From: an uncultured Paracoccaceae bacterium
GTDB lineage: Bacteria > Pseudomonadota > Alphaproteobacteria > Rhodobacterales > Rhodobacteraceae
DNA length: 64,000 nucleotides
Assembly: GCA_947487205.1 (NCBI GenBank)
Contig: CANKVU010000011.1
Span: 62,001-126,000 of the forward strand
Direction of reading: 5' to 3'
Below, piece after piece: positions 1-64,000 of the stretch. The notes beneath the pieces were generated by a model, which was given only the letters and a program-made list of their open reading frames with translations, searched no databases and was not told the DNA's origin. Numbering within the stretch: position 1 is the stretch's first letter; the number at the start of each line of letters is the position of its first letter. The position numbers and the translations under genes are program-made.

Positions 1-252
1 TGCACGCTTGCCGTCTTCGCCGCCGCGTCGCCTGCGCTCGCGCAGGACCTCTCGCCGGTGAACACCTTCTTCACCACCCTTGGCACTGCCCTGACAGGGC
101 CGACCGGGCGCGCCATCGGTCTCGTGGCGCTGGCGGGCGTGGGCCTGATGTTCCTGACGGGGCGGATGAACTGGGGCTTTGCCCTGTCCATCGTGCTCGG
201 GCTCGTCATCCTGTTCGGCGCCGGCACCATCCTCGGCGGCATCGGCGCCTGA
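1..252 (+). CDS. virB2: VirB2-type major pilin, start missing
   Basis: The frame is open from the first base of the window, so the true start lies upstream. The visible N-terminus is the end of a signal peptide with an alanine-rich core and a likely cleavage site after SPALA. The rest is two hydrophobic helices joined by a short basic turn, the shape of VirB2/TrbC pilins, which form the T-pilus. About 83 residues are visible, close to the mature family length. The stop overlaps the next start (ATGA). Position at the head of a virB operon supports the call more than any motif does. Confidence 0.85.
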   Translation, partial: CTLAVFAAASPALAQDLSPVNTFFTTLGTALTGPTGRAIGLVALAGVGLMFLTGRMNWGFALSIVLGLVILFGAGTILGGIGA

Positions 253-527
253 TGCGTAACCCGTGCTTCCTTGCCCTGACGAGGCCCGTTTCCGTGGCGG
301 GCCTCCCCATGACCTACGTGGTCGCGCTCGCGGCCCTGGTCATCGGCGGCTTCATCGCGACCCTCTCGTTTCTCTGGTTCGTGGGGAGCGCGGGTCTTGG
401 CTACGCCGCCCTGCGCCTGCTCGCCAACTACGACCCGCGGCTGGTGGACGTGATTGTCACCGCGCTCTCGAAGGCCCCCCTGCCCCCGAGCTGGTTCAAG
501 GGAAAGGGCATCATCTACCGTGCTTGA
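252..527 (+). CDS. virB3: VirB3 inner-membrane T4SS protein
   Basis: This 91-residue protein has a short N-terminal stretch with an LTRP motif, two adjacent hydrophobic segments around residues 20-55, and a polar tail. That is the usual size and form of VirB3/TrbD, which works with VirB4 at the inner membrane during pilus assembly. It overlaps virB2 by one base and virB4 by eight bases, so translation is probably coupled. The start is an ATG inside the virB2 stop. A start at MTYVV (310) is also possible. Confidence 0.85.
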   Translation: MRNPCFLALTRPVSVAGLPMTYVVALAALVIGGFIATLSFLWFVGSAGLGYAALRLLANYDPRLVDVIVTALSKAPLPPSWFKGKGIIYRA

Positions 528-2856
528 GACGACGCAGAGCCGGGCCCGGAGGCTGACCGACCCGAAGGGCATCACGCGGGAGCACTACCTCGGCGACTAC
601 CTGCCCTACCTGTCGGTGATCCGGGACGGCGTGATCCTGCTGCGCGACGGCGACGTGATGGCCTCATTCATTGTGGAGGGGGTCAATGCGGACACCGCCG
701 AGAGCATCCTCGTCGACGACGTGGCGCAGGCGATGAGCGCGAATGTCGCCCAAGCCGAAGCCGACACCGCCTTCTATGTCCACCGCTTCTCCCACGAGGC
801 CGACCCGGCCATGCCGCCCGTCACTGGCGACGGGTTCGCGGCCCAGATCGACCGGTACTGGCAATCCGCCCTCCACGGCATGGACCTGCGCCAACGGACC
901 ACGATGGTGACGGTGGTGATCCGGCCGCAGACGCTCTCGACCCTCTGGGCGAAGCTGACCGGCGGCTCGAGGAAGAGCGGCCGCGAGCTGATGGAGCGGC
1001 GGATCTCCAAGCTCGAGGAGGTTGTCGCGACCCTGATGCAGGCGCTCTCGGCCACGCGCCCTGAGCGGCTGATGGCGAGCGACGGGCGCTGGCTGGGATA
1101 TCTCAAGATGATGACGACGGGGACGTTCACCCGAGTCCAGCCGCCCCGCGACTTCCGGCCGGTGCGCGATCTCATCACCGAGTCCCGCGTGGACTTCCGG
1201 GGCGACAGGTTCTTCGTCGCCGGGATGGACAGCGCCGACATGCGCTGGGGCGCCATGTTCTGCCTCAAGGGCTACCCAACCGAGACGGTTACGGGAATGC
1301 TGGGCCACCTCGACCTGCCCGCCAACACGGTCGTCAGCCATTCCTTCACGCCCATTGACATGGTGCCGGCACTCTCCCGCGTGCAGCGCACCGCCCGGCA
1401 GATGAGCGCGGCCGACGATGCCGCGATCTCGGCGCGGGACGATCTCGTGGCCGCCGCCGACGAGCTCGCATCGGGCCGGATCAGTTTCGGACATAACCAG
1501 CTCACCGTCATGGTGACGACGCGGACGCAGGACGAGCTCGATGCGATGTCGAGCCGTATCCGCACCGCACTCCAGCGCATCCAGGGCGTGCCGGTGCGCG
1601 AGGATATCGGTGCGCGCACCGCCTACTTCGCCCAGCACCCTGGCAACTTCGCCCACCGGGCGCGGCCCGCCATGATCTCCTCGGCCTGTTTCGCGGATTT
1701 CGCGGCGCTTCATGGCGCGAACAGGGGGCTTCGCTCGGGCGAGGAACCCTGGGGCGCGCCGATCACGACGCTGCCGACGCTGACTGGCGAACCCTACCGC
1801 TTCAACTTCCACCTGGGCGGCGCGACTGGCGACCTCACCGTCGGCCATACCCTGGTCATCGGTCGCACCGGCTCGGGCAAGTCCCTCGGGACGGCCTTCC
1901 TGCTGGCGCAGGCGCAGCGGGTGGGTCCGCGGATCATCGTCTTCGACAAGGATCGCGGCCTTGAGGCGCCACTCCGGGCGCTCGGGGGCAGCTATTCCCC
2001 GGTCCGCCTCGGCGATCCCACCGGCTTCAATCCGTTCCGCGCAGAAGCGGACACCCGCGGCACGGCCTGGCTGACCGACTGGCTCGGCGCGCTCCTGACC
2101 GGCGGCGGGGCCGATCCCCTGTCGCCCATACAAGCCGAGGCGCTGGCGAGCGCCGCGCAGGCGAATGCCGAGGCCGATCCCGGGCTGCAGACCCTGCCGC
2201 ACTTCCGGTCGCAGCTCCTGTCGGTCGATGACGAGGGCGATCTTCATACTCGAATGGCGCCGTGGGACGAGGGCGGCCAGTATGACTGGCTCTTCACTGG
2301 CACCAACGCCGACCCCCTCGCCTTCGAGAACGATGTAACGGGGTTCGATCTCTCGGAAGTGCTCGACATCCCCGCCATCCGCACGGCCTGGCTCTCCTAT
2401 GTCTTCCGCCGGATCGAGCGGACCATCGAGGATGGCCGGCCCACGCTCGTCGTGCTCGACGAGGCGTGGAAGATGCTCGACGACGCGTATTTCCAGTCCC
2501 GTCTCAAGGACTGGATGCTGACGATGCGGAAGAAGAACGCCGCCGTCGTCATGCTGACCCAGCGCGTGAGCCATATCACGGAGAGCCGGGCCGGCGGCTC
2601 GATCCTGGAAAGTGCGGCGACCCAGATCCTCTTCCCCTCGTCCAGCACCACCCGAGGTGAGCTCGACGCCCTTCGCCTGACGGACGCCGAGGCCGACTTC
2701 CTGGGCTCGTCCAGCGCCGGAAACCGCAACGTCCTGATCCGCAACGGCGACGACAGCGCCGTGGTGGACTTCGATCTCTCCCCGCTTGGGCCCCTGCTCG
2801 ACGTGATCGGCGCCGGGCCCCGTGTCGATGATACATGGAAGGAGGCCGTCCGATGA
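520..2856 (+). CDS. virB4: VirB4 T4SS assembly ATPase
   Basis: This is the large ATPase that powers pilus biogenesis and substrate transfer at the inner membrane. It carries a Walker A GRTGSGKS near residues 448-455 and a Walker B LVVLDEAWKM around residue 645, in a CagE/TrbE-type protein of about 778 residues, the normal length. I chose the GTG at 520, which overlaps the virB3 end. A longer reading from 454 would add a tail unlike the family. It contacts VirB3 and VirB11, both encoded in this operon. Confidence 0.95.
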   Translation: MLETTQSRARRLTDPKGITREHYLGDYLPYLSVIRDGVILLRDGDVMASFIVEGVNADTAESILVDDVAQAMSANVAQAEADTAFYVHRFSHEADPAMPPVTGDGFAAQIDRYWQSALHGMDLRQRTTMVTVVIRPQTLSTLWAKLTGGSRKSGRELMERRISKLEEVVATLMQALSATRPERLMASDGRWLGYLKMMTTGTFTRVQPPRDFRPVRDLITESRVDFRGDRFFVAGMDSADMRWGAMFCLKGYPTETVTGMLGHLDLPANTVVSHSFTPIDMVPALSRVQRTARQMSAADDAAISARDDLVAAADELASGRISFGHNQLTVMVTTRTQDELDAMSSRIRTALQRIQGVPVREDIGARTAYFAQHPGNFAHRARPAMISSACFADFAALHGANRGLRSGEEPWGAPITTLPTLTGEPYRFNFHLGGATGDLTVGHTLVIGRTGSGKSLGTAFLLAQAQRVGPRIIVFDKDRGLEAPLRALGGSYSPVRLGDPTGFNPFRAEADTRGTAWLTDWLGALLTGGGADPLSPIQAEALASAAQANAEADPGLQTLPHFRSQLLSVDDEGDLHTRMAPWDEGGQYDWLFTGTNADPLAFENDVTGFDLSEVLDIPAIRTAWLSYVFRRIERTIEDGRPTLVVLDEAWKMLDDAYFQSRLKDWMLTMRKKNAAVVMLTQRVSHITESRAGGSILESAATQILFPSSSTTRGELDALRLTDAEADFLGSSSAGNRNVLIRNGDDSAVVDFDLSPLGPLLDVIGAGPRVDDTWKEAVR

Positions 2857-2978
2857 GGCTCGCCGCTTTGCTCGCCTTGGCCGCCCTGCTCGGCGGCTGC
2901 GCGACCTACACCGAACGCACGTCGCCCTGCGCCTGCAACTGGGAACCGATCAACACCGACGGGGAGGCCATCGTATGA
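2853..2978 (+). CDS. Small lipoprotein, VirB7 or entry-exclusion-like
   Basis: This 41-residue gene starts inside the virB4 stop (ATGA) and ends inside the virB5 start. The protein opens with a lipoprotein signal peptide, LAALLGGC, whose cysteine at residue 16 is the lipidation site. A short tail with two more cysteines (SPCACNW) follows. In virB operons, small lipoproteins are either VirB7, which anchors VirB9 in the outer membrane, or entry-exclusion proteins. The position between virB4 and virB5 is not the classical VirB7 slot, so its role is undecided. The lipobox itself is clear. Confidence 0.75.
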   Translation: MRLAALLALAALLGGCATYTERTSPCACNWEPINTDGEAIV

Positions 2979-3670
2979 GGCGCATCCTTCGCGGCACGGC
3001 CCTGCTGGCCATGTCTCTCGCCATCGGCGCCACGACCGGGGCGCAGGCCCAGGGCGTGCCGGTCTTCGACGCCACTGCCGTCATGCGCGCCATCCAGCAG
3101 ATCGAGAACCAGATCGCGCAACTCGAAAGCCTGCGCGCCCAGCTCGACAGCATGACCGGCGCGAAGGGGATCAGCGGGATCCTGAACTCCCCGTCCGACC
3201 AGTCCGACCGCTTCGCGGCCGACAGCCTCTCGGGCATCCTCGACAACGCCATGACCGGCAGCGCGATCGGCGGCAACGCGGGCGCGCTGACCGCCCGGAT
3301 CGACGAGTTGAAGACGACTTTCGGCCTGCCCGACGTGGCCGACTTCCTGGACTCCGACCTGCCGCAGGAACGGGCGCTGGCGACGCAGGCCGGGTCGGGC
3401 ATGGCGGCGATGGCCACCGCCGAGGACAGCTATGCCCGCACCGAGGCCGCGACCGCCCGCGTGAACCAGCTGATCGGCGGGATCGACGACCAGCCCGATC
3501 TCAAGGCGAGCGTCGATTACAACACCCGGATGCTGGGCGAGATCGCGGTCCTGATGAACGAGAGCCTGCGCCTGCAAGCCGCCATGGCGAACGCCATGGG
3601 GTCGGACGCCCTGAGCGACGCCCGCGATCGAGCGGGCCAACGAAACTTCATGCAAGCCGCGGACGAATGA
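2975..3670 (+). CDS. virB5: VirB5 minor pilin / TrbJ-like
   Basis: The protein has 231 residues with a signal peptide of about 25 residues ending in AQA. A long helical, coiled-coil-like region rich in Gln, Leu and Ala follows (IQQIENQIAQLESLRAQ). VirB5/TrbJ proteins are periplasmic, helical, and sit at the pilus tip. I chose the ATG at 2975 because it gives a proper signal peptide and overlaps the lipoprotein stop; the longer open frame from 2822 would not. It is followed with a four-base overlap by an unrecognised secreted protein. Confidence 0.85.
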   Translation: MRRILRGTALLAMSLAIGATTGAQAQGVPVFDATAVMRAIQQIENQIAQLESLRAQLDSMTGAKGISGILNSPSDQSDRFAADSLSGILDNAMTGSAIGGNAGALTARIDELKTTFGLPDVADFLDSDLPQERALATQAGSGMAAMATAEDSYARTEAATARVNQLIGGIDDQPDLKASVDYNTRMLGEIAVLMNESLRLQAAMANAMGSDALSDARDRAGQRNFMQAADE

Positions 3671-4092
3671 TGATGAATGGACGTATGATACTGGCCGTTG
3701 CGATGGCCTCGCTGATCCTGCCGATGGCCAGTGCCACCGTCACCGCGCAGGAGAGATCCTTCGCCTGTGAGGGTGGAGGGGTCTCGGATCAAGCGGCGCT
3801 CTCGAAGCGGACCGATAACTTCTCGATGCAGCTCATTCTGTCGATCTACCGGGACCGGTGGGATGCCGACTATATCCGCGCCCAGTGCGAGGCATTCGCT
3901 GAGGGCGAGCCCTACACGATCACCTGCCTCAAGGATGTGCGGGATTGGGATGCTATCGAGGCATCTGTGCCCGACGATTACTTCGGAATGGACCGCTTTA
4001 AGCTTGCAGAGTTCGTTCCTGATGAACGAGAGCAAGGGCCGTTTTCCAGTGATTCACTGAAATTCTGCCGCGGAATTGGCGCAATCAAATAA
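3667..4092 (+). CDS. Secreted protein of unknown function in virB operon
   Basis: I do not recognise this 141-residue protein. It begins with a signal peptide (hydrophobic residues 7-24, cleavage near TVTAQ). The mature part has four cysteines (FACEG, AQCEA, ITCLKD, FCRGI), enough for two disulfides, and is acidic. It overlaps virB5 by four bases and sits where virB operons normally go straight to virB6. Its DNA looks less GC-biased than its neighbours, which suggests a later addition. It could be a surface or exclusion factor or a periplasmic stabiliser; the sequence does not decide. Confidence 0.7.
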   Translation: MMMNGRMILAVAMASLILPMASATVTAQERSFACEGGGVSDQAALSKRTDNFSMQLILSIYRDRWDADYIRAQCEAFAEGEPYTITCLKDVRDWDAIEASVPDDYFGMDRFKLAEFVPDEREQGPFSSDSLKFCRGIGAIK

Positions 4093-4119
4093 GCGCGTTC
4101 GAGGCTCCGGGAGAACGAC

Positions 4120-5382
4120 ATGGCAACTCATGTGGCAGATACGCTTACTCGGATTGACGCCGCGATCAGCGGCTACGCCGAGGCGGTCTTCCTGAACCTG
4201 GCAGGACCGATCACGACGACCTGCCAGGTCATGGGGCTCACCGGCCTCGCCTTCATGGCGCTCAACACCCTGACGCAGTGGGTGCCGATCCGGGTCGGGA
4301 GCTACCTTGTCTGGGGCGTGCGGTTCGTCGTCATCACCGCCGTGGCGACGAGTTGGGCGCAGTTCCAGCCGATCTACGAGATCGTCACCAATGTCCCGGC
4401 CGATATCGGTGGCAACTTCCTCACCGCCGCCGGCATCGGCGATGTCGACAACCTCTATGACGGCCTCGACCTGATGATCACGAAGCTGTTCGAGTTCTCG
4501 GATCGCGCTGCCGAGGAAAGCGCCTTCTACACGATCAGCCTCGCCTCCATCGTCATCTGGATCGCGGGCGCCCTCATGGCCTGCGCCGCCATTCTCGTCG
4601 CTTCGCTCGGCAAGGTCGGCCTGGCCATGGCGGTCTCGCTCGCCCCGGTCTTCATTCCGACCCTTCTGTTCAAGGCGACGGGCAACCTCTTCGAGAGCTG
4701 GGTGCGCTTCACCATCGGTTTCGCGCTCGTTCCGCTCGTCCTGGGCGGCGTAATCGGCACGGTGCTTGGGATCGGCCAGACGCTTGCGCTGGAATCTGAC
4801 ACAGCCACCCAACTCTCCGACGCAGCAGGCTTCATCATCGTCGCGGCGGCCTCGATCTTCCTCATGGCGCAGGTGCCGACGCTGGTGAATGGCCTCTCGG
4901 GCTCCATCGTCGCCACCGCCAACGGCTTCCGCGAAGCGCGGCAGGGCATGGATATGGCCGCGGGCGCCAGCGGGGCTGCCAAAGCGGGAGGAAAGTTCGT
5001 GGGCCGACATGCCGGGCCACGGCTTACGCAAGGAATGGCCGCAGCTTCGGCGGGGCTCAGTTCCAATGAAGAGCGCGGCGGCAACACGCACTGGCGTGCG
5101 ACGGCGCAGTCCTGGAAGGAAACGACTGCCGCGCGGAAGCAAGGCGCCCAGGATATCGGCGCGACGAACGCGAAGTTCGGACGTCAGACAAGTTGGTCCG
5201 ATCGCCGGCAAGCGGCGCGTGCGGCAGGTTCGGAACATGCTCGTGGGCAGTTGCGGGGCGGCGGTAATCCGCCCGCGCCGTCGGGTGGCGGTGGGGATGC
5301 GCGTCAGCGTCCGAAGGTCCGAAGGTCTTGGGAAAAGAACTACGACCACGTGGGCCCGTGGGGCCCCGGCGCGAAGAAGTAG
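4120..5382 (+). CDS. virB6: VirB6 / TrbL polytopic channel protein
   Basis: The protein has 420 residues. Residues about 1-265 hold five or six hydrophobic membrane segments, with a periplasmic-type loop after the first two. The remaining 150 residues are a hydrophilic, Gly/Ala/Arg-rich soluble tail. This is the VirB6/TrbL architecture, the inner-membrane channel subunit that contacts the transferring DNA. Order after virB5 and before virB8 agrees. The gene is separated from its neighbours by short gaps (27 and 73 bases) rather than overlaps. Confidence 0.88.
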   Translation: MATHVADTLTRIDAAISGYAEAVFLNLAGPITTTCQVMGLTGLAFMALNTLTQWVPIRVGSYLVWGVRFVVITAVATSWAQFQPIYEIVTNVPADIGGNFLTAAGIGDVDNLYDGLDLMITKLFEFSDRAAEESAFYTISLASIVIWIAGALMACAAILVASLGKVGLAMAVSLAPVFIPTLLFKATGNLFESWVRFTIGFALVPLVLGGVIGTVLGIGQTLALESDTATQLSDAAGFIIVAAASIFLMAQVPTLVNGLSGSIVATANGFREARQGMDMAAGASGAAKAGGKFVGRHAGPRLTQGMAAASAGLSSNEERGGNTHWRATAQSWKETTAARKQGAQDIGATNAKFGRQTSWSDRRQAARAAGSEHARGQLRGGGNPPAPSGGGGDARQRPKVRRSWEKNYDHVGPWGPGAKK

Positions 5383-5455
5383 CAACCGCCCGATCACGAC
5401 CGGAACGAACGTGCGCGGCCCTCGCGGGACCGCGTCAGGATAGGAGTCTGCAAAG

Positions 5456-6142
5456 ATGGCCTGGATGAAGACAGAGTCCGCCACCACGCAAGCGAGCTTC
5501 GAGGACGAGGTGTTCTTCTCGCTACGCCGCCAGCGCAGCGTCGCTTGGACCGTCGCCACCCTGAGCCTGGGCGTGGCCCTGGCCTCGGTCGGAGCCATGG
5601 TCGCCATGCTGCCGCTCAAGGAGATCCGCCCCTACGTGGTCATGGTGGATCGCAGCACGGGCGAGTCCGAACAGGTGGTCGCGACGCGGCCCACGAGCCT
5701 GTCCGACCAGGTAGCCGTTCTGGAGGCGGAGCTGGTCCGCTACGTCACCAACCGCGAGACCTACGATCCTGCCGACAACAGCGAGCGCATCCCGCTCGTC
5801 AACGCCATGTCGGTCGGCCAGGCGCAGGAGAGCCTCCGTGCGGTATGGAACTCGGACTCCGAGAGCTACCCGCCGGAACGCTATGGCCGGGAGGCCCGGA
5901 TCACCGTCCGCATCCGCTCGATCTCGGTCCTGGGCGACAACACGGCCCAGGTCCGGTTCGTGCGCCGCCTCGAACGGTCGGGGCAACCCGCCATCGAACG
6001 GGACTTCGTGGCGACGGTCGGCTTCGAGTTCCGGCCGCGCACGGAGCGCAATCTGCAACAGGTCTGGGAGAACCCTTTGGGCTTCACCGTGACCAGCTAC
6101 CGCGTCGATGCGGAAACCCTGAGCCCCCGGGAGACGAACTGA
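5456..6142 (+). CDS. virB8: VirB8 inner-membrane assembly factor
   Basis: This 228-residue protein has a short cytoplasmic N-terminus, a single membrane helix at about residues 29-52, and a periplasmic domain of about 170 residues. The latter fits the NTF2-like VirB8 domain, with a typical PYVVMVD strand after the helix. VirB8 is a bitopic nucleation factor that links VirB6, VirB9 and VirB10. The start follows an AGGAG-type site upstream of 5456. The stop overlaps the virB9 start in TGATG. Confidence 0.9.
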   Translation: MAWMKTESATTQASFEDEVFFSLRRQRSVAWTVATLSLGVALASVGAMVAMLPLKEIRPYVVMVDRSTGESEQVVATRPTSLSDQVAVLEAELVRYVTNRETYDPADNSERIPLVNAMSVGQAQESLRAVWNSDSESYPPERYGREARITVRIRSISVLGDNTAQVRFVRRLERSGQPAIERDFVATVGFEFRPRTERNLQQVWENPLGFTVTSYRVDAETLSPRETN

Positions 6143-6894
6143 TGCGCCTCGCCCTCGCCGCCCTCGTCTGCACCGTGATCGGTTCGGCCGCCTCCGCCGA
6201 GACCTCCGCGCGACCCTACCCCGAAGATGCCCGGATCCGGCAATACACCTACGACGACCATCAGGTGTACCAGCTCCCGACCTACCTGCGCTACATCACC
6301 GCGATCGAGTTCCCGGCTGGCGAGACCATCGACAGCGTCCAGATCGGGGACAGCGCCTCCTGGGAGATCGTCCGCCTCGACCGGGGCAATGTCCTGACGA
6401 TCAAGCCCGTGATCGACGGCGCCTACAGCAACATGAACGTCTACACGAACGCGCGGGCCTATTCCTTCGATGTGCGCTCCGGCGAAGCGGGCGCGGGATC
6501 CAAGAGCCCCGGCTATCGCGTGAGCTTCCGCTATCCCGGCGAGGAAGCCGCCGCCCGCTCGGCCGAGTTGAAGCGCGAGGCGCGGATCAAGGACTTCGAC
6601 TACTACGTCGCCGGCGAGCCGACGAGCTTCCGCCCCTACCGGGTCTATGACGACGGTCAGCGCACCTACTTCCTCTTCGACGGCGCCGCGCCCCGGCCGT
6701 CGATCTTCGCGGCGGACGCGCAAGGCCGCGAGGCCATCGTCAATAGCCGGCAGGAGGGCAACATGGTCGTGGTGGAGCGCACCTCGCCCTACTGGACCCT
6801 GCGGCTCGGGGACGAGGAGCTGTGCATCGCCCATGCCGACGTGATCCGCGACGTGCCCGGCGGCCGGCACGCGCCCCGGGTGGAGGGCTACTGA
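6142..6894 (+). CDS. virB9: VirB9 outer-membrane complex protein
   Basis: The protein has 250 residues with a signal peptide of about 19 residues (cleavage after SAASA). The beta-rich VirB9/TrbG domain follows, including the segment VYQLPTYLRYITAIEFPAGE. With VirB10 it forms the ring through the periplasm and outer membrane. The ATG at 6142 sits inside the virB8 stop; the longer open frame upstream in the same phase lies within virB8 and is spurious. The stop overlaps the virB10 ATG. Confidence 0.93.
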   Translation: MRLALAALVCTVIGSAASAETSARPYPEDARIRQYTYDDHQVYQLPTYLRYITAIEFPAGETIDSVQIGDSASWEIVRLDRGNVLTIKPVIDGAYSNMNVYTNARAYSFDVRSGEAGAGSKSPGYRVSFRYPGEEAAARSAELKREARIKDFDYYVAGEPTSFRPYRVYDDGQRTYFLFDGAAPRPSIFAADAQGREAIVNSRQEGNMVVVERTSPYWTLRLGDEELCIAHADVIRDVPGGRHAPRVEGY

Positions 6895-8225
6895 TGAGTG
6901 ATCAGGCGACCAGCGAGCCGGGCGAGGCAGTCGCAAACGCCCGCGCCGAGTACCTGAATGGGGGAGGAAGCAACGTCGCCAGCAAACTTGCCGGCGCGGT
7001 GCTTGTTGCGACCTGCATCGGCTTTGCCGCCTTCGCCTTCGCGCCCGGCGCCATCCAGGAGATGCTCACGAGCGGATCGTCGGAAAGCGAAGACATGCAG
7101 GAGACGGTCACCGCCGATCCGGGCATCGACACGGAGTTCACCGACCCACAGCCTCTCGAAACCGAGCCCGTGGAAACGGCCGATCCGTTCCCCGAGGCGG
7201 CGCCGGAGACCGGCCCCTCCCCGGCGGAGCAGCGGATCGCGGCTCTTGAGCAAATGGTCGACGACCTCGAAAGCAGGCTGGATAGTGACACGGGCGGTGA
7301 CGGCGATCTCGATGCGGCACTGGAACAGCAGCGCAAGGAGTTCGCCGCCGAGCGGGAGGCAATGCAAGAGCAGATCGACGCGCTGCGCAATCGCCCGATG
7401 CAGCTTCGCGAGGCTAGTGTCATCCCCGGCCTGGGCGGCGGCGATGGCGAGACCGATGAAGAGCGCCGGGCAAGGGAGCGCCTGGAAGAGGAACGCGCCC
7501 GCCGCGCGGCGATCCGCGAGGAACAGATCAACTCCAAGGGCGTGGTGATCGACGGGGCCTCGAACGTGCGTGGCTCCGGCGGCAATGCCGCGGGCGGTCG
7601 CAACCTCAGCGACCGGGAACAGTTCATGGCCGATGCGTCAAGCCAGGCGCATGAGACGGCGCAGGCCGGTCGCATCCCGCAGCCCGGCCGGACCATCGTG
7701 CAGGGCACGGTGCTGCAGGCCACCCTCGAGACGGCGGTGAGTTCCGAGCTTCCGGGGGTCATGCGCGCCGTGGTGGCGCGGGACGTCCATTCCTATGACG
7801 GTGCGAACGTCCTTCTGCCGAAGGGCACGCGGCTGATCGGGGAATACAACTCGGACGTCTCGGTTGTGCAGGGCCGCGTCCAGATGGCCTGGAGCCGGGC
7901 GATCACGCCCACCGGCGTCAGCGTCGAGCTGGGCGGTTACGGCGCCGACCGGCTCGGACGCTCGGGCCAGACGGGCTTTGTCGACAGTCGCTTCCGCGCC
8001 CGGTTCGGCTCGGCCGCGCTGATCTCCCTGATCGGGGCGGGCCCGCAGGTCGTCATCAACGAGGATGCCGGCGAGAACCAACAGGACATTGCCGACGACG
8101 TGGGCGGGGATCTCGAACGGGCCTCCCAGGGCGTGATGGAGGATTACCTCTCGGCCGGTCCGGTCATCTACGTCGATCAGGGGACCGAGCTGACGGTCTT
8201 CGTTAACAGGGATTTATTGTTCTGA
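6894..8225 (+). CDS. virB10: VirB10 / TrbI envelope-spanning protein
   Basis: The protein has 443 residues: a cytoplasmic N-terminus, one membrane helix at about residues 32-51, an acidic Pro/Glu-rich spacer, a coiled-coil region around 105-200, and the TrbI/VirB10 beta-barrel domain from about 235 to the end (GTVLQATLETAVSSELPG, LLPKGTRLIGEYN). VirB10 spans both membranes and senses ATP use by VirB4 and VirB11. It starts on the ATG overlapping the virB9 stop. Confidence 0.95.
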   Translation: MSDQATSEPGEAVANARAEYLNGGGSNVASKLAGAVLVATCIGFAAFAFAPGAIQEMLTSGSSESEDMQETVTADPGIDTEFTDPQPLETEPVETADPFPEAAPETGPSPAEQRIAALEQMVDDLESRLDSDTGGDGDLDAALEQQRKEFAAEREAMQEQIDALRNRPMQLREASVIPGLGGGDGETDEERRARERLEEERARRAAIREEQINSKGVVIDGASNVRGSGGNAAGGRNLSDREQFMADASSQAHETAQAGRIPQPGRTIVQGTVLQATLETAVSSELPGVMRAVVARDVHSYDGANVLLPKGTRLIGEYNSDVSVVQGRVQMAWSRAITPTGVSVELGGYGADRLGRSGQTGFVDSRFRARFGSAALISLIGAGPQVVINEDAGENQQDIADDVGGDLERASQGVMEDYLSAGPVIYVDQGTELTVFVNRDLLF

Positions 8226-9226
8226 GGAACGAGATTCCCCGCTCCCATGCCGAGCAGGGGCTCGGCCCCCTGCGGGGTCTTCTGACCTCCGAGGACGTGA
8301 ACGAGGTCGTCATCAACCCCGATGGCAGTGTCTGGGTCGAATATGCCCGGCAGGAACACATGGCCCGCTGGGACGGGGACATCCCCGCCTCCCGCCTGCA
8401 AACGCTGGGCAACCACCTGGCCGGCGAGACGAAGAACCAGCTCGGCCCGAAGCATCCTATCGTCTCGGGCCGGATCCTCGTCTTCGGCCAGTCCATGCGG
8501 GTGCAGATCATCGTGCCGCCCGCGATCGGGAGCGGCATCTCCGTCTCGATCCGAAAGTATGTCGGCCGCGTGCTCGACGTGGGCGAGGTCAGCTTCCTGG
8601 GCGGCCAGTCCGTCGACGTGGATGCGGAACGCCGGCACCGCCTCGAAGAGCTGCGCGGGTTCGCCCATGCGGGCGACCTGCAAGCCCTGCTCCGCCGGGC
8701 GGTGGACGAACGGCTGAACATGCTCGTCTCGGGCGGCACCTCCTCGGGCAAGACGACGCTCGCCCGCGCGATCCTGGCGATGAGCGACCGGGCCGAACGC
8801 ATGGTAACGATTGAGGATGCCCCGGAATTGCACCTTCCGCATGAGAACACCGTCTCCCTGATCGCGGACCGGCGGGAGGGGTCGGAAAGGTCCCCTGCCC
8901 TACTGCTCGAAAGCACGCTCAGGATGCGGCCCGATCGCCTGATCCTCGGTGAGATCCGGGGCGTCGAAGCCTTCAACTTCCTCGAGGCGATCAACACCGG
9001 CCATCCCGGGTCGATCAGCACGATCCACGCCGACAGCCCGAAGCTGGCGCTGGAACGCCTGGCGATGATGGTGCTGCGGGCGGGTCTGAACCAGACGCGG
9101 GCCGATGTGGTCGAGTATGCCACGCGGACGATCGACCTCATCGTACAGGTCGGCCGCCGCGGCGGTGAACGTGGCGTGGTGCAGGTCTACATGCCGGCGC
9201 TCGAAGCGGAGTGGGCCGCGTCTTGA
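8222..9226 (+). CDS. virB11: VirB11 traffic ATPase, unusual start
   Basis: This is the hexameric ATPase of the T4SS. Walker A GGTSSGKTT lies at about residues 171-179, a Walker B-type LILGEIRG follows, and then GHPGSISTIHA, the His-box region of VirB11. In-frame codons upstream of the first GTG (8297) encode a typical VirB11 N-terminus (EQGLGPLRGLL), so the gene must begin near 8216-8222. No ATG, GTG or TTG exists there in this frame, which opens after a TAA at 8204. I place the start at the CTG at 8222, nine bases after AGGGA and overlapping the virB10 stop. ATT at 8216 is an alternative. Confidence 0.9.
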   Translation: MRNEIPRSHAEQGLGPLRGLLTSEDVNEVVINPDGSVWVEYARQEHMARWDGDIPASRLQTLGNHLAGETKNQLGPKHPIVSGRILVFGQSMRVQIIVPPAIGSGISVSIRKYVGRVLDVGEVSFLGGQSVDVDAERRHRLEELRGFAHAGDLQALLRRAVDERLNMLVSGGTSSGKTTLARAILAMSDRAERMVTIEDAPELHLPHENTVSLIADRREGSERSPALLLESTLRMRPDRLILGEIRGVEAFNFLEAINTGHPGSISTIHADSPKLALERLAMMVLRAGLNQTRADVVEYATRTIDLIVQVGRRGGERGVVQVYMPALEAEWAAS

Positions 9227-9377
9227 CGCGGACCCTCCGCGACGATGAATAGCACGTCATCGGCCACCGGCGCCGGAGGCCGTTTACTGGCCGTCCCGTG
9301 ACGGCGGATCACGTGTCCACTTAAGAGGCTGCTGAAGAACCTCGGCGGCAAGGATGTTTCTCCTGCGACCTGTACCG

Positions 9378-10668
9378 TCATGTCGCCAGGAGGTTCGGGA
9401 GCCTCGCGAGGTTGCAGTCCACCCTTGTCATCGTGAACCGCGCGCCGATTCTGTGGAGGCCGCGGTGGAGTGTCTGGGCCATGCCGCCCACGGTCTTGGC
9501 CCAGCCGAAAGGCTCCTCGATCTTCTTTCGACGCCGCTGTGAGAGGGTGTAGCCGGGATGGCGGGTGGTCCGGCCGTCGAGGGCCGAATGCCGGGACTTC
9601 TGGGCGACGAGCGGAGTCACGACCATGCGCCTCAGCGTGGTGACGAAATCGGCGCTGTCGTATCCCTTGTCGGCGCCCAGCGTCAGACGCCGGGTCGATC
9701 CCGGGGAATGCCGGTCGAGCATGTCCAGCGCCGCCTTGCGCTCGCTGCAGCCGTCGGCATGGGTCAGTTCCGCCTGCACGACCAGCCCGTTGCCTTCGAG
9801 GCGGTCCTCGAACCGGTGGCGGATCCGCGTCTCAGTCCATCAGGGTATGCCCCATGAAGCAGAGCATCGCGGACGCTCTCGGGGATTTCTCGTAGAGCCG
9901 TGCGTCGGCGTCCGTCACCGAGACGTGGGGGGTGTTCGAGCGCTTTTCGCCCCGGGAGTTCACCTCGGCGGTGCGGTTGCGGCGGGGGCTGTCGGGCATC
10001 GGCTGCGTCTCGGTCGATCGGGGCTGATCTGGCTTCGCGGCGTCTTCGACGGGTGGCGGAGGTGGGACCCCAGGATCGTCCTTGGCAGGCGGTGCCGTGT
10101 CCGATTTCAGCTGGAAGCTCTTCGTGGCCGCCCAGGCCTTGATCAGAGTGCCGTCCACCGAGAAGTGCTCGTTTGACAGGAGCGGCTGGACCTCCGGGTG
10201 CGCCAGGATCGCGGACATCACCTTGCGCGACATGTCCGTGGTCAGCAGCCGGTCCCGGTTCTTGGTGAAGACGGTCGGTACCCAGACGTTCGGCGGGAAG
10301 ACGATTCACTGGATCGTCTTCTTTTCCGCCTCACCATCGATGCCCAACCCGACAAACCACCGGAACAGCAGGTTGTAGTCCATCTGCTCCATCAATTGCC
10401 GCTCGGATCGGATGGAGAACAGGCTCTGGAGCAGGCTGACCCGGATCAGGCGCTCCGGCGCAATGGAGGGCCGACCGTCCTTCCTGTAGAGATCTTCGAA
10501 CTCGGCATCGAGGATCTCCTGCTCGTCGTTCACGATCCGGCGGATCTTGCGCAGGGGATGCCGCTCGGGAACCCGTGCCTCGAGATCGACATAGCTGAAC
10601 AGCGCTTCGCTCGCTCGTCCGTCCCGCGCATGATCGCTCCCAGCTGCGTCCCCGGGGCGGTGAATCAC
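9378..10668 (-). pseudogene. IS5-type transposase, multiply interrupted
   Basis: Three pieces of one transposase are spread over this stretch. The N-terminal piece (10306-10668) has the family signatures LFSYVDLEARVP and YNLLFRWFVGLG. It ends at an in-frame TGA inside a small palindrome. The same frame resumes as VPTVFTKNRDRLL and HFSVDGTLIKAWA, then stops at 9832. The C-terminal piece (9378-9779 and slightly upstream) continues in another frame with LTLGADKGYDSADF and IEEPFGWAKTVGGMAQ. The very start also looks shifted. There are at least two frame changes and one stop, so it should be inactive. Confidence 0.85.
10297..10321. repeat. 25-bp palindrome inside transposase
   Basis: Arms GAAGACGAT and ATCGTCTTC flank a 7-base loop. 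The sequence sits between codons that should be adjacent in the transposase (GLGID and VWVPTVF) and brings the in-frame TGA. It looks like an inserted palindrome of about 40 bases with its edges. Confidence 0.7.
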
Positions 10669-10710
10669 GTTCTCAAGTCCCCATCGAGGCGAAGGTTCTT
10701 CAGCAACTTG

Positions 10711-11766
10711 TTAAGAGGCTTCGATCAGTTCGGTGAGCCGGGACTGGAGATCGCCGTTCAGCAGGCGCGCGCCTTGCATCAGCTTTTCCTCCCACTTCGG
10801 CCCCCTGCCGATCGCCTCGTTCCATGCTTCCTGGAGCTCGTAGGGACGGTCCTCCAGCAGCACCTCAATCAACGCCGCCGCCTGGGCGACATCCTTGCGC
10901 GCTTTGGCCTGGGATTCCGCCGTCTCGATGCGCATCCGGGAAACGATCAGTTTGTGGATCGCGTAGCGCTCCGGCCGGGGCACGTTGACCGGGACACCCA
11001 AGCCGTGCAGCACCACCCCGTTGATCTCGCCGTAGATCAGGAAGTCGAGATAGCGCAGCAGCTGCGCGTCCCCTTGGAGCGCTTTCAGCGTCGTGATCGA
11101 GCCGCGATCAGGCCCCCTGAGCGGGCAGAGGATATCGACGGCGAACTGCTCCTGGGCTCCGATCCGAAGCGCGTACCGCATCGCCTTGCGCCCGTCGAAG
11201 GGCGAGGGGATCGCCTCGAAACGGTTGTCCACCTCCTTGAGCTTCGCCAGCATTCCGTCCTCGACTTGGTCATCGACCAGAACCGAGATCGAATGGAACT
11301 GCGCGAGGTCGAGATCGCCGGTCTGGCCTGCAGTGTTGGCAAAGCGCACCCCGAGGAGCGGGCCGTAGATCTGGAAAGCGACCGTGCCGACGACCACCGC
11401 CCTGAGTCGAAACACTCCGGCATCCGAAAGCGCCGAAAGAATCTTGCCGCTCATCGCGTCGGCGGCGGCGACCCGCGCATTGCGCAGAGCACGGACCATG
11501 TCGATTCGCTCTCGGCGCACGGCCTTCAAGTCGTTGTGCTCGTTCACCCGGCGGCGAACCTCCTCCGTGTCGGGCCCGAGATAACGATCCTTCCCCCTGA
11601 CGCCATCTACCATCGGCATCTTGAGATACCAGTACTCGTTGCCCCTTAGACTGCGCTTGTAGGGAGATCCGCCAGCCTCGATCAGTTCCTGATAGGAGCC
11701 GGACCAGCTGCGGTCGACGAGATCGGCGTAGAGCGTCTGTACGGAAACGGGCAAGCGATCGATCAT
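10711..11766 (-). CDS. GSU2403-type nucleotidyltransferase-fold protein
   Basis: The 351-residue protein matches my memory of the GSU2403 nucleotidyltransferase-fold family (PF12281). Features are an N-terminal helical part, the segment RAVVVGTVAFQIYGPLLGVRF, and the acidic pair GDLDLA typical of the polymerase-beta fold, followed by a helical C-terminus. Some relatives of this fold act as toxins or in defence; the substrate here is unknown. I chose the ATG at 11766 rather than 11901, because the longer reading runs into an IS110 scrap and an inverted repeat that look like upstream DNA. Its stop codon is the TTAA flanking the IS5-type element. Confidence 0.75.
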   Translation of the reverse strand: MIDRLPVSVQTLYADLVDRSWSGSYQELIEAGGSPYKRSLRGNEYWYLKMPMVDGVRGKDRYLGPDTEEVRRRVNEHNDLKAVRRERIDMVRALRNARVAAADAMSGKILSALSDAGVFRLRAVVVGTVAFQIYGPLLGVRFANTAGQTGDLDLAQFHSISVLVDDQVEDGMLAKLKEVDNRFEAIPSPFDGRKAMRYALRIGAQEQFAVDILCPLRGPDRGSITTLKALQGDAQLLRYLDFLIYGEINGVVLHGLGVPVNVPRPERYAIHKLIVSRMRIETAESQAKARKDVAQAAALIEVLLEDRPYELQEAWNEAIGRGPKWEEKLMQGARLLNGDLQSRLTELIEAS

Positions 11767-11786
11767 GTCAGGAGAGCCTTCCGGGT

Positions 11787-11821
11787 GAGTTACAGACAGT
11801 ATGTAATTTTGTCTGTAACTC
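11787..11821. promoter_or_regulatory. Inverted repeat upstream of nucleotidyltransferase
   Basis: Perfect 12-base arms GAGTTACAGACA and TGTCTGTAACTC are separated by 11 AT-rich bases. They lie 21-55 bases upstream of the chosen start at 11766, on the promoter side, so this is a likely operator overlapping the promoter. The bound protein is unknown and might be the gene product itself. Confidence 0.6.
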
Positions 11822-11829
11822 CTCAAGTC

Positions 11830-11926
11830 CTGCCAAGCGCGCAAGCGAGAGCCTCGGGCGCATCGGCCCCATGAAGCTGGATACAGCCTCCGCCAGATCA
11901 AGCCCGACCGTGGTAATCTCCGACAT
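11830..11926 (-). pseudogene. IS110-family transposase 5' remnant
   Basis: A short reading begins MSEITTVGLDLAE, the standard N-terminus of IS110-family transposases. After a one-base frame change it continues as CIQLHGADAPEA, which matches the next family segment (FQLHGADA). Nothing of the DEDD catalytic core follows. The scrap lies just upstream of the nucleotidyltransferase promoter and is probably what an old insertion left behind. Confidence 0.6.
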
Positions 11927-12309
11927 GACCGCTCTCCTCCGTGGATCGTCGCAGACCCACCTTGGCACGCAAAATGCCGTCGGGGGCGGTCACACCATCA
12001 AGGCCTCGCGGCGTGATTTCTATGGCTCGTTTTTGTCATGTTGAGAGCCCCTGCGGCCCCCCCCCGCGGCGGATCATCTGTATCTCGGCACAGAGCGTCG
12101 CGCGTCCGTCTGCGATTGGGTGTTTGAGGGGCCATGCGATGGTCAAGTTAAGATCCGCGTTTGATCCCCATATCGGCCGGTATCGCGACGGCCGAAACGA
12201 TTCCGAAACCGGGCCGATGAGGTCGTGCCGGTCTGAGTTCCGGCCGCCCCGCCCCAGCGCGGGCGCCGCGAGTCTCGCCCCGACTACCAAGTCTCGGCGG
12301 TGGCGCCGC

Positions 12310-13020
12310 GGTCAAAGTTTCGGCCGGAACAGACCGTCATTCGTCCCGCGTTGCAGCCGCGACGCGCCTTTGGTCGGTGTATCCGGCACCAGGATCGCAC
12401 TACCCCGGTCAAAGTTCCACGCGGAACACCCCGCCCTGCCCTTACTGACCTCCCCCCGATCTTCTCGCCCCCACTAAGTATGCTGCGATCAGAGTGCCTG
12501 CCGGAACAGCGCGCCAAGAAAACCAATCCTATGCGGTCCCCAGCGCTCCCAAAATCATACGCACGGTAACGCGGCAAGCAGAGGCCGGCGAAATCCAAGA
12601 CATGGTCAAAGTTCCGGCCGGAACATCCCGTCATCCTGACGCTCAGGCGGCGCCGCATTGCGAGCTCGCCCATCTCGCGCCATACCGGTCGCGCGTCAGG
12701 GCCTAGATACCCTACTCGGCGCATGGCGCACAAAATAGCCCATACCGGTCCCGAAGGTGATCGTCGCAGCTCCGCCCGCGTACCCGGTCAAGTTGCCGGC
12801 TCGAACGACCGCCCGGTGACCGGGACTCACCAAACGCCCCGGACCCGAACGCCGCGGTCTTCGCCACGACCTGCGCGACCCAGTGCGCCGGGGCCGGTCA
12901 AACCTACCAATCGGTACGAGCACATCCCCGGCCCTCGGGGGGCGACTCGCCGGGCAAACCATCGCAGTGTGGCGGGACCCAAGAGTCCGATTCTTGTTGG
13001 TCAAAGTTCCGTCGGGAACA
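12310..13020 (+). repeat. Array of parS-like palindromes, left half
   Basis: A 22-base unit, GGTCAAA followed by GTTCCGGCCGGAACA, recurs at 12310, 12407, 12487 (weak), 12604 (perfect), 12786 (weak) and 12999, all in the same orientation. There are further weak copies near 12895 and 13552, and a reversed one at 13788. The 14-base core is a palindrome laid out like chromosomal parS (GTT...AAC ends), and the copy at 12407 reads GTTCCACGCGGAAC, even closer to parS. Spacing is irregular (80-210 bases). No gene was found between 11940 and 13855. The nearby parB gene makes a centromere the best reading. Confidence 0.7.
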
Positions 13021-13929
13021 TCCCAAGGACGCGCGGAAACAGCTGCCGCGGTCGTGGAAATGCGGCCAGCAGAGTCGTCGAGATCTCTACTTACATCCGA
13101 GCGGCAGCCAAGGATATGGAGGAGAAGTTGGCACGGTGATCGCAATCCGATGGTTAGCCCAGTCCTGCGGATCCTGGACGGCTGCGCCGCGCAGGAACGT
13201 CATAGATTATCGTGCGACACCGGGACCAGCGGCAATTTCTCCGATAGGACTGCTTAAAAATCTCGTCGAGCAGTTGCGGTCCGGGCTGAGGCCAGCGCAT
13301 GCGTCAGAGGCGGCAAGCCACGGGATAGGGCCGGGACCTAGAAGGGGAGAGCATCCAGCCGAGGCGCCGATACGCCATCGGTCCTCGACATATTCTGCCG
13401 CGGCATACACCCGACACCAGAGCAGACGGCGCGACCAGATACCACGAAAATGAACACTGTTCTTGTTATGTTCTCCACTCTAAGAAGCTCCCACATCAGA
13501 GCTTTCCGTAAATCCGCCGCCGTCGTCGCCACCATGAGCGGCTCTTATTCCGGTCGGATATTCCGGTCGGAACGTCGACCGCCCGACCTCCTGTTACCGC
13601 CCTGACGCATCTCCCGACTGCTCGACCTAGATCGCTGCGGGGCGTTGGCGGGTTCAGGCCGGTAGCCGGATGAATAGGAAAGCCACCCTCGGCGAGGGAG
13701 TGCAGGGCATGGCAGGGCAGGGGAGGGGAATGTAGCGGTCGACGCGGGATCACCGCGCATTGGTCCGCCCAGCCAGTGCAGAACGGGTCTTTCGGTCCGA
13801 GTTTTGACCAATCGGAGAAGCGTTCGGGGGCATCGAGCAAGCCAGCGGCTGGACATGACCTTCCCCCCGAAAACCGGGCCGTTGCGAACTGGAATTTTCC
13901 ACTTCTGAATGGATGAAGGAGGAAGAGCC

Positions 13930-14210
13930 ATGAAGCACAAGCGGTTCAGCGAAGAGAAGATCATCGGTGTCCTGAAGGAGCACGGTCGACGCACTGCGTC
14001 GACGGCGCAAAGGTGGACGAGATCTGCCGGCGGCACGGCATCAGCACGGCGACGTTCTACACCTGGCGCAAGAAGTTCGGCGGCATGGAGGCCAGCGAGG
14101 CCAAGCGGCTGAAGGAACTCGAGGCCGAGAACGCCAAGCTCAAGCGGCTGGTGGCCGAGCAGATGCTGGACATGTCCGCGATGAAGGAGCTGTTGCAAAA
14201 ACATTGGTAG
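13930..14210 (+). pseudogene. IS407-type orfA, broken by a 19-bp palindrome
   Basis: OrfA encodes the helix-turn-helix and leucine-zipper half of the transposase. It starts well (MKHKRFSEEKIIGVLKEH). After residue 18 the perfect palindrome GTCGACGCACTGCGTCGAC (13985-14003) intervenes and the frame changes. The correct sequence resumes in another frame as GAKVDEICRRHGIS, and continues through EAENAKLKRLVAEQMLD to a stop at 14210. Without a full OrfA-B fusion the element is probably not autonomous. Confidence 0.85.
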
Positions 14211-14214
14211 GCCC

Positions 14215-15108
14215 ATGGCGAAGCGCGAAGCCGTGGGCTTTCTGGTGGCGGAACTCGGCCTGAGCGAGCGGCGCAGTTGCCGCATCGTGGGGTTGGCACG
14301 CTCTGTGCAGCAGTATCATCCGGTGCCGAAGAACGACGAGGCCGTGGTCGAGCGGCTCAAGGCGCTGGCATCGGAGAACCGCCGCTACGGCTATCTGCGG
14401 CTGCATGCCATGCTGCGGCGCGAAGGACTGGTCGAGAACCACAAGCGCACCTACCGGCTCTACACCGAGCAGGGCTTGCAGGTGCGGACCAAGAAGCGGC
14501 GCAAGCTGCCGCGGCGCGACCGGGTGGCCCCCATCGTCCCGGAGCGGCCCATGCAGCGCTGGTCGCTCGACTTCATGAGCGATCAGCTTGCCGATCACCG
14601 ACGCTTCCGCGTGCTGAACATCGTCGACGATCACAGCCGGTTCTGTCCCGGCCAGATCGTCGATCTCTCCATCTCCGGCGCCCGGGTCGCGCGCTTCCTC
14701 GACGACCTCGCGCTGTGCTTCGGGCTGCCCGAGGAAATCGTTCTCGACAATGGCCCCGAGGGCACCAGCAAGGCCATGTTCGACTGGTCAGAGCGCACCG
14801 GCGTGCGCCTGCGCTTCATCGAGCCCGGCAAGCCTGTGCAGAACGCCTTCGTCGAGAGCTTAAACGGCAAACTCCGCGACGAATGCCTGAACCTGCACTG
14901 GTTCCGCTCGCTGTCCCATGCCCGGGACGAGATCGGCCGCTGGCGCCACCACTACAATACCGAGCGCCCGCATTCGGCGCTCGGATACCTGTCCCCAACG
15001 GAGTTTATGACCACGACCACCGCGCCAACGCTCGAGACTCTTGCGGTCTCCGCGCTGGCGCTCGACACTGCACATCGACCGGAAGTTTCTGGATCAACGC
15101 GGCCCTAA
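14215..15108 (+). CDS. IS407-type transposase OrfB (DDE integrase core)
   Basis: The 297-residue protein has an intact rve-type DDE catalytic core. The first Asp is in WSLDFMSD, the second in [10 protein letters not shown], and the Glu in [16 protein letters not shown], followed by the usual [15 protein letters not shown] tail. The N-terminal HTH_21-like part ([20 protein letters not shown]) is also complete. In active elements OrfB is made as an OrfA-OrfB fusion by programmed frameshifting near the orfA end; here orfA is already broken upstream. Confidence 0.9.
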
Positions 15109-15224
15109 TCCAGGGGGAAGGTCAGACACAAAGAAGTCCGGAATCGCCGCGTCAGGGTCGGATGCGGCTCCAGCGCGGCCGGAATTTGCCTCGTTATCGC
15201 CGCTCGGAATCCTACGCAGCAGCC

Positions 15225-15544
15225 TGTTCCGGCCGAAACTCTGGGCACCGGGGAATCGGGAGTGGCATGCCAAGTGTAGACAGAACAGAATGGAAGCAAG
15301 TGTCTACGACAGCGTCGCGCACAGGCACAGCGGGGCAGGGCGAGTTATTCCGGCCGGAAGTCTGTCAGCGAGGCCTCAGGCTACCCGTCCGCTATCAGGT
15401 AAAGGCCTATACGGCCGAAGCGGGTGCGCGAACCCCGCGGGCTTCGGAACGAGCGGCCTGTTCCGGCCGGAACTTTGCCCGGTGGCAAAGGAAACCTCCA
15501 ACCGCAGCGCATGGAACACCCCTGTTCCGACCCGCAGTCTGACC
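15225..15544 (-). repeat. Array of parS-like palindromes, right half (inverted)
   Basis: The same unit as in 12310-13020 appears reversed (TGTTCCGGCCGGAAC then TTTG). Copies are at 15225, 15346, 15459 (near perfect) and 15523, with weak copies at about 15169 and 15538. Removing the IS407-type element would bring the two oppositely oriented sets within about 2 kb of each other. These are candidate binding sites for the ParB encoded at 16139-17173. Confidence 0.68.
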
Positions 15545-16138
15545 GGTTTTGCTTTGACCAGTAATGGCCGATATTCACGTCATGCATGAACGAGACCTCA
15601 TATTTCTTAATTTCGAAGTCTCGGCCGTAGCAATCGAGAGCTAGCCGATCGAGATCGGCGTATCGCTCGTCATCAGCACCGGGATCGACACCTGGTCGAG
15701 CCTAATTTTTCCGCGCGCCAGCTGGCCGATGATGGCCAGGTCTCCGCCAAGGGCCGACGTTAAGCAGTAGTCACAAGACCGAGGTGCCTCGCACCGGCGT
15801 AACGCCTCCGATCGCAGAACTGGACCGCAAACGCGATGCGCTTCTCGTCTGTGATGCCCCGACCTCGATGCGCGGCGGCCTGGCCACCTCTTTGACGGGC
15901 ATCGGACAGGAAGCATCACCGTTGCCGATTTAAACTATGCGGCAACGCAGGGACTCGAAGGGAAGGTGCTGGACTGGGGCTATGAAGGCCCTGAGCGGCG
16001 GCGCGTCCCGCACCGCGCCCGCCCGGACTCGGCCCGGCTGACAGGCGCCTGGTTCGACGGCGTTAAGCGCCTCGACCCCTGAAGTGACAATGGGTCGCCC
16101 TGCGGTGCCCCCCGGCACAGACTTGCCGTGGCATGCTT
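15545..16138. other. No gene seen; possible decayed sequence
   Basis: No convincing gene was found. A minus-strand reading near 15641-15770 ends in a fairly protein-like stretch (GGDLAIIGQLARGKIRLDQV) with no recognised family. The sequence at 15905-16080 also looks like decayed coding DNA. Direction and origin are unclear. Confidence 0.4.
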
Positions 16139-17173
16139 CTACTTCGCCTCAAGAACCCGGAGGATATCCGCGATGGTCTCTTCCGGCAGGGAGGCGGTCT
16201 CGATCTTGAGAATTGTCTTGCCGGCTTTCGACCGGGAGAGGGAGAGGAGACCCCGCGCCGTCTCTTTGCGGCGGAAGGGCAGGGGAGGTAGGCGCTCTAT
16301 CCCCGTCTCCCGACGGATGCGGGAACGCTCGGCCTCCGGATGCGTGCTCCGATTCGCGGACCGGATCTGCTTGAGCGCCCTGTCAATGTCGTCCCGGCTT
16401 GCCGAGCCGAGATCGAGCAAGGCCGAGAGCTTCTCGTAGTGCTCCACGACACCGACGCCCCGGTTCACGGTCGGTCGGTTGACTCCGATGATCTCCGCAA
16501 TCTGCGCCTGGCTCGCCTCCGGCGTTTCCATCGCAATGAGCCCGATGGAATAGAGTCGCTCGATCTGGGTCAGATCCTTGCGGACGGCGTTTTCATAGAA
16601 CCGTTCGTGCAGATCTTCCAGCCTGGCCTTTTCCTCGTCCTCCGTGAAGGACAAGAAGCATAGAACCTCGATGCCGAGTTTCTGGCAGGCTGCGAGGCGC
16701 CTACGACCCGATTGCAGGGCGAATTCCTGCCCGGTGATGTCACGGGGCGTGGCGGGATGCGGCCGCCAGCCGGTGTCGAGCGGACGGACCCGGATCGGGA
16801 CCCTTTGGCCCCTCTGCTGGATGTTCTTGACCAGCGACTGGAAGCTGTCGGCATCGTCGCCGTCGGGCCGCTCGACGATCCGGTCCGTGCCCACGTCATC
16901 CCGGATCTTCTCTGCCGGGATCTGGATTGGAATCTTGCCTTCAAGGATACCCTCGAGCTGAAGCTCGTTGGCCTTGATTGCCTCCTCCTCGATCTGTTCG
17001 AAACGCTCGCGCAGACCCTTGCGCCCCGCAATACTCCAAGCGCCGGTGACTTCGGGAGTGCTGCGCTCAGCCAGCTCAGTGTCCGCGCCGGCCTCGTCGC
17101 CCTGGCTCGAACGGCCACGCTCCATCCCAGCTATGAATGCGGAGGCGCTGCGGGGTTTTCTGGCGGCGCTCAT
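16139..17173 (-). CDS. parB: ParB/RepB-type partition protein
   Basis: The 344-residue protein has the ParB nuclease-like N-terminal region with the SGRRRLAACQKLG box at about residues 165-180 and the neighbouring ENAVRKDLTQIE segment. A helix-turn-helix follows (ASQAQIAEIIGVNRPTVNRGV), with a C-terminal dimerisation tail. ParB binds the plasmid centromere and works with ParA. The start at 17173 overlaps the parA stop by four bases (ATGA), so the pair is one operon. The parS-like arrays at 12.3-15.5 kb lie downstream of it. Confidence 0.92.
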   Translation of the reverse strand: MSAARKPRSASAFIAGMERGRSSQGDEAGADTELAERSTPEVTGAWSIAGRKGLRERFEQIEEEAIKANELQLEGILEGKIPIQIPAEKIRDDVGTDRIVERPDGDDADSFQSLVKNIQQRGQRVPIRVRPLDTGWRPHPATPRDITGQEFALQSGRRRLAACQKLGIEVLCFLSFTEDEEKARLEDLHERFYENAVRKDLTQIERLYSIGLIAMETPEASQAQIAEIIGVNRPTVNRGVGVVEHYEKLSALLDLGSASRDDIDRALKQIRSANRSTHPEAERSRIRRETGIERLPPLPFRRKETARGLLSLSRSKAGKTILKIETASLPEETIADILRVLEAK

Positions 17174-18597
17174 GCTGCGATCTCCTTCTTGCGCGGCGTC
17201 TTGAGGGTCACGTCGCGCCCGCCGGCCTGGCTCCATTTCGGGATCGAGCCGTCCGCATAGCGCTCGTCGATGAAGGCGTCCACGAAGCCGCGGACCGGCA
17301 GGCCCGCAACGGCGCGGTGCAGAATGTGTTCGCTCACCGCATTCGCGTTCGCGATGACGTTCCGTATCCCCAATCTCTGTCCCTTCTCTGGCACGAACTC
17401 GTAGGCGGACTGGTATTTCTGGAATGCGTTCGCCGCGGCGTCCTGCGAGCGGTAGTAGATCGGCGAGATGAAGTCGGGATTGACCGAGTAGAGCTCCCCG
17501 ATCGTGCGGATATCCACATCGTTCAGGGTATTCACCAGCGTCGGCAGCACCATCGACCCGCTATCGCGGAACTTGATCGGGTTCGGCAACTTGGAGGCGA
17601 AATAGAGATACTCGTCCAAGCTGCCGAGATATGTGTGCAGCGTGGAGAGGTCGAATCCCTTCATCGTCTGCGGCACGATCAGCGTGTCGGCAGCCATGAC
17701 CGCGTTGACCTGCGCCAGACTGAGTGATGGGGCCGTGTCGATGACGATGATGTCGACGCATTCGGTCAGCGCGCGCTCGTAGGCGTGGTCGTCGAAGTTA
17801 CCCTCCGAGTCAGTCAGGTCTTCAGGGGCCGTCCTGGGTTGGAACCCCTTGTCCCACTCAGTAATCGCATCCCGCAGCATCCGGAAGATCTGTTTGTCTT
17901 CCGGGTTCTCCGACTGCGTCATCATATAAAGCGCGATATCCGCCACCTGGATCGAGGCGCCGCCCGGGATCAGCCGGATACCGGGCCAGGGCGTGGGCTT
18001 CCAGAAGCTGTTCATCCGGAGGGTGTCGTGCTTCGTCCTGCGCCGCACCGTCCCGTCGCGCGGCAAGCCCATGAAATCGGTGAAGGTCTCCACGTCGGGA
18101 TCGATGACCTCGACCTTGTCGTTGACGAAATAAAGCGAGCAGGTTGACTGAGGATCAGCATCGATTACGCCCACCCTAAGTCCATAGTATATCGCACAAA
18201 ACTGGGCGAAATGGGCCGAGCTGGAACTCTTGCCCGTCCCGCCCTTGAGCGAATTAAAGGTAATGACGGGCAGGGGGTCGCCGGTCCGGCGCCAAGGCAG
18301 GGTAAGGGTCCTGCTGTTCGGGTTCGCTGCCGCCATTGCGCGGACCTTCATCACATCTGCCAGCGAAAGGGTCTTCTCCCGCCCGCGGACCTCTCCCTTG
18401 GGAGCATCGGGACGCTTCAGCAGCGTGTAGAGCCAGCTCCGATCGCAACCAAGGATCTCGGCGGCTTCCAGCATGGTGATGCGACGCAAGATCCGGTTGC
18501 GCCTAGTTTGGTCGAGCCTGACCCTCGAGAACGCGTCGCTGACATAGTTCTGGGCCTGCTCCACGAAGTCGGGGATGCCCCCGAAGATGCCTGCCAT
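17170..18597 (-). CDS. parA: ParA partition ATPase with N-terminal HTH
   Basis: The 475-residue protein has an N-terminal helix-turn-helix around residues 40-85 (TMLEAAEILGCDRSWLYTLLKRP), the deviant Walker A KGGTGKS at residues 118-124, and a Walker B IIVIDTAPSL. This is the larger, type Ia-like ParA layout, in which the N-terminal domain represses the par operon. I chose the ATG at 18597, which has GGAGG six bases upstream; a start at 18663 lacks that support. The gene is first in the operon with parB. Confidence 0.93.
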   Translation of the reverse strand: MAGIFGGIPDFVEQAQNYVSDAFSRVRLDQTRRNRILRRITMLEAAEILGCDRSWLYTLLKRPDAPKGEVRGREKTLSLADVMKVRAMAAANPNSRTLTLPWRRTGDPLPVITFNSLKGGTGKSSSSAHFAQFCAIYYGLRVGVIDADPQSTCSLYFVNDKVEVIDPDVETFTDFMGLPRDGTVRRRTKHDTLRMNSFWKPTPWPGIRLIPGGASIQVADIALYMMTQSENPEDKQIFRMLRDAITEWDKGFQPRTAPEDLTDSEGNFDDHAYERALTECVDIIVIDTAPSLSLAQVNAVMAADTLIVPQTMKGFDLSTLHTYLGSLDEYLYFASKLPNPIKFRDSGSMVLPTLVNTLNDVDIRTIGELYSVNPDFISPIYYRSQDAAANAFQKYQSAYEFVPEKGQRLGIRNVIANANAVSEHILHRAVAGLPVRGFVDAFIDERYADGSIPKWSQAGGRDVTLKTPRKKEIAA

Positions 18598-20090
18598 ACT
18601 CGCCTCCTGGTGCCGGCCCTTTGCGAACCTGTTCACTGTGCTCCTTAGCCGAGCATTGCCCAACTTGGGGAGCCGATCAACACGTTTTGCAAGTTCGGGG
18701 CTTATTCGCGTCGACTAACGCCACGTCCCGTGACATCGATAGCGCACCATGCAGCACGTTTCGCCCGGTTCGGCCTCCATAATTGCTTGAACGGGCCCGC
18801 GCCGGTCCACCGGTTCGCGATCGGCAGGCCCATCCCTGAGGCGCATTCCTCGGTGACAGATCGAAACAGCTTTTTCGTTCTGCCAATCGCGAACAAGTAA
18901 CTGGGAATACAAAAAAACCGATGACCAGGTACTAGCTGGGGTTGCCCGTGTCAGCGGCGCCAAGCGAAGACAGATGGACTACCGGGCCGTTCCGGGGGGC
19001 ATAATCGCGCATGAAGGTATAGAACTGTCCGGCGGCGACCCCGGGACGGCTCGCGCCATCCTCCTAGGTCGCGGCGGTCGTATCGTTGTTGGTGCAGTAT
19101 TCGATGATGGACCCGGGAGTGGCCGCGCGCTCTGCCCGGCCGGCTACAACCAGGTCTAAAATGGCCCAGCTCTGTCCGTTGCGAGGCAGCGTAATGCCGG
19201 CAACATCGGTGACCCGGGCGCCGCCCGCGAAGAAATGCGCATAGTGGCCCGGCTAATCGTGGATCGGGGTCGTGAAGGCGCCGAGGTGATCGATCGCGAC
19301 GACGAGGTCCCTGCCGCCAGATCCAGAGTTAAGATCACAGCTGATCGGCGCGGCGCCCGAGTAACCATGATCGCTTGCCGCCTCGGCCTGGAAGCTGAGG
19401 CGGGGATGCGAGCGACCACGATATCGAACAGCTACGTGAGGGTTGTCTCTTCTCCGTCCGTAACTGCTATCTGGAGCCCGGGCCAAATCCCAGAGGTGAT
19501 GGACGGTCCAGTTACCGCGGCTGTTTCGGCGTTGAGGCACTCCAGGGCAACCCAGTCCGGCCAGGCCGCCCTGCCTTCAAGACTGGAGCTAGTCTCCATC
19601 GGGATCGTTGATATCGATCGGGATGCCCAAGGGCTACGATACAGCCTAGAGCGTTCGAGTGTCTGGCGCGCGGATGAGCTGGATCGGAGCATCGCCCCCG
19701 TCGGAGCCGACGAGCCGGTCCGCCATGGCCTGGTTCACCCCGCCGCACGAAGCCGAGAAGGACTCGGAGGCCTTGCTGCGGAGGCCGCCGCCGCTGGCGA
19801 TCGACACGACGGCGATGACCCACCAAAAGACCGTATCCGGCCAGGGCGGCTCCGCGACAGCCGTGAAGCGAAACGGGGTCTGAGTTGCGCATGCGCCGGT
19901 GCTCCTTCGTTGAAAGATACCCCCGGAACGCCAACGCCTGGCGAGGGCCACGTTCATGCTCAGGAACTACGCTCCACGGGTACTAAGCCCTAACCCCAGC
20001 TCGACGGTCTAGCCTGCCTCATGCCGCCCGGCGAAGGAGCTTTTTCGAGGCCATGCCACCGCCGGGCTGGAATCCTCAAACGGGCCTCGC
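18598..20090. other. About 1.5 kb without an intact gene
   Basis: The parAB promoter should lie just right of 18597. On the minus strand, roughly 19560 down to 18980, a protein-like reading appears in pieces separated by stops (HGYSGAAPISCDLN, GGARVTDVAGITLPRNGQSW, TPGSIIEYCTNNDTTAAT). It looks like a decayed gene, but I do not recognise the family. A plus-strand open frame at 19235-19993 has no recognisable features and is probably chance. Confidence 0.4.
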
Positions 20091-21221
20091 TCACTTCGCG
20101 GCCTTCGGGCGCTCAGGGATCGCCGCCCGCTGTCCGCGCACCCCCGCCCCGGTCTGCTTGCTAAGGTGCAACCTCGCGAGCCAGACCCGGTTCTGGAGCC
20201 GGCCCGCTTCCTGCCGATCTTCCAGCGGCGGAAGGCTGCCTTCCGCCGCAGTCCGGCAGCATTCAACGATCTGCTGTGGCGTGGAAAGGCGTCGCCAATG
20301 TGGCTCCCAGGCAGCGTCGAGCGCCGCCACTGAGGCATCGACGGCGCCCGGCGACTTGGCCACGCCGGCCAGCGCATCTGCGGCCAGCGCAATCTCTTTG
20401 CTATCAGCGTCCAGTCGGCGACGAGCCACGAAAGCCTCAAGCGCGTCGCGGCATCGGCTGCGCGCCTCGCTTGTGGAGAACAGGTCGATCCGAGCCCGGG
20501 CTGCCTCGGCAGCATCGATGACCTTGCGCAGCAGGGCGGGATCAGGATTGCCATAGACTGCGTCGAGTGGATCTCGATCGCAGGGCCGGAACCTTCGCCA
20601 AGCGGCTTCGTCCTCATTGCTCAAAACTACTTCCCGAGTCTGGGTTTTATGAATCTGGTTTATTGGACCCTCCGGGTCCATGCGGTCAGCCTGCTGAACA
20701 CGGCGTTCAAGGTTTTGAGCCGAGAATGTGGCGCTTCGGGAGGAGGAAGTCCCGTCGGTCGCCGTGCGCGCGATGGCGTCCCCGGGATCGACCTGGGAGG
20801 CGGGCTTCGGTTCGGGGCTGCGATCCGCCTCGTCGGGCACGCTGCGCGCCTCGTCGTTGCAGACCTTTTGGGCGTGTCGCAGCGAGGCCCAATGCGCCAG
20901 GAGGTCGCGCCAGCCAACGAGTGTGATCAGGAGGCGATAGTTGAAGCCGTTGCCATAGCGCTGCTTCTTGCAGTCGATCAGCCCAGCCTCCCGCAGCTCG
21001 CGGACATAGCCCGAGATCGAGCCCTTGCAGCGCTGCACGATCTCGCTGAGCTGCTCGTAGGAGCACCAGCTTCGCCCGCCCTCATCGGCATGCGCGCAGA
21101 AGGCAACGAGCAGCATCTTCGCCTGGGGGGAGATGGGGAGGTAGATCCAAGCGTCGGGAACGCGCACGAATCCACCTTTCATCCGGTTGGGGATGGTGGT
21201 CATGAGGCAAGCCGTCTCCAT
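20091..21221 (-). CDS. Winged-helix DNA-binding protein near replication gene
   Basis: The N-terminal 100 residues form a winged helix: FVRVPDAWIYLPISPQAK, then LLVAFCAHADEGGRSWCSYEQLSEIVQRCKGSISGYVREL. This resembles the helix-turn-helix domain of plasmid replication and repressor proteins. The remaining 270 residues are hydrophilic and unrecognised. It lies immediately downstream of the RPA initiator and in the same direction, so a role in replication or its control is likely but unproven. Start codons at 21221 and 21203 are equally plausible. Confidence 0.75.
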   Translation of the reverse strand: METACLMTTIPNRMKGGFVRVPDAWIYLPISPQAKMLLVAFCAHADEGGRSWCSYEQLSEIVQRCKGSISGYVRELREAGLIDCKKQRYGNGFNYRLLITLVGWRDLLAHWASLRHAQKVCNDEARSVPDEADRSPEPKPASQVDPGDAIARTATDGTSSSRSATFSAQNLERRVQQADRMDPEGPINQIHKTQTREVVLSNEDEAAWRRFRPCDRDPLDAVYGNPDPALLRKVIDAAEAARARIDLFSTSEARSRCRDALEAFVARRRLDADSKEIALAADALAGVAKSPGAVDASVAALDAAWEPHWRRLSTPQQIVECCRTAAEGSLPPLEDRQEAGRLQNRVWLARLHLSKQTGAGVRGQRAAIPERPKAAK

Positions 21222-21374
21222 CGGTTCAAAAACCGTTGCGGGTTGCCACCAGGTTCGTTAGGCTAAACATGTTGGAGCCGGATCTGGCTGCGGGCCTGTC
21301 GCCTGATGGTATTCATGGTTCGGTAAGGAAGCCTCGATCAGTTGGCGCTGATCGGGGCTTCGTTTTTTCTCGGA

Positions 21375-22442
21375 CTAAGGCATGTCGGCCTCCTGATCCT
21401 CGAAGAGGGGAAGGATCTCATCGCCCTCGTGCAGAAGGTTTGCGAGGGCCTGTCCGGGCGCCAGCCGTACGGTCGGCAAGCCATCCTGCCGGTCCTCCGG
21501 CAGGAGACAATCGATCGAGGGCAGGCTGCCGGGTCCCTTGGAGACGCGCAGGTAGACGTTCTCGAGCCGCGTCTGGCCATCGAGGGGATGGAAGCCGTCG
21601 GCGGCGCGCTTGCAAAGCTCCAAGGATACCAGACGGGACATGTCGGGACTGGCGGAGATCGCGGACATCGCGTTCTTTAGTGTCCTGGACTTGAACGAGC
21701 GCAGGTGGGCGCTGATCGGCACGCGGCGCCTGAGATCGTCGATCTGCATGTAGACGTCTTCACCCCGCGCATAGACAAGCTTGGCCAGGCAGATGTCGAA
21801 GATCCGCGAGATAGACGCGCCGGAGGAGGTGATCGCGCTGAACTGCTGATGGGTCATATCGAACCCTTCGTTCCGCGTGATCCAACTGAACGCATCCTCG
21901 CTGAGCGAGATCTTCAGGCGAACGAGTTCCTTGCCGCGCCCGGTCTGGCGCAGTTCCTCTTCGAAGGCGTCGATCCAGCGGAAATGCCGGCGCCGGGAAG
22001 TTTGCGCATTGACTGCTCGCTCCGCGATGATCCGTGCTGACAGGAGGCGGTTCAGCCGTTCATTGAGGCGACGATAGTCCGCCCCGCCCGCATGGGTTCC
22101 GCTGCCGTTGAGAAGGTCGAGGAGCTCCTGGCGATGAACGAGGATGTGGCGCGTCGGTCTGCCGCCCGACCGGATTACGTCGCGCACATGCGCGGCCAGC
22201 AGGTTAAGGATCTTGCGATCGAGCGCCGTGGGGAGGCGGAACTCCCCATCGCCCGATTGCATGGTGAGGATGCAGCCGTCGACCTCGGTCTGAAAAGATG
22301 TGGCCTCCGCCTGCTCCGTGAACATCGGAAGCAGCATCGTGTTGAGGTCATTGCGCACGCCGCCAATCGCGCGACGCTCTCCGCGGGAGCCTGCCTGTTC
22401 CGGTCTGCTCTGCTCTCCTGGAGACGGTTTTCTCTCCGTCAT
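21375..22442 (-). CDS. Replication initiator, RPA (PF10134) family
   Basis: The 355-residue protein resembles the replication initiator protein A family frequent on Rhodobacteraceae plasmids (also described as DnaA-like replicases). Recognisable parts are MLLPMFTEQAEATSF, the region TALDRKILNLLAAHVRDVIRSG, and RFFRWIDAFEEE-like and ITSSGASISRIFDICLAKLVYARGE segments. The start at 22442 is supported by AGGAG five bases upstream. Ten 28-bp iterons begin about 240 bases upstream, where such initiators bind, so this is probably the protein that fires the plasmid origin. Confidence 0.85.
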   Translation of the reverse strand: MTERKPSPGEQSRPEQAGSRGERRAIGGVRNDLNTMLLPMFTEQAEATSFQTEVDGCILTMQSGDGEFRLPTALDRKILNLLAAHVRDVIRSGGRPTRHILVHRQELLDLLNGSGTHAGGADYRRLNERLNRLLSARIIAERAVNAQTSRRRHFRWIDAFEEELRQTGRGKELVRLKISLSEDAFSWITRNEGFDMTHQQFSAITSSGASISRIFDICLAKLVYARGEDVYMQIDDLRRRVPISAHLRSFKSRTLKNAMSAISASPDMSRLVSLELCKRAADGFHPLDGQTRLENVYLRVSKGPGSLPSIDCLLPEDRQDGLPTVRLAPGQALANLLHEGDEILPLFEDQEADMP

Positions 22443-22678
22443 CGCTCCTGCCTGTTCCGACTGCTTTTATGTCTCGTTGCCATCAAGCAAAGCCGAACAG
22501 GGGCTTATCACGCAACAAGAAATAGGCACTTGCCCGCAAAACCGGTTGTCTTGGTCTATGTGAAGCGAAGTACTGCCCACAGCCGGTCGATCCGATAGCC
22601 TTGCAAATCAGGGGAATTCGGTCAGAGGCCGGCCAGGCCGCCGCGTGCTATTCAACACGTTGGACGATGGGTTTTGGA

Positions 22679-23200
22679 AAGCATGTCGTGCGGGCATTGC
22701 GCGACGTCTTGCGGAACTTTCCCGATCGCCCGCCGCGAATCTGTGCGCCCCTCCAGAATCGCAGAATCGGGAACAGTGTCACGCGATGCGGGCAGAGCGC
22801 GACATTCATGCGCGGGTATAGCCTGTTCCGGCACTGTCGCGAAATGCGGGCATGGCGCGACAGGATATCCGGATTCCAGTGTCTATGACGCGAGGCGGGC
22901 AACGCGCGACAGTGGAAATCACATCTTGGGCGATGTCGCAGGATGCGGGCAGAGCGCGACGGTTCGTGTCGCGGGATGCGGGCATCGCGCGACACTGGTC
23001 CAGCCGGAATCGTGGGTTGCGGGCGCGGCCCGACAGCCGGGCGGGCAATATGAGGAGCGTCGCAGGATGCGGGCACGGCGCGACAATGGGGCGGGACGCG
23101 CAACAAGACGCGGGCGCGTCGCGACACCGCTTCGTGTCAAGGGATACGGACGCTGCGGGCGATCGCGTCAGGCGTCGCGGTATGCGGGCACAGCGCGACG
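22679..23200 (+). repeat. oriV iteron array, ten 28-bp units
   Basis: The 28-base unit has three conserved blocks: TGTCGC, a central ATGCGGGCA, and GCGCGACA. The outer blocks are inverted relative to each other, so each unit is an imperfect palindrome. Units occupy 22679-22706, 22777-22804, 22835-22862, 22884-22911, 22934-22961, 22967-22994, 23008-23035 (weak), 23058-23085, 23099-23126 (weak) and 23173-23200. Five of the start-to-start steps are 41-58 bases, and one is 33. They lie upstream of the RPA gene, with an AT-richer stretch at about 22480-22560 between, as expected for an iteron origin. Confidence 0.88.
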
Positions 23201-23201
23201 T

Positions 23202-23470
23202 TTGGCATCGCGGACCGTTGCACCGAGTTCGTCTTTTGGCCCCACCTACAGGTCGAGGTCGGCACGCAAACCTGGTTTTGCGACGCATCCGCTCCTTGGC
23301 AGAAAGGCACCGTCGAGAACACCACCCGGCGCGCCCGAAGGTGGTTGCCATGCTAGGTCGATCCGACGACGGTCCCAGATCATGAATTGAAGATGATCTG
23401 CGACCGTCTCAACGCGCCACCCCGAAAGTGCCTCGGGTTGAAGACGCCCGCAGAAGTCGCGTTTCACGTA
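23202..23470 (+). pseudogene. IS30-family transposase C-terminal relic
   Basis: One frame reads TEFVFWPHLQVEVGTQTWFC, then SAPWQKGTVENTTRRARRWLP, a TAG at 23354, and DHELKMICDRLNAPPRKCLG with LKTPAEV. These are the terminal signatures of IS30 transposases, including the catalytic Glu in GTVEN. The N-terminal two thirds are absent. The relic begins within two bases of the last iteron, so an IS30 copy probably cut into the end of the origin. Confidence 0.85.
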
Positions 23471-23570
23471 GCGGTCACACGGGTGGATTCGATCGCCGAA
23501 GCCTTCCTGGACCAGCTTTTAGCTTGCTCGTCCCCCGAAACCCCGCCGTCGTACCACACGTGGTGGGAGT

Positions 23571-25889
23571 TCAGTCGTCTGTCCCCGATCTCGGCGCGCA
23601 TGATCCGGAAACCTGCGCCCGGGCCTTCGCGAGTGCGGACAAATCCGCAGGGCCGGCGGACAAATTTGTCCGGAAGGGTAGGGGGCTCGTCGGGGAGCCA
23701 TGGTTGCGCGGCTGATCTCCGTCTCGATCAGCCTTCGCAGCCGCCCCCTTGGCCTCGGGGGAAATCCGTCTCTCGGCCAACTGGGCCAGGATCTCTTCGT
23801 GCAAGTGGCTTTGCGCCACGGTGACGTGGCGGAGCTGCTTCTGGTAGGTCCGGTCCCTCTCAGCCGGCAGTTCCTCGGGGTCCGTCTTGTCCAGCGGGCG
23901 TTCCGATCCATGCTGGTCGTGTCGCCCCACTGGCTCGTCGGCCTCGGGCGGGGCGCGGTCCGCGGTACTCGGCGACGGGTCGTGATCGGTTGCGGCGGAC
24001 GTTTCAGGAGGGGCCTTGGTGACAGTTGACCCGTCCGTCTCGGCTTCCCCACGGACGTCGGCCGAGCTTGGAGTCGCGTCGACATCATGGGTCTCACTTG
24101 CCGGCACGCGCGCCTCGGCCGGCTCAGGCTTCGCCGGTACGCCGGGCACCGGGGGATCGCCCGCCTGCTGGCTGTAGATCCGCCTGAGCACCCGGTCCTC
24201 GAAATAGGTGACGCGATGCGCCAGCACGGGATTGCTGTTCTCGATAAGCGCGATGATCCGCCGGTTCCCGATCATGCGCACCTGTTCCGGCCGCATGAGG
24301 TCGAACCCTTCCTCCTTCTCGCTGTACGAGCTGGTCAGCTCGTTCGAGGACCATTGCGTCGAACGAGAGGCTCGGGTGAACTTTCCGATCGAAGCCGAGA
24401 TATACTCGGGCGTCTCCTTGTCGGAGGGCGACATGAAGATCTGGATGCCGCAGAGCCCCAGGAGTTCGTCGGCACCGTCCCGGCCATAGATCTTCCGGAC
24501 CGAGGCAATTGACTGGATGACGATCATCACACGCCCGCCGAACCCACGGAGCGTCGTCAGGGCGCGGATCAGGATGTCGAGCCTTCCAAGAGATACGAAC
24601 TCGTCCATGAGGAACAGGACCGGGAAGGGCTCGGTCGTCTCCTTCGGCTTGGATTTGCGGGGCCAGCGCAGCCGGTCTCGCATCCCCGACCTGGCTCGTT
24701 TGACAGGCTCGCGCTGTTGCAGGACGCCGATCGCCTGCTGGAACAGGACGCGCACCAAGGGTGCGAGAGGCTCGAGGTCGTTGGGCGAGACGGTGACGTA
24801 GACGGAAGTCCCGCGCCGTCGCATCTCTTCCACGCGGAAATCCGTCGCGGCGGTCGCGACGCGAACGGTCGGATCGGCCCAGAGCCCCAAGCCTCCCTCG
24901 AAGAGCACCGACATGTAGGATGACAGGACCTTGGCCTCGTAGCCGGCATATTGCCGGAGCAGGCCTGCGGCGTCAGCCATTCCGGCCTCCCGCGCCTCTT
25001 CCGCCATCATCGCGAGCGCCTTGAAGCTTCCGCCCTCGCGCGTGAGCGCGTCGTAGATGGCCGCGATTGCCGGCGTTTCCCGGTGGACCATCACGAGGGC
25101 TGTGGCCGCGAAGATATCGCGCGCGCCGCCAAGGAAGTTCTGTCCGTTGCCCCCGATCGTGATCAGGCTCGCGGCGACCCGCTTCGCTTCCTTCAGGCGT
25201 TCCTGCGGCGGCGCTTCGGCAACGTAGTCGAGCGGGTTGTAGCGATGAGTCCGCCCGTCGGCGGCATAGGGATCGAAGCGATAGACCACATCGCCCATGG
25301 CGCGGCGCCTGCGGGCGGTCTTCGCGAAGTTCTCGCCCTTCGGATCGAGGACGATCACCGATCCCCAATAGGTCAGCAGCGTCGGGATGACGATGCCGAC
25401 CCCCTTGCCGGCCCCGGAGGGCCCGTTCACGAGGCAATGGGGAATGGCATCCCGGGCGTCAGGAGTATTCTGGGAGGTCAGAAAGGGCTTTCGGCTGCGC
25501 GGCCCGCCGAGCTTGCCGAGGATCGGTCCGACCAGGCCGCCTTTGCCGGCACGGATCCGGACCGTCATGCCCTGACGCGCCAGTTCGCCGGGCCGCGCCC
25601 ATCTGGCGGAGCCGTGGCTGGTCAAAACCTTCCGGAATCCGAGAACCGGAGCGGCCACGGTCAGGATCGCCGCGACCCCGCTGCCCAGGATCACCGCCGT
25701 CCGAAACGGTTCCCCGAGGGCACCAATCTCATCCGGTGCGAAGGCGAGGATCGTGCCGAAGCCGATTGCCGACACGTCACCGCCCACGACCCAGGTGGCG
25801 TAGGCGCCGGCGACAAGGATCCCTAGCAGCACGCCAAGGACGAGCCCGCACAGCGCCAGCGTGGCGAGATCACGCAGATTCATTGCCAT
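23571..25889 (-). CDS. virD4: VirD4/TraG coupling protein
   Basis: The 772-residue protein has two N-terminal membrane helices (about residues 10-32 and 65-85), Walker A GPSGAGKG at 156-163, IVLDPKGEN, and Walker B VLFLMDEFVSLG. VirD4 is the inner-membrane ATPase that brings the relaxase-DNA complex to the VirB channel. The C-terminal 200 residues are Pro/Glu/Thr-rich and low in complexity. The start at 25889 follows GAGGG at good spacing, 10 bases after the relaxase stop; the longer open frame to 26474 lies inside the relaxase gene. Confidence 0.95.
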   Translation of the reverse strand: MAMNLRDLATLALCGLVLGVLLGILVAGAYATWVVGGDVSAIGFGTILAFAPDEIGALGEPFRTAVILGSGVAAILTVAAPVLGFRKVLTSHGSARWARPGELARQGMTVRIRAGKGGLVGPILGKLGGPRSRKPFLTSQNTPDARDAIPHCLVNGPSGAGKGVGIVIPTLLTYWGSVIVLDPKGENFAKTARRRRAMGDVVYRFDPYAADGRTHRYNPLDYVAEAPPQERLKEAKRVAASLITIGGNGQNFLGGARDIFAATALVMVHRETPAIAAIYDALTREGGSFKALAMMAEEAREAGMADAAGLLRQYAGYEAKVLSSYMSVLFEGGLGLWADPTVRVATAATDFRVEEMRRRGTSVYVTVSPNDLEPLAPLVRVLFQQAIGVLQQREPVKRARSGMRDRLRWPRKSKPKETTEPFPVLFLMDEFVSLGRLDILIRALTTLRGFGGRVMIVIQSIASVRKIYGRDGADELLGLCGIQIFMSPSDKETPEYISASIGKFTRASRSTQWSSNELTSSYSEKEEGFDLMRPEQVRMIGNRRIIALIENSNPVLAHRVTYFEDRVLRRIYSQQAGDPPVPGVPAKPEPAEARVPASETHDVDATPSSADVRGEAETDGSTVTKAPPETSAATDHDPSPSTADRAPPEADEPVGRHDQHGSERPLDKTDPEELPAERDRTYQKQLRHVTVAQSHLHEEILAQLAERRISPEAKGAAAKADRDGDQPRNHGSPTSPLPFRTNLSAGPADLSALAKARAQVSGSCAPRSGTDD

Positions 25890-25899
25890 GTCTGTCCCT

Positions 25900-27663
25900 C
25901 TAGAGCCCGCGTCCGCCGTCCCGGTCCCGCGCCTCTCGGGCTTCGCGCTCCCGCATCCAGCGCTCCGTCTCGCTTTCCGTCCGGTCCTCTTGTGCAGGGG
26001 CCTCCCGGGCCCCTTCCTGCGCGCGCCGGGTTGGCGCCGGTGCCGTGCGCTGGTCCGGCCAGTCCTGGTTGGCCTCTCCCGTCGGCTCCACTTCGTCGCT
26101 GGTTGCCGCGCGACCCTCTCCCCGGCCTCGGTCGTCCCGAGTCCGGTCGTGCGCGTAGATCCCGCCGATCTCGCCATGCATCTTCGCCAGCGCCGCTTCG
26201 CGCTGAGCAGGCGTTTCCGGCGGCTCGCCGTCTTCGGCCCGCGAGCGCGCCCGCTCGCTCGCCTCGCTCTCGGCGTATCGCCGGGCGAGTCCGACGGAAG
26301 GCGCCCCGCCGGCATACCGCTCGACCGTCGCATCCGCGTCGACCCCGTACCGGGCCGCGACGAGACGAACCTGGGCCTCCGTATCGGCCCTGATCGCCCC
26401 GGCCGATGGGTCAGCCTCGGCAGATGCGGCGAGCCCCCGGTAGCGCCCGCTCGGGTCGGGCTCCCGGTAGTCACTCAGATCGGTTCGTCCCAAGCCCATC
26501 GCCGGGGCCGACTGCGCCTTCAGCTCCGCGATCCGTCGCTCGACCCGGACCCGCTCGGCGCCCGGCTCCAGCTGCGCCGCCGTGCGGTCCAGCATCTCGA
26601 AATTGGCGCGGACCTCTCCGCGCGTCTCGTCGAGCCCCTGGCTCATCCCCTGCATCTCCTGTCCTGCGGCTGGTTTCTCGTAGCTCTGTTCGCACAGGAC
26701 CTTCCCCCGGGCCATGTCGTCCGAGACCCGGCGCAGGAGCGCGGCCTGGTCGGGGGCGTCGCGCTCGACCAGGCGGGCCTCGTGCGCGAAGCGGCGCGCG
26801 TGATGGATCAGCGCTGCCGCTGCGAGGATCGCGCTCTGCCGGGTATGGGCGGGCGCCGCGGCCGCGCGTCCCTCGTCCCGCGCCCGGCGATACTCCGCGT
26901 CCGGCACGGGGCGGTCGTGGAGCGCCCGCTCGTAGCGGTTGGTCGCCTCGAGCTCGATCCCCTCGCGCGCGGCGACGTGGACCAGCGTGGAACGCATGGC
27001 GTCGTAGTTCAGGTCGCTCCGCCGCGAGACTTTCAGCCAGGCCCCGTGATCCAACCCGCGCCGATGGACCACCACATGCATGTGCGGGTGATCGCGATCG
27101 GTGTGGAAGGCGGTGTAGTAGTCGAAGGCGTCGCCCCCGTAGTCCCCGGAGCCGAACAGTTCCTCGGCCCAGGCGCGCCCGGCGCGCTCGGCCGCCGCGT
27201 GGCCCGCTTCCTGCGGGAAGCTGACGATGAAATGCGAGGTCCGGTCCGCCTTCCCGGACCCCTCTGGCGGCATCTGCCAGCCGGCCTCGAGCGCCGCGCG
27301 CTCGTCGGCGTCGATCTCCACGCCCATGTAGCGCTCGGACCGATGCAGCGGCTGCGCGCCGTCGCGCGAGAGATAGGCCATCTGCGCCTTCAGACCGCGC
27401 AGGTCGGAGGCGCCGCCCTTGCGGACCATCTTCACCACCGCTTGCGGGCGAGACCCGGGCCGGAGCGCCCCGCCCAGGCTGCTCGCGGAGCGCCGTGACA
27501 CGTCCTCCCGGTGCTTCGCGGCAAGCCCGCCAGGGACAGTCCTCGGCTTGCGCGCCTGGTCGAAGCCGACCACGGCCCAGTCCTCGCCCATGACGGCCTC
27601 GAGTGCCGAGACGGTCTCCGGCGCGTTGCGGCCCCGCTCGAGAAGATCCGGGACGGCGCTCAT
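25900..27663 (-). CDS. virD2: VirD2-type conjugative relaxase
   Basis: The 587-residue relaxase carries motif I as MAYLSRDG with the candidate nucleophile Tyr97, followed by HRSERYMG as in Agrobacterium VirD2. The metal-binding motif III HTDRDHPHMHVVVH lies at residues 187-200. It would nick oriT and stay bound to the 5' end of the transferred strand. The C-terminal half is charged and helical. The start overlaps the stop of the small upstream relaxosome gene (ATGA), and virD4 follows, so 28136 down to 23571 is one operon. Confidence 0.93.
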   Translation of the reverse strand: MSAVPDLLERGRNAPETVSALEAVMGEDWAVVGFDQARKPRTVPGGLAAKHREDVSRRSASSLGGALRPGSRPQAVVKMVRKGGASDLRGLKAQMAYLSRDGAQPLHRSERYMGVEIDADERAALEAGWQMPPEGSGKADRTSHFIVSFPQEAGHAAAERAGRAWAEELFGSGDYGGDAFDYYTAFHTDRDHPHMHVVVHRRGLDHGAWLKVSRRSDLNYDAMRSTLVHVAAREGIELEATNRYERALHDRPVPDAEYRRARDEGRAAAAPAHTRQSAILAAAALIHHARRFAHEARLVERDAPDQAALLRRVSDDMARGKVLCEQSYEKPAAGQEMQGMSQGLDETRGEVRANFEMLDRTAAQLEPGAERVRVERRIAELKAQSAPAMGLGRTDLSDYREPDPSGRYRGLAASAEADPSAGAIRADTEAQVRLVAARYGVDADATVERYAGGAPSVGLARRYAESEASERARSRAEDGEPPETPAQREAALAKMHGEIGGIYAHDRTRDDRGRGEGRAATSDEVEPTGEANQDWPDQRTAPAPTRRAQEGAREAPAQEDRTESETERWMREREAREARDRDGGRGL

Positions 27664-28136
27664 TCTCCGGCGGCCTTCTCCAGCCGGGCCAGGCCGTCCT
27701 CGCGGCGGGCCGCGAGACTGAGGATGCGCTGCATCTGCGCCTCGACGCGGCTCAGCTCCTTCCCGAGCGCGCGGCGCTCTTCCAGGAAGGCGATGTAATC
27801 GGGATCCCGGGTCCGGTTCGCCGCACGGGCGATCTGGTTCACGTTCCGGGCGATGCCGCCGATCTGCCGCGTGGCCTCGCGCAGCTCCGCGGTGACCGCA
27901 TCATCCACCTCCACGAACCCGGCGATCCGCCGCATCGCGATCCGGAGCGCCTGGCTGCGCGTCATGTCGAGGGCCGCGATCCGTTCATCGAACTCCGCGA
28001 CTTCGGCTTCCGTGGCCCGGATCGAGAAGACCTTGTCGGCCCGCTTGCGGCTCCCGGATGCCTCGGGATCGACCCAGTCGCCGGCCTTCATCCGGCGGCG
28101 CGCCCAATCCGGCGGGCCGGTGTCCTGCGGTGCCAT
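27660..28136 (-). CDS. MobC/VirD1-like relaxosome accessory protein
   Basis: The 158-residue protein resembles MobC-type relaxosome proteins: a ribbon-helix-helix-like part (VFSIRATEAEVAEFDERIAA, SQALRIAMRRIAGF) and the hallmark IARNVNQIARAANR. Such proteins bind near oriT and help the relaxase open the nick region. It is the first gene of the minus-strand transfer operon, starting about 37 bases from the oriT inverted repeat and four bases overlapped with the relaxase gene. Confidence 0.85.
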   Translation of the reverse strand: MAPQDTGPPDWARRRMKAGDWVDPEASGSRKRADKVFSIRATEAEVAEFDERIAALDMTRSQALRIAMRRIAGFVEVDDAVTAELREATRQIGGIARNVNQIARAANRTRDPDYIAFLEERRALGKELSRVEAQMQRILSLAARREDGLARLEKAAGE

Positions 28137-28172
28137 GTCGGGGATCTCCGGCTCGGGGCGGTCTTACTTATG

Positions 28173-28203
28173 GTTGTGTGTTACACAACTATATTTCCTG
28201 CCA
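28173..28203 (+). other. Predicted oriT nick region, T-DNA border-like
   Basis: An inverted repeat GTTGTGT / ACACAAC (28173-28179, 28183-28189, 3-base loop) is followed by ATATTTCCTG|CCA. Bases 28180-28203 match 20 of 24 positions of the Agrobacterium T-DNA border consensus as I recall it (ending TATATCCTGCCA). The nick is predicted between 28200 and 28201 by analogy with IncP and Ti sites. The site lies between the MobC-like gene and the virC1-like gene, the expected place. With this orientation the plus strand from 28201 rightward enters the recipient first. Confidence 0.8.
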
Positions 28204-28809
28204 AGGAACAACCACCCACCGCGTCTTTTTGCGTCTGCAGCATGGACCCATTTGCACCGGCACAAGAGGCCGCGCGGCATGGCGGAACCGTGTTGTCGGT
28301 CAGCAGGGCGGTGGCCCCTGAGGGCCGCTCTGCGGGGCCGTGAGAGGGCGATCGGGCCATCGCGGCACCGCGGGCCGCTCCGGGAAGGGAAAGGCCGGGA
28401 GCGAGCCATTCACGGGGATTTCTTGCTGCGCCTGCTCCATCTGCGTCGGTTGCTCCCTCTGCTAGACCTGAGCCCCGCGCTCGCAATGGTGGCACCGCGC
28501 CTTGTGCGCCGCGCGGTCTTTCTGCGCCGCCGGCTCCATCTGGTAATCATGCTCCACCTGCGCTCAGCGTTGCTGCTGCGCCTTGCGCGCCCCGTGCACT
28601 CCCAGGTCCTGATGCGCGTCCTGCTGCCCTTGATGCCCCTGCGCTCTCTGCGCCACAGGGTGCCTGCGCGCCCCGTGGTCCTGCCGCGCCGGAGACTCTA
28701 GGGCCCGCAGGAGGTCTCGACGCGGGGCATCAGGAACGGGATCTCCGGTCGCCACCCTGCTGGCCGCAGGGCGGGGCACGAGAGGCACCCAGAGGCGAAA
28801 GGGCCATCG
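28204..28809. other. oriT-flanking region without a supported gene
   Basis: A stretch rich in short repeats of CTGCGCC-like sequence runs from about 28420 to 28690. It gives long but compositionally odd open frames (Leu/Arg-rich on plus, Gln/Ala-rich on minus), which I do not accept as genes. The leader of the next gene contains CACCCAGAGGCGAA (28787), which recurs at about 41147. Confidence 0.5.
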
Positions 28810-29553
28810 ATGAAAACGATCACCTTCATGTCGTTCAAGGGCGGGGCCGGGAAATCGACCTCGCTCTATCTCCTGGTCGCGGCCCTGAACGAACGCGGCA
28901 AGCGCGTTGCCGTGATCAACGCCGACCGCAACAACGTGCTGCATGAATGGCGGGACTACGGGCGCGGCTGCGGCACCTGGGACGAGACCATCAAGGTCTC
29001 AAATGCCGTCGACGACGAGGACCTATCGAAGGCAGCCGAAGAAGCCGAAAGCTTCGGGGCCGACTACCTCGTCATCGACACGGCCGGCGGCGGCTCGGAC
29101 ATCAACGATGCCATTCTCTACAACTCGGACATGGTGGTCATCCCGTGCGATCTCGGCCAGCAGGAACTCGACCAGACCCTGCAGACGTTGCAGTACGTCC
29201 AGCAATACCTGGCCGAGACGGGCGGCAACGCCCTCTCGGGCTTCCTGTTGAACCGCGTGCCCCTGTCCAACGACAGGTTCTCGGTCGACGAGGCCGAGTG
29301 CTGGGACGTCGTGAAATCGCTGCCGATCTTCGGGACACGGATCCCGGACGACAAGAGGATCAAGGGGCAAAAGACGAGGGGCCTGATGAACCTCTTCCGG
29401 GATCAACTCGAATCCGCCAAGGCCTCCCGGTTCCGGGCGCCGCATTACACGCGGCTTCTCAGGATCGGCCATGACCTCGTCGACGAGATCGACGCGGCCT
29501 TCGGGGAAATGGAGACCGGTCTCGGTCGCGAGGTGGAACGCGATGCCGTTTAA
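28810..29553 (+). CDS. VirC1-like ParA-family ATPase
   Basis: The 247-residue protein has the deviant Walker A KGGAGKS at residues 10-16 and a Walker B LVIDTAGGG, as in ParA/MinD ATPases. Its place next to a border-like oriT argues for the VirC1 subgroup, which in Agrobacterium binds beside the border and stimulates relaxosome assembly. It is unlikely to be the partition ParA, since a full parAB pair is encoded at 16.1-18.6 kb. It overlaps the next gene by 11 bases. It would be the first gene to enter a recipient. Confidence 0.82.
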   Translation: MKTITFMSFKGGAGKSTSLYLLVAALNERGKRVAVINADRNNVLHEWRDYGRGCGTWDETIKVSNAVDDEDLSKAAEEAESFGADYLVIDTAGGGSDINDAILYNSDMVVIPCDLGQQELDQTLQTLQYVQQYLAETGGNALSGFLLNRVPLSNDRFSVDEAECWDVVKSLPIFGTRIPDDKRIKGQKTRGLMNLFRDQLESAKASRFRAPHYTRLLRIGHDLVDEIDAAFGEMETGLGREVERDAV

Positions 29554-30313
29554 GAAACCCCCGAAAGGCCCCGACCACCTGACGCGGCGGTTCGGCGCCT
29601 CTGCCAAAGACCGTGAGGGTCGCGAGCGCCAAGCGGGAACGTTGATGGCGGAGGGCGAGAAAGCCGCGCAACCGGCAGAGGGCGCCGCGGAACCGACACC
29701 TGCTGCGAACGCACGCGATACCGCGGGGTCGCTGGGCCGGCAAAGACCTGTGGTGTCGAACGCGGAACCTGTCGACGCGTCTTCCCGCACGGTTTCGTCC
29801 ACCGCACCGGTACGGAAAGCTACGTTGGATCATTCGACGCGCGAGCGGACCTCCACGCGGATTGAGGACAGACTAGAACCGATCCCACATGGGCCGGAGC
29901 CGCGCAGGAATGACCCCAGTCCATCTCGAGGGCCTCGAAGCCAAGCGTCTTCTGCGACCAGGGTGGTCGCCAACGGCACCGTCGAGATCACGGGGTATGT
30001 CTACGCTCCGCTGGCGGGCGCGGCGGGCGCGTATGACCAGCTCGTCAGCGCGTACGGGGAAAAGGATGCGCTGCGTTTCGCCTTGAATACCGGTCTCGAA
30101 GACCTTGACCGGACGTTGTCTGCCGGCGCGCCGATCGAACCGATGGAGGGCTATGCCACCAGGAGGGATCGGATCCGGGTCAAGCGCCGGCTGTCGGCAG
30201 ATGCCGCGGACCGGGCCTTGCAGCATATCGATCCGTTCGGGATGCTTTCGCAGTATCCATTCGGCACGCGTCTGTGGAAGGCAGCGCTCGGTCTCTTTCT
30301 GGCCAGGGGCTGA
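29543..30313 (+). CDS. Unknown protein paired with VirC1-like ATPase
   Basis: The 256-residue protein has a disordered, charged N-terminal 145 residues and a compact C-terminal 110 residues (GTVEITGYVYAPL, DALRFALNTGLEDLDRTL, RIRVKRRLSADAADRALQHI). I do not recognise a family. Position after the virC1-like gene, overlapping it, is that of Agrobacterium virC2, whose product is a DNA-binding partner. Size and layout (disordered start, folded end) are compatible, but no virC2 motif was confirmed. The ATG at 29543 lies within the upstream gene; the longer frame from 29471 is not needed. Confidence 0.7.
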   Translation: MPFKKPPKGPDHLTRRFGASAKDREGRERQAGTLMAEGEKAAQPAEGAAEPTPAANARDTAGSLGRQRPVVSNAEPVDASSRTVSSTAPVRKATLDHSTRERTSTRIEDRLEPIPHGPEPRRNDPSPSRGPRSQASSATRVVANGTVEITGYVYAPLAGAAGAYDQLVSAYGEKDALRFALNTGLEDLDRTLSAGAPIEPMEGYATRRDRIRVKRRLSADAADRALQHIDPFGMLSQYPFGTRLWKAALGLFLARG

Positions 30314-30884
30314 CCCGCCGGCTCCGGCCACCGCTATATCTCCGCACATTCTGACGGACAGTAGGCCGCGTCCGACCCGGGAGCATGCTTAGAAAGGGAC
30401 AACGCGCAGACAGGCCCGATACCGGTTCCGGCGATCCCGAGCGCCCGGCCTGGACGGGGTTCGCCGGCCAGCGAGAGGTGCCCACATGGTCATCCTTCAA
30501 ATGGCCGCAACCGCCTATTGCCTCGCGGTGGTCAGCGCGACCTGGTGCATCCGGCGGTCGCGGATGGCAGCCCCGGCCTGGCCGGCGGCGCAGGGCACGA
30601 TCCCATTGACCGGTCCGGCGCGCCGTTATTAACGGGTGTCGTGCGCACGAATGCCGGTTCAGCTTCACCGCGCACAGGCCCTGCCGTGGTTGCGCGGCGG
30701 GGCCTCTCCTGAATTTCGCCATGGGTCGCAACGGATCCTTAATCGACGCCGTGCTTCCTGGAGCCTGCTCTGAGTTCTCTGGCTCCGGACCAGCGCACCG
30801 GCCCCGTCGCGACAACGCAGCGGGGCCTACCCACGGGTAGACCCTGCAAAAGGCAGGGTCGGACAGGGCCGCGAGGCAAAGGCT
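30314..30884. other. Intergenic, nothing recognised
   Basis: There is no supported gene. The stretch separates the plus-strand virC pair from the first minus-strand block of small genes, so it must hold the ends of both transcripts. I could not assign a clear terminator. Confidence 0.4.
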
Positions 30885-31415
30885 CTACCGCGATCCCGCT
30901 CTGGGCCGCGAGATGACGCCTTCACCCTCGATCGCGTGGGTCCAGCCCTCGGTGATGCGGGTGAGCCGTGTGCCGTCGCCGGAGACGTTGATCTGGGTCT
31001 CGGGACCGAGCCGGGTGAACGACCCGTCCGCCTCGATCCTGGTCGTGTCCGTGGCGCCGTCGAGCTGGCGCCGCACGGATCCGTCGGCTCCGACCAGCAC
31101 CCAGGCGCCCGCGACGCGCACGCGAACCTCGTGGTGGTCCGCGACGATGCCGGTCCAGCCCACCGCCGCGTCGGGGTCTCGGCGCAGCACGAGCTTGTCG
31201 GGGTGCATCTTGATCTGGACGTCACACGCGTCTCCGTCGCCCCGGACATTGATGAAGGCCTCCTTGTCCTCCGGGTCGTCGGGCAGGCGCGCGGTCGCAT
31301 CGTTCGGCCGCCACATGACGGGCTCGTTGCGCCGCGCCCCCTCCTTGGTCTTGTGGAACGCGAGGAGCAGCTGGGCGGAGCGCCAGAGGGACTTGACCGG
31401 GGCAGGGGCGTTCAC
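30885..31415 (-). CDS. Conserved-looking hypothetical protein, 176 aa
   Basis: I do not recognise it. The 176-residue protein has no signal peptide or membrane segment. Its second half consists of short repeated beta-like motifs of the form VRVAGAWVLVGADGSVRRQ, IEADGSFTRLGPET, INVSGDGTRL, suggesting a small all-beta fold. The GTG start at 31415 is supported by AGGAGG five bases upstream. The 61-residue gene upstream overlaps it by four bases, so the two are co-transcribed. It lies in the leading region, minus strand. Confidence 0.7.
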   Translation of the reverse strand: MNAPAPVKSLWRSAQLLLAFHKTKEGARRNEPVMWRPNDATARLPDDPEDKEAFINVRGDGDACDVQIKMHPDKLVLRRDPDAAVGWTGIVADHHEVRVRVAGAWVLVGADGSVRRQLDGATDTTRIEADGSFTRLGPETQINVSGDGTRLTRITEGWTHAIEGEGVISRPRAGSR

Positions 31416-31597
31416 GGCGCCCTCCTATCGCGGATCCGGCCAGCGGTCCGCATCATGTCGGCGATGGTGATCTCGGGGCCGCGGCTCAGGAGGCTCCCGG
31501 CGAAGCGGATCGTCACCGTCCCGTCGCCGTGACGTTCGATCAGCTCGCCCCGGATCGTTCCACCGATGGACTCGCTATGGATGGCTGCTGTGTTCAT
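31412..31597 (-). CDS. Small hypothetical protein, 61 aa
   Basis: This 61-residue gene ends in GTGA, overlapping the start of the next gene. The protein alternates polar and hydrophobic residues (GGTIRGELIERHGDGTVTIRF), likely beta-rich. No family is recognised. The ATG at 31597 is the first start in frame that does not run into upstream non-coding sequence; the much longer open frame to 32839 crosses another gene and is rejected. Confidence 0.6.
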   Translation of the reverse strand: MNTAAIHSESIGGTIRGELIERHGDGTVTIRFAGSLLSRGPEITIADMMRTAGRIRDRRAP

Positions 31598-31725
31598 GGA
31601 AGGGCCTCGGGAAGTTCGTGTGGATCCGATCGCCTTGCAGGCAGTGGCGACACGAGCCGATTCTATCAGGGCGGGATCCGCGCCACCAACGAAACAAGGG
31701 GGATCGGCGGGTTTCGGGGACCCGT

Positions 31726-32079
31726 TTACGGGAGCGTGGCATCGCTGCCCCGGTCGCGCATCCGGGCGCGGCGGCGCAAGGCGCGACCGCTCGGTTCCTC
31801 TGTCACGATCACGGCGGCGTCGACCAGGAAAGCGTCCGAGAGGGGACCGACCCGCCCTGTGGCGAGGTCGCGGACCTGGGCAAGATGCCCGCCGGCAATG
31901 CGCTTCGTCACGACCCGGCCGCGTTCTACGGTGGCATACTCGCGCGGCAGCCACGCCTCGACGCGGATCTTCCGGCCCCGGACCAGGGCGATGGTGCCGA
32001 CCGGCACGGTGCCAACATCGCGGATGCGGCCCGCGAGTTCGACGCGGCGGTGACGCTGGGCGTGGTACTGGCGGATCAT
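31726..32079 (-). CDS. Hypothetical protein, 117 aa
   Basis: The protein has 117 residues, mostly beta-type with strongly basic ends (GTVPVGTIALVRGRKIRVEAWLP, HLAQVRDLATGRVGPLSDAFLVDAAVIV). No family is recognised. Its ATG overlaps a TGA belonging to the upstream small gene in another frame (ATGA), which is why I separate the two even though an open frame runs through both. Basic character would suit nucleic acid binding, but that is only a guess. Confidence 0.65.
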   Translation of the reverse strand: MIRQYHAQRHRRVELAGRIRDVGTVPVGTIALVRGRKIRVEAWLPREYATVERGRVVTKRIAGGHLAQVRDLATGRVGPLSDAFLVDAAVIVTEEPSGRALRRRARMRDRGSDATLP

Positions 32080-32352
32080 TGGCCGATCTCCTCGAACAGG
32101 GCGGCGACCCGCTCCTCGAGCGCCGCGTCCTCGGTAACGTCCCGCCACGCGGTACTCGGAGACGGCGTTGATCCGTTCGCAGAGCGCGTCGATCCGGTCG
32201 GCGTCGATCCGCTCGAAATCGCCCTCCTCGGTCGCGATCTCCTCGATGGCCTCCGGCAGGGCAGGGGTCTCCTGGAGGAGGGGCAGGGCGGCGAGGATGG
32301 TCGCCAGCTCGTAGCGGTCGATGTCGGCGATGGCGGTGCAGTGCAGGGGCAT
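32076..32352 (-). pseudogene. Small acidic gene with apparent frameshift
   Basis: The N-terminus MPLHCTAIADIDRYELATIL and the acidic helical stretch to ERINAVSEY are read in one frame. Near 32145 the better coding continuation jumps frame to AWRDVTEDAALEERVAALFEEIG, ending in a TGA that overlaps the next ATG. Without the shift the reading becomes an arginine/glycine run that fuses into the next gene. So a single-base change has probably broken this roughly 91-residue gene, or there is a sequencing error. Confidence 0.6.
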
Positions 32353-33557
32353 GACGGTCTCCGTTGGTGTCCCGGTCTCTCGATCCGGCAAGGGTCGCCC
32401 CACGCGAAGCCGTCTTTCCTCTCTCTACCCGGTCCGAAGGACCGTCTCGGGTCGGAGCTGTCCCCATGGGTCGAGGCGGACGCGCCATCATCCAGCGAAG
32501 GGAGACGAGGCCATTGTGGTCAGGTCCGGCCCCCGCGCCAGCGACCGTCACCCGAAGGGCCGAGAGCGGGCGGTCCGACCGACCATGCGGCCGTGGCGGG
32601 ATGTGGCTCCGGAGGAGACGGATCCCGCCACGGTTGGCCGCCGGGAGGGCAGGGCGTTCGGGCTCGGGGAGGCCCGCCGGAAGTGGGCCGAGTAGGGCGC
32701 GGTCCCGTCCGGCGCCCGCCGGGCGGGAGGTGCCATGATGCTTCTCCTTGTTCCCCGCCCCGATCCGGTTCTCCACAGGCCCTCGCTCGATACCTTTGGT
32801 CTCGCTCGGGCCTGCTTCGCTCCGTGCCTCAGCTCCCAAGGTCGCTCCGGCCCGGAGTGGATAACCGGCTCGGGCCTACCGGATCGCAATCGGCGGCGGA
32901 GTGACAGACCGGAGCCGTCGCGGCCGCTTCGGCTGCGGGTCGTGCGCGCGACGCCGCGCGACTGCGCGACGGGGCACCAGCCCCGTTCCCCACCCGACCC
33001 GCGAAGCCGAGGATGGGGGCGAGGGTCGCCACCTGGGGGCGGCGATCGGCGGCGTGGCACGGTCGCCTGTAGGCATGATGTTTCACGCGGCCCTCCGATC
33101 CGCCGCAGGCGGGGCGGAGGTTAACAGCCGCGTTCGATCTTGTTCATTCGGGCGGGACGACGAGGCCGCGCCGCAAGTGGCGCTTAGCCCCAGCCGCAGC
33201 GCTTGACGGCACGGGTACGTCCGACGCACTTTGGCCGCCACGGGCTCGGGAGGAGGTCGGACGGCGACCCCGGGAGGAGTGGGGCCGCCGTCCTGATCCG
33301 GGCTCGGGAGGAGGTGAGCCTGATCGCCTCACGGCGAATTGCCGTGCGTAGTCGCATTTTGCCAAACATGCGTGCGCTGCTGTCCGGGCCTGATACGTTC
33401 TTCAGCCACGCTTGTGTTATCGCACGTACCGCGGGTGCGGCCCCGCGCGGGCAGCGCCACGTCCTGTTGAGGCGGGGGCGCCAGTCCCCGCTTCGCCAGG
33501 ACTACGTCACCGGCTCGCCACACCAGGGCGACGGCTCCGACCTGGGCGCGGCGCGCA
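32353..33557. other. 1.2 kb without a supported gene
   Basis: There is no gene I can support on either strand. The 16-base repeat GGGCTCGGGAGGAGGT occurs at 33242 and again at 33300. The minus-strand leader at 32353-32430 resembles other leaders in the leading region (GCGAAGCCGTCTTTCC; compare 41157). The rest looks like degenerate high-GC sequence. Confidence 0.45.
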
Positions 33558-33585
33558 CGAAAAAGGGCGACCTTCGCGGGCCGCC
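33558..33585 (-). terminator. Rho-independent terminator after DUF2493 gene
   Basis: Read on the minus strand, GGGCGGCC and GGTCGCCC form a GC-rich stem with a loop of about six bases, followed by a run of T. It lies about 28 bases past the stop at 33613. Confidence 0.8.
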
Positions 33586-33612
33586 CTGTCTCGGGGTTTT
33601 ATGGGGTGCGGG

Positions 33613-34506
33613 TCAGGCGGCCCGCTGCGCCTCCGGCTTCGGGACGCGGGCGACGTGCAATCCCTTGCCCTCGGCCTTCTCGGCCAAGTTGAGGCCGATC
33701 CCGCCGCCGCCGAAGAGGATCACGCCGGCAATCCGGGCGGTCAGCATCTCGTCATTGGCACGGAACGGGGCGGCCTTGTTGAACGCAGGCCAGTTCGGGC
33801 GGAACAGGACTTGCGGCACCTTGCGCGATTTCGCCCATGCGGCGGCGATGCGCTCGGCCCCGCGCGATCCCTTATGGCAAAGCACCATGTCGGGGACGCG
33901 CTCGCGGGCCACGTCCAGCCGCCGCCAGATTGCGGCGGTGTCGATCCAGTTGGCATCCCCCGCCACGGCGATCTTCGTTCCCGTGACCTTGTTGCGCTCG
34001 GCGTCGGCCCGGTCGGCGGCGTCCAGCAGCTTTTTCGCCTCAAAGACTGCGCCGGTCTCCATCGCGCGGCGCGTGGTCCGGTCGCCGGTAACGGGGGTGT
34101 AATGCTCGCCCGTCTCGCTCTCGTAAAGCTGCGCGGCTTCCTCGGCCATGAGTTTCAGCGCGTCGGCCTTCTCTTGCAGGATCGTGAACAGCCGGGTCGT
34201 CTCGTCCAGCTCCTGCTCTGCAATCTCGCTGCCGTCCTGCGATCCGATCAGCGAACGGGCCTTCACCTTCTGACGGTCGGCGGCTTGGTCCAGCGCCACG
34301 GCGCGGCGCTGCAACATGGTCGCGAAGGCATAGGCGAGGGGTTCCACCTCGGAGCCGAGCCCGGTGCCCTGAAGGGTGCCGATCAATGCCTCGAACGCTT
34401 CGCCCACGGCGCGGCCCTGCAACTCGTCGTCGTTCGGGAGGGGCAGGTCGTCGCTGCCGTTCTCGGTGAGGCCGAACAATTCGATTTCGTCGTAGGTCGT
34501 GAGCAT
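33613..34506 (-). CDS. DUF2493 (SLOG-like) domain protein
   Basis: The protein has 297 residues. The C-terminal third matches DUF2493: TKIAVAGDANWID, then PDMVLCHKGSRGAERIAAAWAKSR and NWPAFNKAAPFRANDEML. This Rossmann-like SLOG fold is thought to bind a nucleotide ligand. The N-terminal 190 residues are helical and acidic. I chose the ATG at 34506, with AAGGA nine bases upstream, over the one at 34536. The gene sits alone, downstream of an AT-rich zone of inverted repeats and followed by a clear terminator. It is common on plasmids; the role is unknown. Confidence 0.8.
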   Translation of the reverse strand: MLTTYDEIELFGLTENGSDDLPLPNDDELQGRAVGEAFEALIGTLQGTGLGSEVEPLAYAFATMLQRRAVALDQAADRQKVKARSLIGSQDGSEIAEQELDETTRLFTILQEKADALKLMAEEAAQLYESETGEHYTPVTGDRTTRRAMETGAVFEAKKLLDAADRADAERNKVTGTKIAVAGDANWIDTAAIWRRLDVARERVPDMVLCHKGSRGAERIAAAWAKSRKVPQVLFRPNWPAFNKAAPFRANDEMLTARIAGVILFGGGGIGLNLAEKAEGKGLHVARVPKPEAQRAA

Positions 34507-34626
34507 CGGGGTCGTTCCTTGATGTGCGCCGGACATTTCCGGCTTTGGAGGGGAGCGCCATTCGCTTTCCCTGCATCCTTTTTACTAATTAAATCGGACC
34601 CAAGCTAATGATTTTTCAGTGTTTTC

Positions 34627-34755
34627 AGCGGATTGTTCTCTTGCGAAGATTTCCCCAATCCGCTTGTTTTGAGTCCTGTTGCTGGCGCACATCCCGAATT
34701 GATTGCAAATCAATTCGGAATAAGAACAACGGCGCTTTAGCGCCTCCTTATTCTT
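34627..34755. repeat. Cluster of three hairpins in an AT-rich island
   Basis: Three inverted repeats follow in close order. AGCGGATTG / CAATCCGCT (34627-34635, 34656-34664) comes first. CCGAATTGATT / AATCAATTCGG (34694-34704, 34708-34718, 3-base loop) is next. Last is AATAAG...GGCGC TTTA GCGCC...CTTATT (about 34718-34751). The surrounding 34570-34760 is far more AT-rich than the rest of the plasmid. It could be a terminator, a single-strand origin or promoter, or an operator for the DUF2493 gene. No gene was found between 34507 and 35444. Confidence 0.7.
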
Positions 34756-35444
34756 AATTACGGACAGACCCATTGGGGGCATCGCTTGTTCCTCATCCCG
34801 CAGCCGTTCGCACGGCCAGAACAGGACGGGGCGGGAGGACGGGGGCAACGTCAAATGCGGAGGGTCCGCGCGCTTGCGCGCGGAAACCGTATTTGTCGTT
34901 GGGGAGCCGGAGGCGACCGGACCGCCGGCCTCCCGGTCCGTCAGGTTCGATCGGGCCGCGAATGGCTCAGGGGGACGGACAGGCGATGCCCTCGGGCACT
35001 GGTCGGGAAGGAAGCCCCGCCCGAGCGGCGTTCGTCGCGAAGCGGCGAATCCCCGAGGGCGGCGGCGGCCATCCGTGCCAACGGCCGGGGCGGCGTACCA
35101 CGTTTGCGCCAGCGACCGACAGCCGAGGTGCCGAGACCCGGGCCACTGACCGACTATTTACCTGCGTCGGTGTGCAGGTTCTTGAGAAGACGGGGCCCAA
35201 CACAGCAGGCCGAAGGAAAGACAGGGGACAGGGCCTCGGGGAGGCCAGCCGCAGATGGGCAAGTAGTGTCCCGGACGATGAAAGGCCGCTCGCGGCTGGC
35301 CCTGCGCATGTCGCGGTACATGACTGGGTGGGGCCCCGTACAAACACGATTAAAGATTAGGAAAATACTCCCCGAGGAATTCTTCGGGGTTCCCAAGTCA
35401 CCGCAATCCAGTAGAATCCCCGTTATATATTGATGGAGTTCATT

Positions 35445-36065
35445 ATGATCCGGATTATTCTATCGACCTTGTTTGTTTCTCTCTTCATCAACACCGCGCC
35501 CGTGCATGCTGATCCTTCAGGGAGCATGTTCAGCCGGGAGATCCGGCGCGAGGCACAGGAAGCACTCAACTTCTATGGCTTCGAGGCTGGAACTCCGGAT
35601 GGGATATTCGGATCTCGAACCCAGCAGGCAATCCGAAACTTCCAGTCCGCCAGGGGCGGTCAGGTCACGGGCGAATTCAGTAGGGCGACCATGGGACTAC
35701 TCCTTGAGTCCTACCGGGAGGACAGGACTCGGAATTCGCCGATCTCCGCCACTACAGGCCGACCGCAAGCCGTGGAGAGTGCGATTGCCAGTATGGCTGG
35801 GATGTGCGGCGTCTCCCCCGCTTCCATGATGTCCAGGCCCGGTTTCTTGCAGCAGGCGGACCTGAATGGAGACGGCGCGACGGACTACCTGGTCGACGGC
35901 TCCTCATCGGGCTGCATGCAGACCTGCGGTGCCGCAAATTGCCAGGTCACCGTCCTCGCATCGGATGGCCGTGGCAGTTACCGGTCCAACGATTTTCTCG
36001 GGTACAGCGTCACGTCGGATACGTTCGATTGTGCTTCTGACGGGACATGCCGTTTCGCCCGCTGA
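35445..36065 (+). CDS. Secreted peptidoglycan-binding domain protein
   Basis: The 206-residue protein has a signal peptide (residues 1-22, cleavage after VHA). A PG_binding_1-type domain lies at about residues 30-85: EAQEALNFYGFEAGTPDGIFGSRTQQAIRNFQ. The C-terminal part has an EF-hand-like DLNGDGATDY and several cysteines (GCMQTCGAANCQ) likely to be disulfide-bonded. It probably binds the cell wall in the periplasm. The ATG at 35445 is preceded by GGAG six bases away; the TTG and ATG further upstream are not needed. Codon use is less GC-biased than in neighbouring genes. Confidence 0.82.
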   Translation: MIRIILSTLFVSLFINTAPVHADPSGSMFSREIRREAQEALNFYGFEAGTPDGIFGSRTQQAIRNFQSARGGQVTGEFSRATMGLLLESYREDRTRNSPISATTGRPQAVESAIASMAGMCGVSPASMMSRPGFLQQADLNGDGATDYLVDGSSSGCMQTCGAANCQVTVLASDGRGSYRSNDFLGYSVTSDTFDCASDGTCRFAR

Positions 36066-36190
36066 CGTGAGTCGCGGCGCAGTCGAGCTCTGTCGGTCGT
36101 CTCAGGGCAGGCGCGGGTACTCAAGCATGCCGCGATCGAACAATTTGAGTGGATCAGTGATCGATGCGTCGTCGCAGTGGAGCTCCACAG

Positions 36191-36451
36191 ATGGCCGGAA
36201 TGATCCGGGCCGCGGTCGAGGCCGGAGAAGGCACGCCGATCTACGTGCCGATCGACATGGGCGATGCCCCGACCGAGTGGGAGGTTCGCTTTCGGAACAC
36301 GGACGGGTCCGAGCGGGCGGTCCTCGTCGGCGGCACGGGCAAGCACAAGCGCCTGAAATCCGCCCGTGCCGTCATCAACTTCCACCTGGGCTACTTCCCC
36401 GACGCCACGAGCGTGTCTGTTCCGGTCATTCCCGGAAAGCCGGTCGGCTGA
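36191..36451 (+). CDS. Small hypothetical protein, 86 aa
   Basis: The 86-residue protein has beta-strand-rich sequence (GTPIYVPIDMGDAPTEWEVRF, RAVINFHLGYFPDATSVSVPV). No signal peptide, membrane helix or known motif is seen. The start at 36191 has GGAG about nine bases upstream. It is one of few plus-strand genes in this part of the leading region, and its family is not recognised. Confidence 0.55.
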   Translation: MAGMIRAAVEAGEGTPIYVPIDMGDAPTEWEVRFRNTDGSERAVLVGGTGKHKRLKSARAVINFHLGYFPDATSVSVPVIPGKPVG

Positions 36452-36538
36452 CGCCCATCGAGGGCCTGAACGGTCCGCAGGCAGGGGAACACGTCACGTC
36501 GCCCTTGATCGCGGCGATGTTCCTGCAATGTTCTCCGC

Positions 36539-36895
36539 ATGGCGGTGACGATAGCAGACTTGATCGAGGACGACGCGGAGCTCGAGATTCACTGCCTGAA
36601 GTGCGGGAAGCTCTCGATCCACCGCGGCCGGACGCTCCTGGAGAAATTCGGCCTCTCGACGCGGGCCCGGATCCTGCAGGGCAGGCTCAGATGCCAGTCC
36701 TGCCGGATGATGGGCGAGCTGCGCGTGACCTTTCCCGACGAGCGGCACAAGCACGAGCGGCTGGTCTACGGCGTCTATCTGCACGAACGGATTCCGAACC
36801 GGACGGCCCGGGCCGCGCCGCAAGGCGCGGACCCGGAGACCGGTTCGCTGGATCCGGGCACTACCGGTAAGACTGGCCCGCCGGATCAGCAGTAA
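36539..36895 (+). CDS. Small zinc-ribbon-like protein
   Basis: The 118-residue protein has two cysteine pairs, HCLKCG near residue 19 and CQSC near residue 51, spaced as in a zinc ribbon. A charged, disordered C-terminal tail of about 35 residues follows. Such small zinc ribbons often bind nucleic acid or a partner protein; the role here is unknown. Its end overlaps the end of the convergent nuclease gene by 10 bases. Confidence 0.65.
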   Translation: MAVTIADLIEDDAELEIHCLKCGKLSIHRGRTLLEKFGLSTRARILQGRLRCQSCRMMGELRVTFPDERHKHERLVYGVYLHERIPNRTARAAPQGADPETGSLDPGTTGKTGPPDQQ

Positions 36896-37371
36896 CCAGG
36901 CAGATCGTAAATGTCGGAGAGGTCCGCGCCCCCGGCCCGGGCCTGCATCTCGGCCGCGCGGTAGCGCCCGCCGGAATAGCGGGGGCAGTCCCGCGCATAG
37001 CCGTTGCGGATGAGGACCGCGCCGAGATCCTGGCCGTCGAGGGCGCAGATGCCGACGGGGCGGCCACGGGTGCTCGACCCGTCGAGACGGCAGGTCACCA
37101 CCTCGCCATCGACGAGAGACGAGAGCGCACGGGTCGCCTCCGGCCCGCCGGCATCGACCCGGTAGCCGTTGTCCTCCGGCGCCGCGACGCCCTGCATCCG
37201 GATCTCGGTGCCCCGGATGACGATCCCGTCGCCGTCCTTGGCCGTGGCGCGACCCTCGATGGTCTGACCCTTCTGCCACGCGACAGCCGGGCCGGAGAGA
37301 ACGGTGGCGGCGAGGAACAGGGCGAGGGCCGGGCGGAGCCGTTTCAGGGGGAGGGATACGCGTGCAGGCAT
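36886..37371 (-). CDS. Secreted SNase-like (thermonuclease-fold) protein
   Basis: The 161-residue protein has an N-terminal signal peptide (about 30 residues, ending SGPAVAW) and a staphylococcal-nuclease-like fold: ATAKDGDGIVIRGTEIRMQGVAAPE, then GEVVTC, STRGRPVGIC, DLGAVLIRNGYARDCPRYS. The catalytic Arg of the IRMQG segment and that of the RGRPV segment are present, although the first metal-binding motif is altered. Related proteins are encoded near many conjugation loci. It would act on nucleic acid in the periplasm or outside. The start at 37371 gives the signal peptide. Confidence 0.8.
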   Translation of the reverse strand: MPARVSLPLKRLRPALALFLAATVLSGPAVAWQKGQTIEGRATAKDGDGIVIRGTEIRMQGVAAPEDNGYRVDAGGPEATRALSSLVDGEVVTCRLDGSSTRGRPVGICALDGQDLGAVLIRNGYARDCPRYSGGRYRAAEMQARAGGADLSDIYDLPGYC

Positions 37372-37470
37372 GGGAAAGTCGCTCCGTATCGAAGTCGCGG
37401 GTCGCCGCGACAAGGGCGCGAACCGGCAGGTCCGCGCCCGAGAGGTAGTCGCCGGAGATTGACGGCAGGT

Positions 37471-38016
37471 TCAGCCTTCGCGGGCGTCGACCCCGAGACG
37501 GTGCGTGTCGAACGCTGTCTGAGCGAGATGTTCGGCGTAGTCCTCGCCGTAGATGTTGTCGCGCCGTTCGATCACGACGCCGGCCTGGTTGGCGATGGTG
37601 AAGCGGTAGACTTGGCCGGCGATGTATTCCTCGTAGGTCAGGAGCTCGACCATTAGCAGGTCGAGCGCGCGCTTGACCTCCTCGGGGCCGATGTCGCCGG
37701 GCTGGTCGAACTCCAGACGCAGGAGGTCGTAATGCGCGAAGGCGTATCCGATCGTCGGGGCTTCGGTGCCATGGAGGACGGCGAGCGTCGGTCGCCGGGA
37801 CCGTTCGCCTTTCCGGAGGCGATAGATCAGGTGATCCTGGGTCTTGATGCTGGACAGGAAACTTTCGCGCGTCCTCCACGTGTGAGTGTCACCAAGTCCC
37901 CTGGTCCAGGTCACGAGCTGGAAGAGGTTGTTTTCCGCGAGGCGGGGATTCCGCGGCTTGGACTGGACCTCCATCATCATCGTCAGGCCGGTGTCCTTGT
38001 CGACCATCTGTAGCAT
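37471..38016 (-). CDS. Hypothetical protein, 181 aa
   Basis: The 181-residue protein is not recognised. It is soluble, mixed alpha/beta, with the segments NNLFQLVTWTRGLGDTHTW, TLAVLHGTEAPTIGYAFAHYD and VYRFTIANQAGVVIERRDNIYG. There are no cysteine pairs and no transmembrane helix. The start at 38016 lies in an AT-poor region with no strong ribosome site, so the N-terminus is uncertain. The gap to the next gene upstream (38194) is about 180 bases and shows nothing clear. Confidence 0.65.
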   Translation of the reverse strand: MLQMVDKDTGLTMMMEVQSKPRNPRLAENNLFQLVTWTRGLGDTHTWRTRESFLSSIKTQDHLIYRLRKGERSRRPTLAVLHGTEAPTIGYAFAHYDLLRLEFDQPGDIGPEEVKRALDLLMVELLTYEEYIAGQVYRFTIANQAGVVIERRDNIYGEDYAEHLAQTAFDTHRLGVDAREG

Positions 38017-38193
38017 GATCTGACCCCATATCTGGTGTGTTCCTGTTTTGTTTACACCGCATGAGGGAAAGCTGTCGATCTCTAATCGCCCCCGGAGGCG
38101 AAAAATCCGCCCCCGGAGGATGATCAGGCGAGGAGCTGGCGCAGGGGCACGCGCGTCGGGCTCAGCGTGTGGCCGATCCCGTCCTCGATGGCC

Positions 38194-38646
38194 TCACGGC
38201 GTGGCCATCGTGACGTCACCCACGCCGAAGACCGCGAGGGCCTCCGCGGGGCCGAGCGCCTGGGCGTAGGTTGCGCGCTCCTCGATCACGTCGGGATCGG
38301 CGCGGAACGCCCTGACCTCGCCCGTGACGTGCTCCGGCCAGGCGGTGACGCCGCCGTTGCGATGCTGGAAGACGCACCACCTGGGCAGCCTCTCGGGATT
38401 GGCGCGCTCCTCCAGCACCAGCTCGGCCGCGACGAGGCGCTCGACCTCGAACGCGTGCGCCCCGTCCCGGATCGAGGGGTGGCAGAACGGGCGAAGCTCG
38501 CCCCGGTCCTCGAAGAGGGTGAAGGTCGATCCGGGGAACCGCTCCTCGAGGAGACGGCACAGGATCTGGGCGGCCCGCGCCGAGGGCGCGGTGGCCACGT
38601 GCTGCCGGGGGCATGTGTCGTCGAGACAGACGCAAAAGGCGATCAT
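38194..38646 (-). CDS. Hypothetical protein, 150 aa
   Basis: The 150-residue protein starts MIAFCVCLDDTCPRQH, with a Cys/His cluster that could bind metal, and continues as a mixed alpha/beta domain (ILCRLLEERFPGSTFTLFEDRG, VFQHRNGGVTAWPEHV). No family is recognised. Its ATG overlaps the stop of the upstream gene by four bases, making it the last gene of a tightly packed minus-strand block running from 40317 to 38194. Confidence 0.65.
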   Translation of the reverse strand: MIAFCVCLDDTCPRQHVATAPSARAAQILCRLLEERFPGSTFTLFEDRGELRPFCHPSIRDGAHAFEVERLVAAELVLEERANPERLPRWCVFQHRNGGVTAWPEHVTGEVRAFRADPDVIEERATYAQALGPAEALAVFGVGDVTMATP

Positions 38647-39116
38647 GCCAGCGCCTCCCGGTAGATCGCCAGCGCCGCGTCGAAGGGCAGGCGGTTGAGG
38701 ATCGCGGCGCCGGGATACCGCTTGTCGATCCCGGCGATGGTCGCCTCGGGGCGGCCGCGATGCTTCACCGCGTAGACCTTCCCGTCGTCGGGATCGCGCA
38801 TGAGGATCTTCGTCTTCATGTCGCGCTTCAGGTCGCGGGCGAGGAGCCACTGGACAAGCAGGGCGCCGCAATGGGTCTCGATATCGGCATCGAGCGGCGG
38901 CCGGTCCCCGAAGACGATCTTCGGCAGGTTGCCCCGGCACCATGCATCGGCCGCGCGGTAGGCGGCCTGGTCGCCGTGGAAGCTGTCGCAGCCACCATGG
39001 CCATCGTTGCTGACGGTGCCGATCTTTGTGCCGTCGACGTAGAGGCTGGCACTGTAGCAGCTCGTCTCCTCGGAGGCGAAGGCGGCGTAATGCACGTTTT
39101 TCAGTTCGATCTTCAT
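38643..39116 (-). CDS. Plasmid/phage-type hypothetical protein, 157 aa
   Basis: The 157-residue protein opens MKIELKNVHYAAFASEETSCYSASLYVDGTKIGTVSNDGHGG, an opening I have seen in unassigned plasmid and phage proteins. The rest is mixed alpha/beta with VYAVKHRGRPEATIAGI near the end. The function is unknown. It overlaps both neighbours by four bases (ATGA), so it is made together with them. Confidence 0.7.
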   Translation of the reverse strand: MKIELKNVHYAAFASEETSCYSASLYVDGTKIGTVSNDGHGGCDSFHGDQAAYRAADAWCRGNLPKIVFGDRPPLDADIETHCGALLVQWLLARDLKRDMKTKILMRDPDDGKVYAVKHRGRPEATIAGIDKRYPGAAILNRLPFDAALAIYREALA

Positions 39117-39337
39117 CGGGAGAAACTTTCGATGTCGAAGGGGGGCAGGGCGATGGACCGCGCGAAGGCGCGATCCAGCGGGAAGCGTTGGCCGGCGGGG
39201 ATCTCGACGCAGGAAGCCGGCGAACCCGGCACGTCCTCGACGATGCGGTGGATAGCCCAGTCCGGATCGTCGGCCCGGAACGGCGTGTCCGCCGGGCCGA
39301 GGGCGTACCAGTGATGGAGAAGGGACGGCGCGCTCAT
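39113..39337 (-). CDS. Small hypothetical protein, 74 aa
   Basis: This 74-residue gene overlaps both neighbours by four bases. The protein is Trp- and Pro-rich (LLHHWYALGPADTPFRADDPDWAIHRIVED) and soluble. No known motif is seen. Support comes from the chain of overlapping starts and stops and codon-like composition. A longer in-frame reading to 39817 crosses the next two genes and is rejected. Confidence 0.6.
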   Translation of the reverse strand: MSAPSLLHHWYALGPADTPFRADDPDWAIHRIVEDVPGSPASCVEIPAGQRFPLDRAFARSIALPPFDIESFSR

Positions 39338-39585
39338 GGCGCGGCGGCCCCGCTCGCGCGGGCCTCCCGGTTGATCCGCGCGACCTCGCGGCGGAGCGCG
39401 GTCAGGGCGATCTCGCCGGGGTCGAAGGCACCGCCGCCGGGCAGGGGCAGGACGCCCCGGAACCCGGTCATGTTGTAATAGAACGGGTCGCCCCAGGGCT
39501 CCCCGTTCAGGAGCACCTGCCATCGCTTGTGCGCCTCGTGGAAATGCGGCGAGGGCTGCGAGCGGAGCGCGATGCGGAAGGTCAT
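39334..39585 (-). CDS. Small hypothetical protein, 83 aa
   Basis: The 83-residue protein is MTFRIALRSQPSPHFHEAHK at the start, then WQVLLNGEPWGDPFYYNMTGF and a basic helical C-terminus. Its ATG overlaps the end of the 144-residue gene upstream, and its stop overlaps the 74-residue gene downstream. The function is unknown. Confidence 0.62.
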   Translation of the reverse strand: MTFRIALRSQPSPHFHEAHKRWQVLLNGEPWGDPFYYNMTGFRGVLPLPGGGAFDPGEIALTALRREVARINREARASGAAAP

Positions 39586-40016
39586 GCGCTGGCCCTCTGG
39601 ATCTCGCGCGGCGCGCTGGTCCATGGGCCGGTCCGGACGCGGAGCGCGGTGCTCTGCTGGAGCCGGTCGAAGAAGGCCGCGGCGTTCGCCGCATCCGGCT
39701 CACCGTCCAGCCAGTGCCGGGCCAGAGGGTCGAGGGCATCGAGCCCCTCGCGCAGGCCGAAGGTGACATGCACGCGGGCGTAGCTGTCCTCGACCAGCCA
39801 GACCTCATGGAGATCATTGCGGGCGACGATGCGCTCGCCGGTTCGGCGCCAGAGATGGCCGATGGGCTGCCAGTTCCTCCCGAGGCACTGGCGGATCGCC
39901 CCGATCAGATCGTCGTAGGCATCGCGCCAGAGCGGCTCGTCCTCCGGGGAGAGGTGGTCGAAGGGCTCGGCATAGGCGGTGCGGCCGTCGCGGCTCCAGT
40001 AGAGGCCCTCACCCAT
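39582..40016 (-). CDS. Hypothetical protein, 144 aa
   Basis: The 144-residue protein has acidic, Trp-rich helices (EPLWRDAYDDLIGAIRQCLGRNWQ, LHEVWLVEDSYARVHVTFGLREGL). No family is recognised. It is soluble, with no signal peptide. It overlaps the 102-residue gene upstream by eight bases and the 83-residue gene downstream by four. Acidic proteins of this size in leading regions sometimes mimic DNA, but this one is only moderately acidic. Confidence 0.65.
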   Translation of the reverse strand: MGEGLYWSRDGRTAYAEPFDHLSPEDEPLWRDAYDDLIGAIRQCLGRNWQPIGHLWRRTGERIVARNDLHEVWLVEDSYARVHVTFGLREGLDALDPLARHWLDGEPDAANAAAFFDRLQQSTALRVRTGPWTSAPREIQRASA

Positions 40017-40317
40017 GGCGGCACCCTGCGCCCCGGCGCTGCGCCCGGCGGGGATCGCCCGTGGCCTCGGCCAGGGCGTCGAAGACCTCGGCGATGACCG
40101 CCTCGACCATCAGGCCCATGCCGCAGGTCGGGTAATAGCCGCGATACCGGCCGGAGAACTCCTGCCGGAGCATGCCGAAGGCGTCGATCCAGACGCTGTT
40201 CTTCACGTAGAGGCGGACATCGGTCACCTCGATCGCGAGGCGGCGCGCGGCCGTGGCCTCGGCGCCAGCGGCGATCGCGCGCTCGCAGTCGATGGTCGTG
40301 GTCAGATCGGTCGTCAT
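40009..40317 (-). CDS. Hypothetical protein, 102 aa
   Basis: The 102-residue protein is the first gene of the overlapping block. The sequence includes IEVTDVRLYVKNSVWIDAFGM and YYPTCGMGLMVEAVIAEVFDAL, mixed alpha/beta and soluble. No family is recognised. The ATG at 40317 has a strong AAGGA site, part of the recurring CGGAAAGGA element found before several leading-region genes, and a GC hairpin lies just upstream. Confidence 0.65.
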   Translation of the reverse strand: MTTDLTTTIDCERAIAAGAEATAARRLAIEVTDVRLYVKNSVWIDAFGMLRQEFSGRYRGYYPTCGMGLMVEAVIAEVFDALAEATGDPRRAQRRGAGCRHG

Positions 40318-40358
40318 GCGTCGGTCCTTTCCGAGCGGGGTGGGATCGCATGACGAAA

Positions 40359-40384
40359 GGGCCGCCCCTTGCCGGGGACGGCCC
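40359..40384 (-). terminator. GC hairpin with T-run between two minus-strand genes
   Basis: Minus strand: GGGCCGTCCCC and GGGGCGGCCC form a stem with a short loop, followed by TTTC. It lies past the stop of the DUF736 gene (40409) and 42 bases before the ATG at 40317, so it may be a terminator or part of the next gene's leader. Confidence 0.65.
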
Positions 40385-40408
40385 TCGATGTGTCGTTCCT
40401 CTATTGGC

Positions 40409-41098
40409 TCAGGCGACGACCGAGAGATCGCTGTTGCTGTAGGCCACCACCTCGTAGGTGCCCGGCGCGTCCTCCGCGCGGGAGAGCCCGTTCGCCCGGT
40501 GGAGACCACCCTGCGGAGACATGAAGGCGATGGAGAGATACTCGGTCCCGGTGCGCTCGGACCTGGCCTTCCAGATCGAGCCCATCCGGATCAGGACGCC
40601 GCCGGGGCTCCTCGCCTCGATGTGCCAGTCCGGGTGGGTCTCCTCGTTCTTGTGCGGGTTCTCCACGGCGGCGAAGTCCATGTCGAAATCGTAGGACCCG
40701 ACAAAGCCCGCGATGTTGCCGTCGTCGAGGATCTCGACCTGGCCGGTCAGGGCGAGGGGCTCGGTACGTCCGCCGGCCATGGGCACGATCTGCCACTGGC
40801 CCTCGGGCGTCTCCTCGTTCCGGACCGCGTTCATCCGCCAGGTGCGACCCGACCGGTCGGTCAGGGCGAGCGAGTAGTAGGTGTTGCCGGACTTCTCGCT
40901 GACCGCTGTCCACATCGAGCCCACGCGCATCTGGCGGCCACGGGGAGTGCGGAAGACGAGCTGGTAGTCGGGGTGGTTCTCGGCCGTCTTGTGCGGGCTC
41001 AAGACCACCGTCAGGCGCGGGATGTCGAAGCTCATGGTCGAGACGGAGGCGGTGAAGGTGTCGTTGGCCGCGTTGCGGGTCAGGGTGCCGGTGATCAT
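40409..41098 (-). CDS. Tandem DUF736 protein
   Basis: The 229-residue protein holds two copies of the DUF736 domain. The first has SPHKTAENHPDYQLVFRTPRG, MRVGSMWTAVSEKSGNTYYSLAL. The second has NPHKNEETHPDWHIEARSPGG, IRMGSIWKARSERTGTEYLSIAF. Single-copy DUF736 proteins of about 100 residues are common near conjugation genes in alphaproteobacteria; a fused pair is less usual. The function is unknown. I chose the ATG at 41098, which follows AAGGAG. It is soluble. Confidence 0.85.
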   Translation of the reverse strand: MITGTLTRNAANDTFTASVSTMSFDIPRLTVVLSPHKTAENHPDYQLVFRTPRGRQMRVGSMWTAVSEKSGNTYYSLALTDRSGRTWRMNAVRNEETPEGQWQIVPMAGGRTEPLALTGQVEILDDGNIAGFVGSYDFDMDFAAVENPHKNEETHPDWHIEARSPGGVLIRMGSIWKARSERTGTEYLSIAFMSPQGGLHRANGLSRAEDAPGTYEVVAYSNSDLSVVA

Positions 41099-41525
41099 CG
41101 TGGGGCTCCTTAAGGCTGGATTGCTGTCCCGATCCGGGATCCGGATCACCCAGAGGCGAAGCCGCCTTTTATCTTTCCTGCGGGACCTCACCGCTCGCGG
41201 AACATCTCCCCGGAGAGTACGCGGTGTGGGATGTCCGGGTAGGGACTGGGCCCGGTCGCTCACGCCGCCCTAAACCGCTCATTCGCTGCGCCACGCATGA
41301 CCGTTAGCAGTGCGGGACGAAGGGGCCGTTCAGAGGTCTGAATTCAACGGCCTCTTCAGATGCCGACCTTTCGCTGATTTCTTAGGAATCTAGACAGTAA
41401 GTATGGCTCGGGTCTGCGAAGCCGCGGCCAAGCCTCCCCCATCGTTCGGCATTGTGATCGGCGACGGTTTGCTTCATATCAGCGGTTGCTGATACCTTAT
41501 TCCTTCCAAGCATTGATGGCAGGCT

Positions 41526-42104
41526 ATGAGTTCGAAGGATAACCAAGAAAAGCGGCGCCGGAGCGGACGGCCGCTCATGATTTTGCCTATTCTTCTGTTT
41601 GGGTTGCTGGGCGTAGTCTTCTACTGGGGCCTCTGGAACAACGACGACCGGTTGCCCTCGACGCTGATCGGAAGACCAATCCCGGAATTCGCGCTCCCGC
41701 CCATCGAAGGGCGGCAGGACGGCCTAGCCTCGGCGAACCTGCTAGACCAGGTTTCTCTCGTCAACGTCTGGGCGTCGTGGTGCGTCCCCTGCCGCACGGA
41801 GAACCCGCTTCTCGTCGATCTTGCCGAAGCGGGCACCGTTCCGATCTACGGTATCAACTACAAGGACGATGCCGAGGAGGCGCTGGGTTTCCTCGAAGAG
41901 CTCGGCGATCCCTTCACCCGCATCGGCGCGGACCGATCAGGCCGCGTTGCGATAGACTGGGGCGTCTATGGAGTGCCGGAAACATACATAATCGACGCCG
42001 AGGGGCGCATTGCATACAAGCATGTCGGCCCCTTTGATCAGGCCTCGCTTGAGGAGGACATTCTGCCGGTCGTGCGCCGGTTGCAGGCTGAGAGCGACCC
42101 GTGA
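41526..42104 (+). CDS. DsbE/CcmG-type thioredoxin
   Basis: The 192-residue protein is anchored by an N-terminal membrane helix (residues 17-36) with a periplasmic thioredoxin domain. The active site is WCVPC (Cys86, Cys89). Cis-Pro context (GVYGVPETYIID) and the central VNVWASWC are as in CcmG/DsbE, which reduces apocytochrome or other periplasmic thiols. It starts an operon of three redox genes, overlapping the next by four bases. The gap 41099-41525 upstream has no gene and should hold its promoter. Confidence 0.9.
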   Translation: MSSKDNQEKRRRSGRPLMILPILLFGLLGVVFYWGLWNNDDRLPSTLIGRPIPEFALPPIEGRQDGLASANLLDQVSLVNVWASWCVPCRTENPLLVDLAEAGTVPIYGINYKDDAEEALGFLEELGDPFTRIGADRSGRVAIDWGVYGVPETYIIDAEGRIAYKHVGPFDQASLEEDILPVVRRLQAESDP

Positions 42105-42622
42105 GGCGACGTGACGTCCTTGCCGGAGTCTTGGCGCTTGCGGCAAGCCCTGCCTCCGCCCGACCACCGATCCCTAATCACGGGACTCCGCGTGATCTCC
42201 TGTCGCCGCCTTTCGTGGATGGAGATGGACGGAATCTGACGCTGGCGGACTTCGAGGGACGTGTCGTGCTTCTGAACATTTGGGCGACCTGGTGCCCGCC
42301 TTGTCGCGAGGAGATGCCGACGCTCGACGCGCTGCAAGCGCGCCTCGGCGGATCGGATTTTCATGTTCTGCCGCTGTCGATCGATCGGGCCGGTCTCGAA
42401 CCTGTGCGCCGCTTCTACCGAGAGACCGGCATTCGCAACCTCGATCTCTATATCGCGGAGGATACGCGCGCGATGCTGGCCTTGGCCGTGGTGGGCCTGC
42501 CGACAACGATTCTGATCGACCGCATTGGGCGCGAGCGCGGGCGCCTCGCAGGCCCGGACGAATGGAACAGCCCCGAAGCCGTTGCGCAAATAAGCGCTCT
42601 TATTGACGAACGTAAGCAATAG
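42101..42622 (+). CDS. TlpA-like periplasmic thioredoxin
   Basis: The 173-residue protein has an N-terminal signal (MRRRDVLAGVLALAASPASA) and a redoxin domain with WCPPC (Cys65, Cys68). The later VVGLPTTILIDRIGRERGR is typical of TlpA/ResA. It starts at a GTG overlapping the stop of the upstream gene (GTGA), so the two are coupled. Two thioredoxins beside a CcdA electron feeder suggest a dedicated periplasmic thiol-reduction system. Confidence 0.9.
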   Translation: MRRRDVLAGVLALAASPASARPPIPNHGTPRDLLSPPFVDGDGRNLTLADFEGRVVLLNIWATWCPPCREEMPTLDALQARLGGSDFHVLPLSIDRAGLEPVRRFYRETGIRNLDLYIAEDTRAMLALAVVGLPTTILIDRIGRERGRLAGPDEWNSPEAVAQISALIDERKQ

Positions 42623-42710
42623 GACATGGAAAAGCACGACGACCGCGCCAGCCGTTCCGCTCCGTGCGCACACGTGGTGGCGGTCTACCGATCAGTTTGG
42701 AGATGTGGAT

Positions 42711-43439
42711 TTGATTGAACTTTCCGCTCTTGGACTAATGGCGGCATTGCTGGCCGGTGCCGTTTCCTTTCTGTCGCCCTGCGTGCTGCCGCTCGTGCCC
42801 GGCTACGTATCCTACGTTGCCGGACGTACGGTCACCGGCAGTGCAGCGCCTTCGAAGGGGCGGGCCGTCTGGCTCAGCTTCTGTTTCGTCCTTGGCTTCT
42901 CCACGATATTTATCGCGCTTGGGGCCTCTGCCACCGCGCTCGGTCAGGCGCTGCTGCAGTGGCGCTACGAACTCAACCTCGTCGGCGGCGCGATCGTGAT
43001 CCTGTTCGGTCTGTTCATGATCGGGGCAGCGCGCCTGTCGGCCATGGAGCGCGACCTGCGTTTTCATCTCGACCTGCCGGGCGGGCAACCGGTCGCCTCC
43101 TACGTGCTCGGACTCGCCTTCGGTTTCGGCTGGACACCGTGCATCGGGCCGATCCTCGGCGCCATCCTAACCGCCAGCGCGACAAGCGCGACGATTGGCG
43201 AGGGCGTCGCATTGCTTGCCGTCTACTCGGCCGGCCTTGGGATCCCGTTTCTGGTCGTCGCGGGGTTCACCGACAGTATTGCCGGCAGGCTGCGCGGCAT
43301 CGGTCGTTGGGGTCGCCGCCTGCATCAGGCTGCGGGCGGCGTCATGATCCTGATGGGCCTGGCGATGATGACCGGGCGGTTGAGCGCACTGGCCTACTGG
43401 CTGCTGGACACCTTCCCTGTCCTTGCGCGGATCGGGTGA
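42711..43439 (+). CDS. ccdA: CcdA/DsbD-type thiol electron transporter
   Basis: The polytopic protein has about six membrane helices. The two conserved cysteine-proline sites are FLSPCVLPLVPGY in the first helix and FGWTPCIGPIL in the fourth. CcdA carries electrons from cytoplasmic thioredoxin to periplasmic partners such as the two thioredoxins upstream. I chose the TTG at 42711 (GGAG eight bases upstream), which gives 242 residues, the family length. The open frame extends to 42603 but that adds a hydrophilic tail overlapping tlpA. Confidence 0.9.
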   Translation: MIELSALGLMAALLAGAVSFLSPCVLPLVPGYVSYVAGRTVTGSAAPSKGRAVWLSFCFVLGFSTIFIALGASATALGQALLQWRYELNLVGGAIVILFGLFMIGAARLSAMERDLRFHLDLPGGQPVASYVLGLAFGFGWTPCIGPILGAILTASATSATIGEGVALLAVYSAGLGIPFLVVAGFTDSIAGRLRGIGRWGRRLHQAAGGVMILMGLAMMTGRLSALAYWLLDTFPVLARIG

Positions 43440-43443
43440 ACAG

Positions 43444-44058
43444 ATGCGACTGTACGAGAAACATATCCTCCCTCGGCTGACGCATCTGGCGATGGGCCAG
43501 GATCAACTTCTTCCCTACCGGCGCCGCGCCGCCTCCGGGCTGCATGGACGTGTGCTGGAGATCGGGATCGGCTCGGGCCTGAACCTTGCGCTCTACCCCG
43601 AGGCCGTGCGTCAGATCATCGGTGTTGACCCGTCGCCCGAACTCCTCTCTCGGGCCGCGCAAACCTCCCATGGCCTGATGCCCGCGGCCGAGATGATCGA
43701 GGGCGTGGCCGAAGCATTGCCGCTGGAGGATCGCAGCGTCGACTGCGTCGTCGCCACCTGGGCGCTCTGCAGCGTGTCGGAGCCGGAGAAGGCGCTCGCC
43801 GAGATCCGGCGCGTTCTCAAGCCGGACGGCATCTTCCGCTTCGTCGAGCATGGTTTGGCGCCGGAGCCCGGTGTCCGGCGCTGGCAGCGCTGGCTCACGC
43901 CCGTCGGGAAACACTGCGCCGGGAACTGTCACCTTGACCGTCCAACGGCCGGCTTGATCGAGACAAGCGGCTTCCGAATGGAGCGGCTCGACACCGGCTA
44001 CGCGACAGGTCCGAAGCCCTTGGTTTTCATGTATGAGGGGCAAGCTCGCCTCTACTAA
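43444..44058 (+). CDS. Class I SAM-dependent methyltransferase
   Basis: The 204-residue protein has the Rossmann methyltransferase motif I VLEIGIGSGLN, then GVDPSPELL, the post-I acidic residue, and CVVATWALCSVSEPEKALAEIRRVLKPDG. This resembles the methyltransferase type 11 or UbiE-like group. The start lies just after the ccdA stop, so it is probably in the same operon. The substrate is unknown; a thiol, metalloid or lipid is possible given the neighbours. Cys residues in ALCSV and HCAGNCHL may be relevant. Confidence 0.82.
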   Translation: MRLYEKHILPRLTHLAMGQDQLLPYRRRAASGLHGRVLEIGIGSGLNLALYPEAVRQIIGVDPSPELLSRAAQTSHGLMPAAEMIEGVAEALPLEDRSVDCVVATWALCSVSEPEKALAEIRRVLKPDGIFRFVEHGLAPEPGVRRWQRWLTPVGKHCAGNCHLDRPTAGLIETSGFRMERLDTGYATGPKPLVFMYEGQARLY

Positions 44059-44170
44059 GGAAGCTTGGAAAAAGAACAACATCGGCTTTCGATTCGTGGC
44101 GCAACACTAATGGCAAGGCAATCAATTCTCGCCTCGAACTTTGGCTGCAGGCTCCGCATTATGAGGTATT

Positions 44171-44830
44171 ATGAGTAGTCAGCAAGATAACCGGCAGGCC
44201 AATCTGACGCGCGGCATCCGCGTCGAGATCGCCAGCCTTGTCTACAACCTCATCGAGGTCGTCGTGTCCGTCACCGTGGGACTTCTAACCGGCAGCGCGG
44301 CGCTGGTGAGTTGGGGTCTCGACAGCACGGTCGAAGCCACCTCAGCCGGGACGCTGATCTGGCGCTTGAAGGGTGAGAAGGATGGTGGCGACAAGCGCAC
44401 GGTCCTGCATCGCAAGAAGATCGCGCTCTATGTGGTCGCCTGTGCTTTCTGGATTGTCGTCGCGGCGATCCTCTACGAGGCGGTGTCCGCTTTCATCTCG
44501 CAGGAGGCGCCGGGCTTCAATTGGTGGGGGATCGCGATCCTGTGTGCTTCGCTCTTGGTCAACCCGTTCCTCGCCTGGGGCAAGTATCGCTATGGCAAAC
44601 GGCTCGATGCGCCCGCCCTGAAGTACGATGCCAAGGACACCATGATCTGCCAGTATCAGACGATCGTGGTGTTGGCCGGGATCGGTCTAACGCAATGGAT
44701 GGGCTGGTGGTGGGCCGATCCGGTCGCGGCGCTTCTGATCGTGCCCTACGTTGCGTGGGAAGCGTTCGAGGCCACCAAGGATGCGCGGTCGGTCGATCCG
44801 GACGAGGCCGAAGCTACTGCCGACGCGTGA
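44171..44830 (+). CDS. Cation diffusion facilitator-like transporter, short
   Basis: The 219-residue membrane protein has about six hydrophobic segments. Signatures of the CDF family are present: SLVYNLIEVVVSVTVGLLTGSAALVSWGLDSTVE in the first two helices, and ADPVAALLIVPYVAWE near the end. It lacks the soluble C-terminal domain of most CDF exporters and several of the usual His/Asp metal ligands. It is likely a divalent metal exporter or a relative; which metal is unknown. Its end overlaps the P450 gene on the other strand by 17 bases. Confidence 0.8.
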   Translation: MSSQQDNRQANLTRGIRVEIASLVYNLIEVVVSVTVGLLTGSAALVSWGLDSTVEATSAGTLIWRLKGEKDGGDKRTVLHRKKIALYVVACAFWIVVAAILYEAVSAFISQEAPGFNWWGIAILCASLLVNPFLAWGKYRYGKRLDAPALKYDAKDTMICQYQTIVVLAGIGLTQWMGWWWADPVAALLIVPYVAWEAFEATKDARSVDPDEAEATADA

Positions 44831-46061
44831 CGTTGCGCATGATGAACCGGGATTTAGGCATGGGCGGCAGTTCTCCGGTTTCAAGCTCTAGATCCTGCTC
44901 CGGCACATCGTAGTCGATGGCGTTCGCGAAAAAGTCGCAAAACGCCTTCATCTGGCTGATCGCGATCCACTCCCCCGGACAACGGTGGTTTCTGTGGTGA
45001 TCGCCACCGCCCTGCGGAATGAAGTCATAGGGGGTGTCTTCCCGATCCTGAAACCGCTCGGGCCGGAACTCTTGCGGCGCGTCCCACGAACGAGCGTCGG
45101 TATTTGTGCCGTAGAGGTCGAGCAGAACCCTGTACCCTTCGGGAAAACAATATCCGCGCCACTCGAAATCGCTCTTCACCCGGGCCGCGACCGCGGGAAA
45201 GAACGGATACAGACGGCGGACCTCTTGCACGAAAGGTTCGAGCTGTCCCTCGTCCTCCTTCAGCTTTGGCCGCCACTCGGGATGCCGATGCAGGGCATGC
45301 GCCGCCTGAGCGATGAACGCAGAGACCGCGACGATCGGGCGTACTACGTTCAGAAGCTCTACGGCGGCAACCTTGGAGGTCAGCAGCTCCCCATTCAGAT
45401 CGCGCCACGTCGCGACGACATGGGCGGCGCTTTCCTGTCCTGTCTGAAGGCTTCCGTCGCGCACCCGTTCAATAATCCCGGCCGCCCAACGCTCTGCGCG
45501 ATGCCGTGCCAGACGCGAACCCCAGTGCTTCCAGCCGACCGCCCCGGCGTCCTGGAAGAGCGCCGTCATCTGCGCCGTCCGCGTCTGGACCTCCACTTCG
45601 GGAAGCGGCACGCCCGACCAGGCGCAGGCGGCTCTGGTGAGGATTTCGCGCACTTCGTCGTAGAGAACGACCTTCTCCGCCACTTGCCAGTCCCGTGCGT
45701 AGCGGTCCAACAAATCCCGCGTCTTGTTTTCGAGAGCTTCGATCCGCTCTGACGCCATGAGCGACATGAACATCCGCTTCCGATGACGGTGGGCCTCGCC
45801 ATCGAGCCCCTGGATGCCCTTTTCGCCGAGCAGGGTTTTCTGGATGCGCTTCGGCATCGAGCCTGCGCGCACGAGCCCATCCTCGGAATAGAAGACCTCC
45901 GCTGCTGCGGCACCGGTCATGCAGATCGTCTTCTGCAAGAGGATGCGGGTCTCGAACAGGTCGCCCTTAAGATCGCGGCATGTGTCCGGAATGAACCCAT
46001 ATGGGTTGCGCAGCAGGGCAAGCGTGCTGTCGATGCCCTTTGCGGATGGAAGACTGGACAT
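44814..46061 (-). CDS. CYP152-type cytochrome P450 (fatty acid peroxygenase)
   Basis: The 415-residue P450 has the heme-binding Cys in HRCPGEW near residue 360 and the ExxR-like FVQEVRRLYPF. The I-helix carries VVRPIVAVSAFIA: an Arg-Pro pair replaces the usual acid-Thr pair. That Arg-Pro is the mark of the CYP152 peroxygenases (P450-BSbeta, P450-SPalpha, OleT), which use hydrogen peroxide to hydroxylate or decarboxylate fatty acids. It is in an odd place, between metal transport genes on a plasmid, and three bases from the lspA stop. Confidence 0.9.
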   Translation of the reverse strand: MSSLPSAKGIDSTLALLRNPYGFIPDTCRDLKGDLFETRILLQKTICMTGAAAAEVFYSEDGLVRAGSMPKRIQKTLLGEKGIQGLDGEAHRHRKRMFMSLMASERIEALENKTRDLLDRYARDWQVAEKVVLYDEVREILTRAACAWSGVPLPEVEVQTRTAQMTALFQDAGAVGWKHWGSRLARHRAERWAAGIIERVRDGSLQTGQESAAHVVATWRDLNGELLTSKVAAVELLNVVRPIVAVSAFIAQAAHALHRHPEWRPKLKEDEGQLEPFVQEVRRLYPFFPAVAARVKSDFEWRGYCFPEGYRVLLDLYGTNTDARSWDAPQEFRPERFQDREDTPYDFIPQGGGDHHRNHRCPGEWIAISQMKAFCDFFANAIDYDVPEQDLELETGELPPMPKSRFIMRNVTRRQ

Positions 46062-46064
46062 CGA

Positions 46065-46565
46065 TTATTTCCCTGTAACGCTTTCTTTGCGCTGGTTACG
46101 TTCGGGCTTGTTCTGCGCCGAGCGGAAGCTGTCCCAGAACAGCAGGGCCGCACCGCAGAAAATCGCCACATCCGCAAGATTGAAGGACGGCCAGTGGTAT
46201 GATCCGTAATGGAAATCCAGAAAGTCTGGGACGGCCTGATAACGCAGCCGGTCGAGGACATTGCCGAGTGCGCCGCCGATGATCAGACCGAGAGCGGCAG
46301 CCGTCAGCCTGTCCGGCGCGCGCCACAACCAGATCAGCAGCCATAACACGATCACGCCAGCAAGCGCGATGAGACCCCACCAAGGCACGATCCAGCCCAG
46401 CATACCGAAGCTGACGCCATCGTTCAGAACCCGCACGAGATTGAGAAAGGGTAGAACCTCGACGCCGCCCTCAAGCGCAGGTGTGTTCAGGGCAAGCGCC
46501 TTGGTGCCCTGATCGAGACCGAACGCCGAGATGGCGCAAACTCCGCCTAGAACGCGGCTGTTCAT
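46065..46565 (-). CDS. lspA: Lipoprotein signal peptidase LspA
   Basis: The 166-residue protein has four membrane helices with the catalytic Asp signatures of signal peptidase II: GGALGNVLDRLRYQAVPDFLDF and FNLADVAIFCG. It removes signal peptides from prolipoproteins. Plasmid copies are known beside heavy-metal genes, for example with lead or cadmium transporters, and here the gene overlaps the HMA-CDF transporter gene by four bases. I chose the ATG at 46565. The host chromosome will have its own copy. Confidence 0.92.
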   Translation of the reverse strand: MNSRVLGGVCAISAFGLDQGTKALALNTPALEGGVEVLPFLNLVRVLNDGVSFGMLGWIVPWWGLIALAGVIVLWLLIWLWRAPDRLTAAALGLIIGGALGNVLDRLRYQAVPDFLDFHYGSYHWPSFNLADVAIFCGAALLFWDSFRSAQNKPERNQRKESVTGK

Positions 46566-47416
46566 GCCGCTGCCTTCAGATCGACCCGCGCGTCGCGGAT
46601 GATCGCCCAGGACGAATGCAGGAACAATCCGGCGATACCGAAGGCGACGATGAGGTCGGGCCAAGCACTACCCAGCCACGCCACGAGACCGGCGGCAACG
46701 ACAACCGCCGCATTGCCGATAGCGTCGTTGCGCGAGAATAGCCAGACGGCCCGCATGTTCGCGTCGCCCTTGCGGAACCGCAGCAGCGGCAGAACGGAGA
46801 TGACGTTGACGACAAGGGCGATCATGCCAAGCAGGCCCATTAGACCTGCATCCGGCGTCGTCCGTTCGAAGACTCGCACGATGGTCGTGCCGAGGACGCC
46901 AAGGCCGAGCAGGCCGAGGAAGATGCCCTGGATCAAGGCCGACCGTGCCCGCCAGGCGAGGCTCCAGCCGATGGCCAGCAGGCCAAGGAAGGTGATCGCG
47001 CCGTCGCCGATGAAATCGAGCGCATCGGCCTTCACGGCCTGTGACCCGGCGATGAACCCGCCGATCATTTCAACGACACCGTAACCCACGTTCAGGATCA
47101 CGACGATCCAGAGCGCGCGTCGGTAGGCCGGGTCCTGATGGGCGGGATTCGGCGGAATGTCTCCATCGCCTTCGATCCGGTCGAAGCCGTAGCCGGTCAC
47201 CGCAACGGCCTTTTCGATGTCGGGCAGGCGCGCTTCGGGGGCGCTCAGTGTCATGATGTGCGTCGCCGCCGACACCTTCACATCGTCAGCCGCGACTCCG
47301 GCCGACTGCGCCGCCCGCTCGATCTGCGCGGCATCCTTCGCGCAGTCCATACCGGAAACCCGGTAACGGACGGGCGGAACATCTGCCGTCGATCCGGCCC
47401 TTTCGGTGTTGGCCAT
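46562..47416 (-). CDS. HMA-domain plus CDF-type metal transporter
   Basis: The 284-residue protein has an N-terminal heavy-metal-associated domain (RYRVSGMDCAKDAAQIERAAQ, with a GMDC motif whose second Cys is replaced), then a six-helix CDF transporter with NVGYGVVEMIGGFIAGSQAVKADALDFIGDG and FSRNDAIGNAAVVVAA. The paired HxxxD-type metal sites read DALDF and NDAIGN. It probably exports a divalent metal such as zinc, cadmium or lead. It is divergent from the ArsR gene at 47473, which likely represses it. Confidence 0.88.
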   Translation of the reverse strand: MANTERAGSTADVPPVRYRVSGMDCAKDAAQIERAAQSAGVAADDVKVSAATHIMTLSAPEARLPDIEKAVAVTGYGFDRIEGDGDIPPNPAHQDPAYRRALWIVVILNVGYGVVEMIGGFIAGSQAVKADALDFIGDGAITFLGLLAIGWSLAWRARSALIQGIFLGLLGLGVLGTTIVRVFERTTPDAGLMGLLGMIALVVNVISVLPLLRFRKGDANMRAVWLFSRNDAIGNAAVVVAAGLVAWLGSAWPDLIVAFGIAGLFLHSSWAIIRDARVDLKAAA

Positions 47417-47472
47417 GGTCGCGCTATTCCTGCTAGAATGAATTGAAGAACAACGTATCAGCGAGGAGTGAT

Positions 47473-47817
47473 ATGGCCCAAATCGTCGATGACCGCAAGA
47501 GCGCGACCATCGAGCGACGGGCGAAGCTGTTCCGCGGCTTCGCGGACCCGAGCCGCCTGGCCATCCTCGGTGCACTTTGCAACGAGCCATTGGCCGTTCA
47601 CGAGATCGTCGAGCGGACCGAACTATCGCAACCCAACGTCTCCAACCATCTGAGGTGCCTGCTGGACTGCGGGCTTGTCGCCAGCGACCGCGAAGGGCGC
47701 TTCATCCGCTACCGTATCAGCAACCCGCGCATCACGGTCCTTCTGAACGATGTGGACGCACTTCTCGACGTGGTCGCAAAGGGTGTTGAGGCGTGTGACA
47801 ATTATCGTGAGGCGTGA
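47473..47817 (+). CDS. ArsR-family repressor, CmtR-like
   Basis: The 114-residue winged-helix repressor has a recognition helix SQPNVSNHLRCLLDCGLV. Cys62 and Cys66 sit in that helix region and Cys108 near the C-terminus, the arrangement of the mycobacterial cadmium/lead sensor CmtR (Cys57, Cys61, Cys102). It should release DNA when it binds Cd(II) or Pb(II). ATG 47473 has GGAG five bases upstream. The 56-base gap to the divergent transporter gene must hold the shared operator. Its stop overlaps the downstream oxidase fragment. Confidence 0.9.
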   Translation: MAQIVDDRKSATIERRAKLFRGFADPSRLAILGALCNEPLAVHEIVERTELSQPNVSNHLRCLLDCGLVASDREGRFIRYRISNPRITVLLNDVDALLDVVAKGVEACDNYREA

Positions 47818-48002
47818 GTCAGAACGGACGGCCGGTCGACTCGGCGCAGATCGGTTGGAAAGATGTTGTCCGTGTGCAGGGTCCGACCGAAATCCTGCTG
47901 AGGTTCGACAAGCTGGCTTCGGAAGAGACACCATTCATGTATCACTGCCACATCCTCGAACACGAGGATGCGGGCATGATGGGGCAGTTTACGGTCACAT
48001 AA
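47814..48002 (+). pseudogene. Multicopper oxidase C-terminal fragment
   Basis: The reading RNGRPVDSAQIGWKDVVRV-like start and the MYHCHILEHEDAGMMGQFTV end are the last 60 residues of a CueO-type multicopper oxidase, including the HCHxxxHxxxGM copper ligands. Everything upstream is missing. It differs in sequence from the oxidase at 62151, so it is not a duplicate of it. A GTG overlapping the arsR stop could let it be translated, but a 62-residue fragment cannot make the copper sites. Confidence 0.85.
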
Positions 48003-48365
48003 CAGGACCCCACCCGCTCGACACCGGGCGTCGTCAAGAGCTTACGTCTTCTTGCGGCGTTCTATCAGGTGCCGGTGTCGCCTTGTTGAAACGCATTACG
48101 GAGTATGTCTAGACCCGAACGGAGAACACCTCGCTAAGCTGCGGGTCCGCCGAAGCGGCCGTCCAGTCGCTCGGCAGCATTCGTCAAAAAGGGCTCTGTG
48201 CCGCCTATCACCGCGGCGAGGACGAACGGCAGTTCTAGCTTCAACGCCGCCTGACCGGACCCCCGATAGTCGGAGATCTCCGGTCCGGTCAGGCTCATCG
48301 CGAAATTTCAGGCCTTGCGGTTCAAGACTGATGCTCTCTCCTTTCCCGCACCGAGGTCTGCGACC
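48003..48365. other. Right edge of metal island, no gene
   Basis: No supported gene was found. The sequence separates the metal island from the long minus-strand genes of the conjugation core. The end of the helicase gene lies at 48366, and no clear terminator was found. Confidence 0.45.
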
Positions 48366-51300
48366 TCACGCGGCGTCCGTGGCCGCGCGCCCGGCCCGAA
48401 CCCGCTCGATGACCGCGCTGGCCTCCGCGCCCGTGGGCACGAAGACGCGGAGCTGGTGGGCGATGATCTCGGTGAAGCAGCCGGCGGCCTTCAGGCTCGG
48501 CAGCGCGTCGGGGGCGACCCCTTCCAGTTCCAGCCGCCTTGCCCCGGCGACGCGGCGGGCGCGGAGCGTCAGCCCTCGGCCGAGATCGGCGCTGCCCTCC
48601 CCGGAGAGGACCGTCGCCACCAGCTCGTCCGCCGTCTCCGGGGCGGCGCCACTGAAGCGGCCCTTCAGGACGAGGGCCTGGCCGGTGGTGATCGCCCGGC
48701 CGATGAGCGACCCGCGCCCCTCCGGCTCGACCCGCCAGATGCGCTCGTTGTCCGAGGGAATGGATTTCCAGATCGGCAGGAGAAGCCCGGTCAGCAGGAC
48801 GAGGGTCTCGACCTCGACCTTGGGCAGGGCCTCGGACTCCGCATCCCAGAGCGTGATGAACTCTGCCTTGTCGACGGGCTCCCACCGGGAGGCCGCGAAC
48901 GCGTCCTCGGTCAGGGAACTGCGCCCCGTGGGACGGCGCAGGTCGCGCATCTCGGTGAACACGTCATCATCATACACTTGGAAGGCGCGCTTGGAGATAA
49001 GAGCCACCTTGCCCGAGGCCGCGTTCCGCATCGGGCGCAGGCGATACCCGTAGCCCTCCAGGACGTCCGCACCGGACGGGATATGCAGCTCCGTTTCCGT
49101 TTCCAGCGTGACGGTGCGCGTGACCGACCCGCTGCGCGGGCAGGTCCAGATCTCCTCCTCGCCCGTGACGTGGATCCGGTCGGCGCGCAGCGTCTCGATC
49201 CCGACATCGAGCGTGCCTGCCGCGTGTGCCAACTCGGTCTGCGCCTCGATCCGGGCGGTGAAGGCGGAGAAGAGCGCGTTCTGCATCTCGATGGGGAGGG
49301 CGAGAAGCCGGTTCAGGTAGCGCTGGATCGGCGGCAGCTCCTCGAGGAGCACGTCGTCGCCGCCCGTGAGGGGCAGGGCGGTCCAGTCGAGGAAGGTCTC
49401 GTAATCCATCGCCTCGCAAGCGTCAGAGGCCAGTTCCTTGTAATGCGCGACCAGCGCCCGGCGCGCGATGGGGGACTCCAGGTTGTCCGAGGCGCGGAAC
49501 ATGTTCTGGCTGCCGGTCTGGCGCTGGCCGCGCGTCAGCGCGCCGAGCGTGTCGAGGCGCCGCGCGATGGTGGAGGTGAACCGCTTCTCGCCGTGCACGT
49601 CGGTCGTCACGACCCGGAAGAAGGGCGGCTCGACCTGGTTCGAGCGATGCGTCCGCCCGAGGCCCTGGATGGCCGCGTCCGCGCGCCAGCCGGGCTCGAC
49701 GAGGTAGTGCCGGCGCCGCGCCTGGTTCGCGACGCTGCGGGCGGCGTGGTAGGAGCGACCCGTGCCGCCCGCGTCGGAGAAGACGAGGATCGGCTTGGCC
49801 CCCGACATGAAGGCGGCGCTCTCGGCCGAGTTGGCCGATCCCGGCCGCGGCGCGATCTTGATCGTGCCGGAGGCGGTGCGAACCGGGCGCTTGGACCGGC
49901 CCGTCACCTCCGCGATCCGCTCCTCCCCGAAATGCCAGACAAGCTGGTCGAGGACGGACGGGATCGGCGCGATGGTGTAGAGCTCCATCAGCGCCGCCTC
50001 GCGCAGCTCCACCGCCTCGCGGGAGATCACCCGGTTGCCGCCTTCGTCGAGAAGCGGCTGGCTGACGATCTGGCCCTCGATCTCGACGAGCTGTTGCGCC
50101 TCGACGGGGAAGGCGGTCTCCAGCCAGTGCACCACCGCCTCCTTGGGCGTCAGGTGTGCCTCGGTGAGGTCGTCACCCGCTTCCAACCCCTCGATGGCGC
50201 GGTCGAGATGGCTCTCGCCGGTGGAGACGATCTGGATGACCGGCGCCCAGCCCGCCGCGATGTCGGCCTCGACCGCGGCGATCAGGCTCCGGGCCTTGAA
50301 GCCGTTCAGGACGTGGGAGAAGAAGCGCTGCTTCATGCTCTCGAAGCGTGACAGGGCGGAGGCCTTCGCCGCCGAGGCCGTGCGCCCGTCGGGATCCTCG
50401 ATGCTGGTCGCCTCCAGCGCCTTGCGCAGGTTGGCATGGATGACTTTGAACGCGCGGGCGAAGGCGTCGTAAACGCTCCGCTCCGCCTCGGAGAGCCTGT
50501 GGTCGAGGATGTCGTACTCGACGCCCTGGAAGCTCAGGGACCGGGCGAGGTAGAGGCCGAGGGCCTTCAGGTCCCGGGCGACCACCTCCATCGCCGCGAC
50601 GCCGCCCGCCTCCATGGCCGACACGAAGTCCTCGCGCCCGGCGAAGGGATAGTCCTCGCCCGGCCCCCAGAGACCGAGGCGGGTCGCATAGGCGAGATTG
50701 GCGACATTGGTGGCCCCCGTCGCCGAGACGTAGAGCACGCGGGCGCGGGGCAGGGCATGTTGCAGCCGGAGCCCGGCGATGCCCTGCTGCGAGGGCGCGG
50801 CGCCGCGGCCCTCTTTCGATCCGGCGGCGTTCTGCATGGCGTGGGACTCGTCGAAGATCACGGCGCCGTCGAACCCCTTGCCGGCCCAGTCCACGAGCTG
50901 CTGGAGCCGGGTGGTCCCGCCCTTCCCCGTGGCCCGCAGCGTGGCGTAGGTCACGAAGAGGATGCCGCGGGAGAGCGTGATCGGCGCGTCGGGTTTCCAC
51001 TTGTCGATCGACTGGATGTCGGTGGGCGCCCCGCCGAGATCGGTCCAGTCGCGGATCGCGTCCTCGATCAGCGTCTTGGACTTGGAAATCCACACCGCCC
51101 TGGTGCGACCGCAAAGCCAGTTCGACAGGATCACGGACGCCCCCTGGCGACCTTTCCCGACACCGGTCCCGTCGCCGATGAAGAATCCCTGCCGGAAGGC
51201 GACGCCCTCGTCCGGGGCCAGCTCGGTCTCGGTCCAGTCCTCCTTGACCGCGAAGCGCCCTGGAAGGTCGCGGGAATGGGCCTCCTCGGCCATGATGACC

Positions 51301-52556
51301 GCTTCGAGCTGTGCGGCCGACAGCGCGCCCTCGCCGACGAGGCGGGGCGGCAGGACGGGCAGGGCCTTTGGCATGGGCGGCACGACCGCCGCCATGGCCA
51401 CGCTCTCGACGAGAGGCGTGGGGTGCGGCACCGCGCCGGCGATCTCGATCCGCTGCGGGGCGTAGCTGGCATAGATGTCGGAGAGGGCCTTGTTTACGCC
51501 GGGCGTCGCGCGCTCGGCGTAGGCCAGCGGCGTCTCGACAGGGCGGGACCGCGCCGGCTGCGCCGGTGCGGAAGACGGCGCCACCGGGCGCGTGGGCCTT
51601 GCCGGCGCCGCGGCCGCGGGACGGAGCCGGGCGGCCTCGACCGGAAGACGCTCGGGCAGGTCGGACAGGATCGCGTCGAGCGCGGCCTCCAGCCCCTCCA
51701 CCGGGCGCAGGGCGATGCTGCGCTCTCCCTCGGCGCGATCCGCCACGAGAAGCGCCGTCTCCACGTTGGTCCCCATCTTGCCATAGACGGTTCCCGGAAG
51801 GCCGAGATGGAGACGCGGCGTGAGCGTCTCCATGAGCCGGTCCCAGAGCCGGGGCTGGCGGGTGCGGCAGGCGGCATGGGGCAGGATCGCGACGAGCCGT
51901 CCGCCGGGGGCGAGGCGCCTGGCGGCCGAGAGGACGTGGCGCAGCGCGATGGTCGGATCTTCGCGGCCGATGCTCGACGAGAAGGGCGGGTTCATCAGGA
52001 CCACGCTCGCCAAGCGGTCGTCAGTCAGAAGGTCGTCGATATGCTCCGCGTCGTGGCGCGTCGGGCGCTGGCGGAAGAGGAGGTGCAGGAGGGCGGCGCG
52101 GAAGCCGTCGATCTCGTTCAGGAGGAGCTTCGCCCCGGCCATGCGCGCCATGTGGGCGAGCGCCCCGGTCCCGGCCGAGGGCTCCAGCACCACGTCGCCC
52201 GCGCCAATGGACGCGGCCGTGGCTGCCACATGGGCGTAGGGCAGGGGCGTGGAGAACTGCTGGAGGCGGATCTGCGCTTCCGACCGCCGCGTCTCGGTCG
52301 GTCGCTCCCCCGCGGCGGCGGCGAGGCGCGCCAGCCGGGTGCGGGGATCCTCGCCCGCCGGCGCGGCCTCCCGATCGGCGAGGATCGCGGCGGCCTGCAC
52401 CACGTCGTAGGCCCGGCGCCACGACCAGGCGCCCTCCGCATCGCTGCCGCCCGCGGCCGCCGTCAGGCGGGCCGAAACGGTGTTCGTGTCGAGGGGGCCG
52501 GCGGCGAGGTCTTCGCTGAGCTGGCCGAGAAGGCGGTCGAGGTCCTGGCGCGTCAT
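48366..52556 (-). CDS. Methyltransferase-strawberry notch helicase protein
   Basis: The 1396-residue protein has an N-terminal methyltransferase-like domain: motif I VVLEPSAGTGALA and the catalytic-type VVLMNPPFSSS. A Pro/Ala-rich linker follows, then a helicase of the strawberry notch group with Walker A GDGTGVGKGRQ and DEAH-type FDESHAMQNAAG, and the C-terminal helicase half (VFSDAGGTGRSYHAARSVANQARRR, IQGLGRTHRSNQVEPPFF). Similar giant proteins are common on plasmids and phages, where they may protect or modify incoming DNA. The NPPF motif points to N6-adenine or related modification. ATG at 52556 follows AAAGGA. Confidence 0.9.
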   Translation of the reverse strand: MTRQDLDRLLGQLSEDLAAGPLDTNTVSARLTAAAGGSDAEGAWSWRRAYDVVQAAAILADREAAPAGEDPRTRLARLAAAAGERPTETRRSEAQIRLQQFSTPLPYAHVAATAASIGAGDVVLEPSAGTGALAHMARMAGAKLLLNEIDGFRAALLHLLFRQRPTRHDAEHIDDLLTDDRLASVVLMNPPFSSSIGREDPTIALRHVLSAARRLAPGGRLVAILPHAACRTRQPRLWDRLMETLTPRLHLGLPGTVYGKMGTNVETALLVADRAEGERSIALRPVEGLEAALDAILSDLPERLPVEAARLRPAAAAPARPTRPVAPSSAPAQPARSRPVETPLAYAERATPGVNKALSDIYASYAPQRIEIAGAVPHPTPLVESVAMAAVVPPMPKALPVLPPRLVGEGALSAAQLEAVIMAEEAHSRDLPGRFAVKEDWTETELAPDEGVAFRQGFFIGDGTGVGKGRQGASVILSNWLCGRTRAVWISKSKTLIEDAIRDWTDLGGAPTDIQSIDKWKPDAPITLSRGILFVTYATLRATGKGGTTRLQQLVDWAGKGFDGAVIFDESHAMQNAAGSKEGRGAAPSQQGIAGLRLQHALPRARVLYVSATGATNVANLAYATRLGLWGPGEDYPFAGREDFVSAMEAGGVAAMEVVARDLKALGLYLARSLSFQGVEYDILDHRLSEAERSVYDAFARAFKVIHANLRKALEATSIEDPDGRTASAAKASALSRFESMKQRFFSHVLNGFKARSLIAAVEADIAAGWAPVIQIVSTGESHLDRAIEGLEAGDDLTEAHLTPKEAVVHWLETAFPVEAQQLVEIEGQIVSQPLLDEGGNRVISREAVELREAALMELYTIAPIPSVLDQLVWHFGEERIAEVTGRSKRPVRTASGTIKIAPRPGSANSAESAAFMSGAKPILVFSDAGGTGRSYHAARSVANQARRRHYLVEPGWRADAAIQGLGRTHRSNQVEPPFFRVVTTDVHGEKRFTSTIARRLDTLGALTRGQRQTGSQNMFRASDNLESPIARRALVAHYKELASDACEAMDYETFLDWTALPLTGGDDVLLEELPPIQRYLNRLLALPIEMQNALFSAFTARIEAQTELAHAAGTLDVGIETLRADRIHVTGEEEIWTCPRSGSVTRTVTLETETELHIPSGADVLEGYGYRLRPMRNAASGKVALISKRAFQVYDDDVFTEMRDLRRPTGRSSLTEDAFAASRWEPVDKAEFITLWDAESEALPKVEVETLVLLTGLLLPIWKSIPSDNERIWRVEPEGRGSLIGRAITTGQALVLKGRFSGAAPETADELVATVLSGEGSADLGRGLTLRARRVAGARRLELEGVAPDALPSLKAAGCFTEIIAHQLRVFVPTGAEASAVIERVRAGRAATDAA

Positions 52557-52594
52557 CGGGGATCCTTTCCGTGGAGATGAACTGCACACGGAAA

Positions 52595-52630
52595 GGCGCC
52601 GCCTTTCCCCTTTCGGAGAGAGACGGCGCC
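52595..52630 (-). terminator. GC hairpin in leader of helicase gene
   Basis: Minus strand: GGCGCCGTC and GGCGGCGCC pair around a purine-rich loop and are followed by TTTCC. The hairpin lies 21 bases past the ParB-domain gene stop and 39 bases before the helicase ATG. It is the same type of hairpin as upstream of several neighbours. Confidence 0.65.
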
Positions 52631-52651
52631 CCCGGGATCAGGCTTGTGAGG

Positions 52652-54772
52652 TCAGGCGGGCTCGGTTGCGTCGGCGTCGGAGAGGTCGATTTCCTCTTCC
52701 TCCCCGTCAGCCTCGTCGTTCCCGGCGAGGTCGATGTCGTCCTCGCCGTCCTCGAACGGCACTTCGTCGATGAATCCGTCGTCTGCGTCCTCGTCCGGCT
52801 CGGCATCCTCGCCGGGCCGCGATTTCGGGGCGGGGATCTCCATGCCCGGCGGGCACCATGTCTCCACCGCCTCGCGCTGCGCAGGCGACAGCGTGGCGAA
52901 GGGCGCGGCGAAGAGGGTCTCGAGGTAGTCCACGATCTCGCTCTTCTTGCCCGAGGCGAGGCGCGCGGCCTCCTCGGGCTGCTTGAGGTCATGGGCAAGA
53001 AGGCCCAGGAGCTCGCCCTTCTTCAGGCGGCCGAAGAACGCCTCTCCCGTCGGCCGCCACGCGGCGCGCATCTCCGGCACGATCTGGCGCGCGACGTGGG
53101 ACAGAAGCTCCTCGCCCCAGCCATAGCCCGTGGGCTGGATCGTCCCGGCCATGGCGTAGGCCACGATCCGCGCCTTCATGTCCGTATCGAGCGCCCGGAA
53201 CCGCTCGAACCGCTCCGGCAGGGACCGGGGGCTGCGCTCGTCCCACCACGACAGGTCGAGACCCGCATGGAGCGCCTCCAGCGCCTCGGCCGCGCGCCCG
53301 TCCACGCCCTCTGGCTTGGCATGGGGGCGGCTCGCCTCCGCGGCGCTGATGCCGAGGGCGTAGGAGACGCGGGAGAAGCGCCCCATCATGTCGGCCACGA
53401 TCTTGAACAGAGCCAGGTCCTGCGCCAGCGCCGGGTCGGCGGCGAGCGCGCTGCCCACCACCGCCGCCTGCTCCGTCTTCAGATCGGTTTTCAGGCTCTC
53501 GGACAGGGCGAGCGGGGCCGGGCCGGTCTCCTCTTCCGGCGCCTCCGATCCGCCCGACGCGCCCGCGCCGGTCCCACCGCCTTCCGACGCCCCGCTCTCC
53601 CCGGCCACCCCGGTGACCGGCGCCGCGCCCGGCTTGTCCTCGGGGCGCACGAGGCCGGGAAACAACGTAACCTCGCCCCGCTCCCATGTCGCGATGACGC
53701 CGGCGCGGGCGAGATCCTCGGGAGCGTAGCGGTTGGTCAGCTCGCCGTACTCGGCATCGAGGCGGAGCCATTCCGCGTCCAGCGCCTCGGGATCGACGCT
53801 CTCGTCGGTCTCGCGCAGCTCCTCGATCTCGGCCATCCGGTCGGCGATATCGGCAGCGTCGCTGGAGCCGATCTGCTGCGGATAGACCCGGCCATAGGCC
53901 CGCATCGCCTCGTAATCGGGGCTCCGCTCGGCCGCGGCCCATTTCAGCCCGAGACGGGCGCGCTCCTCTTCGGCGCGGGTGTGAAGCGTCTCCATCAGGA
54001 GGGTCTCGACCAGCCCCTCGTCGGTCAGGATCCCGTCCTCCTCGATCAGGTCGGCCGCGATCTCGCCCCCCGCGGCGCGGTAGCCTTCGACGACGAGCTG
54101 GCCGAGCGCGTCGCCGATCTTCACGCCGCGGTTCCGCAGCTTGTCGCGGATCGCCCACGCGGCCATGAACTGGCCCTGCATCTCCCGGAAGAGGGCGGCC
54201 TGCACCTCCTGGTCGGGATGTTCGGCAAACGCCTTCATCGCGTCGAGCGTGATGTCCTTGGCGCGTGCGGCGGCGCGGATCTCGGGATGGATCCGGCCGA
54301 AGCGCAGCCGGTCCACGACGCGGCGCCGCTCGACGCCGAACATCGTCGCGATGCTTTCCGGGCTGTGCCCGCCCGTCTCCATCATCCGCGCGAAGGCCTC
54401 GAACTCGTCGAGCGGGTCCATGGCCTTCTGCGTGACGTTCTCCGCCACGGTGATCGCGGTGGCCGCGGCCACGTCGTCGGCGATCGCGCGGCACGTCACC
54501 TTGCTCCGCATCGTCCAGCCCTTGGCCGACTTGTCGCCCGCGAGATGCAGGAGCGCGGCCCGGCGGCGGCCGCCGGCGATGACGCCCCAGTGCTTGCCCG
54601 TCTTCTGGACGATGAGCGGGTTCAGAAGCCCCAGCGTCGCGATCGACGCGGCGAGGACGGGGATGTCGTCGGCCTCGTAGGCCTCGGCCGAGCCCGCGCG
54701 GGCGTTCAGGTCGTGGACCACGAGGTCCTTCAGGGCCACTTCGATCTCGGTCAGCTCGGGTCGCGTGGTCAT
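52652..54772 (-). CDS. ParB-like nuclease-domain protein, plasmid type
   Basis: The 706-residue protein has an N-terminal ParB domain (IEVALKDLVVHDLNARAG, AGGRRRAALLHLAG, ITVAENVTQKAMDPLDEFEAFARM) and a ParB helix-turn-helix (ESIATMFGVERRRVVDRLRF). A long uncharacterised helical region and a very acidic C-terminal tail (last 60 residues mostly Asp and Glu) follow. It is unlike the partition ParB at 16.1 kb in size. Such proteins are common in leading regions near helicase and antirestriction genes; the role is unknown. The acidic tail may bind protein or mimic DNA. Confidence 0.88.
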   Translation of the reverse strand: MTTRPELTEIEVALKDLVVHDLNARAGSAEAYEADDIPVLAASIATLGLLNPLIVQKTGKHWGVIAGGRRRAALLHLAGDKSAKGWTMRSKVTCRAIADDVAAATAITVAENVTQKAMDPLDEFEAFARMMETGGHSPESIATMFGVERRRVVDRLRFGRIHPEIRAAARAKDITLDAMKAFAEHPDQEVQAALFREMQGQFMAAWAIRDKLRNRGVKIGDALGQLVVEGYRAAGGEIAADLIEEDGILTDEGLVETLLMETLHTRAEEERARLGLKWAAAERSPDYEAMRAYGRVYPQQIGSSDAADIADRMAEIEELRETDESVDPEALDAEWLRLDAEYGELTNRYAPEDLARAGVIATWERGEVTLFPGLVRPEDKPGAAPVTGVAGESGASEGGGTGAGASGGSEAPEEETGPAPLALSESLKTDLKTEQAAVVGSALAADPALAQDLALFKIVADMMGRFSRVSYALGISAAEASRPHAKPEGVDGRAAEALEALHAGLDLSWWDERSPRSLPERFERFRALDTDMKARIVAYAMAGTIQPTGYGWGEELLSHVARQIVPEMRAAWRPTGEAFFGRLKKGELLGLLAHDLKQPEEAARLASGKKSEIVDYLETLFAAPFATLSPAQREAVETWCPPGMEIPAPKSRPGEDAEPDEDADDGFIDEVPFEDGEDDIDLAGNDEADGEEEEIDLSDADATEPA

Positions 54773-54821
54773 CGGTTCGTCTCCTGTCTCTCTCGCGGCC
54801 TCATCACCGCACCCATGACCA

Positions 54822-54855
54822 AAGGCCCCCTCTACCCTTTCGAGCGGGGGGCCTT
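54822..54855 (-). terminator. GC hairpin with T-run before ParB-domain gene
   Basis: Minus strand: AAGGCCCCCC and GGGGGCCTT pair around CGCTCGAAAGGGTAGA-like loop sequence, then TTGG. It follows the DUF3768 stop by about 34 bases and precedes the ParB-domain ATG by about 50. Confidence 0.68.
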
Positions 54856-54888
54856 CAGCCGGGCGAGACGGGGCAGCGGCGCGCGGTG

Positions 54889-55275
54889 CTACCAGTCCGA
54901 GGGGAACAGGATCGTCATCACGCGGTAGGTCCGGGACGGGTCGTCCGGGGCCTCGGAGCCGTATCTGAGGTCGGAGCCATCGTAGAGATCGAGCTTGAAC
55001 CAGACGGTCGTGCCCTCGGTCTCGACGGCTCCGAAATCATGAAACCCGTCGGGGTCGTTGTCGGCCGGGAAGTCCGTCATTCGTCCGATGGCCGCGAGGG
55101 TGGCCTGGACGAACGCGGTGCCTTTCGCGTGGACGGCCCGCGTCGCGACGAGCTGCCCCATCAGGATCGGATCGCCCGGCGCGAAGGGAATGGCGAGGCA
55201 GACGTTCCGGCGGAAGGCGTCGTTCTGGGCGGCCATACTGGCGGCGTCGGCCACATACTCGGCGGTATCGGTCAT
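54889..55275 (-). CDS. DUF3768 family protein
   Basis: The 128-residue protein matches DUF3768: AAQNDAFRRNVCLAIPFA, LVATRAVHAKGTAFVQATLAAIGRMTDFPADNDPDGFHDFGAVE, VWFKLDLYD and YRVMTILFPSDW at the end. The family is frequent on alphaproteobacterial plasmids and of unknown function. The ATG at 55275 has GGAGAG upstream. The open frame extends to 55599 but that part crosses the start of the divergent exonuclease gene. Confidence 0.88.
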   Translation of the reverse strand: MTDTAEYVADAASMAAQNDAFRRNVCLAIPFAPGDPILMGQLVATRAVHAKGTAFVQATLAAIGRMTDFPADNDPDGFHDFGAVETEGTTVWFKLDLYDGSDLRYGSEAPDDPSRTYRVMTILFPSDW

Positions 55276-55307
55276 GGTCTCTCTCCTTGGGTTTGAGTCC
55301 ACGAAGA

Positions 55308-55347
55308 GAAGGCGCCGCCTCCACTCTTTCGGGGGGGCGACGCCTTC
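55308..55347 (-). terminator. GC hairpin in DUF3768 leader
   Basis: Minus strand: GAAGGCGTCGCCC and GGCGGCGCCTTC pair around a short loop; TTC follows. It lies 33-72 bases upstream of the DUF3768 start and is followed by CGTGGACTCAAACCC, nearly repeated at the 57.3 kb leader. Confidence 0.65.
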
Positions 55348-55474
55348 ATCTCCGAAGGCTCTGGAAGTGGAGAGCTGACTGAGGCCGGAGGACCTTCTTA
55401 AACGAAACTTGCCGTAAAGCCCTGAAACTGAACATTGTACCCGCACGGACAAGCAATTCGCGGCGGAGGGCAGC

Positions 55475-56326
55475 GTGGATTTTGTTGCAATTGATGTCGA
55501 GACGGCCAACGCAGACATGGCGTCGATCTGTTCGATCGGAGCTGCGGTATTCGAAGATGGTGTGCTGACGGACGAGTGGTACTCGCTGATCGACCCCAAA
55601 GATTACTTCAGCGGTATGAACATCTCGATCCATGGGATCGACGAGCAGCAGGTTTCTGGCGCGCCGACCTTCGAGGAGGCAGCGAGGACAATCAACGACC
55701 TCCTTTCAGGGAAGGTCGTCGTTACGCACACTCACTTCGACCGCGTTGCGATGCATCAAGCCGCCAGCCGCTGGACGATCCAGCCCCCGAACTGCACGTG
55801 GCTGGATTCTGCTCTGGTAGCGCGCAGGACCTGGGCCGAGTGCGCGCGGCGTGGGTACGGCCTTTCAGATGTGTGCAAGCGCATCGGCTATACATTTGAG
55901 CATCACAACGCCCTGGAAGATGCGAAAGCGTGTGGACAGGTGGTACTCGCCGCCATGGGCGAAAGCGGGCTCGACCTCGCCGCCATGCTCAACAGGGTTC
56001 GTCAGCCCATCGACCCCTCGGGTGCTTCCGCACGTCGTGATGGGAACTCAGACGGTCGTCTTGCTGGGGAAGTCGTGGTGTTTACGGGCGCGCTCGATAT
56101 CCCACGTCGAGAGGCCGCTGATCTGGCCGCCTCTGTCGGATGCGCGGTCGGAACCACCGTGACGAAGAAGACGACACTCTTGATCGTCGGAGATACGGAT
56201 GTCTCTCGCCTTGCAGGCCACAACAAGAGCTCGAAGCATCGAAAGGCCGAGGATATGGCGATGCAAGGCCATCCCATCCGCATCATTAGAGAAACAGATT
56301 TTCGCGAATTGGTTCAACAAGCATAG
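55475..56326 (+). CDS. DEDDh exonuclease-BRCT fusion
   Basis: The 283-residue protein has an N-terminal DnaQ-like 3'-5' exonuclease: FVAIDVETAN (first Asp and Glu), VVTHTHFDRVAM (in the position of the second motif), and FEHHNALEDAKA (His and final Asp). A C-terminal BRCT domain follows (LAGEVVVFTGALDIPRREAADLAASVGCAVGTTVTKKTTLLIVGD). This fold pair resembles bacterial exonuclease-BRCT proteins of DNA repair. It starts at a GTG with GGAGGG upstream and lies alone on the plus strand. It may trim or repair transferred DNA. Confidence 0.9.
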   Translation: MDFVAIDVETANADMASICSIGAAVFEDGVLTDEWYSLIDPKDYFSGMNISIHGIDEQQVSGAPTFEEAARTINDLLSGKVVVTHTHFDRVAMHQAASRWTIQPPNCTWLDSALVARRTWAECARRGYGLSDVCKRIGYTFEHHNALEDAKACGQVVLAAMGESGLDLAAMLNRVRQPIDPSGASARRDGNSDGRLAGEVVVFTGALDIPRREAADLAASVGCAVGTTVTKKTTLLIVGDTDVSRLAGHNKSSKHRKAEDMAMQGHPIRIIRETDFRELVQQA

Positions 56327-56416
56327 CGCGCGGCGTCGCGTGAACGCAGACGCCACGACAGGTTCACAGCGCCGCCCCAGAGTGACCGGGAGCGGCGCTT
56401 TGCCTAGTTATCCGGA

Positions 56417-56896
56417 TCACGCGACCTGGCGATCATCGCCGCGAGGCCAGTTCGCGACCACGGCACCAAGCGCCTTGGCGCGGGCCGCGTAGGCGCGGAG
56501 GGGCGCGTAGCTCAGGCTAGACCAGGGTTCCGGGTCGGGGTCCCGGCCGACAGCGACGAGGGGCAGGTCGATGAGCCGCCACTTGTTCGCGACCGGGTTG
56601 GTGTCGATCAACGGCAGGCCGAGGTCGACAAGGACCTGGGCCACGGCCATGTGGCGCAGCCGCTCGTAGCCCTGGAGCGTGCAGCCCCGCCCGTAGTGAA
56701 TCGTCGTGCCGCTGACGCCGGTGGAGACATGGGCGCCTGTCGTCGCCAGCGTCTTGCGGATGACGTCGAGGCTCATACGGATCGAGGTGCGCTCCCGCGC
56801 GCCGGCCTCCCCCGTCTCGCCCCGGTCCCGCAGGGCCTTGTGATGCCACCAGGCGCGGGCATCCGCGCGGAGTTTGCGGAGGATCCAGACCTTCAT
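56417..56896 (-). CDS. Hypothetical protein, 159 aa
   Basis: The 159-residue protein has a basic N-terminus (MKVWILRKLRADARAWWHHKALRDR), then SLDVIRKTLATTGAHVSTGVSGTTIHYGRGC, and a C-terminal mixed region. It is soluble. No family is recognised. It overlaps the 132-residue gene upstream by four bases, so the two are expressed together, downstream of ardC. Confidence 0.65.
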   Translation of the reverse strand: MKVWILRKLRADARAWWHHKALRDRGETGEAGARERTSIRMSLDVIRKTLATTGAHVSTGVSGTTIHYGRGCTLQGYERLRHMAVAQVLVDLGLPLIDTNPVANKWRLIDLPLVAVGRDPDPEPWSSLSYAPLRAYAARAKALGAVVANWPRGDDRQVA

Positions 56897-57291
56897 GCCG
56901 AGACCTCCCCGGTTTGCGGCACCGTCGCCCCGGTCAGGATCGCCTTCAGCTCTGCCAGGGCCGCGGCGTCGCCTATCTCGCAGAGCGCGTGGATGCGCTC
57001 GGCATGGGCCTCGACGCGGGCGCGCACCTCCTTCAGCGCTTTCGGGCGGTAACGGTCGAGCGGGACGACGCAGATATAGCCGACGCCGGGCTTGCCCTGG
57101 CCGAGGCCGACCTTGAGCGTCTTCCAGATCGAGCCTTCCTCCTGCTCGTAGACGGTCGAGGAGAAGAAGATGCCCTTGGGCTTCGTGCTGTAGTCGAAGT
57201 AGTTGATGCCGCCCTTGTCGTAATAGACGGACAGTTCGCGGATTTCCTTGGGCGAGATGCGCTTGGTGTGGACGAGGCGATCCGAGGCCAT
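56893..57291 (-). CDS. Hypothetical protein, 132 aa
   Basis: The 132-residue protein has a well-formed beta-rich first half (YYDKGGINYFDYSTKPKGIFFSSTVYEQEEGSIWKTLKVGLGQGKPGVGYICVVPLDRYR) and a helical second half. The strong regular sequence suggests a real, conserved protein, but I do not recognise the family. The ATG at 57291 has AAAGGAG upstream; a terminator-like hairpin lies between it and ardC. Confidence 0.7.
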   Translation of the reverse strand: MASDRLVHTKRISPKEIRELSVYYDKGGINYFDYSTKPKGIFFSSTVYEQEEGSIWKTLKVGLGQGKPGVGYICVVPLDRYRPKALKEVRARVEAHAERIHALCEIGDAAALAELKAILTGATVPQTGEVSA

Positions 57292-57331
57292 GACAGGCTC
57301 CTTTCCGGGTGGGTTGAGTCCACACGGCAAA

Positions 57332-57359
57332 AGGCCCCCTCCCTCTCGGGCGGGGGCCT
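57332..57359 (-). terminator. Rho-independent-type hairpin after ardC
   Basis: Minus strand: AGGCCCCCGCCC and GGGAGGGGGCCT form a long GC stem with loop GAGA-like bases, followed by TTTT. It lies about 70 bases past the ardC stop and 40 bases before the next ATG. Confidence 0.8.
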
Positions 57360-57428
57360 GTTGGATGCCGGTCGGCGTGAGGGATCTGCTATTCGACCGC
57401 GGGCGCGGGGACCGCCCCGGCGGTCGGG

Positions 57429-58355
57429 TCAGGCGGCCACGTCGCGCGCCACCGGCGTTGTCCGGCCCGCCTCGGAGGCCGCGACGAGATAATCGACCGC
57501 GCGCTGCGCGTGGGCTGCGGCGGTGAACAGGAACCGGGTATCGTTGCGAAGCACCTTGATCCACGAGGAGATATACGCCGCGTGGTTGTCGATGTGATCG
57601 GCGTAGAAGCCCATCCGCTGGCCCATGAGCGCTTCGCTGACGCAGGCGACGAGCTCCTCCTTTGCGTATGCCTCGTTCCCGAAGCTTGAGACACCGAAAC
57701 TCCGGTCGAGCCGGTGCTTCGCCTTCGTCGCGTGGGCCATTTCATGCGTGATCGTTGACATCGCCGCACCTGCGCTCTCGAACCGGGCCAGCTCGGGCAT
57801 GTGGATGCGGTCGAGCGAGGGGATGTAGCAGGCCCGGTCGCCGCCGTAGCGCACATCCATGTCGATCGCCTCGAAGAACGCCCAGGCCTCCGGGTCGAGC
57901 GTGGGGCCTTCGGCCGGATCGCCCTCGGGTTCGGGATGCCACGCGGCATCGAGCCCCTCGATCTGGCTGACATGGAAGACCCGGTAGGACTTCAGGAAGC
58001 GGTAAGTGCCCCCGGTCTCCTCACGGTCCTCGCCGGGCGAAGCCTCCGCGCCGCGGCGGGTGCCGGTGCCGTAATAAACCACGAGGGAGGATCGCTCTCC
58101 CTTCCGGACATGGGCGTCGAGGTCCTTCGCCTGCTTGAAGGTCATCCAGTAGGGCGACGTATAGCCCATCATCGACGCCCGGAGCCCCAGCAGGAATGCG
58201 TTGATGCCCTGGTAGCGTTCGCCGGTCTGGCGCAAAGGCACGCCCCCGCCCGAGATTTTCCATGGCCGGCGCCACGGCATCGTGCCCTTCTCCAGCAGCG
58301 CGATGATCTCGTTGGTGATCTCCTGCGCGGCGTCGAACTTCTGCCTGGTGGCCAT
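57429..58355 (-). CDS. ardC: ArdC-type antirestriction protein
   Basis: The 308-residue protein has an N-terminal ssDNA-binding domain (KFDAAQEITNEIIALLEKGTMPWRRPWK, YQGINAFLLGLRASMMGYTSPYWMTFKQA) and a C-terminal zincin-like metallopeptidase domain with HEMAH at residues 204-208. This is the ArdC layout. ArdC proteins bind single-stranded DNA and shield an incoming plasmid from restriction. The start at 58355 is supported by GAAGAAGGA upstream. The gene is in the leading region on the minus strand, so the transferred plus strand is its template. Confidence 0.92.
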   Translation of the reverse strand: MATRQKFDAAQEITNEIIALLEKGTMPWRRPWKISGGGVPLRQTGERYQGINAFLLGLRASMMGYTSPYWMTFKQAKDLDAHVRKGERSSLVVYYGTGTRRGAEASPGEDREETGGTYRFLKSYRVFHVSQIEGLDAAWHPEPEGDPAEGPTLDPEAWAFFEAIDMDVRYGGDRACYIPSLDRIHMPELARFESAGAAMSTITHEMAHATKAKHRLDRSFGVSSFGNEAYAKEELVACVSEALMGQRMGFYADHIDNHAAYISSWIKVLRNDTRFLFTAAAHAQRAVDYLVAASEAGRTTPVARDVAA

Positions 58356-58793
58356 CGGTCCCGATCCTTCTTCCGGGGTGAAAATCACCACGAAACAAGG
58401 CTGTCTCTCCTCTTTCAGGCGGGACGGGGCCGTAGAGCAGGACGGGGAGCGGAGCACGGCGCTTCGTTGTTTACCCGGTCGGCATTACAGGACGCTCCAG
58501 CCAGGTCTTGCAGCAGGGCGAGAAAAGAGCGCTGCCCCCTGTTCGCGCTACCAGTTTCCCCTACGTAAGATAGATCCCCCGAACTCCCCGGGGGTTTGCC
58601 TCCCCGTTCTCCGGGAGGTTGGGGGCGGGCAATATGGCCATCAGCCACGCTTGCCCGCTCCTTTGACGCTCCTCACGGCGAGCAGGGACGAACGGCGGCT
58701 CCCGACATAGACCATATGGGCGCTTTCTGGCGCGCACGATCGCGCCATGATCCTGCCCTACCGCCGCCCGAGCTGCCCGCTACGCGGTCGGCC

Positions 58794-58994
58794 ATGCTCC
58801 AGACCTTCCAGCTGATCGATTTTGGCGACGGGCTCGACGGCTTGTACCCGCGCCGGGCGGCGATCGTCGTCGCGGCCTCCGTCGACGCCGCGATCGACCT
58901 CGCGCCCGGACGCGTGGCCATCCCATTCCCGGTGGAAGGGGCCGGCATCCCGATGATCCCAACCGTGCATCCGAGCTGGACGGGGACCACTTAG
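58794..58994 (+). CDS. Small paralogue A, 66 aa
   Basis: The 66-residue protein (MLQTFQLIDFGDG..., AAIVVAASVDAAIDL, VAIPFPVEGAG) is closely similar in layout to the gene at 59919: both have a FxLxDFG start, an xVVxxSxDAAxxL core and IPFPVE. The longer open frame from 58596 is not needed. The function is unknown. The resemblance between the two supports both as real genes. Confidence 0.6.
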   Translation: MLQTFQLIDFGDGLDGLYPRRAAIVVAASVDAAIDLAPGRVAIPFPVEGAGIPMIPTVHPSWTGTT

Positions 58995-59082
58995 CGGAGA
59001 TTGCGGTCGGCGGCGGCCGGTCCCGGAGCGCCGAGGCGGCGTCGTTCGATCGCCCATGCTGTCTCGTGCCACTCTTCGGGGG

Positions 59083-59320
59083 TCACGGCCGCGCTTCGAC
59101 GCGAATGTCCGCCCCCTCGATCTCCCAGCATCCCGTGTCTGCATCCTGCCGGATCTCGGCCGAGGGGCCATAGGCGGCGCGGAGCGCAGCGCCAGCCCGA
59201 ACCATGTGCAGCTCCGGCGCGGCGCCCGCTTGGCCGGCGGCACCATGTGCCGGGCGCGGCGCGGCAACCGGGGCGGGGGAAGGTGATGACGGGATGACGA
59301 TGCGCGGTGTAATCGGGCAT
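59083..59320 (-). pseudogene. Small gene with frameshift(s)
   Basis: A strong GGAGG lies six bases before the ATG at 59320, giving MPDYTAHRHPVITFPRP. Codon pattern then favours another frame, which reads ELHMVRAGAALRAAYGPSAEIRQDADTGCWEIEGADIRVEARP to a stop at 59083. So one or more small indels appear to have broken a gene of about 80 residues. Just downstream a GTG at 59086 could start a 31-residue peptide ending at 58991. No family is recognised. Confidence 0.5.
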
Positions 59321-59442
59321 GAGGGACCTCCATGCACCGGTCGCGGGCGCGGCGAGCGCCCGGGATCCGGTTTCCAGTGGTGTCGGGGGATGGGCGAGGT
59401 AGGAAGGCCCCGCCCCTTCGGGGGCGAGGCTTGGGACCATCT

Positions 59443-59718
59443 TCAGACGGTTCCGTGCTGGGTGAGGAAGGTGCGGGCGATCTTGGCGGACAGGCCGCCC
59501 TTCCTCAGCAGCGCCCAGGCTTCTGCCCGGCGCATGGTCCAGTCGATCACAAAAATCACCTCCTCTCCGGTCTGGCATGTCGCGATGGGTCGGGCGTCTT
59601 CGCGCGCCCCGTGGTGCCTGCTCGACAGGCACGGCCTCGGCCGCGATCTCTGTCGCGGACCGATCCATCGGCCAGGATCCGGGCGGAGGGTGTCCACCTC
59701 TTCTCCAGGCACGATCAT
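59443..59718 (-). CDS. Small hypothetical protein, 91 aa
   Basis: The most convincing part is the C-terminus CQTGEEVIFVIDWTMRRAEAWALLRKGGLSAKIARTFLTQHG, a helical stretch with coding-like composition. The N-terminal 45 residues are Arg/Pro-rich and the start (59718) is uncertain. A GC hairpin (59404-59432) lies just after the stop. No family is recognised. Confidence 0.5.
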   Translation of the reverse strand: MIVPGEEVDTLRPDPGRWIGPRQRSRPRPCLSSRHHGAREDARPIATCQTGEEVIFVIDWTMRRAEAWALLRKGGLSAKIARTFLTQHGTV

Positions 59719-59918
59719 ACCAGAAAGAAGCCGGCTTTTCTCTCTACAGGGTCGGGCCTGGCGGCCGGGCCGGGATGGGGCGGTCCGGGTGCAACCGGGA
59801 CCCGGCTGCGGCGACGGCTCAGGCGATGCGGAGGCCGGCAGCCGGCCGCGGGGGATGCCCGGAGTTTGCCACGGACGGGCCTCATGACTGCCGGATGCGC
59901 GGCCTAGGGCCATGCCCT

Positions 59919-60119
59919 ATGCTACGTGCCTGGCGCCTCATGGATTTCGGTCCGAATCTTTCCCGGCTTCGCCGCTCCGCCCTGGTGGTCGTGGAGTCGT
60001 CCGATGCCGCCATGGCCCTGTGCCCGGGCGAGCTGGTGATCCCGTTCCCGGTCGAGACGCCCGCGGGTGTCGAGCTGGCAGCCAGAACCCGTTCAGTTGC
60101 ATGGGTGGAGGTGCCCTGA
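59919..60119 (+). CDS. Small paralogue B, 66 aa
   Basis: This paralogue of the gene at 58794 has the same length, reading MLRAWRLMDFG, ALVVVESSDAAMAL, LVIPFPVETPAG. The function is unknown. A longer open frame from 59577 covers an opposing gene and is not adopted. From here to the IS66 relic at 60622 I see no gene. Confidence 0.6.
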   Translation: MLRAWRLMDFGPNLSRLRRSALVVVESSDAAMALCPGELVIPFPVETPAGVELAARTRSVAWVEVP

Positions 60120-60621
60120 GCGCCGTTTGACCTGCGGACGAACCGGATTCCCGCGGGGCGGCCGGCACCGGGATCGCAGGTGGGACGATGGGAAGCGATC
60201 GGGCGACCCCGATGTGGCGCGAAACGGCTGTGCAGTGGCACGACAGCATTCCCCCGGCCCTAACCTGCCATCCACATTTGCTCTCGATGCCGCGGCGCGG
60301 CCCGCCGAACTGGACATTCGCCGCAGCCGCAAGATCGAGGCGGAGCCGAACTCACACTCTGCGGGACTTTCCGGTCGTTCGGCGACTTACCGATGCAACT
60401 GCAGCATGACGATGGAGTCGCTCGCAGCCGCAGCACGCAGGGTTCTGCGCCGCGGCGCAGATCACGGAAGCGGTCGTTGAAGGCTGCGCCGGACCAGGGA
60501 ACCTAATCCCACCTTTCGCTGCGCCTCGTCGCAGCGCCGCCGATACGGACAAAGCGAGCTTTCTCCGCAATTGAACGAACGGACGCTCTTGGATTTCGGC
60601 CTCGCAAGCGATGTCTCCGCC

Positions 60622-61015
60622 TCACGCGGGATCAGCAGACGGCTTAAGATCCCAGGGGAGCAGTGAGCCAATCCTGCTCGCCGGGTGGTCAGCAGAGATG
60701 GCTTCGAGGCAGGCCTTCAGGTAGGCGTCGGGGTCGACGCGGCCGTCATCGATGAATGTCTGCTGACCGCCCCACTGGCGATGGATGTAGGTCAGCTTCT
60801 CGCCGAGGCGTGACTTGGCCGAAATTCGGAGACGTTGTGCCTGCAGCCAGGCTCCGAACTCAGCGACGAAGAGTCCGCTACGGGCGTCACGAGCGGACAG
60901 TCGTTGGTAGGCACCCATGCCACGGATCTCCGTCTCAATGCGGTAAGGCTCGGCAATCCGGTGCAGTCCCTTGGCGGCGAACTCCGGTTCGTCGCGGTCG
61001 AAGACCGCTAAAGAT
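60622..61015 (-). pseudogene. IS66-family transposase relic with internal deletion
   Basis: The reading VFDRDEPEFAAKGLHRIAEPYRIETEIRG, FGAWLQAQRLRISAKSRLGEKLTYIHRQW, then FIDDGRV-DPDAYLKACLEAISADHPASRI and LLPWDLKPSA is the C-terminal part of an IS66 TnpC transposase. The normal segment between DGRV and DPDAYL (about 50 residues, including the catalytic Glu region) is missing, and so is everything upstream of about 61015. The deletion joins two similar short sequences, suggesting recombination or slippage. Confidence 0.85.
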
Positions 61016-61136
61016 CCAATTACGACTGAAGTTCAGTGTTACAAATCCGTTGTTCCAAGTAACGTTACAGGGGCCCTTCTTGTCCTTGAAACCGGACGAG
61101 AAGGATACCGGATGCGGCCTCCGTTTCGTGCCCCCC

Positions 61137-61598
61137 TCATCCGGAGCGCGAGACTTCCAACTGATAGCTGCGCTCGCGCTCTGGCCATGTGCTCTTGATG
61201 TAGTCGAGAACGGCACGGATCTCCGCATCGCTCAGTACGTCTGCGAAGCCGGGCATGTCGCTCTCGTACCCGCCCCCCACGATGGCGGCGGTGCCTTCCT
61301 TGACGATGCGGAACAGGACCTCGTCGGGATGGTGCCATGTGTGGCCGCTTTCGTCGTGCGGCGGTGCGGGCAACCGGCCGGACGGAAGCGGCGAGCGCCA
61401 GTCCGGCTGGCCCTCCAGGTCCGCGCCGTGGCAGGCGGCGCACTGATCCGCATAGATCTGGCGTCCTTGCGCGATGATGTCCGCCGACGCCACGGCGGTG
61501 GATGCGGTACCGGCATAACGCCAGCCGGCAAAGACCGCGAGGATCACACCTCCGACGACCAGACCGATCCCGACAGTATTTCGGAGAGCTTTTTTCAA
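61137..61598 (-). CDS. Membrane-anchored cytochrome c
   Basis: The 153-residue protein has an N-terminal membrane helix (residues 8-28) and one heme-binding CAACH at residues 53-57. A later Met in YESDMPGFADVLSD likely provides the second heme ligand. This is the class I cytochrome c fold, periplasmic. It lies divergently from the His/Cys-rich gene and the multicopper oxidase, and may accept electrons in copper handling. The start at 61598 gives a good anchor. Confidence 0.9.
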   Translation of the reverse strand: MKKALRNTVGIGLVVGGVILAVFAGWRYAGTASTAVASADIIAQGRQIYADQCAACHGADLEGQPDWRSPLPSGRLPAPPHDESGHTWHHPDEVLFRIVKEGTAAIVGGGYESDMPGFADVLSDAEIRAVLDYIKSTWPERERSYQLEVSRSG

Positions 61599-61679
61599 GA
61601 CGTCTGTCCCCGATCACTGCGGAATAACATTCGCGTTTGGTCGAGACCACGTTGTGCCAGCGGCGAGGCGCCTGCGACA

Positions 61680-62078
61680 ATGGACATTCTCGTGAGCAAT
61701 GCCTATCTTTGCAGCATGCTCGCACGTGTCGTCACCATGCTTGCCATACTCGCGATCACCGTGGTGACGACGGTGACCTCCGCGCATGCGACACGCATGA
61801 GCATGAATTCCGGTGTGGATCACTCGATGCATGTCGCCGATATGATGCACGCTCCGGCCATTGCGGGCCTCGACTGTGACGCTGGAGAGCAGTGTGGATC
61901 GGCCGATGCCGAGATGTGCGAGTTCGTCTGCGCAGGCCTCTCGGCCTTTCTGACGTCGGCAGGCGGCGAAGCCGGGCACGCCCACGGCGCCGCAAGTCAT
62001 GACGTCGCGTCCGAGGCAATCCACGTCAGCCGTGCGCCGGGACTGAACGAACGCCCTCCCAAACTCCGTCTCCTCTGA
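61680..62078 (+). CDS. Secreted His/Met/Cys-rich protein in copper locus
   Basis: This is a protein of up to 132 residues with a hydrophobic signal segment (MLARVVTMLAILAITVVTTVTSAHA). A mature part rich in Met, His and Cys follows (SMNSGVDHSMHVADMMHAP, CDAGEQCGSADAEMCEFVCAG, HAHGAASHDVASEAIH), typical of periplasmic copper-binding proteins. No family is certain. The start may be 61680 or 61716. It lies 72 bases before the multicopper oxidase gene in the same direction and is probably in its operon. Confidence 0.75.
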   Translation: MDILVSNAYLCSMLARVVTMLAILAITVVTTVTSAHATRMSMNSGVDHSMHVADMMHAPAIAGLDCDAGEQCGSADAEMCEFVCAGLSAFLTSAGGEAGHAHGAASHDVASEAIHVSRAPGLNERPPKLRLL

Positions 62079-62150
62079 GCGCGCCCGGGCCGACGCCCGC
62101 GGCGTCCCATCGGTATTGATGAACGGGACATAAGTCCCGAGGAGACGACA

Positions 62151-63704
62151 ATGAACACGCTTTCAAGACGCGGCTTTCTTGCCGCAAGTGCGGCCGCCAT
62201 TGGCGCTGCACAGATGCCCCGCATCGCCTTTGCGCAGGCGGTGGCACCGATCAGCCTCTCCGCTGCGACGCGCACGCTCGACATCGACGGTCGCGCTGCC
62301 ACGGTCTTCGGGCTTGCCGGCCCCGGCGGTCAGGGACTGATCCTCGACCCCGGCCAGAGGTTCCGGGTCGATCTGACCAACGATCTCGATGTCGGCACCA
62401 TCATCCACTGGCACGGCCAGATCCCGCCAAATGCGCAGGACGGCGTGCCGGACATGCCGATGCCCCTTCTCGCCCCCGGTGAGACCCGATCCTACGACTT
62501 CGAGGCGCTGCCGGGCACCCACTGGATGCACAGCCATGTGCCGACGCAGGAGATGCAGTTGCTCGCCGCGCCGCTGATCGTGCGCTCGCAGGAGCATCTG
62601 GCGGCCGACCGGCAGGAGGTCGTGATGTTCCTTCATGACTTCTCCTTCAAGGCCCCCGAGGAGGTTCTGGCCGAGATCGGCGCAGGTCATGGCGGCGGGC
62701 ACGGCGCGGGCCATGGTGCCGGTGCATTGCCCGATCAGGGCGCTGCCATGGGAGGGATGGGGGCGATGCAGGGCATGGATCACGGGGCCATGGGCCATGG
62801 CGCCACGGGCGGCATGCCGATGGGCAACATGCCCGGAATGGGCGGGATGATGGGTATGGGCGGCCAGATGGGCGGCATGGCCATGGACCTGAACGACTAT
62901 GACTGGGACGCCTATCTCGCCAATGACCGGACCCTGTCGGACCCGGAGGTGGTCCAGGTCGAGCGCGGTGGCCGTATCCGGCTTCGGGTCATCAACGCCG
63001 CCGCGGCGACGGTGTTCTGGATCGAGACCGGCGGTGCCGAGGCGCGGCTGGTCGCGGTAGACGGGCACGCCGTCCAGCCTCTCGCTGGCACGCGGTTCGG
63101 GCTGGCGATGGGCCAGCGCCTGGACATCGAGATCGACCTGCCGAACGAAGGCGGCGCCTGGCCGATCCTCGCACTGCGGGAAGGCGCGCGGGAGCGCACT
63201 GGCCTGATCCTCGCCACGCAGGGTGCCGATGTCCGACGTCTAGATGCCATGGCGGAGACCGAGGCACCGGCGTTCGACACCGATCTTGCGCAGGAATCGC
63301 GCCTGATCGCCCGCGATGCCCTGCCTGATCGGCCGGTGGATCGCAGCCAGATGCTGATGCTGGGCGGCTCGATGCAGCCTTACGTCTGGACGATCAACGG
63401 GGCCGTCTGGGGACAGCACCAGCCGATCATCGCGCGCAGCGGCGAGCGAGTCGTGCTGTCATTCCACAATATGTCGATGATGGCCCACCCGATGCATCTG
63501 CATGGTCATGTGTTCCAGGTCGTCGGGTTGAACGGGCGACGCGTTGCCGGCGCACTTCGAGACACGGTTCACGTGCCGCCAATGTCGATGGTCGACGTCG
63601 CCCTGGACGCCGGCGAGGCCGCGAGCTGGATGCTGCATTGCCATCACATGCCGCATTTGGCGACCGGCATGATGACTGAACTCGCGGTCACAGCGTCGGT
63701 TTAA
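62151..63704 (+). CDS. Multicopper oxidase, CopA/CueO-like
   Basis: The 517-residue protein has a Tat signal (SRRGFLAASAAAIGAAQM) and the four copper-ligand motifs: HWHGQ near residue 86, HSHVPTQEM, HPMHLHGHVF, and HCHHMPHLATGMM. A Met/Gly/His-rich insert at about residues 180-245 (many MGGM and HGAG repeats) should bind Cu(I), as in CopA. It would oxidise Cu(I) to Cu(II) in the periplasm. The start is an ATG after GAGGAGAC. It is intact. Confidence 0.95.
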   Translation: MNTLSRRGFLAASAAAIGAAQMPRIAFAQAVAPISLSAATRTLDIDGRAATVFGLAGPGGQGLILDPGQRFRVDLTNDLDVGTIIHWHGQIPPNAQDGVPDMPMPLLAPGETRSYDFEALPGTHWMHSHVPTQEMQLLAAPLIVRSQEHLAADRQEVVMFLHDFSFKAPEEVLAEIGAGHGGGHGAGHGAGALPDQGAAMGGMGAMQGMDHGAMGHGATGGMPMGNMPGMGGMMGMGGQMGGMAMDLNDYDWDAYLANDRTLSDPEVVQVERGGRIRLRVINAAAATVFWIETGGAEARLVAVDGHAVQPLAGTRFGLAMGQRLDIEIDLPNEGGAWPILALREGARERTGLILATQGADVRRLDAMAETEAPAFDTDLAQESRLIARDALPDRPVDRSQMLMLGGSMQPYVWTINGAVWGQHQPIIARSGERVVLSFHNMSMMAHPMHLHGHVFQVVGLNGRRVAGALRDTVHVPPMSMVDVALDAGEAASWMLHCHHMPHLATGMMTELAVTASV

Positions 63705-63825
63705 TTGGGGCGGGGCGTTCGGATGGAGCGCCCGGACACTGGCTCCGTGCCGTGTTGTTCTGCGCGATGTTGTCGCAAGGGCCGGTTGCAGGGCGCACCA
63801 CTCAGCAGGAAACAAGGAGGATGAG

Positions 63826-63954
63826 ATGATGAACTGGAATGATATGGGCCCCGGAATGGGTTTCGGGATGGGGTTTGGCTGGCTGTTCGGTCTGCTTTGC
63901 TTGGCGCTCATTGTTTTGATCATAGCAGCGCTGATAAAATATCTTCGTAAATGA
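63826..63954 (+). CDS. Small Met-rich membrane protein, 42 aa
   Basis: The 42-residue protein has a Met/Gly-rich start (MNWNDMGPGMGFGMGFGW) followed by one hydrophobic helix ending KYLRK. AAGGAGG lies six bases upstream of the ATG at 63826. Small proteins of this type follow multicopper oxidases in copper loci, but their role is not established. It lies between the oxidase and a partial gene at the window end. Confidence 0.7.
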   Translation: MMNWNDMGPGMGFGMGFGWLFGLLCLALIVLIIAALIKYLRK

Positions 63955-63966
63955 AAGGAGTTCGCA

Positions 63967-64000
63967 ATGGCCTACACGATCAATCGAATTATCCCCGACG
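63967..64000 (+). CDS. Partial gene, possibly DUF302 family
   Basis: Only MAYTINRIIPD is visible before the window ends. The opening MxYTIxR resembles DUF302 proteins that occur near copper and other metal loci, but eleven residues are too few to be sure. AAAGGAG lies six bases before the ATG. Confidence 0.45.
   Translation, partial: MAYTINRIIPD

Follow-up and report, generated by a model that had tools for sequence, protein, structure and literature searches.

A T-DNA border-like sequence between virC1 and virD1 homologues as a probable origin of transfer of marine alphaproteobacterial plasmids

A short sequence resembling a T-DNA border lies between divergent homologues of virC1 and virD1 in the window, a 64,000-nucleotide stretch of contig C11 from an uncultured Paracoccaceae bacterium. 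Taken as a whole, the site is very probably the origin of transfer (oriT) of a conjugative plasmid, with VirD1/VirD2-type processing and delivery through VirD4 to a VirB system; no nicking or transfer data are available. The sequence match, gene set, conservation, covariation, and relaxase kinship on which this reading rests were observed. The source genome is a draft of 82 contigs (99.8% complete).

Sequence of the site and its gene neighborhood

Features of the site and of its surroundings in the window were as follows.
28173 to 28179, plus strand: distal inverted-repeat arm GTTGTGT (from the sequence; equivalent positions covary)
28180 to 28182, plus strand: hairpin loop GTT (from the sequence)
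28183 to 28189, plus strand: nic-proximal arm ACACAAC (from the sequence; counterpart of the TGT-bearing half of the border)
28190 to 28203, plus strand: stretch TATATTTCCTGCCA after the proximal arm (from the sequence)
28179 to 28203, minus strand: T-DNA border-like sequence TGGCAGGAAATATAGTTGTGTAACA (17 of 20 specified border positions)
28164 to 28202, plus strand, the putative nicked strand: probable oriT core, made up of hairpin and nic region (43.7 bits with covariance model R1, of which it is a training member)
between 28200 and 28201, plus strand: predicted nick CCTG^CCA (inferred from the nick position of VirD2/MOBP relaxases, without nicking data)
27660 to 28136, minus strand: virD1 homologue, a VirD1/MobC/NikA-like accessory protein (PF07328, 5.6e-16; Pfam VirD1 and MobC)
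25900 to 27663, minus strand: virD2 homologue, a MOBP relaxase (PF03432, 5.4e-11; best NCBIfam model VirD2, 2.7e-51)
23571 to 26474, minus strand: ORF of the virD4 homologue, a coupling protein (PF02534, 5.1e-88; NCBIfam VirD4, 4e-169, 564 bits, cutoff 681)
28810 to 29553, plus strand: virC1 homologue, a ParA-type ATPase (PF07015 VirC1, 6.5e-45; NCBIfam VirC1, 151 bits, cutoff 313)
29471 to 30313, plus strand: virC2-like gene, only C-terminal domain recognized (NCBIfam VirC2, 1.5e-6, residues 170 to 279, 28 bits, cutoff 255)
5456 to 9223, plus strand: homologues of virB8, virB9 (CagX), virB10 (TrbI), and virB11 (T2SSE) (PF04335, 1.6e-61; PF03524, 4.1e-54; PF03743, 8.3e-49; PF00437, 7.5e-31)
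21375 to 22442, minus strand: plasmid replication initiator RepA, RPA family (PF10134, 2.4e-12)

The plus strand from 28173 to 28203 reads GTTGTGT-GTT-ACACAAC-TATATTTCCTG^CCA, where ^ marks the predicted nick; the nick position of VirD2/MOBP relaxases is established. The inverted repeat has perfect 7-bp arms and a 3-nucleotide loop, lies 11 nucleotides ahead of the predicted nick, and has a hairpin score exceeding the 99% level for random sequences. On the minus strand, positions 28179 to 28203 equal 17 of the 20 specified bases of TGGCAGGATATATNNNNNTGTAAAC, which we take to be the T-DNA border consensus. This was the sole place in the 64 kb with three or fewer mismatches to that consensus, a level reached by none of 100 dinucleotide shuffles. 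The original prediction, made from the letters of the window, had described the repeat GTTGTGT/ACACAAC followed by TATATTTCCTGCCA, and those letters were found where it had placed them. Its agreement at 20 of 24 border positions (bases 28180 to 28203) was obtained again in a visual comparison with the nopaline left border, and its location of the site between a MobC-like gene with a VirD2-type relaxase and a VirC1-like ATPase agrees with the Pfam and NCBIfam matches.

Genes virC1-virC2, running rightward on the plus strand, diverge from virD1-virD2-virD4, running leftward on the minus strand, and the site lies between both groups. The virC2-like gene, virD4, and virB8 to virB11 on the contig are additions to the genes originally named. 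Scores for PF07328 in the VirD1 homologue (59.3 versus a gathering cutoff of 28.2) and for PF07015 in the VirC1 homologue (153.7 versus 24) were above threshold. The five best NCBIfam models (VirD1, VirD2, VirC1, VirC2, and VirD4) were all under their cutoffs, with 119 bits versus 173 for VirD1, 175.5 bits versus 623 for VirD2 (equivalog NF010437), and VirD4 nearest to its own cutoff; the window proteins are therefore regarded as relatives of the Ti proteins, the same orthology not being shown. The VirD2 protein of pRL7 likewise fell under the NF010437 cutoff (274 bits). Catalytic motifs of the window relaxase are intact (motif I tyrosine and HxDxxHPHxH). A Pfam search of the virC2-like gene at 0.001 gave no match. 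Judged from sequence alone, virD4 probably starts close to 25890, the point from which homology is seen (the window ORF resembles the C23 copy from residue 196 on). Elsewhere in the window, an ORF of 1,407 amino acids (48366 to 52589, minus strand) contains AAA_34 and Strawberry-notch helicase C-terminal domains.

Conservation among related relaxase loci and rhizobial sites

Contig C23 of the same genome carries virC2-virC1, a site, virD1-virD2-virD4, and virB8 to virB11 arranged as on C11, and the window virB8 to virB11 homologues are 79 to 94% identical to the C23 copies. The C23 site, TGGCAGGATATATTGTTGTGTAACA, matches 18 of the 20 specified border positions. A relaxase search of genome contigs found four loci only. 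The relaxase clade to which the window belongs was represented by 16 loci: the window, C23, three further loci (G048, G244, and G544), Haematobacter pOT1-9, two Acuticoccus plasmids, Jiella, Phaeobacter pP92_e, Roseobacter denitrificans pTB1, R. litoralis pROLI81, and four Roseibium/Labrenzia contigs. A border-like nic between divergent virC1 and virD1, in one orientation, was present at all 16 loci examined. Lack of conservation upstream of related relaxase operons had been named beforehand as a refutation of the original prediction, which withstood this check (16 of 16 loci, with a covarying hairpin). A virC2 gene was recognized at 14 loci, the exceptions being pP92_e and pTB1, and virD4 was recognized at 15, all but Haematobacter, whose scanned stretch runs out in insertion sequences.

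The core hexamer in the window, TTCCTG, is one base off the usual ATCCTG, which is present at the C23 site and at the other clade loci examined except L011, where the core is altered (TGGCTGGATAC). TTCCTG cores are also present at sites of other Rhodobacteraceae relaxases. The ATCCTG hexamer was required in vitro by a VirD2-like relaxase of another organism, according to the part of PMC3772185 that was available. The TTCCTG form could weaken nicking at the window's own copy.

Comparison of 18 sites showed an inverted repeat 5' of the nic, a 3-nucleotide loop, and a nearly constant distance to the nick. Hairpin scores exceeded the 95% level of 1,000 random sequences at 17 of these sites; at the exception, L090, seven of eight bases pair in the common register, and a free search favored another pairing. 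Alignment A2 contained 16 related sequences, picked by nic similarity or neighboring homology and not by hairpin. Paired cells made up 87.5% of its 144 cells, with changes on both sides in six of nine pairs. The covariation score was 0.452, compared to 0.131 (standard deviation, 0.029) in shuffles, none of 500 of which reached the observed value, and slid-partner controls gave no more than 0.175. Related sequences may beat shuffles without structure; slid-partner controls preserve relatedness. Two of five measures were weaker (pairs changed on both sides, 15 of 500 shuffles; further pair types, 12 of 500 shuffles), and the outermost pair was weak (7 of 16). The nic half was conserved to the same degree as the hairpin.

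An outer inverted repeat of 10 to 14 bp encloses the hairpin and nic in some relatives (L006, 4159 to 4229; L080; L065), and not in the window. Among 17 loci examined, no more than 2% of 200 base shuffles reached the observed outer repeat at six (L006, L080, L064, L065, L066, and L012); 65% of shuffles did so for the window, and the feature was dropped from the claim. Tandem arrays occur in the virC1-virD1 spacers of L006 (3592 to 3918), L042 (5870 to 6054), and L065 (1820 to 2135), with units of 27, 9, and 8/16 bp, respectively, and the window spacer has a mere two-copy trace (28505 to 28542). These arrays were rejected as a conserved overdrive-like element, being long in 3 of 11 marine spacers, unlike in their units, and found in none of three rhizobial spacers.

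A maximum-likelihood tree built from 46 relaxase domains placed the 16 clade members (support, 91/96) as sister to four rhizobial VirD2 proteins (100/99) from pRL7, p42a, Bradyrhizobium, and Mesorhizobium. The two groups together had a support of 99/98, with other Rhodobacteraceae relaxases outside. The tree is midpoint rooted, and long branches meet in it (p42a, Ruegeria/G043, and the rhizobial rows). What is said here of other relaxase clades is based on 48 of 110 relaxase places, the window and C23 included. At 38 of 44 loci in other clades, the 1.6 kb upstream of the relaxase gene contain a TGGCAGGATAT-like core (at least 9 of 11 bases) that points the same way; three loci have it in the opposite orientation, and Markov-resampled sequence contained it in 110 of 880 cases (12.5%). 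The second halves of these sites differ, and a short hairpin near the register was present in 3 of the 16 sites shown. It is thus widespread for a nic to precede the relaxase operon, with the border-like second half specific to this clade among the loci examined.

No such core was found near virD1 on the four rhizobial plasmids. These carry three, three, three, and four border-like sites (two or fewer mismatches), in one direction per plasmid and away from virD1. The distal arm is absent at this register in 12 of the 13 rhizobial sites, and one p42a site retains 5 bp of it. That p42a site scored 29.7 bits with R1 and the other 12 scored 12.2 to 20.8 bits; marine sites scored 38 to 55.5 bits except L011 (32.0), pTB2 (28.2), and the second site of pCP157_21 (27.6), so the marine and rhizobial ranges touch at the edge. 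The p42a repeats are not presented as new: they were stated to be absent in 2016 (PMC4788154) and reported in 2021 (PMC8554961), where, in the portions of these sources available, five are given; the pattern used here found three. Loci with three or four direct border-like sites include pRL7 (L076, 42000 to 58000), a Mesorhizobium mediterraneum plasmid (L077, 13000 to 25000), and a Bradyrhizobium quebecense plasmid (L078, 122000 to 132761). A RolB family gene lies between two such sites in pRL7 and in the M. mediterraneum plasmid, a T-DNA-like layout.

The number and position of sites bear on whether the window sequence is a real T-DNA border, one of two bounding a plasmid segment meant for a eukaryotic host. 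The sequence match and the VirC1-VirC2-VirD1-VirD2-VirD4-VirB set would suit such a border. The possibility is nevertheless considered very unlikely, because one border-like site each was counted on C11 (a draft contig) and C23, each of six complete marine plasmids has exactly one mismatch-free site, the site is positioned at virC1/virD1, and the distal arm missing from 12 of 13 rhizobial border-like sites is present. The mismatch-free site was beside virD1 in all six marine plasmids, the pattern having been derived from these marine sites; two of the six had one extra match at two mismatches. With a looser pattern, four Roseibium genomes each had three to six matches at one or two mismatches (zero to one for the reversed control), none of which was the site beside virD1, which differs there. 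A VirE2 search of the source genome gave no match; its control matched nowhere either.

Sequence searches and sites without a detected VirD2-type gene

Model R1, run with stricter filters on 394 family genomes, gave six matches at 43.7 to 55.5 bits, all of them training members, followed by scores of 25.0 bits and less, with four matches at 22 to 25 bits. The exact pattern GGCAGGATATATNNNNNNGT gave eight matches in the same genomes, five with a hairpin, and its reversed control gave five. Matches L081, L082, and L085 lacked a hairpin and were taken as chance.

When the 34-nucleotide C23 site was searched against 72,556 plasmids, 105 records matched, from Agrobacterium (86), Rhizobium (16), and Neorhizobium, Allorhizobium, and Sinorhizobium (1 each). 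Among the matches listed (20 of 105), only query positions 12 to 34 were aligned, at 22 of 23 bases and an E value of 0.3 each, a value due to the shortness of the match; the nic and proximal arm were covered and the distal arm was not. The same query read backwards found nothing in this collection. The Agrobacterium sites matched are read as T-DNA borders, with no feature listed there and no Ti DNA compared. The C44 site (described below) matched 16 records, 13 from Agrobacterium (21 of 22 bases in 12) and the others from Palleronia, Acuticoccus, and Haematobacter. A Phaeobacter-type site matched 22 records at an E value of 1, none of them Agrobacterium and 20 of them from alphaproteobacterial genera of this study, and the 34-nucleotide window site matched a single plasmid, from Sinorhizobium meliloti (21 nucleotides; E value, 3). 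These differences indicate that border identity varies between members and that likeness to Agrobacterium is greatest for C23 and C44.

An alternative is chance or a generic MOBP likeness, by which only the nic core of IncP and border sites would be held in common and the rest would be coincidence. The resemblance of the IncP nic to the T-DNA border has reportedly been known since the early 1990s (it is said to have been noted by Waters et al. in 1991). The core at 38 of 44 other-clade loci would fit such a likeness, though the second half differs, as would the single plasmid matched by the window's own site. Coincidence is scarcely credible given that no shuffle equals the whole-site match, that the C23 matches among 72,556 plasmids are all from Rhizobiaceae-type genera with none for the reversed control, and that the clade relaxases adjoin rhizobial VirD2 in the tree. 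A generic core is largely contradicted by the C23 query and its reversed control; the window copy alone would have been insufficient.

Six replicons on which no VirD2-type gene was detected carry sites of the same anatomy: C44 of the source genome, a contig of genome G215, a Palleronia plasmid, R. denitrificans pTB2, R. litoralis pRLO149_63, and Paracoccus pCP157_21. Two of these sites are located as follows.
C44 (L079, G000:C44, 8,197 bases), 2180 to 2218: site next to mazEF-like genes
G215:C18 (L090, 9,003 bases), 1290 to 1328: site within a longer palindrome

C44, which encodes a MobC protein and an MbeA-like relaxase, is probably a circular plasmid, given a 77-nucleotide end repeat, and the site on the 204-kb Palleronia plasmid has a neighborhood like that of C44. 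The 9-kb G215 replicon carries phage capsid, ClpP-like protease, D5-type primase, and Rep genes and may be a phage-plasmid or a satellite. The pTB2 site scored 28.2 bits with R1, and pTB1 of the same strain has both a relaxase and a site. The 3.2-kb pCP157_21 (L102) has two oppositely oriented sites some 100 bp from each other (788 to 825 and 887 to 925).

Searched with the window relaxase, the source genome gave matches on C11 and C23 alone, and neither the G215 genome nor the Palleronia plasmid gave any. PF03432 detected nothing on the Palleronia, pTB2, pRLO149_63, and pCP157_21 replicons and did detect pTB1 and pOT1-9. Other relaxase types on these replicons are not excluded, since PF03432 misses some, such as the MbeA-like relaxase of C44. 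No virC or virD match was found in the six stretches around these sites. MOB-suite typed the Palleronia plasmid, pTB2, pRLO149_63, and pCP157_21 as non-mobilizable; it gave the same call for both Acuticoccus plasmids, Jiella, pP92_e, and pROLI81 despite their VirD2-type genes. Mimic oriTs on plasmids lacking transfer genes are an established idea (see PMC8136818 and PMC11389934).

These replicons show that the site is more than a piece of the virD1 promoter. The hairpin could be the operator or promoter of the virD operon, serving, for example, autoregulation by the VirD1-like protein, with the border match a by-product: the window site lies upstream of virD1 with its end about 43 bp away, and autoregulation at oriT is common among accessory Mob proteins, as is well established. 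This is judged improbable, however, because the nic half is conserved like the hairpin and because six replicons bear the site without a detected VirD2-type gene or a virC or virD match in the stretches. A virD promoter element alone was set aside owing to the latter; dual use as operator and oriT is likely and is compatible with the oriT reading.

Proposed transfer and comparison with known systems

The original prediction that the border/VirD1-VirD2/VirC1 module works as an ordinary plasmid oriT gained support, as single copies, virB genes on the contig, and the six replicons above all fit it. Under the oriT reading, nick position, transfer direction, and protein roles are inferred, as are nicking and mobilization themselves. 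The VirD1-like protein and the VirD2-type relaxase would bind the hairpin with its 3-nucleotide loop and the nic region, and the relaxase, by analogy with VirD2, would cleave between 28200 and 28201 on the plus strand, remaining attached to the 5' end. VirC1/VirC2-like proteins may help the complex to assemble or dock, and VirD4 would pass it to the VirB channel. The strand headed CCAAGG is predicted to lead, so that the recipient would receive the virC1 side early, with virD and virB arriving last.

The growth of T-DNA transfer out of conjugation is textbook knowledge. The site is interpreted as the whole oriT version of the Ti/rhizobial T-DNA border, the latter consisting of the nic plus one hairpin arm, and borders could arise from such an oriT by loss of one arm and multiplication. 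A broader joint proposal, for which the chances are judged to be evenly balanced, is that T-DNA borders descend from a single hairpin-plus-nic oriT in the virC1-virD1 spacer through loss of the distal arm and direct copying around Rhizobiaceae cargo, with marine alphaproteobacterial plasmids keeping the earlier conjugative form, and that the same oriT type is a tag acting in trans, letting pTB2, pRLO149_63, the Palleronia plasmid, the 3-kb Paracoccus plasmid, the 9-kb capsid/Rep replicon, and the 8-kb plasmid of this genome ride VirD2-type conjugation.

VirD2 and VirD4 are named for roseobacter plasmids in PMC4886583 and PMC4511512, and an oriT sequence is not described in the available parts of these papers or of PMC11481893, PMC5513947, and PMC13386836. 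The last, a 2026 study of 153 Sulfitobacter plasmids, classes about 67% as non-mobilizable for lack of mobQ and T4SS genes; neither "oriT" nor "origin of transfer" was found in such main text as was accessible. By title and start of abstract, no border-type oriT in marine plasmids appeared among the matches listed from full-text literature, a collection outside of which most subscription journals fall. The present signature finds candidate oriTs on roseobacter plasmids currently typed as non-mobilizable.

In Helicobacter pylori tfs4, a VirD2-like relaxase has a VirC1-like partner and a putative oriT with an inverted repeat upstream of the virD2-like gene (PMC3772185). That system differs in its 25-bp repeat, TATCCTGC core, and genomic island setting, and no border match past the core is described in the accessible part of that report. 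A right border has served as an engineered oriT, VirD2 and the border moving a plasmid between bacteria; as far as the available text of PMC5985610 goes, this is a laboratory construct and not a natural oriT. The IncP/RP4 MOBP oriT shares with the present site an inverted repeat 5' of the nic, a MOBP-type nick core, and a MOBP relaxase with a three-histidine motif (PMC3772185, in part). Compared to RP4, the ATAT stretch and the arm of the present site are T-DNA border-like. VirC1/VirC2 stand here in place of the RP4 accessory set.

Likeness to Ti/Ri T-DNA borders extends over the nic and proximal arm, where the C23 copy agrees at 22 of 23 bases among the matches listed, and to a homologous VirD1-VirD2-VirC1-VirC2-VirD4-VirB set; virC divergent from virD is also annotated on three rhizobial symbiont plasmids. 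Unlike those borders, the present site is a single copy in the virC1-virD1 spacer with a complete hairpin and no sign of a bounded segment, and its protein homologues lie below the NCBIfam cutoffs. A probable border-like oriT beside relatives of the same processing proteins in marine bacteria hints at the origin of Agrobacterium gene transfer to plants. As a natural site with the full VirC-VirD-VirB set, it offers a living comparison for the change from oriT to border, in which one can ask whether loss of the hairpin arm, duplication, or relocation matters.
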